From contig CAJCBL010000013.1 of the NCBI GenBank assembly GCA_903960515.1, positions 1 to 32,758 on the forward strand: DNA of 32,758 nt, written 5' to 3'. The stretch comes from an uncultured Verrucomicrobiota bacterium. Lineage in GTDB: Bacteria > Verrucomicrobiota > Verrucomicrobiia > Opitutales > Opitutaceae. Below are positions 1 through 32,758 of this stretch, in pieces. The position numbers and the translations under genes are program-made. Under the pieces are notes generated by a model that worked only from the letters and a program-made list of their open reading frames with translations, did not search any database and was not told where the DNA came from. Numbering within the stretch: the first letter of the stretch is position 1; each line of letters opens with the position of its first letter.

Positions 1-579
1 ACCACCACCGGCGGGGGCATCCGCATGCTCGTCTGGATCAAGGAGGCCCTGGCCAGCGTCTACAAGGGTGCCATCGAGGCCTTCTCCGCCATGGCGAGCA
101 TCCCCTACGTGGGTCCGTTCCTGGGTGCGGCCGCCATGGCCGCCGCCATCGGCGGTGGCATCGCCCTGGTCGCCAAGATCGGCCATGCCGATGGCGGACT
201 CATCACCGGCCCCGGCGGCCCGCGCGACGATCGCGTGCCCGCCATGCTCTCGGCCGGCGAATATGTGATCCCAGCCCACCGGGTGGCCCAGTACGGCCCG
301 GGCTTCTTCGATGCGTTGCGCAACGGCTCGCTCAATCTCGCCGCCCTCTCGGCCAACGCCCAAGGTGCGCTGGCCGACCGTGGCTCGGCCCTGCAAGCGG
401 CCAGCGCTCCGGCCGCTGCGGCCGCCGCCTCCAGCTCCGGTGGAGGGGAAGCGCCCAACGTGCACGTGGCCTTCGGGGCGTTCAACAACCAGCAGCATGC
501 CAAGGACTGGCTAAGCTCACAGGACGGCGAGCGCTACATGGTGAATTTCCTCAAACGCCGAGGCTACAAGAACGGCTGA
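1..579 (+). CDS. Phage tail tape-measure protein, C-terminal part (runs off the left edge)
   Basis: The reading frame is open from the first base, so the ATG at 25 is internal and this is the 3' end of a longer gene. A hydrophobic Ala/Gly-rich stretch (about residues 30-60, counted from base 1) is followed by the block HADGGLITGPGGPRDDRVPA and LSAGEYVIPA. This 'DGG..GPG..R.D.VPA.LS.GEYV' signature is what I know from the end of lambda-like and Mu-like tape-measure proteins, which set tail length and pass through the cell envelope during DNA injection. A low-complexity Ala/Ser/Gly linker and a short charged tail close the protein. The next plus-strand gene is another tail gene, as expected in a siphovirus or gene-transfer-agent tail operon. 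The family call is firm; the total length is unknown. Confidence 0.85.
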   Translation, partial: TTTGGGIRMLVWIKEALASVYKGAIEAFSAMASIPYVGPFLGAAAMAAAIGGGIALVAKIGHADGGLITGPGGPRDDRVPAMLSAGEYVIPAHRVAQYGPGFFDALRNGSLNLAALSANAQGALADRGSALQAASAPAAAAAASSSGGGEAPNVHVAFGAFNNQQHAKDWLSSQDGERYMVNFLKRRGYKNG

Positions 580-581
580 TG

Positions 582-711
582 GAAATGCGGAATGCAGGTT
601 GCGGAGTGAGGAATGGGTCCGGCCCGCCTCCTAACTCCTAAATTCTAGCTCCTAGCTTCTTCCCTCCTCCCCTCCGCCCCTCCGCAATCCGCCTTCCGCA
701 ATCCGCATTTC
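582..711. repeat. Palindromic intergenic element between tape-measure and LamG tail genes
   Basis: The gap between the two tail genes has matching inverted ends: GAAATGCGGA at 582-591 and TCCGCATTTC at 702-711. Between them is an imperfect mirror of 'GCGGA' and 'TCCGC' words around a pyrimidine-rich centre with CTCCTA repeats. It looks like a small REP- or MITE-like palindromic sequence. It fills the gap almost completely and ends four bases before the next start codon. Confidence 0.5.
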
Positions 712-715
712 GCCC

Positions 716-3073
716 ATGTTACTAACCACCGTCGACTCCACCGCCTGCTACTTGCTCACCTGCGAAGAGGTGTGGGGCAAGTCCATCTCCGGCGAGTTCG
801 CCACCCGCTCGGCCTCCGATGCCGGGCTCTCCGGACGCGAGCATCGCCGCGCCCTGGCCGCCGAGACCATCCTTTCGCTCAACTACCAGCTCTTCCTGGA
901 AGGTGCCGCAGCCGCGCAACTGCGCGCCGCCCTGCGCGCCTACAACAACCAGCCCATTCTCGCCCCCTTTTGGCCGGCCGACTGCCTGCTCTCCGATCTC
1001 GCGCTGTGCCGCTGGTCTGGCGGGCTGCGCCTCTTCTACGAGCCCGGCATGGGCTCCTGGCAGGTGCTCGCGTCCACCGCTCCAAACTCCTTCACCCCCA
1101 CGGCAGCCTGCCGCGTGGTGCCGCTGCTGTGGAGCCGTTTCGCTAAGCTCCCGGCCCCAGGTAGTGCCGATGGCGACGAGGCCATGGAAGTGGCCATTGC
1201 CGTGGTGGAAAACGGCCCTGCGGCCTACGCGATCCGGCCCACGGGAGTGACGGTGGGCACTGGGCCTGCGGTGGGCGCACTCATCCCGAGGCTCCTCTCG
1301 CTGGTGCCCGACTGGGATTCCGGTGTGACCGCTGGCGGCATCGAGCTGCGTATCGACCGCACTCGCATCGGCTATGGCCGCGCGGAGAACGAGGCGTATG
1401 TGAGCCAAACGCCCCGCCGCCTGCAGAAGTTCACCCTGCCGCCGCTGGGCGATGAGGTGGCGCAACTGGTGGCGCTCTTCCGCGAGGCGGGCACCGTGGG
1501 CAGCTTCTGGGTGCCTGGGGCCTTCGCCGAGACCCGGCTGGCCGCTGCGGTCACCTCCGGGGCCGTGATCCAGGTAGCCGATCCCACTGTACTGGCCGAC
1601 CTCGGCTATATCGCGCTGGCCAGCGGCGATACCGTGGCGGCGTGCAAGATCCTCTCCCGCGCCGGCTCTGCACTCACCCTGCAAACCGCCCCTGGCACCT
1701 TCGCCGCAGGCACGGCCGTGTGCTCACTGCTGCTGGCCCGCTTCACCAGCGCCAAGCTCAAGATCACCTGGGAAACGCCCACCGTAGCCTCCGCCACGGT
1801 GGAAGTCGTGGAGCTGCCCACCGAAACCACCGCGCCTGCGGGGGAAACGGTAGGCACCACCATCGGCGCGCTTGGGGCTCCCTGCTGGCTGTACTCCATC
1901 ACCGATGGGGATCTCACATGGCTCACCACCTCCTACGAGAGCGAGCTCGACGCCGGTGCGCTGGGAGTCTTCACCCCCCGCCCGATTTCGCACGGGGACC
2001 GCACCAGCGAGCTCAACTTGGAGCGCCATGATATGGAGCTTACCGCCGGCTGGTGGGAGGGATCGCCTTTTGAGCGCATCAAGCTGGATCGCCTCGCGCC
2101 CAAGCTCACGGTGCAGGTGTACCGCGGTACAGTCGCCGCGCCCGCCTCCGCCTCGCTCATCTTCACCGGCACCGTGCAAGGCCCGCGCTTCGAGGGCGCA
2201 AAATGCACCTGCAAACTCGCCGGCATGACCTCGCTCTTCGACGTCAAAGGCCCCATCGCCGTAACGTCCACCCGCTGCTGGGCCCCGCTCTATTCGCCCC
2301 CTTGCGGGCTTATCGAGGCCGCGCACGATAGCCCCGCTCAGCTCGCCGCAGCCGGCACGGGAGCTCTCTTCTTCCAGCCAGTAGGTGGGGGAGGCTGGCC
2401 GGCTACTGTGGCCGATCACTACCGCTATGGCTACGCCGAGCGCACGCTGCTAGATGGCAGCAAGCGCCGGCACCGCATCGTGGGTAGCTCGCCGGTGATC
2501 ACCGATGGCTACACGTCGCCCCTTCGTTCCGGGCTCGTCGAGTGGTGGGATTTCCCCGAGGAGAGCGGCGTCCGCTATGGCCAAGCGAATGGCTTGGCGC
2601 TTGATGAGACGGGGGGACAAGCGATGCCATACTCTATTCCCGTCGACCTTCGGCGGCGGGCTCCGGGCGTGTGTCGTTCCGCCGCTTTGGCGGCAGCGTG
2701 TGTCACTTCGGCAGGCGCCCCGGCGTATCCCGATACCGGGCAGATGTCGCTCGCCGGCTGGTTTAGGCTCGGGACCGGGCTCGCCAATCCGACCGGCTTT
2801 TTCATGGACTGGTCGTTCGCCAAAATCGGGGTTGCTCCTGGCGGGGTAATCACAGGGGAGTATGCCATGGCTGCCCCGCACACCATCTCGCCACCCGACC
2901 CTTGGGCGTGGGTATTTGTGGGGTTGTCGGTCAATGTCCCCACCGCCCGCTGTACGCTCTATGTGTCGGGTGCCAGCGCTTCGGGTACTTGTGGCAATTT
3001 CCCCTTCAATTATGGGGGTGCCGGTGTGTTTCGGTTGTTTGGGGTTGGCAACAGTTACCCAAATTATCCCTGA
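716..3073 (+). CDS. BR0599/DUF2163-like phage tail protein with LamG-like domain, broken at its 3' end
   Basis: The protein as encoded has 785 residues. The first ~390 are a phage-tail region I cannot assign more precisely. Residues ~390-590 resemble the DUF2163/BR0599 tail family, including a cysteine pair in TRCWAPLYSPPCGL near residue 518, which matches the family's C-terminal 'C...Y...CG' pattern. From ~605 a LamG/concanavalin-like beta-sandwich starts (SGLVEWWDFPEESG, then MSLAGWFRLG). It stops at GVFRLFGVGNSYPNYP, before the usual final strands with an 'IDEV.IWNRAL' motif. Those strands occur on the opposite strand at 10156-10500, directly before the NlpC gene. I therefore read this as the 5' part of a split gene, with the last codons and stop supplied by the inserted element. 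In gene transfer agents and siphophages the order tape measure, DUF2163, NlpC peptidase, hub is typical. No Shine-Dalgarno precedes the ATG. Confidence 0.7.
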   Translation: MLLTTVDSTACYLLTCEEVWGKSISGEFATRSASDAGLSGREHRRALAAETILSLNYQLFLEGAAAAQLRAALRAYNNQPILAPFWPADCLLSDLALCRWSGGLRLFYEPGMGSWQVLASTAPNSFTPTAACRVVPLLWSRFAKLPAPGSADGDEAMEVAIAVVENGPAAYAIRPTGVTVGTGPAVGALIPRLLSLVPDWDSGVTAGGIELRIDRTRIGYGRAENEAYVSQTPRRLQKFTLPPLGDEVAQLVALFREAGTVGSFWVPGAFAETRLAAAVTSGAVIQVADPTVLADLGYIALASGDTVAACKILSRAGSALTLQTAPGTFAAGTAVCSLLLARFTSAKLKITWETPTVASATVEVVELPTETTAPAGETVGTTIGALGAPCWLYSITDGDLTWLTTSYESELDAGALGVFTPRPISHGDRTSELNLERHDMELTAGWWEGSPFERIKLDRLAPKLTVQVYRGTVAAPASASLIFTGTVQGPRFEGAKCTCKLAGMTSLFDVKGPIAVTSTRCWAPLYSPPCGLIEAAHDSPAQLAAAGTGALFFQPVGGGGWPATVADHYRYGYAERTLLDGSKRRHRIVGSSPVITDGYTSPLRSGLVEWWDFPEESGVRYGQANGLALDETGGQAMPYSIPVDLRRRAPGVCRSAALAAACVTSAGAPAYPDTGQMSLAGWFRLGTGLANPTGFFMDWSFAKIGVAPGGVITGEYAMAAPHTISPPDPWAWVFVGLSVNVPTARCTLYVSGASASGTCGNFPFNYGGAGVFRLFGVGNSYPNYP

Positions 3074-3074
3074 A

Positions 3075-3100
3075 TGTCAACAAATCACTTGATTATGACA
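3075..3100. promoter_or_regulatory. Imperfect palindrome at the transposon left end, upstream of its first gene
   Basis: TGTCA (3075-3079) and TGACA (3096-3100) flank an inner pair ATCA (3084-3087) and TGAT (3090-3093). The site is AT-rich, 23 bases ahead of the first gene, and next to the point where the LamG gene is interrupted. It could be a TnpA binding site at the element's left end or an operator for the three-gene operon. This is inference from symmetry and position only. Confidence 0.35.
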
Positions 3101-3122
3101 ATGACTCGGGTAAGCTCCGGGC

Positions 3123-3644
3123 ATGAAACGGAGCAAGCACGCACCGCCCGACCCAGTGAAGGTCGCCCTTGTATCACTGGAATGGTCTGCGTGGGTGCGT
3201 AGTCGTGAGATGCTGGATGCTATCCGTGGGTGGGTGCTGGCGGTCTGTTCGACTCGCAATCGTGGAATTGTCAGTGTTGTTGATAGCGGCTACGACGTTT
3301 CTACTCACGGCTCAGTGAGTGATGTTCCATTGCAAGCGGAGGATTTTGTGACACTAGGCGACTTATTGGATGCGCCCAATGGGGGCACGGATGCGACGTA
3401 TGTTTCGGGTAGTGGTCTGCGTGCGACGACATTCGAGGACGACCTGATGCACAGGCTATTCGATGTGAAAGCAGAGTGGATCAGCGCCCATTACCCCGAC
3501 ATGATCAACGACGCAACCGATTCACTCACCGATGCAATATGTGACCTTCTGGTGGACCCGATGCAGTTGGTTTACGCAGAGGATTTCCGGGCAATAAATC
3601 TCGATGATTTGCTGGCTGGCCGGCTCAAGGAGTTCCCCTCGTGA
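3123..3644 (+). CDS. Unknown 173-residue protein, first gene of the IS607-like operon
   Basis: I do not recognise this protein. It is mostly polar and acidic in its second half, with no signal peptide, no clear membrane segment and no cysteine motif. Its stop codon overlaps the GTG start of tnpA in a GTGA junction, and an AAGGAG sequence for tnpA lies inside its last codons, so it is translated together with the transposase. Codon use and base composition are less GC-rich than the neighbours. The coupling makes a role in transposition (regulator or partner of TnpA/TnpB) as plausible as passive cargo. It is a real gene by frame, length and coupling; the function is open. Confidence 0.7.
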   Translation: MKRSKHAPPDPVKVALVSLEWSAWVRSREMLDAIRGWVLAVCSTRNRGIVSVVDSGYDVSTHGSVSDVPLQAEDFVTLGDLLDAPNGGTDATYVSGSGLRATTFEDDLMHRLFDVKAEWISAHYPDMINDATDSLTDAICDLLVDPMQLVYAEDFRAINLDDLLAGRLKEFPS

Positions 3645-4249
3645 AACTATCAGCATGGGCCGCACAGGAGGGCATTCACTATCAGACGGCATGGCGGATG
3701 TTCAAGAGCGGCAAGCTGCCCGTGCCAGTTAAACAACTTCCGACCGGGACGATCATCGTGGACGACAACCCGCAGGAGGCGGGCGCGGCACTCTACGCCC
3801 GCGTGTCGTCCTCGGACCAGAAGAAGGATTTGGAGGCCCAGATTGGGCGGCTGGCGGTGTTTGCCGCCGGCCAGAAGCTCACCGTCATCAAGACGGTGGC
3901 TGAAGTGGGAAGCGGCCTCAACGGGCACCGGCAAGGACTCATCCGGTTGCTCACCGATCCGAAGGTCCGCATTATCGTTGTCGAACACCGCGACCGGCTG
4001 ATGCGCTTTGGAGCCGAGTTCGTCGAGGCGACACTTGCCGCCGATGGCCGCAAGTTGCTCGTAGTCGATACGAGCGAACTTAAGGACGATCTGGTGGCCG
4101 ATGTGATTGCCGTGCTCACCAGCATGTGCGCCCGCCTCTACGGGCGGCGCTCGGCCAACAACCGGGCCAAGCGGGCGCTCACGGCCATGCAAGGCGAGGT
4201 GCCTGACGACCCAGCGCATCCGCCAGACGCGCCCGTTAGTTCGCCATGA
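3641..4249 (+). CDS. tnpA: IS607-family serine recombinase (TnpA)
   Basis: The 202-residue protein starts with a MerR/excisionase-like helix-turn-helix (WAAQEGIHYQTAWRMFKSGK, residues 6-25). A short linker leads to the serine-resolvase catalytic domain: YARVSSSDQ (residues 52-60) with the likely nucleophile Ser56, followed by VEHRDRLMRFG with the conserved arginines and the C-terminal helix with ARLYGRR. The DNA-binding domain ahead of the catalytic domain is the IS607 arrangement, opposite to ordinary resolvases. These enzymes cut and rejoin both strands through a phosphoserine link and integrate with little target specificity. The GTG start at 3641 is supported by AAGGAG at 3626-3631 and by overlap with the upstream stop. 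The gene ends in an ATGA overlap with tnpB. It appears complete. Confidence 0.92.
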   Translation: MKLSAWAAQEGIHYQTAWRMFKSGKLPVPVKQLPTGTIIVDDNPQEAGAALYARVSSSDQKKDLEAQIGRLAVFAAGQKLTVIKTVAEVGSGLNGHRQGLIRLLTDPKVRIIVVEHRDRLMRFGAEFVEATLAADGRKLLVVDTSELKDDLVADVIAVLTSMCARLYGRRSANNRAKRALTAMQGEVPDDPAHPPDAPVSSP

Positions 4250-5877
4250 CCATCACCATCGAGACACGCATCGCAGACGATCCGGCAATCTTGCCGGTCC
4301 TGGAGTCGTGCGCGGCGCTGTTCTCGCGGCTGGAACGTCTCTTGTTCGTGGCCCTGTATGCCCGAGGTGAGACATTGAACGCCGCGAAGCGGCGTTTCCT
4401 GACCGAGCACTGCATCACGGCGCGCCACTTCAACGCGATCTACAAGCAGTTGTCGGCCAAGGTTGAATCGTGGCGCGAGGTGCGCAAACTCAACCTCGCC
4501 ACGGTTTCCAAGCAGATCGTAAAGACACAGAAGGCAATCGCCAAAGCCAAAGCCCCCTTCGTTAAACATCAGAAGAAGCGCCGACTGCAAAAGCTGCGGG
4601 ACCGCAAGGCGGGCATCGAGCGCGACCTTGCCGCACCGGTGCCGAGCGTCTGCTTTGGCTCGCGCAAGCTGTTCGGCCAGCAGCACGAACTTGCCGCCAA
4701 CGGGTACGCCGATCACGCTGCATGGCAGAAGGCATGGCGTGCATCCCGTTCCTCATCCTTTTTCGTGCTCGGCTCCGCCGACGAAACAGCAGGCAACCAG
4801 ACTTGCCAATACCGCGACGGTGCCCTGCACCTGCGCCTGCCCGATGCCTTGGGTGGCGAGACGCTGGTCGTGCCGGTCGCCTTCCGCTACCGCGTAGCCG
4901 ACCTGCTGGCGGCGCTCACGCCGACCAAGCAGACGGTCACCAGAGGCCCGCGCAAGGGCAAGGCGGTGACCCGCCATAGCGCGGTCAGCTATCGCTTTCT
5001 GCGCCGCGATAACGGACATTGGTATGCACAGGCTATGTTCGAGGTTGCCGCCGCGCCGATCACCACCAGCGGGCGCAAGGGCTGCGCGGGTATCGACACC
5101 AATCCGTGGGGATTGGCGGTGACCCGCTGCGACCGCTGCGGCAACCCGGTGGACACGCTGGATATCCCGTGGGCCGTTGAGGGACGCAGCGCCGATCAGG
5201 CTAAGGCGTCTATCGGAGACGCCGTGGCTGTGGCCGTGCTTTATGCCGAGAAGCATGGCGTCCCCGTGGCCGTCGAGACACTCGACTTCGACGACAAGAA
5301 GAACGAGGATCGAGGCGCCCGCTGCAACCGGATGCTGTCGGCCTTCGCCTACGCTGCCTTCGCGCAGATGCTGCGCGGGCGTTGCGCTCGGGAAGGCGTC
5401 GAGCTAGTCGAGGTGAACCCGGCGTTCACCTCCGTCATCGGCGCGGCGAAGTTCGCCGCTGGTTACGGCTTGAGCGTGCATCGCGCCGCCGCCCTAGCCA
5501 TCGCACGCCGGGCACTCAATTTTGGTGAAGTTCTGCGCACCCGTCACACCGGGTCCGCCCTCGCGCTACCTGCAAGGAATCGCACGAGGCACGTCTGGTC
5601 TGATTGGCGTCGTTGGGCGAAAGCCCGCCGGCCCCAGCGCAAGGCACCAACCAAACCGAAAGGAAGCCGTGGCTCCAAGCCACCCAATGGCCGGCAAATG
5701 CCGATCCCCTGCCACCCAACGACCGCGCAAGTGGGCGGTCGTGCTGGCAGGGCGACGCCGCGACGCAACGCGGTCCCTGTTGAATGCGGTGCAACTCCGC
5801 AGGCCAATGGCCGTCATCGCTGTTCGGACGGCCTCGTATCCGTTAACTCACACGCACCAAAATGCGCTGTGCGTTAA
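4246..5877 (+). CDS. tnpB: TnpB-family RNA-guided nuclease-like protein (variant RuvC)
   Basis: The protein has 543 codons. The N-terminal ~270 residues are basic and helical, as in TnpB. The RuvC-like domain shows motif I (CAGIDTNPWGLAV, Asp284) and motif II (VAVETLDFDDKK, Glu344). The usual 'CxxC...CxxC' zinc finger and the 'D.NAA.NI' motif III are absent. Instead I see NPAFTSVIGAAKFA followed by LSVHRAAALAIARRALNFGE (residues 409-428), which I recall from TnpB-related proteins with a rearranged active site. Glu428 could be the missing acid, but that is a guess. Active TnpB proteins cut DNA at a site given by an RNA encoded at the element's right end. The last ~105 codons lie over strong RNA-like hairpins and encode low-complexity basic sequence, so the functional protein may end near residue 440. 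The start overlaps tnpA (ATGA). Confidence 0.85.
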   Translation: MTITIETRIADDPAILPVLESCAALFSRLERLLFVALYARGETLNAAKRRFLTEHCITARHFNAIYKQLSAKVESWREVRKLNLATVSKQIVKTQKAIAKAKAPFVKHQKKRRLQKLRDRKAGIERDLAAPVPSVCFGSRKLFGQQHELAANGYADHAAWQKAWRASRSSSFFVLGSADETAGNQTCQYRDGALHLRLPDALGGETLVVPVAFRYRVADLLAALTPTKQTVTRGPRKGKAVTRHSAVSYRFLRRDNGHWYAQAMFEVAAAPITTSGRKGCAGIDTNPWGLAVTRCDRCGNPVDTLDIPWAVEGRSADQAKASIGDAVAVAVLYAEKHGVPVAVETLDFDDKKNEDRGARCNRMLSAFAYAAFAQMLRGRCAREGVELVEVNPAFTSVIGAAKFAAGYGLSVHRAAALAIARRALNFGEVLRTRHTGSALALPARNRTRHVWSDWRRWAKARRPQRKAPTKPKGSRGSKPPNGRQMPIPCHPTTAQVGGRAGRATPRRNAVPVECGATPQANGRHRCSDGLVSVNSHAPKCAVR

Positions 5878-5880
5878 ACG
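5640..5880 (+). ncRNA. Candidate omega RNA scaffold at the 3' end of tnpB
   Basis: The end of the tnpB frame folds strongly. CCCTGCCA (5707-5714) pairs with TGGCAGGG (5745-5752), and inside it ACGACCGC (5719-5726) pairs perfectly with GCGGTCGT (5735-5742). Then TGCGG (5785-5789) pairs with CCGCA (5797-5801), GGCC with GGCC (5802-5805, 5809-5812), and TTAAC...CACGCA (5843-5856) pairs with TGCGCTGTG...GTTAA (5863-5877), the last containing the stop codon. Known TnpB guide RNAs overlap the 3' end of the gene and run into the right end of the element. Position and fold fit; the exact ends and the guide segment cannot be set from sequence alone. Confidence 0.55.
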
Positions 5881-6187
5881 CCTATGGTTTTACGAACGGC
5901 TAAATACGGAGGGGAGAGGTGTAGGAGCCTGCGCGGCGGCGCTTCTGCGTGTAACCCGCAGAAAGTAGAAAAGGGTGGATGCACGGGGAAGAAAAGGGTC
6001 GAGAATCCGTAAACGGATCGACCCAGCGAGTTCTTCGCGGCGCTTCCGCGAGGGGGCCGCGAGCGCTTCGCGACAACTGCCCAGTGGCGTGGAGGCAACA
6101 CCAAGCCTGCGTGAGCTCGTGGACTCCAGGGCCTACCCATCCCAAGCCGACGCCATCGAGGCCGGCGTGGCTGCGATCCCCTGCCCA
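5878..6187. other. Gene-free stretch holding the transposon right end and hairpins
   Basis: No convincing gene lies here. Two clear hairpins are present: TTCTGCG (5943-5949) with CGCAGAA (5957-5963), and GGGTCG...ATCCGT (5996-6010) with ACGGAT CGACCC (6013-6024), the latter with a three-base bulge. Neither is followed by a run of T, so they are weak as intrinsic terminators. They may belong to the 3' part of the TnpB guide RNA or to the element's right end. The phage sequence resumes somewhere before 6188. The GC-rich ORFs that can be drawn through this stretch on both strands show no family features. Confidence 0.4.
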
Positions 6188-6916
6188 TCACGCGAGCTGC
6201 ATAACCTGAAGCCCGTGGATGCGTAGGCGATTCTGGTTATGCGGGGCCCTCACGTACAGATGGGTCAGTCCCGAATCAAGCCCAGCCCCCCACCAGCCTC
6301 CGGTGACGGTACCCGACCCCACCAACGTAGTCTCCAGCATCAATTTGCGCAGGCTTAATACCGATGTATCGGTGAGGCGGGCCGCCGCCTGGCCCTGCAC
6401 AAGGATACCCGTCGCGCTAAGTGTTAGGTCAACCGCCATGAATGCGCAGAATGATGTAGTCCCGGCCGGAGTGAGGTGCTGGGCGTATTGGGTAACCAGC
6501 CCGATCCCGGTTGCGGAATTTGTCACGGATACACCATCCGCTATGGCTCCAAAATTCTGGTTCCCCGCCCACATGACGGAGTAGTTGGGTGTAGCGAACG
6601 ATACTGCGACAGAGCTAGCCACTGCCGACATCAGCCCAACGAAACGAGTGCCCTCATCCCCAACGCACCCGCCGGCGGCACCATTGAAGAGGCCGAGGGC
6701 AAATCGGTCCCGATGATTCAGGTAAGTGACTGTCTCGACCGCCGGCGCGGTGTTATCGTCCGCGGCCAGTCCGATGATCGAGTAGAGCATCCCGATGCGG
6801 ACTCGATGCCACGCAGAGGGCAGCAGGGTGGCGCGGGGATACACCTCGCGCACGGCCATCGCGATGGATGAGCAGGTGCCTAGGTCGGTGGTTTTTGATG
6901 GGTATCCGGTTGCCAT
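6188..6916 (-). CDS. Unknown distal phage tail protein
   Basis: The product has 242 residues and no family I recognise. It is rich in Gly, Ala, Thr and Val with alternating beta-type patterns (for example SVMWAGNQNFGAIADGVSVT), as in phage tail-tip or fibre domains, and has no signal peptide or membrane helix. Its ATG follows the stop codon of the hub gene by a single base (TGATATG), so it is translated from the same transcript without its own Shine-Dalgarno. The position after the hub protein suggests a fibre or receptor-binding part. It is the last gene of the inverted tail block and ends just inside the transposon junction region; nothing indicates truncation. Confidence 0.7.
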   Translation of the reverse strand: MATGYPSKTTDLGTCSSIAMAVREVYPRATLLPSAWHRVRIGMLYSIIGLAADDNTAPAVETVTYLNHRDRFALGLFNGAAGGCVGDEGTRFVGLMSAVASSVAVSFATPNYSVMWAGNQNFGAIADGVSVTNSATGIGLVTQYAQHLTPAGTTSFCAFMAVDLTLSATGILVQGQAAARLTDTSVLSLRKLMLETTLVGSGTVTGGWWGAGLDSGLTHLYVRAPHNQNRLRIHGLQVMQLA

Positions 6917-6917
6917 A

Positions 6918-9473
6918 TCAGGGTGTGTAAGGGGTTGCAGCGCCAGTCCATCCAGTGCCGCCGGTCCAGGTTGTCAGTGCACCGGAGGGGATGCCGGAGA
7001 AATCGTCTATCGCCGTGGGATTTTCAGCGACGTAGAACGGCCCTGAGCCAGCACCCCATCCCCAGCCGGTGGCCTCGCCACTGAGCGGGCCGGTGGAGAT
7101 GCCAGTGAATGCCGTACAGGAGTAGCCGGGAGGGCCGTTGTACTCGCCGCCACCTCCGCCATTGGCGCTGATTTCGATGGCCCCTCCGACAAGAGCGAGG
7201 GTGACGCCGGTCCCGGCGACTAGCCGGCGCAGGCCGAAGGGCGTGGAGGCGATTAGGCTCACACCTGTACCCGAGTCGGAGAGCTCGGGGGGATCGATCC
7301 ACTCGGTGCTCTCCGCAGTGGCGGCGAGCAACTGGCCGGCCACGCCACCATCAGGCAGGCTGGCGCGGGCTGCGAGCTCATCCACAGCGCCTTGCGTGGT
7401 GGATGAGGTCAGGCCGTTGGTGGAGTTGTCTACCGCCACTCCTGCGGCGGTGAGCGCTGTGTAGAGCCCGCTGGGGATGCGGCAGGTGAGGGCGGGCGAC
7501 CACGTGCCGGCATCCGGTTGGCCGGCGAACTCCGCAAGATCCAGCTCGGCGGCGGCGCGGCGCTCGCGCTCGGCATAGGCGGCGGCGGGCGCGTAGAGCG
7601 TGCTTCCACAGTAGCCGCCGGCTCGGAAATAGCCGGTGGCCCCGCTGGTGAGCATGGAATCGAAATCCGCATGGCTGAGGATCTCAAGGCTGTACCGTGG
7701 GATTACCCACCCCTCATACGATGCCCAAGCCGCAGGAAAGCTCCCAGCGGTGAATGCGAGCGCCGCAGTGCCGCGCCGGCCCCGCAGCACGGGCAGATCG
7801 AAAGTTGCCCCGGAGACCAGCGCAGGCGCACCGGAGATACTGAGCACCTCCACTGATTGCGTGGTGGCGGTGCCGGTGATCGTCCCATCCTCCTCCTTGT
7901 GCAGGAGGATAAGCAGAAGCTCGTCGTTGCGCCCCTCTGTGAGCCCTCCGACCCAGTTGCGCAGATAGGAGGAATCTCGCTGGAGATCCACGCCATCCAC
8001 CCCCGAGAGCAGAGCAACGCGCACTGTGGAGGCTCCGGCCGAGAGCGACGCCACGAGCGACACCGGCAGCGCGTAGGATGGTTGCCGGCCAACCAAGGGA
8101 AAATCCCCGGCGAGGGAATCGTCGTAGTAGACGGATACCCCAGCGGAGAGGCCAAGGGGGCGGGCGGCGAGCAGGTGAAGCGGCGGGGGCGATGAGGTGG
8201 CTAGAGCTGGCAGTGCGAGCACTCGGGCCAGGGCGATGGGCGGGACAACCGTGCCGGGCGAGTCGGACGCGGCGGACGCCTGCGCCGTGCCGAAGGCTGG
8301 AGCTGCTGGAGGGTCTATGGTGCCAGAGATTTCGACGGGCGCGGTATCATCGGCGGGATAGACCACCTTGGTGATGCGGATGACCTCGTTGACCGTGGCC
8401 GAGGCTCCGGGTTGGGAGAGCGGCACGCGCACATAGTCGCCGGGCTGGAGAGGCGCGCCGGCAGGAGTGACCGCCTTGCCCCAGCGCACAGAGCCCGACC
8501 ACGAGCCGCCCGTAGCCCCCCGCCGCAGGGCCTCTTGCCCGGCGCGGATCGCTTGATCGGCGGTGATGAGCCAGTCGGCCTTGATCGTCTTTCGGATGAG
8601 GCGGCCGGTTTCCACGATGCCGGCCTGATCGTCCACCGTGAGCTTTGCCTCCTTGTGCACGGCATCGGAGTCGGTGAACTCCACGGCATAGCTGTTGGGC
8701 TGCTCCTCCTGGTTGTCGAAATCGACCTGAGGAACGGCGCTGAAATCGTCGTGCGTGAGTGTGGTGAGACCCACAGGCACTACGCCGCGCAGCCAGCGGC
8801 CGAACTCGATTTGGCCGGCGGCGTTTAGCCGCAGCCAGGCATCGGCCATCCCTGCGAGCGCGGCGAGGGCGGCGCGGCAATCGGTGGCGTCGGCATAGAG
8901 TGGCGAGGCGGCTGAGGCGCTGCGGCCATCGGCCGAGCCGCTGGGGGCATCCCCTTGCACCAGATCGGCCACCGCCTGGGCGCTGGCCGTATCGATGGCG
9001 CTGGCGGGCAGGCCTAGCCACGATGGAGATGTCAGAATCTCGGCTGCGGCTACGATGGGATTGCAGGTGAGCCCGCTGTCCAGCGAGGCGGCGGCGGAGG
9101 CTCCGGTGATGAGCTCCTGCGCCGGGCCGCTGCGCACGACAAACTCGCAGTTGTAGGCGTTTGTCGATTGGCCGTGGTCATAGTCCACGAACACCACATA
9201 CGCTAGGCCGGCGTAGGGCGGATGCTCCTCATAGGTGTTGAGCGTGCTGTCGGCCGGCTGCTCTTCGGTACCCCAGTAAAAGCGGATCGTGCCATACTTG
9301 GTGGAGAGCGCGGCGGGGCCGGTGGATGTGCCACGCAAGAGCGGGCCACTCCACACGGTTTCTCCATTGAGAATGATCGCATCGAGTGCGTAGAGCGGCC
9401 CCAGCCCGATAAGGCACGCGATGGTGCCGTTTACGTGCTTGGTGCCCTGTTGACTGCCTTTGCCTCCACCCAT
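6918..9473 (-). CDS. Phage tail hub / host-specificity (tip) protein
   Basis: This large 851-residue tail protein opens with MGGGKGSQQGTKHVNGTIACL and a region on surface geometry ('LYALDAIILNGETVWSGP'). A middle region (about 170-400) contains EEQPNSYAVEFTD, VDDQAGIVETGRLIRKTIKA and GDYVRVPLSQPGASATVNEVIRITKV, which resembles the putative phage-tail (lambda J / GTA hub) family. A Thr/Gly-rich C-terminus (about 690-851) with 'GTGVSLIASTPFGLRRLVAGTG' pieces looks like a fibre region. The gene lies downstream of the NlpC gene in the same order as in lambda-like tails and gene transfer agents. AGGAGG lies ahead of the ATG at good spacing. The start overlaps nothing and the frame is intact, so this gene was inverted without damage. 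The hub call is by context and general similarity. Confidence 0.75.
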   Translation of the reverse strand: MGGGKGSQQGTKHVNGTIACLIGLGPLYALDAIILNGETVWSGPLLRGTSTGPAALSTKYGTIRFYWGTEEQPADSTLNTYEEHPPYAGLAYVVFVDYDHGQSTNAYNCEFVVRSGPAQELITGASAAASLDSGLTCNPIVAAAEILTSPSWLGLPASAIDTASAQAVADLVQGDAPSGSADGRSASAASPLYADATDCRAALAALAGMADAWLRLNAAGQIEFGRWLRGVVPVGLTTLTHDDFSAVPQVDFDNQEEQPNSYAVEFTDSDAVHKEAKLTVDDQAGIVETGRLIRKTIKADWLITADQAIRAGQEALRRGATGGSWSGSVRWGKAVTPAGAPLQPGDYVRVPLSQPGASATVNEVIRITKVVYPADDTAPVEISGTIDPPAAPAFGTAQASAASDSPGTVVPPIALARVLALPALATSSPPPLHLLAARPLGLSAGVSVYYDDSLAGDFPLVGRQPSYALPVSLVASLSAGASTVRVALLSGVDGVDLQRDSSYLRNWVGGLTEGRNDELLLILLHKEEDGTITGTATTQSVEVLSISGAPALVSGATFDLPVLRGRRGTAALAFTAGSFPAAWASYEGWVIPRYSLEILSHADFDSMLTSGATGYFRAGGYCGSTLYAPAAAYAERERRAAAELDLAEFAGQPDAGTWSPALTCRIPSGLYTALTAAGVAVDNSTNGLTSSTTQGAVDELAARASLPDGGVAGQLLAATAESTEWIDPPELSDSGTGVSLIASTPFGLRRLVAGTGVTLALVGGAIEISANGGGGGEYNGPPGYSCTAFTGISTGPLSGEATGWGWGAGSGPFYVAENPTAIDDFSGIPSGALTTWTGGTGWTGAATPYTP

Positions 9474-9474
9474 G

Positions 9475-9684
9475 TTATTTGCCTCCTTGTTTCTTTGGCG
9501 CTTCTTCCCAGATCCGCTGCCCGTAGAAGGGGCCCATCACATAGCGGCCGGCTACCTTGCGCTGTCCTCGGGCTACGGGGATGGGCCGGCCATCCTCGGA
9601 GACGGAAAAAGATTCGTCGTAGGCGGAGAGCACTTCGGTGCGCGACTCTGCGGGGGTCTGGTCGACTTGTGATTTGTTTCCCAT
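9475..9684 (-). CDS. Small phage tail-module protein (69 residues)
   Basis: This short hydrophilic protein (MGNKSQVDQTPAESRTE...) has no recognised domain. It lies between the NlpC peptidase and the hub gene, separated from the hub start by one base, with AGGAGG about nine bases ahead of its own ATG. Small proteins at this position are common in tail operons; a chaperone or assembly role would be a guess. It contains the local sequence MGPFYGQRIWEEAPKK near its C-terminus. The coupling on both sides and the ribosome binding site make it a real gene. Confidence 0.65.
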   Translation of the reverse strand: MGNKSQVDQTPAESRTEVLSAYDESFSVSEDGRPIPVARGQRKVAGRYVMGPFYGQRIWEEAPKKQGGK

Positions 9685-9685
9685 A

Positions 9686-10159
9686 TTAGAGGGCCTCCTG
9701 TGGGCGGTAAGCGGCGAGGATGTGCGCGGGCACCTGGGGATCGTGTAGGCTCACCACATGCGCGGGGGTGTGGCGGAGCACTTGCAGAGCCTCGGCATCC
9801 GGGCCGCCGAGGTAGAGGGCGATATGCCCGCAGCCCAGCTCGCACAGGAGCACATCGCCGGGCTGGAGGGTATCGGGTAAGAGTGGGTGGGTAAGCGGGA
9901 TGGGTGCGAAATACTCGGGGAGGCTATCCAGCCAGGCACGCATGGATGCGGTATACTCGCGCAATCGGGTGAGGCCCCGAGGCGGGGGCGGTGGGAAGCG
10001 CCAGCCGGCATCGGAGAGCACGGCGGCGGCGAGGCAATGGCAGCTCGCACCACTGCCGCGCACCGCTCCGGATACCACGTAGGGCGTGCCGAGCCACGCG
10101 TCCGCGCAGATAGCCAAGCGAAGCAAGCGGTCGAACTGGGCTGAGAAATAGTCGCTCAT
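9686..10159 (-). CDS. NlpC/P60-like phage tail peptidase
   Basis: The 157-residue protein has the NlpC/P60 layout: WLGTPYVVSGAVRGSG, then a cysteine block ASCHCLAAAVL that sits where the family has 'DCsGLv', then LQPGDVLLCELGCGHIALYLGG with the conserved histidine. The family cleaves peptide links in cell-wall stem peptides; in tails these proteins help the tip pass the peptidoglycan. The usual Asp before the catalytic Cys is not present (the sequence is S-C-H-C), so I cannot say which cysteine acts. The ATG at 10159 is preceded by GGAGG and overlaps the stop of the upstream LamG fragment (ATGA). That ties this gene directly behind the LamG gene, as in GTA-like tail operons. A longer frame to 10306 has no ribosome site. 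Confidence 0.75.
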   Translation of the reverse strand: MSDYFSAQFDRLLRLAICADAWLGTPYVVSGAVRGSGASCHCLAAAVLSDAGWRFPPPPPRGLTRLREYTASMRAWLDSLPEYFAPIPLTHPLLPDTLQPGDVLLCELGCGHIALYLGGPDAEALQVLRHTPAHVVSLHDPQVPAHILAAYRPQEAL

Positions 10160-10500
10160 TTTTTGCCTCCTGCAGGAGATTCCTGCTTGATTGGGATGAG
10201 CGCCGGATTGCTCTTCGGGAAATGGGGAAAGCCCCGGAAGCGGGCCGAATTGCCGAGCGACTTGCAGCGCGCGAACGACTTGTCGCATCCAGGCACCAGT
10301 CGCCAACCCTCCTCCGGGTACGCGGCCGGTGCGGGATTGAGCGAACCCAGAGTGCGCACAACCAGCGAGTCGCCGGGGGTGGCGGTGTCGGCATAGGTGA
10401 CGCCTAGGCCGAAGTTGTAGAGCTCGTCAAAGTCATCAGTGGTAAGGGCGCGATTCCACAGGATCGCCTGGTCAATGCTGCCATAGTGGTTTGAATAGGC
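10156..10500 (-). pseudogene. 3' end of the split LamG-domain tail gene, now inverted
   Basis: The frame encodes NHYGSIDQAILWNRALTTDDFDELYN and ends SPAGGKK. 'GSIDQ.ILWNRAL' is the last conserved strand of a LamG/concanavalin-like domain, exactly the part missing from the gene that ends at 3073. It has no plausible start of its own: upstream (towards 10566) the frame runs into sequence that belongs to the neighbouring chromosome region. Its stop overlaps the NlpC start, so it was the gene directly before NlpC. The true breakpoint is near 10485-10510. A ~90-residue tail after the LamG strand has cysteines (PGCDKSFARCKS) and no family I know. Confidence 0.65.
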
Positions 10501-10577
10501 ACCAGCCCTCCTGCCTTCTGTATTCCGGCCCGTCTCCACCTTGCCACCCTGACCCTCCGCACCCAAGATCCCAAACA

Positions 10578-11444
10578 GTGCGTCGCATCGACTACTTCAA
10601 AGCGTTCCTGAAAAGCGGAGACCACGCTGCCCTCGCCCTCCTCACCTTGGGCGCGACCTTCGCCTCCGGCGTGCCGCTCGCACTCGTCATCGGCGCGGCG
10701 CTTTATGTCGTCGGCTGGGTCTACCTGCCCGACCGGGCGGGCTTCCGCGCCAAGGTCGACGCCCGGGCCGATGCCGCCGATTCCGCCCGCGAAGCTACCG
10801 CCCTGACCGAGCTTCAGGCCCAGCGCGAAAAACTCTTCGCCATGCTCGATACCGCCGCACGCCGCCGCTATGAGGAGCTTGCCCGCGTCTGCACCGATAT
10901 CGAGGAGCAGCTCTCCGCCGCACCTGCCGACGCCGGGTATCCGACCGGCAAAATCGACGGCCTGATGTGGTCCTACCTCGGGCTGCTCGCCACCGAGCGC
11001 AACCTTCAGGCTTATCTCGCCAAGGAGGAGGTCGAGGACTTCCCCGCCCGTATCGCCGCTGTCGAGGCGGACTTGGCCAGGCTCGACGCCGAACTGGCCA
11101 AAACCGCCCCCGAGTCCCCGGCCTACGAGGGCAAGTTCCGCCTTGTCGGCTCCAAGCGCGAGGGGCTCGACGCCGTGCGCCGCCGCCACGAGCAGTTCAG
11201 CCGCTCCCTCGACAACCTCGCCATCGTCCGCGCCGAACAGACACGCATCGAGGAGCAGCTCAAGCTCCTGCGCGCCGACCTCTTCGCCGCGCAGTCCGTC
11301 GGCCAGTTCACCCAGCGTATCAGCGACACCATCGACTCGCTCTCCACCGGCAGCCGTGTAGCCGCCGAGTTGACACCCTCGATGCCCGAGTTGCCGTCGC
11401 TGCGCACCCGCCGCGTAGGATACAAGGTGGGCGAGAACGCCTGA
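10578..11444 (+). CDS. Membrane-anchored coiled-coil protein, first gene of the PspA/AAA cluster
   Basis: I use the GTG at 10578 (288 residues) because the upstream frame comes from the inverted phage junction. Residues ~12-50 hold two short hydrophobic segments (AALALLTLGATFASGVPLAL and VIGAALYVVGWVYLP), so the protein is likely anchored in the inner membrane. The rest, about 240 residues, is charged and helical with heptad-like patterns and long runs of Ala, Glu, Arg and Leu, so it is probably a cytoplasmic coiled coil. The C-terminus has ELTPSMPELPSLRTRRVGYK. It is followed on the same strand by the PspA homologue, and I infer that it recruits or senses for that protein. No family name is known to me. 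There is no Shine-Dalgarno, and the nearby inversion may have removed its promoter. Confidence 0.65.
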   Translation: MRRIDYFKAFLKSGDHAALALLTLGATFASGVPLALVIGAALYVVGWVYLPDRAGFRAKVDARADAADSAREATALTELQAQREKLFAMLDTAARRRYEELARVCTDIEEQLSAAPADAGYPTGKIDGLMWSYLGLLATERNLQAYLAKEEVEDFPARIAAVEADLARLDAELAKTAPESPAYEGKFRLVGSKREGLDAVRRRHEQFSRSLDNLAIVRAEQTRIEEQLKLLRADLFAAQSVGQFTQRISDTIDSLSTGSRVAAELTPSMPELPSLRTRRVGYKVGENA

Positions 11445-11470
11445 GGCCATGCCAATCCGTCTTCACCAAA

Positions 11471-11579
11471 GAGCACACAGAGGGCACGGAGGCCAATCCT
11501 GCTGCGGAGTTGAACTCCGATTGCCCGGCTCTCTGTGTTCTCCGTGCCCTCCGTGGTTAAATTCCGAGTTCAACGCAGC
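11471..11579. repeat. Palindromic repeat between the coiled-coil gene and pspA-like gene
   Basis: GAGGGCACGGAG (11480-11491) is mirrored perfectly by CTCCGTGCCCTC (11540-11551), and a smaller hairpin CGGAGTT/AACTCCG lies inside it. A second pair, GCTGCG...TTGAACTC, is mirrored by GAGTTCAACGCAGC near 11566-11579. Read on the minus strand, the right arm is the 'CCACGGAGGGCACGGAGAAC' type of sequence that I know as a scattered intergenic repeat in several bacteria. It may fold in the transcript between the two genes, but no T-run marks it as a terminator. Confidence 0.55.
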
Positions 11580-11658
11580 CTGCCGGTAATAGCAGCTCCT
11601 TGGGCTCCCGCTTCCCTCAATCCCTCATTCCCTTAGTCCCTCAACTTCCTCCCTCGCC

Positions 11659-12414
11659 ATGTCCCTCGTTGCTCGCTTCTACAACCAGATCCGCGGCCGC
11701 TTCAGCCTCTTCTTCAGCTCCATCGAGTTCCGCAATCCCGAGGTGCTCCTCGAGAACGCCAAGGAGGACCTAAAGACCAACCGCGTGGCCATGCAGAACG
11801 GCATCGCCCAGATGGCGGCCGTCTCCGAGAAGCTCAAACGCCAGGTTGCCGAGGGCGAGCGCCGCAAGGCCGACCTCGAGGGCCGCATCATGGTCGTCTA
11901 CAACGGCGGCAACCAGCAGCTCGCCGAGGAGCTCGCCGCGCAGCTCCAGTCGGTGGAGACCGACCTCGCCGAGAACAAGTCCGAGCTCGAGCACAACGAG
12001 GCCGCCTACAAGGAGTTCGTCGGCGCCTGCCAGACCGCCGAGACGGAGATCCGCAAGAAGATCGACAGGCTCACCAACGCCCTTTCGAAGGCCAAGGCCA
12101 AGGAGGCCCTAGCCGACGTATCCGAGATGCTCTCCGGCACGATCAGCAAGCAGAGCTCGTCGCTGGACAACATGCAGCGCCTCGACGAGGTGGTGAACGA
12201 GAAGCTCGACAAGGCCTCCGGCCGCCTGCGCGCCTCGCAGGACTCCACTCAGTTCTCCGACCTCAAGCTCAAGCAGCAGGAGGGCGACATCGCCAAGAAG
12301 GCCGCGCTGGCGAACTTCCTCGCCAAGAAGAACGTAGCGATGAAGCCCGCCGAGGGCGTCTCCGCCGCGCCGACACCCGCCCCCGAAAAGCCCAAGATGA
12401 GTGAAGGGGCGTAA
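11659..12414 (+). CDS. pspA: PspA/Vipp1 (IM30) family membrane-remodelling protein
   Basis: The 251-residue protein is almost entirely helical. It starts MSLVARFYNQIRGRFS with an amphipathic N-terminal helix and follows the PspA pattern: NPEVLLENAKEDLKTNRVAM, a long coiled-coil hairpin (about 40-140) and further helices up to ~220. A Pro/Ala-rich tail follows. PspA/Vipp1 proteins are bacterial relatives of ESCRT-III. They form rods or rings on the cytoplasmic side of the membrane and help to keep it sealed under stress. Length matches the family (220-260). Its neighbours are a membrane coiled-coil protein upstream and an AAA+ ATPase downstream, not the classical pspBC/pspF set. The ATG lacks a Shine-Dalgarno and is preceded by a C/T-rich tract. 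Confidence 0.85.
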   Translation: MSLVARFYNQIRGRFSLFFSSIEFRNPEVLLENAKEDLKTNRVAMQNGIAQMAAVSEKLKRQVAEGERRKADLEGRIMVVYNGGNQQLAEELAAQLQSVETDLAENKSELEHNEAAYKEFVGACQTAETEIRKKIDRLTNALSKAKAKEALADVSEMLSGTISKQSSSLDNMQRLDEVVNEKLDKASGRLRASQDSTQFSDLKLKQQEGDIAKKAALANFLAKKNVAMKPAEGVSAAPTPAPEKPKMSEGA

Positions 12415-12449
12415 GCAATCTCTCCGGATAGCAAACGGTTGCCGACACG

Positions 12450-12923
12450 ATGAAGTTTCTCCCGTTCATTCTTCCACTTCTGCTCCTTTTCGGGTGTGCC
12501 AGTGCGCCCACGGAGCGCACCCTGATGACGCCACCGCCCGGCGTCATCCACATCGTCGCCGAACAGAAGATTCTCGCCTTCAACAAGGACCCTAGAGTCT
12601 ATTATCGCGTCGCAGATGGGGACTACCGACTGACAGCGGAGGACAAACACGCCTTCTTCTACACAAACGAGACGGGCGAATTCCGGTACAAATACTTGAA
12701 GCCCGAGAAGGTGATGAAGGGCGGGCTCGCGTACTCAAAATCCACTGGAAACTTCTTTATTTTCTGGGCGGAAGACGAAACCGAAGCCCGGAATAATGCC
12801 CGGAGCATGGGCGCAGGCGAAGTACTTCTGCTCGGCGTTAAAAGCACAACCGGCGACAAACTGTTCCGCGGATCGATGACATGGGTCTCTCAAGAATACG
12901 TCGACCAATGGAAGATGGAATAG
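12450..12923 (+). CDS. Small lipoprotein in the PspA/AAA cluster
   Basis: The 157-residue product begins MKFLPFILPLLLLFGCASAP, a lipoprotein signal with lipobox LFGC and lipid-carrying Cys16. The mature part is soluble and mixed alpha/beta with aromatic-rich blocks (FFYTNETGEFRYKYLKPEK, STGNFFIFWAEDETEARNN). I recognise no domain. It would be anchored at the periplasmic face of the inner membrane or in the outer membrane. It lies 36 bases after the PspA-like gene on the same strand, so it may be part of the same transcript and report on envelope state; that is inference. Confidence 0.7.
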   Translation: MKFLPFILPLLLLFGCASAPTERTLMTPPPGVIHIVAEQKILAFNKDPRVYYRVADGDYRLTAEDKHAFFYTNETGEFRYKYLKPEKVMKGGLAYSKSTGNFFIFWAEDETEARNNARSMGAGEVLLLGVKSTTGDKLFRGSMTWVSQEYVDQWKME

Positions 12924-13093
12924 AGCCAACCGGCTCCGATCTCAAACAAGGGTCGGACCTCGACGAGTCCACGCTCCCGCAAGCGGAAGTGTCGCTCGTC
13001 GAAGCGCGACTTGCCGACCAACGCCGCGATCCAAGCCCGGCACTTACGCTTGAGAAAATGGAAGACCGCTTGCGCAGGCGCTTCCCGCGATGA
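12908..13093 (+). pseudogene. Addiction-module antitoxin relic
   Basis: The frame overlaps the end of the lipoprotein gene and encodes 61 residues. Its last half (SLVEARLADQRRDPSPALTLEKMEDRLRRRF) matches the C-terminal pattern of small 'addiction module' antitoxins of RelE/ParE systems ('L..RL.....P...L..EEV...LR.R'). The usual N-terminal helix with 'L...EKLRLIEALWDSL' is not present. The expected toxin start overlaps the stop (ATGA at 13090-13093), but that frame ends after nine codons. I read this as the remains of a toxin-antitoxin pair whose toxin has been lost. It could still be an expressed short protein. Confidence 0.4.
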
Positions 13094-13267
13094 GCTGGCA
13101 CCGACAACACTTTCCGTAGGCTACCCTCCGTGGTGCTACTCAGGGGTTTCGATCATTGACGGAACCCATCAGTGATCCACCTCCCCCGGCCCTTTCCGAT
13201 ACCAGCGCATTAGCCCTCATGGCACGGGCGGCTCCCACCCCAAGGCCAACATCCTACTCCGAACATC

Positions 13268-13633
13268 ATGAATCTCTTTGGCGAATTTTTCCAGGAACAG
13301 CGCATTCGCGAAACACAGAAGGAGGCGCGGCGGGCGAACGAAAAGGCCGTTGATGCTACCTCTACAACACTCGATCTGCGGAAGCGCGTCGACGGTCTGG
13401 CTCTGGCAAATCAGGCCCTGTTTGAGATTCTTCAACTACGGCTCGGTATCAGCGAAGAGGAGGTATTGCAGCGCATGGCCGAGATCGACGGACGCGACGG
13501 TGTCCGCGATGGAAAAATGGCCGCCTGTGTCGTGCCCTGCCGGAGCTGCGGACGGAAGGTCAGTACGGCCCGTCAGCGCTGCATGTACTGCGGATCACCA
13601 GTGGCCGATGGCCACCTTTTCGAGAAGATCTGA
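13268..13633 (+). CDS. Coiled-coil protein with C-terminal zinc ribbon
   Basis: The 121-residue protein starts MNLFGEFFQEQRIRETQKEA, continues as a charged helix likely to form a coiled coil (about 5-75), and ends in a zinc-ribbon: PCRSCGRKV...RCMYCG with Cys91, Cys94, Cys105 and Cys108. Such short ribbons usually bind one zinc ion and mediate protein contacts. The gene lies 127 bases before the AAA+ ATPase on the same strand and downstream of the PspA-like gene, so I infer it is an adaptor of the cluster. No enzymatic motif is visible and no Shine-Dalgarno is present. Confidence 0.7.
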   Translation: MNLFGEFFQEQRIRETQKEARRANEKAVDATSTTLDLRKRVDGLALANQALFEILQLRLGISEEEVLQRMAEIDGRDGVRDGKMAACVVPCRSCGRKVSTARQRCMYCGSPVADGHLFEKI

Positions 13634-13760
13634 GAGCACCCAAGCGCGCCCCACGCACAGCCCCTTCCGCCCCACGGCGCGGACACAAGATCCCGCCCCC
13701 TTCCTCTCTCTCCGTTCCCTTCGTTACCTTCTGTAAGCTACCCCTTCCGCTCTCCCTCCC

Positions 13761-15482
13761 ATGTCCGCCACCCCCACCGACTGGATCCGCGAAATCGAGA
13801 GCCGCTATGCGGCCAACACCGCCTGCCAGTTCCTGCTGCATGGCAACACCCGCGATGTCTTCTGGGCGGGCCCGTCCAAGCCCTCATCCGACACCGTGCC
13901 AGTGGGCCTCCAGCCCGGAGCGACAGCCGGCGCCCCCGCTTCCGCCGCGCCCGACTTCCTCGACCTCGACGACTTCCTCGCCCGCCGCCTGCTGGGCGCG
14001 TTCAGCGTGGTGCTCACCCTCGATCTCGCGCACGGCATCGAAGTGGTGCGCGGCAGCGAGGCGCTCCAGGGCTGGGCGCAGCTCGCCAACCTGAAGGACC
14101 TGCGCAACTCGCCCAAGGAGTATCTCGATACGCTTCGCCAGCTCTTTCTCTTCCTCAACAACCGCGCCGTGGGCGAGCGCGCACCGGTCCACGTGGCCGC
14201 GATCTTCAACGACGCTCCGCTGCTGGTCCCCAACGAGACCAGCAACCTCTACTTCGACCTCAGCGCCTGCGCCTCGCTCATCCGCGACTGGTCGCGACCC
14301 CGCGAACACGCCTGGTTCAGCCTCACCACCTTCCTGGTGGCCGACGCCCTCAACGACCTCCACCCCATCGTGCGCAACAACCCGCTCGCCGCCTCCATCG
14401 CGGTGCCGCTGCCCTCGGAAGCGGAGCTCGCCGTGGAGCTGGGGCGCCTGCAGGAGCGTTTCGCCGGCGCGCTGGCCGAGTTCAAGTACCGGACACCTGC
14501 GCTCGCCAAGCGCCTGCGCGGGGTCACCCGTTACGCGCTGCTCGGGCTGCTGCGCCACCACGCCCACGCCGGCACCGCGCTGGCCGACGCCGATGTGGCC
14601 GCCATGCGCAAGGCCGCCGTCGAGCGCGACAGCAACGGCCTCATCGAGTTCATCGAATCGTCCACCACGCTCGCCGACTACAGCGGCCAGCCCCAGCTTG
14701 TGGATGCGCTGCGCACCGACCTGAAGCTCTTCCGCGAAGGCGTCGTGCGCGCCGTGCCGATGGGCTATCTGGTCACCGGCCCCGTGGGCACGGGCAAGAC
14801 CTACCTGGTGAACTGCGTAGCCGGCGAGGCGGGCGTGCCGGTGGTGGTATTGAAAAACTTCCGCGACCGCTGGGTGGGCAGCTCCGAGGGCAACCTCGAG
14901 CGCATCTTCCACCTCATCGGCGCGCTCGGCCAGTGTATCGTGTTTGTCGACGAGGCCGACCAGACCCTCGGCCGGCGCACCGGCAACGACTCCAGCAGCG
15001 ACGTCAACGGCCGGCTCTACTCGATGCTCGCCCAGTTCATGGGCGACGGCGCCAACCGCGGCCGCGTGCTGTGGATGCTCGCCACCTCCCGCCCCGATCT
15101 TGTCGAGGTGGATCTCAAACGCCCCGGCCGCATCGACCGCCGGCTGCCCGTGCTGCCGGCCACCACCGACGACGCCGCCTGGGCGCTGCTGCGCGGCGTA
15201 TTCGCCCGCAACCAACTCGCGCTTCCCGAGCTGCGCCCGCCCACGCTCTCGATGCCCGAGTTGCTCACCGCGGGTGCCGCCGCGTCGATTGCCAGCGCGA
15301 TCTTCCGGCAGAGTTACCTCACCCAGCGCCCGCCGGTGGAACTGCTCACCGAGCATCTAGCCAACTACCTGCCGCCTGTGCCGCTGGAGCGTATCCGCGA
15401 ACAAATCCGCCTCGCCGTGGAGGAGTCCAGCGAGCTATCGCTGCTTCCGCCCGCCCTGGCCGCCAAGTTGCGCGGGGTGTAG
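13761..15482 (+). CDS. AAA+ ATPase, tandem domains with degenerate first half (Vps4/FtsH-like second half)
   Basis: The protein has 573 residues. The C-terminal half is a classical AAA module: Walker A GPVGTGKT (340-347), pore-loop region WVGSSEGNLERIF (371-383), Walker B CIVFVDEAD (392-400), sensor-1 region WMLATSRPD (438-446) with Thr/Ser where Asn is usual, and RPGRIDRR (454-461) carrying the arginine fingers. Residues 1-330 look like a second AAA fold that lost its P-loop: FLLHGNTRDVF, VHVAAIFNDAPLLVP at a Walker-B-like position, then SLTTFLVADALNDL and a helical lid. It is therefore probably a ring-forming ATPase with one active ring. Coming after the PspA-like gene, it may act as Vps4 does on ESCRT-III; that is inference from family logic. 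A 490-codon open frame on the other strand is a GC artefact. Confidence 0.85.
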   Translation: MSATPTDWIREIESRYAANTACQFLLHGNTRDVFWAGPSKPSSDTVPVGLQPGATAGAPASAAPDFLDLDDFLARRLLGAFSVVLTLDLAHGIEVVRGSEALQGWAQLANLKDLRNSPKEYLDTLRQLFLFLNNRAVGERAPVHVAAIFNDAPLLVPNETSNLYFDLSACASLIRDWSRPREHAWFSLTTFLVADALNDLHPIVRNNPLAASIAVPLPSEAELAVELGRLQERFAGALAEFKYRTPALAKRLRGVTRYALLGLLRHHAHAGTALADADVAAMRKAAVERDSNGLIEFIESSTTLADYSGQPQLVDALRTDLKLFREGVVRAVPMGYLVTGPVGTGKTYLVNCVAGEAGVPVVVLKNFRDRWVGSSEGNLERIFHLIGALGQCIVFVDEADQTLGRRTGNDSSSDVNGRLYSMLAQFMGDGANRGRVLWMLATSRPDLVEVDLKRPGRIDRRLPVLPATTDDAAWALLRGVFARNQLALPELRPPTLSMPELLTAGAAASIASAIFRQSYLTQRPPVELLTEHLANYLPPVPLERIREQIRLAVEESSELSLLPPALAAKLRGV

Positions 15483-15616
15483 GGCCGGTGGTTGGCCGAC
15501 TAGGCTGCAGCCAAGTCCAGATCGCTTTCAAGATGAGGCCCCGTCACGTGCAAGCACGCGACACGCACTCGGCATAGGACTCATCTTGAGCGCGGCGTGG
15601 AGTAGGGCGACCAGCC

Positions 15617-15809
15617 CCGCTCCCTACCGACCACCGCGCTCCGGCGCCGCCAGCACACCGGACCGGAACCCGCTCTGCATCAGTCGATGGCTGATCGGCC
15701 GGCGCAGTTCGGCGGTTAGGGCCGGCAGCTCGGGCAACTCGACCCTCGGCATCCGCTCCAGCAAGTCACGGGCGAGCGGCGCAACGCCTCCCAGCGGGCC
15801 CCGAGCGCG
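15617..15809 (-). repeat. Duplicated 3' end of the helicase gene (copy A)
   Basis: This ~193-bp stretch matches 16803-16996, the end of the helicase gene, at about 96% by eye (six substitutions and one deleted base near 15780). The deletion shifts the frame, so the fragment is non-functional as helicase sequence, although a minus-strand frame still encodes ISHRLMQSGFRSGVLAAPE. Together with the following small repeats it occupies most of the gene-free stretch 15483-16020. Nothing else recognisable lies there apart from a weak hairpin near 15543-15562. Confidence 0.85.
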
Positions 15810-15865
15810 GACCCAGAATAGACCTGTCCCTTTAAGGACCCAGAATAGACATGTCCCCTTTAAAG
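15809..15865 (-). repeat. Two tandem copies of a 28-bp 'GACCCAGAATAGAC' repeat
   Basis: GGACCCAGAATAGACCTGTC starts at 15809 and a near copy, GGACCCAGAATAGACATGTC, at 15837, each followed by CCCTTTAA or CCCCTTTAAA. A third, more divergent copy lies at 16674-16700. The copies border the toxin-antitoxin segment between the two helicase-end repeats. I do not know a function; such short repeats often accompany REP-type or IS200-like mobile sequences. Confidence 0.6.
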
Positions 15866-16020
15866 CCCACGTCCCCATTAGTTATTGACGCGTGCAGGGG
15901 GCGCGCGGTTGCCGCGCAGGGGCCCGTTGGACGTGCTCAGGGCGGGCGGCTAAAGGGAAACGAGGGCGACCACCACGCCGTCAGGCTGCCGGCTTGTTCG
16001 GCACAACGGAAGCGCAGAGT

Positions 16021-16320
16021 TCAGTTGGGTAACCAACTTCCCGGGGCACGCTTGGCGTGCCAAAAACGAAGCACATACACCACGAGCTGGGTCTCATCGA
16101 TGCGATAGGTGACAAGATAGGGATCACTCACCAGACGCCGCACCCCAGGGCGCGCCTGAAACGGGCCGCCGCGTCGCGGCAGGACGGCCAACGACTCGGC
16201 CAGCGCAACCAACTCCAGCCCGATGCGTTCGGCGGCGTCCAGGTTGTCCTGTGCGATGTAGCGAGCGATCTCGCCCAAATCGGGCAAGGCCGGACGCGAG
16301 AGGATTACGCGGTAATCCAT
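16021..16320 (-). CDS. ParE/RelE-type toxin of a type II toxin-antitoxin pair
   Basis: The 99-residue product fits the ParE/RelE superfamily: MDYRVILSRPALPDLGEIARYIA (beta strand, then helix), LELVALAESLAVLPRRGGPF, GVRRLVSDPYLVTYRIDETQLVVYVLRFWHAKR with the two final beta strands and a basic end. The core 'PYLVTYRID...VYVLR..H' is diagnostic in my experience. Members either inhibit gyrase or cut mRNA; which one cannot be told here. The start at 16320 overlaps the antitoxin gene by 16 bases, the normal antitoxin-first layout. A longer frame to 16443 would run through the antitoxin gene and is rejected. Confidence 0.85.
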   Translation of the reverse strand: MDYRVILSRPALPDLGEIARYIAQDNLDAAERIGLELVALAESLAVLPRRGGPFQARPGVRRLVSDPYLVTYRIDETQLVVYVLRFWHAKRAPGSWLPN

Positions 16321-16514
16321 GAGCGCAGGTTCTGACGCACCTCCGCGACCGGCACCCCACCCTCGTCGGCCAGTGAGCGCTCGGCCTCGTCGATGGCTGT
16401 CGTCATCGCGCAGGTCTCCGGCCAGAGCTTGGCTTCCAGCCACGCCGCCACCGCGCGTTGCGCATCCACGGGCAGCTTCTCCAGGGCGGATTCGATTTCG
16501 GCAACGGTGCTCAT
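16305..16514 (-). CDS. Antitoxin of the ParE-type pair
   Basis: The 69-residue acidic-to-neutral protein begins MSTVAEIESALEKLPVDAQR, a motif common at the start of small antitoxins that bind RelE/ParE toxins. A short helix AVAAWLEAKLW and a C-terminal toxin-wrapping segment (DEAERSLADEGGVPVAEVRQNLRSWI) follow. It precedes and overlaps the toxin gene, so the pair is co-translated; such antitoxins usually repress their own promoter, which would lie just right of 16514. A GTG three codons earlier (16523) is an alternative start. The pair lies between the two copies of the helicase 3' end, so it probably arrived with, or was caught in, that duplication. Confidence 0.75.
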   Translation of the reverse strand: MSTVAEIESALEKLPVDAQRAVAAWLEAKLWPETCAMTTAIDEAERSLADEGGVPVAEVRQNLRSWITA

Positions 16515-16574
16515 GGCGGCCACGCTGGGGTTTTCCTATTGGCTGGCAACTGCGCGCTGGGGTGGCAGCGGGCG

Positions 16575-16620
16575 GGTACCTCGATCAACTGGCGGATGGT
16601 ACCTCGATCAACTGGCGGAT
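16575..16620. repeat. 23-bp tandem repeat, two copies
   Basis: GGTACCTCGATCAACTGGCG with the ending GAT occurs twice head to tail (16575-16597 and 16598-16620) without a mismatch. It lies just upstream of the antitoxin gene (minus strand), within 100 bases of its start, and could influence its promoter; nothing more can be said. Confidence 0.8.
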
Positions 16621-16673
16621 GGTGCCCTCGGTATAGATGGCGGTCGTCTCCAGCTTTTCGGGGCCGAGGAGCC

Positions 16674-16700
16674 GGGACCCATAATCGACCTGTCCCCTTT
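16674..16700 (-). repeat. Third, divergent copy of the 'GACCCAGAATAGAC' repeat
   Basis: GGGACCCATAATCGACCTGT followed by CCCCTTT matches the two tandem copies at 15809-15865 with a few changes and in the same orientation. It marks the other side of the toxin-antitoxin segment. Confidence 0.6.
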
Positions 16701-16802
16701 CGTTCCCCCCCTGAGCAATTGCGGGCCGGCCTCCCCGATACGCCGGCCGCAGCAGACACCCGGTAAAACAAGACTGATTACAGTGGGCAGGGCCAACCGC
16801 GG

Positions 16803-16996
16803 CCGCTCCCTACCGACCACCGCGCTCCGGTGCCGCCAGCACACCGGACCGGAACCCGCTCTGCATCAGTCGATGGCTGATCGGCCGACGCTGTTCTGCG
16901 GTTAGGGCAGGCAGCTCGGGCAACTCGACCCTCGGCATCCGCTCCAGCAATTCACGGGCGAGCGAGCGCAACGCCTCCCAGCGGGCCCCGAGCGCG
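16803..16996 (-). repeat. Helicase 3' end, intact copy (copy B) of the ~194-bp direct repeat
   Basis: This is the in-frame end of the helicase gene plus a few bases beyond its stop codon. It is repeated about 1.19 kb to the left (15617-15809) in the same orientation. The pair brackets the toxin-antitoxin genes and small repeats. Confidence 0.85.
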
Positions 16997-18987
16997 AGTT
17001 TCGGGTTGCCGGGGGCGGCGAAGCGACCGGGCCGCACCGATCGCTCGGCTCCGGGGCCCCTCCTCGCCTCCGCAGTACCGCCGCTTCCCGCCGCCGAATC
17101 CACATCCCGAATTCCGCTATCCACAATCGCGAGCGGCTCCGCGGCGACCAACTGCTTGAGCAGGCTGCGCCATTCGATGAGCAAACGATCGAGGTCGCCG
17201 CGGCCCGCCTGCTCGGCATCGACCATCAGCTCGCGCGCGCGCCCGCCTTCCTCCACGAGCCCGTGGACGATCTCCGCCGCACCGCAGCCGTAGTTGGGCG
17301 GAATGCCGCGCACCAGAAACCCTTCGGCTTCGCTTCGCCGATACGTGCGTTCGCACACCGCCGCCAGCCGGCCCAGCCAGCGCGGATTGGTGCCGGAGAA
17401 GCGGTCGCTGGCGAAGAGGTTTGCCAGATCGAAGATGAGCCAATCCAGCGGATACCGCCGGTCCTCCAGCGCTGCGGCTACCGCCAGCCCCTCCGGACCG
17501 GCAAAGGCCGCCACGATCTCGCCGCGGGGCGTGAGCCGCAGGTCGCGGTCGAGCACGCCCAGCCGCTGCCACTGCCAGAACAGCGTGGGCGTAGAATCCA
17601 GCGCCAGGCATGCCTCGCGCCAGCGACAGCGCCGGCATGCGGTGCAGGGATTGCGCTCGCGGCGCACCACCCGCGCCCGGCCGGTATCGGTGCGCTGGCC
17701 ACAGGGGAAAGCTTCCGCCGGAAACTCCGCCGTTTCCTCGAGCCCGAAGCGCACCGGTTCCTCGGTGAAGAAGCGGTTCGCCGAGGCCGCGGCGATCTCC
17801 ACCGCCGGCCGACCGGCGCGAAACTCGCGCAGCAGCACCGCCCACGGCAGCGGCGCGGCGCGCTTGAGCTTCTCGGCGTGGCCCCGGTTCATCCGCGGCG
17901 AGTTCTGGCTGGTGAGTACGTAGCCGATTTCGTCGAGCCCGCGGCGGCCGGCGCGCCCGATCATCTGGAGCAGCTCGCTGGGCTCGATCTCGTTCTCCAG
18001 GTTGTCGTGACGGTAGTGGGTCGCCGTGACCATCACCGAGCGTAGCGAAAAGTTGATTCCAGCGCTCAGCCCCAGCGTGGCGACCACCGCGCGCAACTGC
18101 CCAGCCTTGGCCAGCGGCTCGATGACTCCGGCGCGCTGGGCGTAGGTGAGCCCGCTGTGGTGGAAGGCCGCCCGGTTGCGCACGAGCTTGGTGAGCCGCG
18201 GGCCCAGCGCCCGCTCCTGTTCGGGGGTGAGCGTGAGCGGGTCGGGCTGGGGCAGCTCCCGGGCGAACTGCCGGGCCAGCCGCTCGGCCTCCTGTCGCTG
18301 CGGTGCAAACACCAGCACTGGCCCCAGCCCCTCGCGCAGCGCCCCGGCCAGGCGGCGTGTCCAGAAGCTTTGGATTTCCGCCGGCAGCCCGCGGGTGAGG
18401 TCGTCGACCTCGATCTCCTCCAGCGGCACGGGGCGCTCGCGGTGGCGGATCAGCTCCACGGTGCGCCCGAGCCGTCGCAACCAGGTGGCGACGTCGTTGG
18501 GGTTGGCCACCGAGCCGCTGAGCAGCAGCAGTTGCACCGTGCGCGGCAGCGCCGCGAGCACGCCCTCATAGTGATTGCCCCGGTGCGGATCGCTCAGCCA
18601 CTGGTACTCGTCCACAGCGAGGAAGTCGCAGCGCGGATCGTCGCGCAACCGGGCCTGCACCGCCTCCAGCGTGGCCACCACCACCGGCGATTCCGGGGCG
18701 ACCGTGAGGTCGCCGGTCACGATGCCCACCTTCCAGCCGCGCGAGCGCCACTCCGCGTATTTGTCGTTGGCCAGCGCGCGGGTGGGCACCGTGTAGATCG
18801 CCGGGCGGCTGAAGCCGGTAGCCTCGACAAATTTCTCAAATACGAAGGTCTTCCCCGCGCCGGTGGGTGCATCCAGGATCACATCGCGCCGGGCCTTGAG
18901 CGCCGTAATGCCCTGTGCCTGCCAAGCGTCGGGCAGCACGAGGCGTTGCAGGCTTTCAATTCCGCGGGCGATCACAGGCTGGAGCAA
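16810..18987 (-). CDS. Ski2-like superfamily II helicase with cysteine cluster
   Basis: The 725-residue protein carries helicase motifs in order: APTGAGKT (40-47), PTRALANDKY, VVVATLEAV, VDEYQ (125-129, a DEYQ form instead of DExH), SGSVANPND, then in the second domain HHSGLTYAQRAGV, GLSAGINFS and QMIGRAGRRG (341-350). This fits the Ski2/Brr2-like group that unwinds RNA or DNA 3' to 5'. After the motor domains there is a cysteine set C429, C448, C451, C454, C460 (CTACRRCRWREAC), which could hold zinc or an iron-sulfur cluster, and a helical C-terminal domain. The start is TTG at 18987, or GTG at 18975; no Shine-Dalgarno. The gene stands alone and is divergent from the next gene. Its last ~190 bp are duplicated downstream. 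The substrate is unknown. Confidence 0.8.
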   Translation of the reverse strand: MLQPVIARGIESLQRLVLPDAWQAQGITALKARRDVILDAPTGAGKTFVFEKFVEATGFSRPAIYTVPTRALANDKYAEWRSRGWKVGIVTGDLTVAPESPVVVATLEAVQARLRDDPRCDFLAVDEYQWLSDPHRGNHYEGVLAALPRTVQLLLLSGSVANPNDVATWLRRLGRTVELIRHRERPVPLEEIEVDDLTRGLPAEIQSFWTRRLAGALREGLGPVLVFAPQRQEAERLARQFARELPQPDPLTLTPEQERALGPRLTKLVRNRAAFHHSGLTYAQRAGVIEPLAKAGQLRAVVATLGLSAGINFSLRSVMVTATHYRHDNLENEIEPSELLQMIGRAGRRGLDEIGYVLTSQNSPRMNRGHAEKLKRAAPLPWAVLLREFRAGRPAVEIAAASANRFFTEEPVRFGLEETAEFPAEAFPCGQRTDTGRARVVRRERNPCTACRRCRWREACLALDSTPTLFWQWQRLGVLDRDLRLTPRGEIVAAFAGPEGLAVAAALEDRRYPLDWLIFDLANLFASDRFSGTNPRWLGRLAAVCERTYRRSEAEGFLVRGIPPNYGCGAAEIVHGLVEEGGRARELMVDAEQAGRGDLDRLLIEWRSLLKQLVAAEPLAIVDSGIRDVDSAAGSGGTAEARRGPGAERSVRPGRFAAPGNPKLALGARWEALRSLARELLERMPRVELPELPALTAEQRRPISHRLMQSGFRSGVLAAPERGGR

Positions 18988-19263
18988 AGACTCTGAGCGC
19001 GGGACGTCAACGGGAGGAGCGCGGAGGGCGTTCGGCCTGGCGTGGATGGGCCGCGCAGTGCATCGGTCCGCCGCCCGTAGCAGGGCCAGTACAGAGTGGC
19101 ATTTCCTCCCTGGGTTGCTGGCCGCGCCGCGCTTCAGCCCGCTCTTCGGTGTATGCAGGCTCGCTGCATTTTCCGGCTATGGTGCGCTTTCGTTGCGGGC
19201 TTGGAAACGGGCCGGGACTGCGCCATTGGTGTCCGGCTCCGAGGCACGCAAACCGCCCCGCCC

Positions 19264-20169
19264 ATGTTCCGCCCCCTTATCCCGCTGCTCACAAGTCTGC
19301 TGCTCCTGGGCGCCCTCGTGCTCAATGCCGCCGAGCCCGCCCCGCTGAAAACGTTGGCAGGCGAAATCGAAGGGGCACGCTGGGCTGCATTGGTACCAGA
19401 AAACTGGGACGGCCGGCTTCTGCTGCAGGCCCCCGACCGGCGCCAAGCCGCCGACCCGCTGGTGGCCAACCTGGATTCGGCCGACCCGGCTACCGACAAG
19501 CTCCTCGCCGCCGGCTGGGCGATCGCCACCACGAGCTACCGCCGTCACGGCCCCCTAATCGAGGACGGAGTCACCGACCTTCGCGCACTGCGCGACCTCC
19601 TCGCCGAAGAGCTCGGCCAGCCCAAACTAACCCTGGTGGAGGGTACCGGCATGGGTGGCCTGATCGCGCTCTTCATCGCTGAGCGCCACGCCGACGAGTT
19701 CCACGGCTGCATTGCCCTGGATCCACCTATGGACCTGCGCGACCCGCGGGCCCTGCGCCTGCGCTACGACCACCAGCCTCGCGCCCCGCTGCTCCTCTTG
19801 GCCACGCCTGCCGACGTAGACCCCGTCCAGGCCTACGTCGCCCGCGCACGAACCATGGCCAATGCGGAAAGCGCCAGGCCGGTGTTCTGGTTTGTACCCA
19901 CGGACCCGATGGCTGCCGGCGCCGCCCCGCAAGAGGAGGCGCTAGCCACCATGGAAGAGTGGGTACGCACCGGCCGGCAGCCGGCGGATCGGCCGCCTCC
20001 CGAGCCCGAGGCCCCCGCCAAGGCCGATAGCAGCGAAGTCCCCGCGCGCGAGCCCGTGGCAGAAGGCGAGGGTGGCGGGGCAACCGTTCACGTCAGCGAA
20101 GCCCCGGCTGCGGCCCCCGCGGAGCCGAGCTCCGCGCCGCCTCCGCCGGACGTCACCGCCAAGCCGTGA
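19264..20169 (+). CDS. Secreted alpha/beta-hydrolase-like protein lacking the nucleophile serine
   Basis: The 301-residue protein starts MFRPLIPLLTSLLLLGALVL, a signal peptide with cleavage likely after NAA (residue ~23). The mature part follows the alpha/beta-hydrolase pattern: an NWDGRLLLQAP strand, GWAIATTSYRRHG, DLRALRDLLAEEL, and a nucleophile elbow LVEGTGMGGLIALFIAE. In active enzymes the elbow reads G-x-S-x-G; here residue 129 is Gly (GTGMG), so the usual catalytic serine is missing. The product is probably a non-catalytic binding protein or uses another residue. An ~65-residue Pro/Ala/Glu-rich tail ends it. I chose 19264 over upstream starts because only this one opens with a signal peptide. 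It is exported, presumably to the periplasm. Confidence 0.7.
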   Translation: MFRPLIPLLTSLLLLGALVLNAAEPAPLKTLAGEIEGARWAALVPENWDGRLLLQAPDRRQAADPLVANLDSADPATDKLLAAGWAIATTSYRRHGPLIEDGVTDLRALRDLLAEELGQPKLTLVEGTGMGGLIALFIAERHADEFHGCIALDPPMDLRDPRALRLRYDHQPRAPLLLLATPADVDPVQAYVARARTMANAESARPVFWFVPTDPMAAGAAPQEEALATMEEWVRTGRQPADRPPPEPEAPAKADSSEVPAREPVAEGEGGGATVHVSEAPAAAPAEPSSAPPPPDVTAKP

Positions 20170-20230
20170 CCATGAGCTTGGGAGTGGCCGCTCGGGTACG
20201 CTCCGCCTTTTGCGGGCGCGGCACGCGGGC

Positions 20231-20821
20231 TCACAGAGGCCGGTGCGTGAGCGCCTCCACCCAGACTACCTCGCAGGCGCCCCCGCCTGTATCCTCGCGG
20301 GAGGTCGAGCTGCGCCAGTGCCAACCATCCGCGCGGCGGATCTCGACGAGATAGCCGGAGAGCTCGACCAGTTCGTGGCGTTTTACCTCCAGCAATGCAG
20401 CCCGCACCGCCGGGGACGCCGGGATCATGTGCATATTGGCCGAGGAGCGCCCGATTTCACTGGGGTCGATCGGCGGGTTCCCGGTCCAACTGTAGTTGTA
20501 CCACCGATGGTCTTGGGAAATGTGCAGCGCGTTGATCACGGCGGCGTCGCTCATCGCGCCCCAGCCCAGGGCGAGATCGACCGGGGCCAGCTTGGCGCCA
20601 GGGTCGTTGCGGTAGCGCTCTCTCGACAGCACCACCGCCTTCACCGCGAACCGGGCGAGCGGCTGGTAGGTGAACCCCTCGCGGGTCCACGCCGCCGGGA
20701 ACGAGCCGGTGGTTTGCAGCGGTTCCGTGCCGGGGCGGCCGCTCCAATACCCCGCAGGGGCCGGGCGCGCGCACATCCAGACCCCGAACACGACTGCGGC
20801 CAGCAGGAGAAAGCGCTTCAT
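20231..20821 (-). CDS. Secreted conserved protein of unknown function
   Basis: The 196-residue product opens MKRFLLLAAVVFGVWMCARP, an export signal. The mature part has a pattern I recall from a conserved family without a known role: APVDLALGWGAMSD, ISQDHRWYNYSW, SSANMHMIPASPAV, LVELSGYLVEIRRADGWHW and GGGACEVVWVE. The dense set of invariant-looking Trp, Asp, His and Cys residues suggests a folded binding or enzyme domain, but I cannot assign one. The start at 20821 is chosen for the signal peptide; a longer frame to 20935 adds a charged segment without one. It lies downstream of the chemotaxis receptor on the same strand, 145 bases away. Confidence 0.65.
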   Translation of the reverse strand: MKRFLLLAAVVFGVWMCARPAPAGYWSGRPGTEPLQTTGSFPAAWTREGFTYQPLARFAVKAVVLSRERYRNDPGAKLAPVDLALGWGAMSDAAVINALHISQDHRWYNYSWTGNPPIDPSEIGRSSANMHMIPASPAVRAALLEVKRHELVELSGYLVEIRRADGWHWRSSTSREDTGGGACEVVWVEALTHRPL

Positions 20822-20966
20822 CACAGAGTGTCTAGCATTTGGAGACCCATCGGGCAACCCCTCGGAGCCCGGCCCGGCTGCAGCTGCATCACTGCGAAAC
20901 AGGTGGGAATTTCGTCGTCGGGAGCGTGCATACACCGGGCTTCCGCAAGCAATAGGCTGTGGCTAT

Positions 20967-22913
20967 TCAGCGGAACATTTCCGATTCAACGCGGGCCGTA
21001 GCCGGGGCCCGCTTCACCGTGGTCGCGGCCAAGGGCCGCTGCGGTGAGGGCATGCGTCGGGTGAGGACGGGGACTGGCTCGCTCACGCGCTCGGCCCTCT
21101 GGTCGGTCTTGGCGTGGCCCACCAGTTCGTCGAGCTCTTCGACGGCCGAGAGCAACTCCTGCGACTGCGCGTTCATCTGCTGCGCTGCCGAGGCCGTCTC
21201 CTCGGAGCTCGCCGCCCCGGACTGGGTGAGACTGTCCATCTGTGTCATGGCGGCGTTGATCTGCCGGAGGCTTTCGCTCTGCTCGCCGTTGGCCGAGGCC
21301 ATTTCGCCAACCAACTCGCTCACCCGGGTGGCCTTCTGGTGGATAGACTGGAGCGTCTCTCCCACACGCGCCGATACAGTGGCCCCTCGGGTGCTCACGG
21401 CGTTGGCGGCCTCGATCTTTCCGGCGGAATCGCGGGCGGCCACCGCGCTGCGTTGCGCGAGGTTGCGCACCTCCTCGGCCACCACGGCGAACCCGGCGCC
21501 AGCCTCGCCTGCGCGGGCGGCCTCGACGGCGGCGTTGAGGGCGAGGATGTTGGTCTGAAATGCGATCTCGTCGATGGTCTTGATGATGCGCGTGATCTCG
21601 TCGCTGGACTTGCGGATCGCGTCCATGGCCTCGATCAACTCGCGGGCCTGACCGGCCCCGGCGTCGGCTTCCGTGCGCGTGGCCGCTGCCAGTTCGCGGG
21701 TGGCGGAGGCATGCTCGGAGTTGCGCTCGGCCACGCCGGACATCTGCTCGAGCGAGGCGCTGGTTTCCTCAAGCGAGGCCGCCTGCGCGCTGGCACCTTC
21801 GGCAAGGGCCTTGCTCGACTCCGAGACCTGCCGGGCAGCCGCCGAGGAGTGCTCGGCCCCGGTGGTGAGAGCGAGGGCGATCCCGCGCAACACGCGGGTC
21901 AGCTTGTAACCGAGGATCCACGCCGCGGCCGCGCCCACCAGCAGGCAGATCGCCACGCCGGAGACCACCATGAGCACACCCCGGCGCATCGTATCAACCA
22001 CCCCTGTGGAGGCCGTATCCGTACCGGCCGTGCCGAGATCGACGACCTTGTCGATGGCGGCAATGAGCACTAGCCCAGCGGCCGTCCATTCGCGGCCGTG
22101 ATCGGATTCGCGGATGAGCGCCTCGGCAAGATCCTGCGCGGCCTTCTGGGCAAGCATCGCGGCCTCCCTCGTGGCCTTGAGCAAAGCGAGGTTCTTGGGC
22201 TGGTGCACCAGGGGCGTGATCTCATCGAGTTTGGCGATGATCTCCTCCACTCGCGGTGCGGCCTCCCCGATCATGGCCAGATCCCGATCAAAGAGGGCCA
22301 CGCTGGAGTTGCGATGGGCGTCGCGCGCCAAGGCGTCGATCTCGCTCACGGTCGCCATCTTCGCGAAGCGCTCCTTCATGATCTCCGCGCCCGCCCCTCG
22401 CTGCACATCGGCCGCGAGTGCCTCCCGCTGCCCGGCGGCAAACATCTCGATATGGCTCAGGATGTCCTCGCAAGCCGCCTCCCACTTTGCGCGAGCGGAA
22501 TTGAACTGCGTGCGATCCGCCTTGCCGGTATCCGAGTATTTGATGTAGCTGCGCAGTGCCTCGGCCACCTCCTGGACCGCTGGCTCGTTGCCACGCAATT
22601 CGGGCCGTTCGCCCACAAGCTTGCGCAACTCGGCCTCCTGTTGCTCTACGCTTGCGATCGCTTCCCGGCCTTTCTCCCATGCGCCGGCCCGGAAGGCGTA
22701 GATGTGGTAGGTGAATTGGAGCCGGGCCACAGTGGCGGTGCGCTCGATCCGACTGGCGAGGTCGGCCTGGCGGATGTACGCCTCACGCACCGAAGTCGCA
22801 CGGTCGGCGCCCTCGCGCATGCACCAGATCGTCACTGCTCCGGAAAGAGCGAGCAGCGCGAGGACCACGCCGAAACCCAACGCCAAGCGCGTGCTGAAGG
22901 TCATTACTTTCAT
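20967..22913 (-). CDS. Methyl-accepting chemotaxis protein
   Basis: The 648-residue receptor has a first membrane helix (residues ~8-30, [20 protein letters not shown]), a ~270-residue helical periplasmic sensor of the four-helix-bundle type, a second membrane helix ([20 protein letters not shown]) and a cytoplasmic signalling coiled coil. The hairpin tip [20 protein letters not shown] and [20 protein letters not shown] is the invariant CheA/CheW contact region. The ligand is unknown. A classical receptor-methylation pentapeptide (NWETF) is absent from the C-terminus, as in many receptors. The start at 22913 is preferred over an ATG eight codons upstream because it sits directly before the basic end of the first helix. 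It stands divergently from the spy-like gene; no che genes are in the window. Confidence 0.92.
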
Positions 22914-23072
22914 TGGAAGATAGCCTCGGTGGCCCATCCGTGGGGGGGCGGAGGGGCCTCCGGAGGTATCGGCTCTGCGGGAGATTCCTTAAACGGTAAC
23001 CCGATCACTCCGGCCGCGTCTCCGGCGCCAGCGTTCGTTCCTCAACCAAGCATCCGTGCCACGATCATTGTC

Positions 23073-23528
23073 ATGAACTTCACCACACTGCGCCGTTCCC
23101 TGTTGCTCCTCTCCCTAGCCACCTCCGGGCTCGTCCCCTCGCTCGTTGCCGCCACCGACACGCCTCCGCCGCCCCCACAGCACCAGCACGGCCCTGGCCG
23201 CCACGAGCAGCGCTTCGACCCTGAGAAGCGACTGGCCCACCTCACCGAGACGCTCAAGCTCACCGCCGACCAGCAGGCCAAGCTGCGTGTGATCTTCGCT
23301 GCCGAAGCCGAGCAGATGAAGGCCATCGACAACACTCCGCTTACCAGGGACCAGCATCGCGAGAAGATGAAGGAGATGCACAAGGGCAACCGGGAGCAGG
23401 TCGCAGCTATCCTCACCCCCGAGCAGCGCAAGCTCATGCACGAACAGCGCCGCCAGGGCCGTGATGGCTGCGAGGGCCGCGACGGCGAACGCTGCGAGCA
23501 GCCGGAGACACCGCCGCCGGCGAAATGA
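23073..23528 (+). CDS. Spy/CpxP-like periplasmic protein (LTxxQ family)
   Basis: The 151-residue protein begins MNFTTLRRSLLLLSLATSG, an export signal ending near residue 27 (VAA). The mature protein is helical and rich in His, Gln, Glu and Lys, with LTETLKLTADQQAKLR and VAAILTPEQRKLMHEQR, the two 'LT..Q' repeats of the Spy/CpxP family. These cradle-shaped proteins act as periplasmic chaperones or stress sensors and often respond to metals. A His/Pro-rich stretch (PPPPPQHQHGPGRHEQR) follows the signal and could bind metal. The ATG at 23073 lies in a longer open frame that belongs to the antisense of the receptor gene. A strong hairpin follows the stop. Confidence 0.8.
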   Translation: MNFTTLRRSLLLLSLATSGLVPSLVAATDTPPPPPQHQHGPGRHEQRFDPEKRLAHLTETLKLTADQQAKLRVIFAAEAEQMKAIDNTPLTRDQHREKMKEMHKGNREQVAAILTPEQRKLMHEQRRQGRDGCEGRDGERCEQPETPPPAK

Positions 23529-23552
23529 GCGACCACCCCGTGTGACAAAAAA

Positions 23553-23583
23553 CGAGGGCGGCAGGCCAAGCCTGCCGCCCTCG
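23553..23583. terminator. Bidirectional hairpin terminator between convergent genes
   Basis: CGAGGGCGGCAGGC (23553-23566) pairs perfectly over 14 bp with GCCTGCCGCCCTCG (23570-23583) around a three-base CAA loop. An A-run (ACAAAAAA) precedes it, giving a T-run after the stem on the minus strand, where it would stop transcription of the RNA helicase gene. On the plus strand it follows the spy-like gene by 24 bases, with only CTATTTCC after it. Confidence 0.8.
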
Positions 23584-23629
23584 CTATTTCCAGAACCGGT
23601 GTTGACTGTCCAGCAGCTCTCGCAGGAGC

Positions 23630-25330
23630 TCAGCGCCGGCCGCGTGAGAGCCGGCTCACCGTCTTGGGGGCGGCGTCGGCCTTCTCCCGCTCCTCGAAGA
23701 GGGCGGAGAAGAGGTAGTTGAAATTGTCGATCTTGCGCCGCGGCACCAAGCGGCCGATCAACCTCTCGATCGCCCGCGCGTTGCGGATGTCGTCCTCGGT
23801 CATCAGGGTGTAGGCGTCGCCCTCGGTGTTGGCCCGGCCGGTACGGCCGATGCGGTGCACGTAGTCCTCGGGATTCTCGGGCATGTCGTAGTTGACGACA
23901 TGGGTTACGCTGCGGATGTCCAGGCCCCGAGCCGCCAGGTCGGTGGCGATGAGCATCTGGAACTTGCCGGTCTTGAAACCGTCCAGCGCCTCGGTGCGCT
24001 CGCGCTGCGAACGGTCGGCGTGCATCACCCCGGTCTTGTGTCCCAGTGCGTGGAGACGGTGGGCGATGCGGTCGGCGCCCACCTTGGTGCGGGTGAAGAC
24101 GATTACGCTCTTGTACTCGGTGCGCTCAAGCAGGGTGGAGAGGAGCTCGAATTTCTGGGCGGCCACCACCGGGTAGAAGGCGTGGTCGATGGTGTCGGCC
24201 GGAGCGCTGCGGATACCGATCTCGATTGTGTCCGGATTGGTGAGCACCGACTGAGCGAGCCCCTGGATCTCCGGGGGCAGGGTGGCGCTGAAGAGCAGGG
24301 TCTGGCGCTGCGCGGGCACATGGCGGATGATGCGGCGCACATCGGGCAGGAAGCCCATGTCGAGCATGCGGTCCACCTCGTCGAGCACCAGCGTTTGCAG
24401 GTCGCCCAGCTTGATGGTGCCGTCGCCCAGCAGGTCGAGCAGGCGGCCGGGGGTGGCCACGATCACATCCACTCCGCGCTGCACCTCCTCGCGCTGCTTG
24501 CCGTAACCGACACCGCCGTACACTACGGCGACGCGCAGCCCGGTGAACTTGCCGTAGTTGCGGAATGCCTCCTCCACCTGCAGCGCCAATTCGCGCGTGG
24601 GTTCGAGGATCAGGCAGCGGCAGGCTCCGTGGGCGCCCAGCCGGTGCAGGATGGGCAGCGCAAAGGCGGCCGTCTTGCCCGTGCCGGTTTGGGCTGTACC
24701 TATGAGATCGCGACCGCTGAGCACCAGCGGGATTGCGCGCTCCTGGATGGGCGTGGGCTGGGAATATCCTTTCTCAACCACAGCGGCCACCACCTCGGGG
24801 CGCAGGCCAAGCTTCAAAAATATGTGCTCTGGGTCGATCGCCGGCAGTGGCGGCAGCTCGACCAGGGGCGCGGCGTGGCTCTCCTCGAAGCTGCGGGGGG
24901 GGGCCGGACGGCGCTCGCGCTCACGTCCGCGTCCGCCACCGAAACTGCCGCCAGATCCTGCGCTTGAACGCGAGCCGGCACCATAGCCGCCGCCTTCGCT
25001 GCGCCGTGGCTCCTCGCGATGGGTGCCGCCGGTGCGGCCGCTGTGTCCGCGATCACCATGCGGGCGATCTGCGTGTCCACGTTCGCTGGACGAGCGCTCG
25101 CCAGGGGCACGCTCGCTGTGTGGACGATCGGCGCGGGCACGCTCTTCGCGGGGGCCACGCTCGGCCGGGCGGGCAGGGCCGCCCTGGACTTTGGCTGCGG
25201 CGGGCCGGCTGTGGCCGCCCTTGGCCGGATGGGCCGAATGGCCGCGCGCACCGACGGGAAGAGCGTCCGGGGATTTCCCCTTCAGCGAACGGCCGAGCGA
25301 TTTCAAACCACCGATAATCTTACGAAGCAT
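23630..25330 (-). CDS. DEAD-box-type RNA helicase (RhlE-like) with disordered basic N-terminus
   Basis: The 566-residue protein has all core motifs: Q motif GYSQPTPIQ (188-196), Walker A AQTGTGKT (213-220), PTRELA, TPGRLLD, motif II DEVD (317-320), SATLPP, then ARGLDIR and HRIGRTGR. Motif II is DEVD where the family has DEAD. Residues 1-150 are low complexity, rich in Arg, Gly, His, Ser and Pro, and probably unstructured; such tails bind RNA and promote condensates. The C-terminus is short. The family unwinds short RNA duplexes in ribosome assembly and RNA decay. I chose the ATG at 25330 (MLRKIIGGLKSLGRSLKG) over the longer frame to 25789, which crosses the divergent gene. A terminator hairpin lies 47 bases downstream. 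Confidence 0.88.
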   Translation of the reverse strand: MLRKIIGGLKSLGRSLKGKSPDALPVGARGHSAHPAKGGHSRPAAAKVQGGPARPAERGPREERARADRPHSERAPGERSSSERGHADRPHGDRGHSGRTGGTHREEPRRSEGGGYGAGSRSSAGSGGSFGGGRGRERERRPAPPRSFEESHAAPLVELPPLPAIDPEHIFLKLGLRPEVVAAVVEKGYSQPTPIQERAIPLVLSGRDLIGTAQTGTGKTAAFALPILHRLGAHGACRCLILEPTRELALQVEEAFRNYGKFTGLRVAVVYGGVGYGKQREEVQRGVDVIVATPGRLLDLLGDGTIKLGDLQTLVLDEVDRMLDMGFLPDVRRIIRHVPAQRQTLLFSATLPPEIQGLAQSVLTNPDTIEIGIRSAPADTIDHAFYPVVAAQKFELLSTLLERTEYKSVIVFTRTKVGADRIAHRLHALGHKTGVMHADRSQRERTEALDGFKTGKFQMLIATDLAARGLDIRSVTHVVNYDMPENPEDYVHRIGRTGRANTEGDAYTLMTEDDIRNARAIERLIGRLVPRRKIDNFNYLFSALFEEREKADAAPKTVSRLSRGRR

Positions 25331-25424
25331 GTTGGTACAAAGGCCGGATGCTCCCGGGCATCCCGCACACTGGCAACACAATCCTCCCTCGCCCGCCCTG
25401 CCAGAAGTCGCTTTACGACATACG

Positions 25425-25450
25425 GGGGGCCGCACAGCGTGTGCGCCCCC
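25425..25450 (+). other. GC-rich hairpin just ahead of the DHp-like gene
   Basis: CGCACA (25431-25436) pairs with TGTGCG (25440-25445) and GGGGG (25425-25429) with CCCCC (25446-25450), separated by a two-base bulge. The hairpin ends ten bases before the ATG at 25461, with no T-run after it. It could affect translation or be part of a short leader; there is no other evidence. Confidence 0.45.
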
Positions 25451-25460
25451 ACTCTCGCGC

Positions 25461-25826
25461 ATGCCTCCGCTGCAACTCCATATTCTGGCCTCCGACCCTG
25501 CCACCGCCGCCCGGATCGAAAGCGCTCTGCAAGCCGGAGACCCCGGCTGCTCCACCCAGGTGGTGGCCGATTCCGCCGCCTTGTTGCAGGCACTCGGGCA
25601 GGGCACCAGCACCGGGGGCGTGGCCCTGGCCCCGGCGGTATCACGAAGCCTTCGACACGAACTCAACAACCATCTGGGGTTGATTCGCATGCTCGCTGAC
25701 ATCCTCTCGGAGGCGCCCGGCCTGTCCCCGTTGCAGGCGGCGAAGGCCCGCGAGATCGGTGAGGCCGCCGAGGCGGCAGCCACGGCCATCCGGGTGGCCG
25801 ACGAGGGCCCGGCCGAAGCGGGCTGA
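25461..25826 (+). CDS. Stand-alone DHp-like protein with degenerate receiver-like N-terminus
   Basis: The 121-residue protein starts PLQLHILASDPATAARIESAL, which looks like the first strand and helix of a response-regulator receiver, but without its phospho-acceptor region. It continues with SRSLRHELNNHLGLIRMLADIL, an H-box like that of histidine-kinase DHp domains (compare HDFNN in the neighbouring kinase), and a second helix AAKAREIGEAAEAAATAIR. No ATPase domain follows. It could be a phosphotransfer protein or a decoy partner of a kinase. It is convergent with the hybrid kinase gene (127 bases apart) and divergent from the RNA helicase gene. The start is the first ATG after the upstream hairpin. 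The reading is from motif resemblance only. Confidence 0.6.
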   Translation: MPPLQLHILASDPATAARIESALQAGDPGCSTQVVADSAALLQALGQGTSTGGVALAPAVSRSLRHELNNHLGLIRMLADILSEAPGLSPLQAAKAREIGEAAEAAATAIRVADEGPAEAG

Positions 25827-25953
25827 GCGGGGGCAACGATCCAGTCCCATTATTTGGGACGAACCTAGCGTGCGCAACGCCCCTACGTGCAAGCGCGCTG
25901 CAAGAGAATGGTTACGGCGTGGTTGCCCCGGAACGGTAGGAGGCCGGCCCCGG

Positions 25954-27501
25954 TCACGCCGGGGCCGCGTCGCCCTCCATCACTCGGCTCAACACCGAGG
26001 CGAAGACATTCAGGCAATAGGGTTTGGTGACAACGTCGCAGAAGCCATGCGCACGGTAGTCGATCATCACCGGGTCGGAGGCGTATCCGCTGGATACGAT
26101 CGCATGCACCGCCGGGTCGATTTCGCGCAGCAGGCGCACCGCCTCGCAGCCGCCCATGCCTGCCGGAACAGTGAGGTCGAGGATGACCATGTCGAAACGC
26201 CGGCCCTCGGCCATGGACCGTTGGTAGGCCGCGACCGCCTCCGCTCCGTCGCACACCACCTCGGCCTCGAAGCCGAGGCGGCGCAGTAGATTGGGCGCCA
26301 GTTGGCGGATCGAGGACTCGTCGTCCATGAACAACACTCGTCCCGACATCGTCGGCACCGAGGCGGCTCCCGTCTCCTTCTCCACGCGCAAGCCGGGCTT
26401 GGCGGGAAGATACAGAAGGAAGGTGGCGCCTTGGCCCGGCTGCGACTCCACGCGTAGCGCGCCGGAGTGGCGCCTGGCGATCGCCTGCGATGTGGCCAGG
26501 CCCAGCCCCGTGCCCTCGCGCTTGGTGGTGAAATACGGCTGGAAGATCCGCGGCATCTCCTCAGGTCGGATACCCGGCCCTTCGTCCGCCACCGCAACAA
26601 CCACGAAGGCGCCGGAGCCCAGACCGAGCTGCCGTGCGAGGTCGCGGGGCACGTTGCGCGCAGTAATCGTCACGACCCCTCCGGCGGCGGCCATCGCCTG
26701 CACGGCGTTGAGTACGAGATTGTGCACCACCTGGCCGATCTGGCCCGCATCGACCTCGGCGGGCCAGAGATCCCCCGGCAAGGCGAAGTCGCAACGCACT
26801 CGCGAGCCCTGTCGGGCGAACAGCGCAGCCTCGCGCAGGTAGACGCCCAGATCCACCAGGCGGCGCACCGGCTCGCCCCCCCTGGAAAATGTGAGCAACT
26901 GGTGGGTGAGATCACGGGCGCGCCCGGCGGCCTTCTCTGCCTCGACCAGCCACTCCTGCACCGTGTCGGTGATGCCGGTATCCATCCGCGCAAGGCTCAG
27001 GTTGCCCAGCAGCGCGGTGAGCAGGTTGTTGAAATCGTGAGCCACCCCGCCGGCGAGCAGCTCGATCGACTCGCGCTTGGCCGCGCGCAGCAGCTCCTCC
27101 TCGCCTCGTGGGCCGCCCTCGCGCTCTGCCGGTGTGGGCAGGGCCACCACGAGCAGGCGTTGTGCACCGTCGCCATCGAGTGGAGTGGCCACCACGCGAG
27201 TCTGCAGCAGAGTGCCGTCGACGCACTGCAACGCACACATCCGCTCGGGGCCCGAGGCGGAGGCCGCCCAAGCGGTGAGCGCATAGCTGGCAGGAGGGGC
27301 CAGTTTTTCACCGGTAAGCACCCGGCCGGCCAGAGTCTCGCGCCGACCGCCCAGATGCGCTGCCCCGCTCGCGTTGGCCGCGAGGATTTCCATCGTGGCG
27401 GCAGTACAGATCCAGGCCGGCATGGGTTGAGCCTCCAGGACGCAACCTGCCGTGAGTCCTTGTAAAGCCGGATCGGAGGCGGACTGAGCTTCGGGATGCA
27501 T
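25954..27501 (-). CDS. Hybrid sensor histidine kinase (PAS, DHp/HATPase, receiver)
   Basis: The protein has 515 residues. It has a PAS-like N-terminal part (~25-125, PAWICTAATMEILAANASGA), a DHp domain with GGVAHDFNNLLTALLGNL (phospho-acceptor His155), and an ATPase domain with N-box NLVLNAVQAM (Asn265), DEGPGI (306-311), FQPYFTTK and GTGLGLA. A C-terminal receiver follows, with MDDE (392-395), Asp442 in LDLTVP and Lys493 in TKPY. There is no membrane segment, so it senses a cytoplasmic signal and passes phosphate to its own receiver. The output is unknown because no DNA-binding partner lies nearby. The start at 27501 (MHPEAQSASD) follows the last upstream in-frame stretch that looks non-coding; a frame to 28302 is antisense to the P-type ATPase gene. 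Confidence 0.88.
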   Translation of the reverse strand: MHPEAQSASDPALQGLTAGCVLEAQPMPAWICTAATMEILAANASGAAHLGGRRETLAGRVLTGEKLAPPASYALTAWAASASGPERMCALQCVDGTLLQTRVVATPLDGDGAQRLLVVALPTPAEREGGPRGEEELLRAAKRESIELLAGGVAHDFNNLLTALLGNLSLARMDTGITDTVQEWLVEAEKAAGRARDLTHQLLTFSRGGEPVRRLVDLGVYLREAALFARQGSRVRCDFALPGDLWPAEVDAGQIGQVVHNLVLNAVQAMAAAGGVVTITARNVPRDLARQLGLGSGAFVVVAVADEGPGIRPEEMPRIFQPYFTTKREGTGLGLATSQAIARRHSGALRVESQPGQGATFLLYLPAKPGLRVEKETGAASVPTMSGRVLFMDDESSIRQLAPNLLRRLGFEAEVVCDGAEAVAAYQRSMAEGRRFDMVILDLTVPAGMGGCEAVRLLREIDPAVHAIVSSGYASDPVMIDYRAHGFCDVVTKPYCLNVFASVLSRVMEGDAAPA

Positions 27502-27831
27502 GGCTGCGCTAGATGCCCGCAGTGCGGGTCGAATGGGCGCGCTGGCCTGACGCGAGCACGCGATCGTTGGAAATGAGGCGCAAGGGAGGAGGGCGGTGGG
27601 CGTGCATGGAAGGCGCGAATTCTTCGCTCGGCGGTAGCTGCACAGGGAAGGGGGGGCGGCGCTCCGGGCCGCAACGACAGCAGACCAATCTGCAGGTGGG
27701 TGGCGCGAGCAAATTTTACAATTGAAGCACACCAACCGCCGCCCCAGCCCCCCTCTCACGAGATTTTGACAAATGGAGACGGCGCGTTTTGCGGCTCGCG
27801 CGGCCACGCCGGCCGGGCCGAGTCTGCGCGC
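27502..27831. other. Intergenic stretch between divergent kinase and P-type ATPase genes
   Basis: These 330 bases should carry promoters in both directions. A TTGACA at 27766-27771 on the plus strand resembles a -35 element, but no convincing -10 follows at 16-18 bases. An AT-richer patch (AAATTTTACAATTGAAG) lies at 27711-27727. I see no clear palindrome of the metal-regulator type. A GTG at 27700 would extend the ATPase frame, but the extra residues look non-coding. Confidence 0.4.
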
Positions 27832-29883
27832 ATGCCCGTCGATGCCGCCGCTCCCGCCAACCGCCTCGAGCCGGTCTATATGGGCCTGCCGGCCTTCACT
27901 GTGCTGCTGCCTCGCCTGTGGCTGGCCCTGCCTCTCACCCTCGCTGTAGTCGCATTGGCGATGGGTCCGATGCTCCCCGGCCCGCTGCGCTTCGAGGCGG
28001 GCTTGTCGCCACAAATCGGAGGATGGCTGCAGGCCGCGCTCACCACGCCTGTGTTTTGGTGGAGCGGCTGGTTCTTCCTGAAACGTTTCGTGCGCTCCTG
28101 GCGCACGCTCGATTTCAACATGTTCACCCTTACGGTCACCGGTACTGGGGCCGCCTACGGCTACAGCCTTTTCGCCCTTCTGCGGCGGGGCGCGCTGCCG
28201 GTCTCGCTCCACCATGGCGGGCACACACCGCTCTATTTCGAGTCCGCAGCGGTGATCACCACCCTGGTGCTGCTCGGGCAGATCCTCGAGCAGCGCGCCC
28301 ACGCCCGCACCGGCGACGCCATCCGCGCCCTACTAGCTTTGGCTCCGGCGACCGCCTCCCGTATCCGAGCGGACGGCACCGAGGAGACCGTGCCGCTGGC
28401 CGCTGTGCGCCCCGGCGAACTGCTGCGCGTGCGGCCTGGGGAGAAGGTCCCTGTCGACGCTGTCGTGCGCGAGGGCCGCAGCGCCCTCGATGAATCTCTG
28501 CTCACTGGTGAGCCGCTGCCGGTGGACAAACAGCCCGGCGACCCCGTAATCGGCGGCACGCTCAATACTACAGGAAGTTTCCTCTGCGAGGCCCGCCGGG
28601 TGGGTGCCGACACCGTGCTCGCCCAGATCGTGCGCCTGGTGGAGGCCGCCGAGGACGCCGCCCCGCCGATCCAGCGTGTGGCCGACCGCGTGATCGATTT
28701 CTTCGTACCGGTGATTCTCGGCACCTCACTGCTCACTTTCGCCCTTTGGCTGGCGCTCGGCGGGGCAGCAGCGCTGCCCGCCGCCCTGGCCCATGCTGTG
28801 GCAGTGCTGATCGTCGCCTGCCCCTGCGCGCTGGGGCTGGCCACCCCGGTATCCATCGTAACCGGAATCGGGCGCGGTGCGCGGGCCGGCATCCTGGTGC
28901 GCGACGCCGCCGCGCTCGAGCGACTGGAGGGTTGCGACCTGCTCGTGATCGATAAGACCGGCACGCTCACCGAGGGCCGACCGGAACTTGCTGTAGTTCG
29001 CCCCGCCGAGGGGCTGGATGCCGACGCGCTCCTCTCGCTGGCCGCAGCGCTGGAGACCGGCAGCGAGCATCCACTTGCCAAGGCCATCGTGCGAGCCGCA
29101 CAGGCGCGTGGCCTAAGCCCGCTGGACGCCCATGATTTCAACGCCGAGCCGGGCGCTGGCGTGCGCGCCATCGTAGCGGGCAAACCCTATGCACTGGGCA
29201 AGCTCGATTGGCTCGGGCTGGCGGCCCCCGCCGCGCTCGCTGCGGCGGCCGACTCCGCCGAGGCGGCCGGGCAGACTGTTGTATGGCTCGCCGGCGACGG
29301 TCGCGCGCTGGGGTTTCTGGCGCTCGCAGATCGAGTCCGGCCCACAAGCGCAGCGGCGCTGGGCGAAATGCGCGCACTGGGTATCGAGGTGGTGATGGCA
29401 ACCGGGGATAATCCCGCCGCCGCCGCCCGAATCGCGGACGAGCTTGGCTTGCCCGCGCCCCACGCCGGCCTCTCGCCCGCAGGCAAGCAGGCCCTCGTTC
29501 AAAAGCTCCGTGCCAGCGGTCGCCGGGTGGCCTTTGCCGGCGACGGCATCAACGACGCCCCGGCTCTGGCCGCAGCCGAGGTGGGCCTGGCCATGGGCCA
29601 TGGCACCGACGTGGCCATCGAGAGCGCCGGGTTGGTATTGCTCCACGGCGATTTGCGCGGGCTGGCCCGTGCAGTGCGGCTCAGCCGCGCTGTGCTGGGC
29701 AATATCCGACAGAACCTCTTCTGGGCGTTCTTCTACAATCTGCTCGGAGTGCCCTTGGCCGCCGGTGCCTTCGCCTTCTGGCCGGGTTGGTCGCTGCCTC
29801 CGATGTTCGCCGCAGTGGCCATGAGCCTGAGCTCGCTCAGCGTGGTGGCCAACGCACTGCGCCTGCGCCGAGTCGCCCTTTGA
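27832..29883 (+). CDS. copA: Copper-type P1B ATPase without N-terminal metal-binding domain
   Basis: The 683-residue pump has the P1B set: TGE in the actuator domain (225-227), the membrane metal site CPC (330-332), the phosphorylated DKTGT (374-378), the HP pair in SEHPLAKAI (413-414), ATGDNPAAA and [14 protein letters not shown] (Tyr635-Asn636) and AMSLSSLSV (Met664-Ser665) in the last two membrane helices, with CPC, are the P1B-1 signature for copper(I) or silver export. Eight membrane helices are visible. The usual N-terminal HMA domain with a CxxC is missing; the protein starts [14 protein letters not shown] close to the first helix. No chaperone or metal regulator gene lies next to it. 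I use the ATG at 27832; a GTG at 27700 is an alternative. Confidence 0.88.
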
Positions 29884-29929
29884 CCTGACCGCCGGAACTC
29901 TTTTGTCTGCCCATCGTCACAATCCGCAA

Positions 29930-30379
29930 ATGAAACTCCGCTCGCTCGCCCTCCTCCTTCTCGGTGCCGTGCTCGCTCTGACCGGCTGCAACACGACCTC
30001 CAGCCGCATCAAGCAGAAGGCCGAGGTTTTCGGCTCCTTGCCGCCAGCCGACAAGGAACGCCTGCGCAAGGGCAACGTGGCCATCGGCGACACCCCCGAC
30101 ATGGTCTATATCGCCATCGGTGCTCCCGACCGGCGCATCGAGAGCATCTCGGCCTCCGCCCGTAAGCTTGAGTGGATATACCGGCACTACTACGAGACCT
30201 ATTCCGGCACGGCTTTCGCGGGTTACCGACGGGTGGTCGGCTTCGATCCCCACACTGGTCGCCGCTTCATGTACACCGAGCCGTGCTATGCCGACGTCTA
30301 CCGCGGGCAGACCGAGGAGAATTTGCGTATCATCTTTGAGGACGGCCGAGTAAGTGCGATCGAGGAGCTCAAGCGCTGA
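29930..30379 (+). CDS. Small lipoprotein, possibly BamE/SmpA-like
   Basis: The 149-residue product begins MKLRSLALLLLGAVLALTGC, a lipoprotein signal with Cys20 as the lipid-bearing residue. The mature part contains VAIGDTPDMVYIAIGAPDR, which resembles the 'G.t..qV...lG.P' helix of BamE/SmpA-type domains, then a strand-rich region (LEWIYRHYYET, GRRFMYTEPCY, LRIIFEDGRVSAIEELKR) of the same fold pattern. I infer an envelope protein of the BamE-like superfamily, not necessarily BamE itself. It follows the P-type ATPase by 46 bases on the same strand and may be co-transcribed. A start nine codons upstream would bury the signal. Confidence 0.7.
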   Translation: MKLRSLALLLLGAVLALTGCNTTSSRIKQKAEVFGSLPPADKERLRKGNVAIGDTPDMVYIAIGAPDRRIESISASARKLEWIYRHYYETYSGTAFAGYRRVVGFDPHTGRRFMYTEPCYADVYRGQTEENLRIIFEDGRVSAIEELKR

Positions 30380-30898
30380 TGGCGTACCCTGCCGTTCTTC
30401 ATCCGCGGCGGCGGCTGGGGGCGGCGCGATGGTTCTGCCCCCTGCAGTACTGCCAGGCTGAGGGGCGCAGAGTTTGGGCGAAGACCGTGCTCAGCCGTGG
30501 CCATGCAAGTGCACCGCTTCGCCCTCGGGCAGTACCCGAACTGCGGTGTCTGCCGTTCGTAGGGGCGGACTTTGGGCCGGTACCGACTCGATCGCAGATG
30601 GTGCGCTGAGCCAGCGTTCTTCACTGCCTTGGTGGAGGACCTGCTGTTGATGGGAGGCGGATGAGCCGGCTGGGGCAATGCGTGTACCCGCGGGCCGAAG
30701 CCAGTGGGTGAGGTTTCGCTGCGGACCTCGTGTCTGGCCCGGGAGCATTCGCAACGAAACTCTCTAAGGAAATCCTGGGTCGCGCGTATCCTTGGTGTAA
30801 CCAACCCCAAAATCATGATCACGAAATTCGCATTCCTACCCCACAATCTCCCTGGGCTGTTTCGTCGGCTGCCGGCGGTCGCGTCGGTCGGCTACCTT
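30380..30898. other. 519-base gene-free stretch before the TonB-like gene
   Basis: Frames can be drawn on both strands but none shows a family feature, a signal peptide or a ribosome site, and the longest minus-strand frame overlaps the lipoprotein gene. On the plus strand, a frame with VHRFALGQYPNCGVCR is cut by a stop soon after, which could be a decayed gene. An ATG at 30815 in the TonB frame, with AAGGA ahead of it, offers an alternative longer start for that gene. No tRNA or other known RNA was recognised. Confidence 0.4.
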
Positions 30899-31588
30899 AT
30901 GCCACGCACGCGTTATTTCTTCGCTGGTATTTCCTTTTCCGTCGCGCTGCACGCCGCGGTGCTCTTCGGAATCAATCCGCCGCCGGTGAAACCGCCGGCG
31001 GCTGTTGGGATGGACCTGACGAAGGTGGTCACATGCGACCTCTTTCGGCCACAGGAAGAGCTGCCCAAACCCGAGCCCCAACCCGAGGAAAAGGAAACGA
31101 AGGAGTCGACGCCCGCAGAAGCGAGGAGCAACGAGTATGCGCGGTTTTCGGAGCCCATAGCCAGTCCGGTGGTTGGCGTAATCAGTATTGAGGTTCCCAA
31201 GCCGGATGTTGGCAAAGCGCCAAACATGAGCTCCAACCTCGGGGGTATCCCGGTGGGGCCGATCAAGGGCGGGTGCGGCGGGAAAGGCGAGATCATCCCT
31301 ATCGGTGACCTCGACAAGGTCCCCGTCGCCACCAGCCGGGTCGCGCCGCGGTATCCCTCCGAGCTCAAGCGTGCTGGAGTGGTTGGCACAGCGCTGCTGC
31401 GGTTCGTGGTCGACAGCCGCGGGGAGGTGACCGACATCGAGGTGGTGAGCGCCACACACCCCGAGTTCGGCGTGGCGGCGGCAGAGGCGATGCGCAGGTG
31501 GGCCTTCAGGGCCGGCATGAAGGACGGCAATCGGGTGAACACCCGCATGGAGATGCCTATGGGTTTCACGCTGGATCGCGGGGCCTGA
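30899..31588 (+). CDS. TonB-like energy transducer
   Basis: The 229-residue protein starts MPRTRYFFAGISFSVALHAAVLFG, a single N-terminal membrane anchor with the 'S..LHa..' pattern of TonB. A Pro/Glu/Lys-rich periplasmic spacer follows (ELPKPEPQPEEKETKE). The C-terminal TonB domain (about 145-225) reads VAPRYPSELKRAGVVGTALLRFVVDSRGEVTDIEVVSATHPEF and EAMRRWAFRAGM, which fits the family closely. TonB proteins connect the ExbB/ExbD motor to outer-membrane receptors. No exbB or exbD lies in the window. A start at 30815 would add 28 residues before the anchor. It is convergent with rsmE. Confidence 0.85.
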   Translation: MPRTRYFFAGISFSVALHAAVLFGINPPPVKPPAAVGMDLTKVVTCDLFRPQEELPKPEPQPEEKETKESTPAEARSNEYARFSEPIASPVVGVISIEVPKPDVGKAPNMSSNLGGIPVGPIKGGCGGKGEIIPIGDLDKVPVATSRVAPRYPSELKRAGVVGTALLRFVVDSRGEVTDIEVVSATHPEFGVAAAEAMRRWAFRAGMKDGNRVNTRMEMPMGFTLDRGA

Positions 31589-31670
31589 AGTGTACCCGTC
31601 ATGGCAGGAGAGTGCTTGCACGGGTGGACGGTATCCCGTGCTTGCCTGCTCTGGCGGAGAAGCGGATACC

Positions 31671-31694
31671 GCCCGAGGTTGCCATCCCTCGGGC
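31671..31694. terminator. Possible hairpin between convergent tonB-like and rsmE genes
   Basis: GCCCGAGG (31671-31678) pairs perfectly with CCTCGGGC (31687-31694) around an eight-base loop. It lies between the two stop codons, where a shared terminator is expected, but no T-run follows on either strand, so the call is weak. Confidence 0.35.
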
Positions 31695-31714
31695 GAGGGA
31701 AAGAGGCCCGGGCC

Positions 31715-32470
31715 TCAGGCGTTCTGCAGTTCGTAGCTGAGGATGCTCAGCGCGTAGACGGCGGCCGTCTCGCAGCGCAGCACCAGCGGTCCAAGGGTGA
31801 TCGGCTCGAAGCCGGCGTTCTTGGATATGCTCATCTCAGCGGGGGTGAAATCGCCCTCCGGGCCCACAAGCCAAAGCACGTTCTGCGGCGACCGTCCCTT
31901 CTCCTCGCGGAAACGGTTGAGCACGGTCTTGAGCGATTTCGCGCCGGGTTGCAGGCTGGCGATCAACTTGAGGTCGTAGCCCTTGGTGGCCTCCATGAAC
32001 GTGGCGGCACGCTGCACGGCCTGGATCTCGGGCAGGAAGGCGTTGCCGCACTGCTTGGCGGCTTCGATCGCTGCGGCGCGCCATTTCTCAAGCTTGTTTT
32101 CCTCGCGGTCTGCTTCGAGCTGCACCTCCGTGCGCTCGCTCACGAGCGGTACGATCCCGGCCACGCCGATCTCGGTGGCCTTGCGCACGATGGCGTCCAT
32201 GTATTTGCCCTTCGGCAACGCCTGGCCAAGCGTTACGGCGTAGGGCAGGGGCTTGATCTGCTGGGGGAAACGCACCTTCAGGCGCGCGTCGCGTTTGCCG
32301 ATGGCTGCAAGTTCGCAGATCCACTCGTGGCCGGCGCCGTCGAAGACCACTACGGTATCCCCCTCGCGGGCACGGTTCACGGAGACGAGGTGGTGGGCCT
32401 CCGTCTCATCCAGAACGATCTCAGCCGGTTCGCGACTGGGCGGGGAAAAAAACACGCGGAAATCAGGCAT
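31715..32470 (-). CDS. rsmE: 16S rRNA m3U1498 methyltransferase RsmE
   Basis: The 251-residue protein fits RsmE throughout. An N-terminal PUA-like part (DFRVFFSPPS, ETEAHHLVSVNRAREGDTVVVFDG) is followed by a SPOUT methyltransferase domain with LGQALPKGKYMDAIVRKATEIGV, PLVSERTEV, RWRAAAIEAAKQ-type helix (here KWRAAAIEAAKQCGN), and the knot motifs WLVGPEGDFTPAE and LGPLVLRCETAAVYALSIL. The enzyme methylates N3 of U1498 in 16S rRNA using S-adenosylmethionine. Family length is ~240-250, so it is complete. I start it at 32470 (MPDFRVFF); a frame to 32533 adds non-family residues. The first palindrome of the right-edge pair lies 67 bases upstream. Confidence 0.95.
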   Translation of the reverse strand: MPDFRVFFSPPSREPAEIVLDETEAHHLVSVNRAREGDTVVVFDGAGHEWICELAAIGKRDARLKVRFPQQIKPLPYAVTLGQALPKGKYMDAIVRKATEIGVAGIVPLVSERTEVQLEADREENKLEKWRAAAIEAAKQCGNAFLPEIQAVQRAATFMEATKGYDLKLIASLQPGAKSLKTVLNRFREEKGRSPQNVLWLVGPEGDFTPAEMSISKNAGFEPITLGPLVLRCETAAVYALSILSYELQNA

Positions 32471-32536
32471 TGGGCCAGCGAGGCGGCGGCGGCGCGGAGA
32501 GGCAAATCCGTTTTGTGCGACCTCTGTACCCAAAAA

Positions 32537-32572
32537 CGGCTGAAGCGCCCGGTTTCCCGGGCGCTTCAGCCG
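32537..32572 (-). terminator. 36-bp perfect palindrome, copy 1 (terminator-like on the minus strand)
   Basis: CGGCTGAAGCGCCCGG pairs over 16 bp with CCGGGCGCTTCAGCCG around a TTTC loop. On the minus strand the stem is followed by TTTTTGGG, so it can act as an intrinsic terminator for transcription arriving from the right, just before rsmE. The same palindrome with its flank ACTAACAAACT occurs again at 32707. The 134 bases between the two copies hold no recognisable gene. Confidence 0.65.
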
Positions 32573-32706
32573 ACTAACAAACTGAGAGACTTTATTCCTA
32601 CAAACCTACTAGCACAGGGAAAGACGCGGAGGACGGGGGAACGTTCAAAGTGAAAGGAAGAAATTTGTGGCTCCGAAAAACAACAACGCATCGCCGCCCC
32701 CTTAAA

Positions 32707-32742
32707 CGGCTGAAGCGCCCGGTTTCCCGGGCGCTTCAGCCG
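32707..32742. repeat. 36-bp perfect palindrome, copy 2
   Basis: This is an exact copy of the palindrome at 32537-32572, 170 bp to the right and in the same orientation with respect to its flank (ACTAACAAACT then A/GAGAG, the latter differing in one base). On the minus strand it is followed by TTTAAGGG, a weaker T-run. The window ends 16 bases later, so more copies may follow. Confidence 0.75.
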
Positions 32743-32758
32743 ACTAACAAACTAAGAG

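Follow-up and report, generated by a model that had tools for sequence, protein, structure and literature searches.

We analysed a 32,758-nucleotide stretch of DNA (hereafter the window) from an uncultured bacterium of the Verrucomicrobiota (Opitutaceae; contig CAJCBL010000013.1 of assembly GCA_903960515.1) and found that one tail gene of a prophage is cut in two, with its halves on opposite strands. The cut lies at an IS607-family element, and the segment that follows the right end of this element (5900 to about 10510, about 4.6 kb), containing the right end of the Mu-like prophage and about 30 bp of host DNA, is inverted. The inversion was probably made by the element's own transposase, TnpA, in whichever order insertion and inversion took place. 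The features on which this reading is based are the following:

25-579, plus: 3' end of the tape measure gene, matched by PHROGs tape-measure families; the contig starts inside the gene
716-3043, plus: 5' part (776 codons) of the split hub gene, with a putative LamG-like domain inside the BR0599 region, placed by PHROG_778 and homologues; the ORF continues into the element to 3073
3042-3043, plus: core GG at the left end of the element; all 7 other copies, aligned by program or by eye, have GG there too
3044-5897, plus: IS607-family element of 2,854 bp, with left and right ends common to other copies
3123-3644, plus: 173-residue ORF of unknown kind that lies between the left end and tnpA and overlaps the start of tnpA
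3641-4249, plus: TnpA, serine transposase, with about 48 residues ahead of the catalytic domain (Pfam Resolvase, E 4.9e-17)
4246-5877, plus: TnpB, a relative of RNA-guided nucleases (Cas12f1-like_TNB weak and below the cut-off; a 59% identical relative in another copy, L047)
5700-5897, plus: probable guide-RNA scaffold that extends over the 3' end of tnpB (fold z-score -3.0, equalled in stability by 1 of 200 shuffled sequences)
5898-5899, plus: core GG at the right end of the element, its junction to the inverted segment, by alignment with four other right ends
5900-5932, minus: host intergenic DNA included in the inverted segment; 5921-5932 is one half of a host REP element
5933-6187, minus: inverted right end of the prophage (phage end approximate), with the repeat AGAAAAGGGT at 5967 and 5990
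6188-6916, minus: last tail gene, 242 residues, apparently complete
6918-9473, minus: tail hub or tip protein, open frame (Phage-tail_3 just below the cut-off; PHROG_1101, E 2.4e-23; homologues)
9475-9684, minus: small 69-residue ORF between hub and NlpC, from translation
9686-10159, minus: NlpC/P60-like tail protein (NLPC_P60 E 0.04, short of the cut-off; PHROG_329, E 1e-4; homologues in place in 5 loci)
10156-10509, minus: 3' part of the split hub gene, with the end of the LamG-like domain and then the C-terminal half of BR0599 (Phage_BR0599, PHROG_778)
10507-10515, minus: candidate position of the second breakpoint, with GG candidates (CC on the plus strand) at 10510-10511 or 10507-10508
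10578-11444, plus: host gene nearest the prophage on its right side, 288 residues, start codon as in genome G002

The split tail gene

The plus-strand ORF 716-3073 encodes 785 residues, of which the last nine codons are element sequence since the element starts at 3044, and it matches Gp84_N weakly in Pfam (E 1.1e-4, 22.8 bits, cut-off 26). A PHROGs profile search covered positions 11-213 of PHROG_778 with this ORF and positions 228-269 with the minus-strand ORF 10509-10156, which in Pfam also matches positions 40-79 of the 80 of Phage_BR0599 (E 4.2e-8). Because consecutive parts of one profile are matched, the two ORFs are halves of one tail gene. Homologues span the join: in 8 of 9 homologous loci one ORF runs uninterrupted to the C-terminus, and in the ninth (L039) there is a gap of 10 N. 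In the nine loci we found neither separate LamG genes in opposed orientation nor a natural end at the point of the cut. An earlier note on this DNA had proposed that the plus-strand gene is cut inside a LamG domain and continues on the minus strand at about 10500. The split holds; the domain call is a weak one. The plus part alone gave no Laminin_G_3 match in Pfam at E up to 1, and ten joined forms of both halves scored 13.4-21.7 bits, all below the Pfam cut-off of 27.6.

The neighbouring genes are arranged as the same note had described. The start of the NlpC gene overlaps the stop of the split gene in an ATGA at 10156-10159, and in the eight loci compared between 3 and 5 of the 5 parts were recovered, all of them on one strand and ordered tape measure, Gp84/BR0599-like hub gene, NlpC, hub protein. 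The 242-residue last tail gene matched no family in Pfam or PHROGs; by eye it resembles a 281-residue ORF that comes after the hub in L043. A second, weak hub match in L039 (E 0.007), a hub match in L051 (E 0.002) and one in G007 (E 5e-4), far from the hub-gene locus of that genome, were set aside.

Prophage identity and host context

The remainder of the prophage lies on a second contig, C112, whose end overlaps positions 1-334 of the window with 5 mismatches in 334 bp, possibly from strain variation or a second copy. On C112 we found Portal_Mu (E 3.4e-38) and Mu-like_Pro (E 1.2e-20) with Pfam and the transposase family PHROG_310 (E 3.6e-12), the latter in a piece that has no Pfam match. By these predicted genes, a transposase and Mu-type head genes as in Mu-like transposable phages, the prophage is Mu-like with a siphophage/GTA-type tail module. 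The siphophage or GTA tail read earlier is right as to the module; because of the Mu-type head genes, a GTA was rejected as the whole identity. No intact copy was found by tblastn of the 785-residue part and the hub against phages, nor by pattern scans of viral and genome contigs, and the relatives found were distant only (21-46% identity, same family and order).

The usual upstream neighbour of the host gene at 10578-11444 sits on C112, left of the prophage. Five other genomes have this host gene (G014, G007, G002, G006 and G015); the upstream neighbour was read in the first two, where the two flanking genes are adjacent, and contig ends were read in G002. By this gene order the prophage lies between two genes of a host operon. 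Candidates for a target duplication are GCAGGC and CGCGCA (6 bp each), among many chance matches of 5 bp. The REP family that includes 5921-5932 has 425 matches in the bacterium's own genome (control 0).

The IS607-family element

An IS607-like element had been noted at the first breakpoint, with figures that put it at about 3073-6100; it is indeed there, and mapping against other copies moves its ends to 3044 and 5897. The left end is common to seven other copies (L047, L053, L055 and L066-L069) and the right end, GAACGG, to four of these (L047, L066, L068 and L069), and GG stands at both element-host junctions, as in the IS607 family. The left core lies in a row of four G, so a shift by one base to 3041-3042 is possible. 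TnpA has the IS607-type layout, with the Resolvase domain at residues 49-179 of 202 behind 48 N-terminal residues that form a putative DNA-binding domain; its relatives are about 54-75% identical, and none was found among viral contigs. The pairing with a TnpB that has a putative structured RNA at its 3' end is also a feature of the family, and 5786-5903 is 71% identical to L047. An Rfam search of 3000-10700, scaffold included, gave no match, and a terminator scan of 5800-6300 gave one weak match only, inside the element. The 173-residue ORF matched nothing in Pfam up to E 1 or in PHROGs up to E 0.01, and no end-to-end inverted repeat of at least 14 nt was among the matches listed for the element. 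The DNA on its two sides no longer stems from a single target, and the halves of the tail gene join in frame without need of a target duplication.

The inversion and its breakpoints

The two ends of the prophage provide independent evidence that the right end is inverted. In 44.5 kb of C112 and the 32.8 kb of the window, AGAAAAGGGT is confined to one pair of copies near each prophage end; the spacing within a pair is 23 bp, and all four copies are on the plus strand. The words of at least 9 bp common to both ends (9 listed) likewise each have the same strand at the two ends. A shared 15-mer between the ends arose by chance in 19 of 20,000 shuffles; chance 11-mers common to the end regions are no rarity (147 of 2,000). 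The repeats may be transposase sites, which in a Mu-like phage are expected in inverted orientation, and as assembled they are direct. The prophage is accordingly a broken member of the Mu-like phages, whose ends would face each other as expected were the segment not inverted. The earlier note had proposed an inversion of about 4.4 kb up to a chromosome junction near 10500; the repeats bear out the inversion, its length becomes about 4.6 kb since the element ends about 200 bp before the point which the shorter figure implied, and the second breakpoint falls in host DNA, about 30 bp past the prophage.

One breakpoint of the inversion coincides with an element end, and the breakpoints and the three junctions have no word of at least 9 bp in common. 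Both observations make cutting by the IS607 serine transposase a better explanation than breakage at random or a misassembly caused by repeats. GG occurs at 2 of 12 codon boundaries near the second breakpoint, and its presence there argues only faintly for TnpA. The best LamG profile score came from a join one residue longer than the first GG candidate (21.7 against 19.5 and 17.0 bits). This join would require moving the left core by one base, in disagreement with the other element copies, and the GG candidate would then be 10514-10515. Searched against the bacterium's own genome, the element gave one match (40 of 96 loose candidates scored) and the junction queries one match each, with no alternative allele; one further search among these scored 40 of 56 loose candidates. 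The host left flank and 10500-10506 have the 7-mer CACCAGC in common, which we discounted as probably due to chance. We also dropped three short matches of 5890-6230, two in G002 and one in G019. The one of these three that was read, L057, appears within an ordinary coding gene.

Discussion

In the history proposed here, a Mu-like transposable prophage would have lain between two host operon genes when an IS607-family element inserted at a GG within the LamG part of the hub gene. The 4.6 kb from its right end to a second GG, located in the host DNA about 30 bp past the prophage, would then have been inverted, the most likely cutter being the element's serine transposase, which would have joined the right end to this second GG. 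Insertion followed by inversion was also the earlier proposal, and both events are supported by the element ends and the end repeats. The reverse order is as economical: the element could have entered the host DNA right of the prophage first, in opposite orientation, and TnpA could have joined its left end to the LamG GG, inverting 3044 to about 10510. It would give an identical final sequence with GG at the junctions, nothing specific speaks against it, and we give both orders equal weight. Alternatively, homologous recombination between two opposite copies, located in the gene and next to the prophage, could have inverted the intervening DNA before one of them excised precisely. IS607 is proposed to leave as a circle with the host DNA resealed (PMC4058570), so a lost copy could leave GG only; yet the genome search (40 of 96 loose candidates scored) gave a single element match and one more step is needed, making this route unlikely.

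We consider it very improbable that the assembler made the inverted orientation. The assembly is a draft of 379 contigs and overlapping contig ends differ, but the junctions lack the shared words noted above, fall on the element ends, and are each matched once in the genome. The presence of a serine recombinase next to inverted tail genes also recalls the programmed, phase-variable tail switches of the Gin/Cin type, which such an enzyme runs. We rejected this explanation, the most improbable of all: the segment ends have no inverted repeats of at least 9 bp as an invertible segment would, a second version of the split gene is absent from the window and none was found in the genome search, the recombinase belongs, as its transposase, to an element present elsewhere, and the prophage's own end was carried along.

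As a result of these events, the hub protein would lack its C-terminal part and the NlpC, hub and tip genes would be separated from the tail operon. Given wrongly oriented ends, separated tail genes and a shortened hub, the prophage should not transpose, package or build a tail. The other tail ORFs are still open and the damage amounts to one insertion and one inversion, so it is probably recent. According to PMC6188088, subunit rotation in the paired-end complex of IS607 TnpA would yield intramolecular inversion instead of transposition; in the literature consulted we found no demonstration that IS607 TnpA makes inversions of this kind. We tentatively suggest, with slightly more doubt than belief, that an IS607 serine transposase might use a single end and a distant GG on the same molecule to make repeat-free, base-precise inversions. 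As a side effect the TnpB guide, which in TnpB systems is the variable sequence beyond the conserved right end (PMC11061315), would be switched to a new target, in this case the host DNA adjoining the prophage.

Among serine recombinases the IS607 transposases are unusual, and their strand exchange is still a model (PMC4058570, PMC6188088). A natural inversion from one transposon end would be a testable by-product of the reaction and could help to choose between models. Our results also suggest a way in which one small element can ground a transposable phage: it splits a tail gene and reverses one end of the phage. We see in it a clean example of DNA rearrangement by such elements that breaks a resident prophage, and not a revolutionary one.

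Mu-like transposable phages with siphophage tails, of the B3/D3112 type, share with this prophage a transposase, a Mu-like portal and protease and the order tape measure, Gp84/BR0599, NlpC, hub. Unlike them it has a LamG-like insert in the hub gene and an inverted right end, and the two tail proteins tested had no match in the phage collection. The element resembles IS607, ISC1926 and IS1535 in its TnpA recombinase domain behind an N-terminal region, the TnpB that follows and the GG at both ends, and differs from them in the extra ORF ahead of tnpA and in the neighbouring DNA being inverted from the element end. At 2.85 kb it is longer than most family members, for which 1.62-2.40 kb is quoted (PMC9956272). 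In Helicobacter pylori, IS607 adjoins inversion breakpoints, with three region-specific ones in table 5 of PMC8002640; as given there these are chromosomal and linked by association, whereas here the breakpoint can be placed at the element end. Like the grounded (defective) prophages described in PMC6379469, this prophage is held in place by damage, and unlike them its damage consists of one insertion and one inversion, with the other tail ORFs open.

Results

The following features of the window are considered.

716-3073, plus strand: ORF with the 5' part of the split Gp84/BR0599-type tail hub gene
3044-5897: IS607-family element (tnpA and tnpB)
3123-3644: 173-aa ORF without assigned function, between the IS607 left end and tnpA
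4246-5877: TnpB
5900 to about 10510: inverted segment
ending at 10156, minus strand: ORF with the 3' part of the split gene
10578: host gene

Pfam placed Gp84_N in the plus ORF at residues 388-532, weakly and below the cut-off (E 1.1e-4), and positions 40-79 of the 80 of Phage_BR0599 in the minus ORF (E 4.2e-8). The tail assembly family PHROG_778 was matched in order and without overlap, positions 11-213 by the plus ORF and 228-269 by the minus ORF. A search of 57 genomes including its own gave nine homologous loci in eight other genomes. Eight of them (L007 included) have a single ORF through to the C-terminus, and in the ninth, L039, both halves lie on one strand with only a run of 10 N between them. 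These single ORFs and the consecutive PHROG_778 parts bear out the proposal of an earlier note that the two ORFs are one gene. Tail order was compared in eight loci, L007 being left out, for the end of the tape measure, the hub gene, its 3' part, NlpC and the hub protein. The window's 3' part was matched by tblastn in L003, L039, L043 and L045, and for the others visual inspection of the ORFs showed a similar C-terminal ending. The parts found (three to all five, the full set in L003 only) keep one strand and the same order in 8 of 8 loci, so that the window's opposed arrangement is the derived state, and the operon-like succession of tape measure, hub gene, NlpC and hub that the note had assumed holds in these relatives.

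The LamG-like domain is an extra of this phage, set into the BR0599 region; relatives have a short stretch at its place, as judged by eye from their ORFs. With the plus part alone, LamG went unmatched even at an E-value limit of 1. Ten joined forms match Laminin_G_3 with 13.4 to 21.7 bits, none reaching the cut-off of 27.6. The highest scores belong to joins that differ from the GG placements at the breakpoint by no more than one residue.

The IS607-like element seen at the first breakpoint was confirmed by the resolvase domain of TnpA (49-179, Pfam) and by mapping its ends against other copies. Its left end is common to seven of these (L047, L053, L055, L066-L069), with a GG at the place matching 3042-3043. 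The right end ...GAACGG is common to four (L047, L066, L068, L069), which then diverge, and its window equivalent is 5898-5899; L053 lacks this end, L055 reaches its contig end before it, and L067 is left out of this comparison. The copies of genome G309 were aligned by eye. The shared ends with their GG thus place the element at 3044-5897. IS607 is described as inserting at GG without duplication (PMC6188088), with GG as its overlap dinucleotide (PMC4058570). TnpB is 59% identical to a relative in genome G026; the sole TnpB relative found among named genome contigs belongs to an uncultured Opitutae bacterium. The host itself is probably a member of the Verrucomicrobiota. On folding, the tnpB 3' end is more stable than shuffles (z -3.0; 1 of 200 as stable), as a guide-RNA scaffold would predict, and no Rfam family matched it. 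The last catalytic motif of TnpB, SVHRAAA by eye, seems unusual, presumably having no clear acidic residue at the expected place. Between left end and tnpA, L047 and L053 have ORFs of their own, which look different by eye. In G309 there are at least four related IS607 copies (L066-L069), sharing 88-99% identity where aligned, and a stop codon interrupts three of the four matched tnpA stretches.

The rest of the Mu-like prophage lies on another contig of the genome, C112, where its transposase matches PHROG_310 (E 3.6e-12) and no Pfam family, accompanied by Portal_Mu (E 3.4e-38), a Mu-like protease (E 1.2e-20), a terminase, a head protein and a long ORF that weakly matches tape-measure proteins. 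At its end C112 overlaps window 1-334 over 334 bases, with 5 mismatches and running in the same direction. The prophage therefore begins near 16.9 kb of C112 and extends to the window's breakpoint near 10.5 kb; the mismatches suggest strain variation or mixture, or that the assembly contains a second copy. In both genomes examined (G014 and G007), the host gene at 10578 is immediately preceded, on its upstream side, by a neighbour of 547-558 aa, and in the phage's own host this neighbour sits on C112, followed by the prophage. About 33 bases of host DNA, including half a host REP element, separate the element from the prophage end. This REP-like palindrome family has 425 matches in the host genome within 2 mismatches, against 0 for the reversed pattern, and the prophage seems to have integrated into a palindrome of this family or between two of them. 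Two contigs of G002, from the same genus, end at the intergenic spot of the prophage here (start of C191, L051:1; end of C100, L074). REP-like sites lie at the prophage flanks at 5921-5932 and C112:16872-16892 (L073).

The end sites of Mu-like phages face each other. Here the end repeats are direct, as inversion of the right end predicts: AGAAAAGGGT is present twice at each end (C112 17014 and 17037; window 5967 and 5990), with no other copy on either strand in these 77 kb, and the nine words of at least 9 bp listed as common to both end regions all agree in strand. The two ends share a 15-base match (of 20,000 mononucleotide shuffles, 19 gave such a match in the same orientation and 7 in the opposite one); an 11-mer common to both ends arose by chance in 147 of 2,000 shuffles. 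The direct repeats, together with the one-strand tail genes of relatives, support the suspected inversion of the downstream tail genes.

Discussion

One breakpoint is at one or other end of the element, whichever the order of events. At the other, frame-compatible GGs lie at 10510-10511 or 10507-10508, GG occurring at two of 12 nearby codon boundaries; the alternative at 10514-10515, which gives the best LamG placement (21.7 bits), needs the left core, the GG at the element's boundary, shifted by one base. With this combination of breakpoints TnpA probably made the inversion, and would have done so by connecting one of the element's ends with a GG at another site. Recombination between repeats, or misassembly, is argued against by the three junction regions, which share no word of 9 bases, and by junction-spanning queries, each with one match in the genome. 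Two element copies may also have recombined, with precise loss of one afterwards, a possible but longer route. If TnpA acted directly, the element may have started out either inside the LamG gene or next to the prophage. Of the history proposed earlier, insertion into the LamG gene and then inversion, the inversion from the element end stands, while a start beside the prophage fits equally.

Judging from the sequence, the hub protein would be truncated at its C-terminus, the operon would no longer include the NlpC, hub and tip genes, and the prophage ends would be wrongly oriented. The remaining tail genes of the inverted segment (NlpC, small ORF, hub, last gene) still have open frames, so the event is probably recent. 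In the parts available of a mostly open-access literature on IS607 with inversions, breakpoints, and serine recombinases and TnpB guides, we found no inversion with a breakpoint exactly at the end of an IS607 copy; in H. pylori, IS607 is reported close to three inversion breakpoints that are region-specific (PMC8002640).
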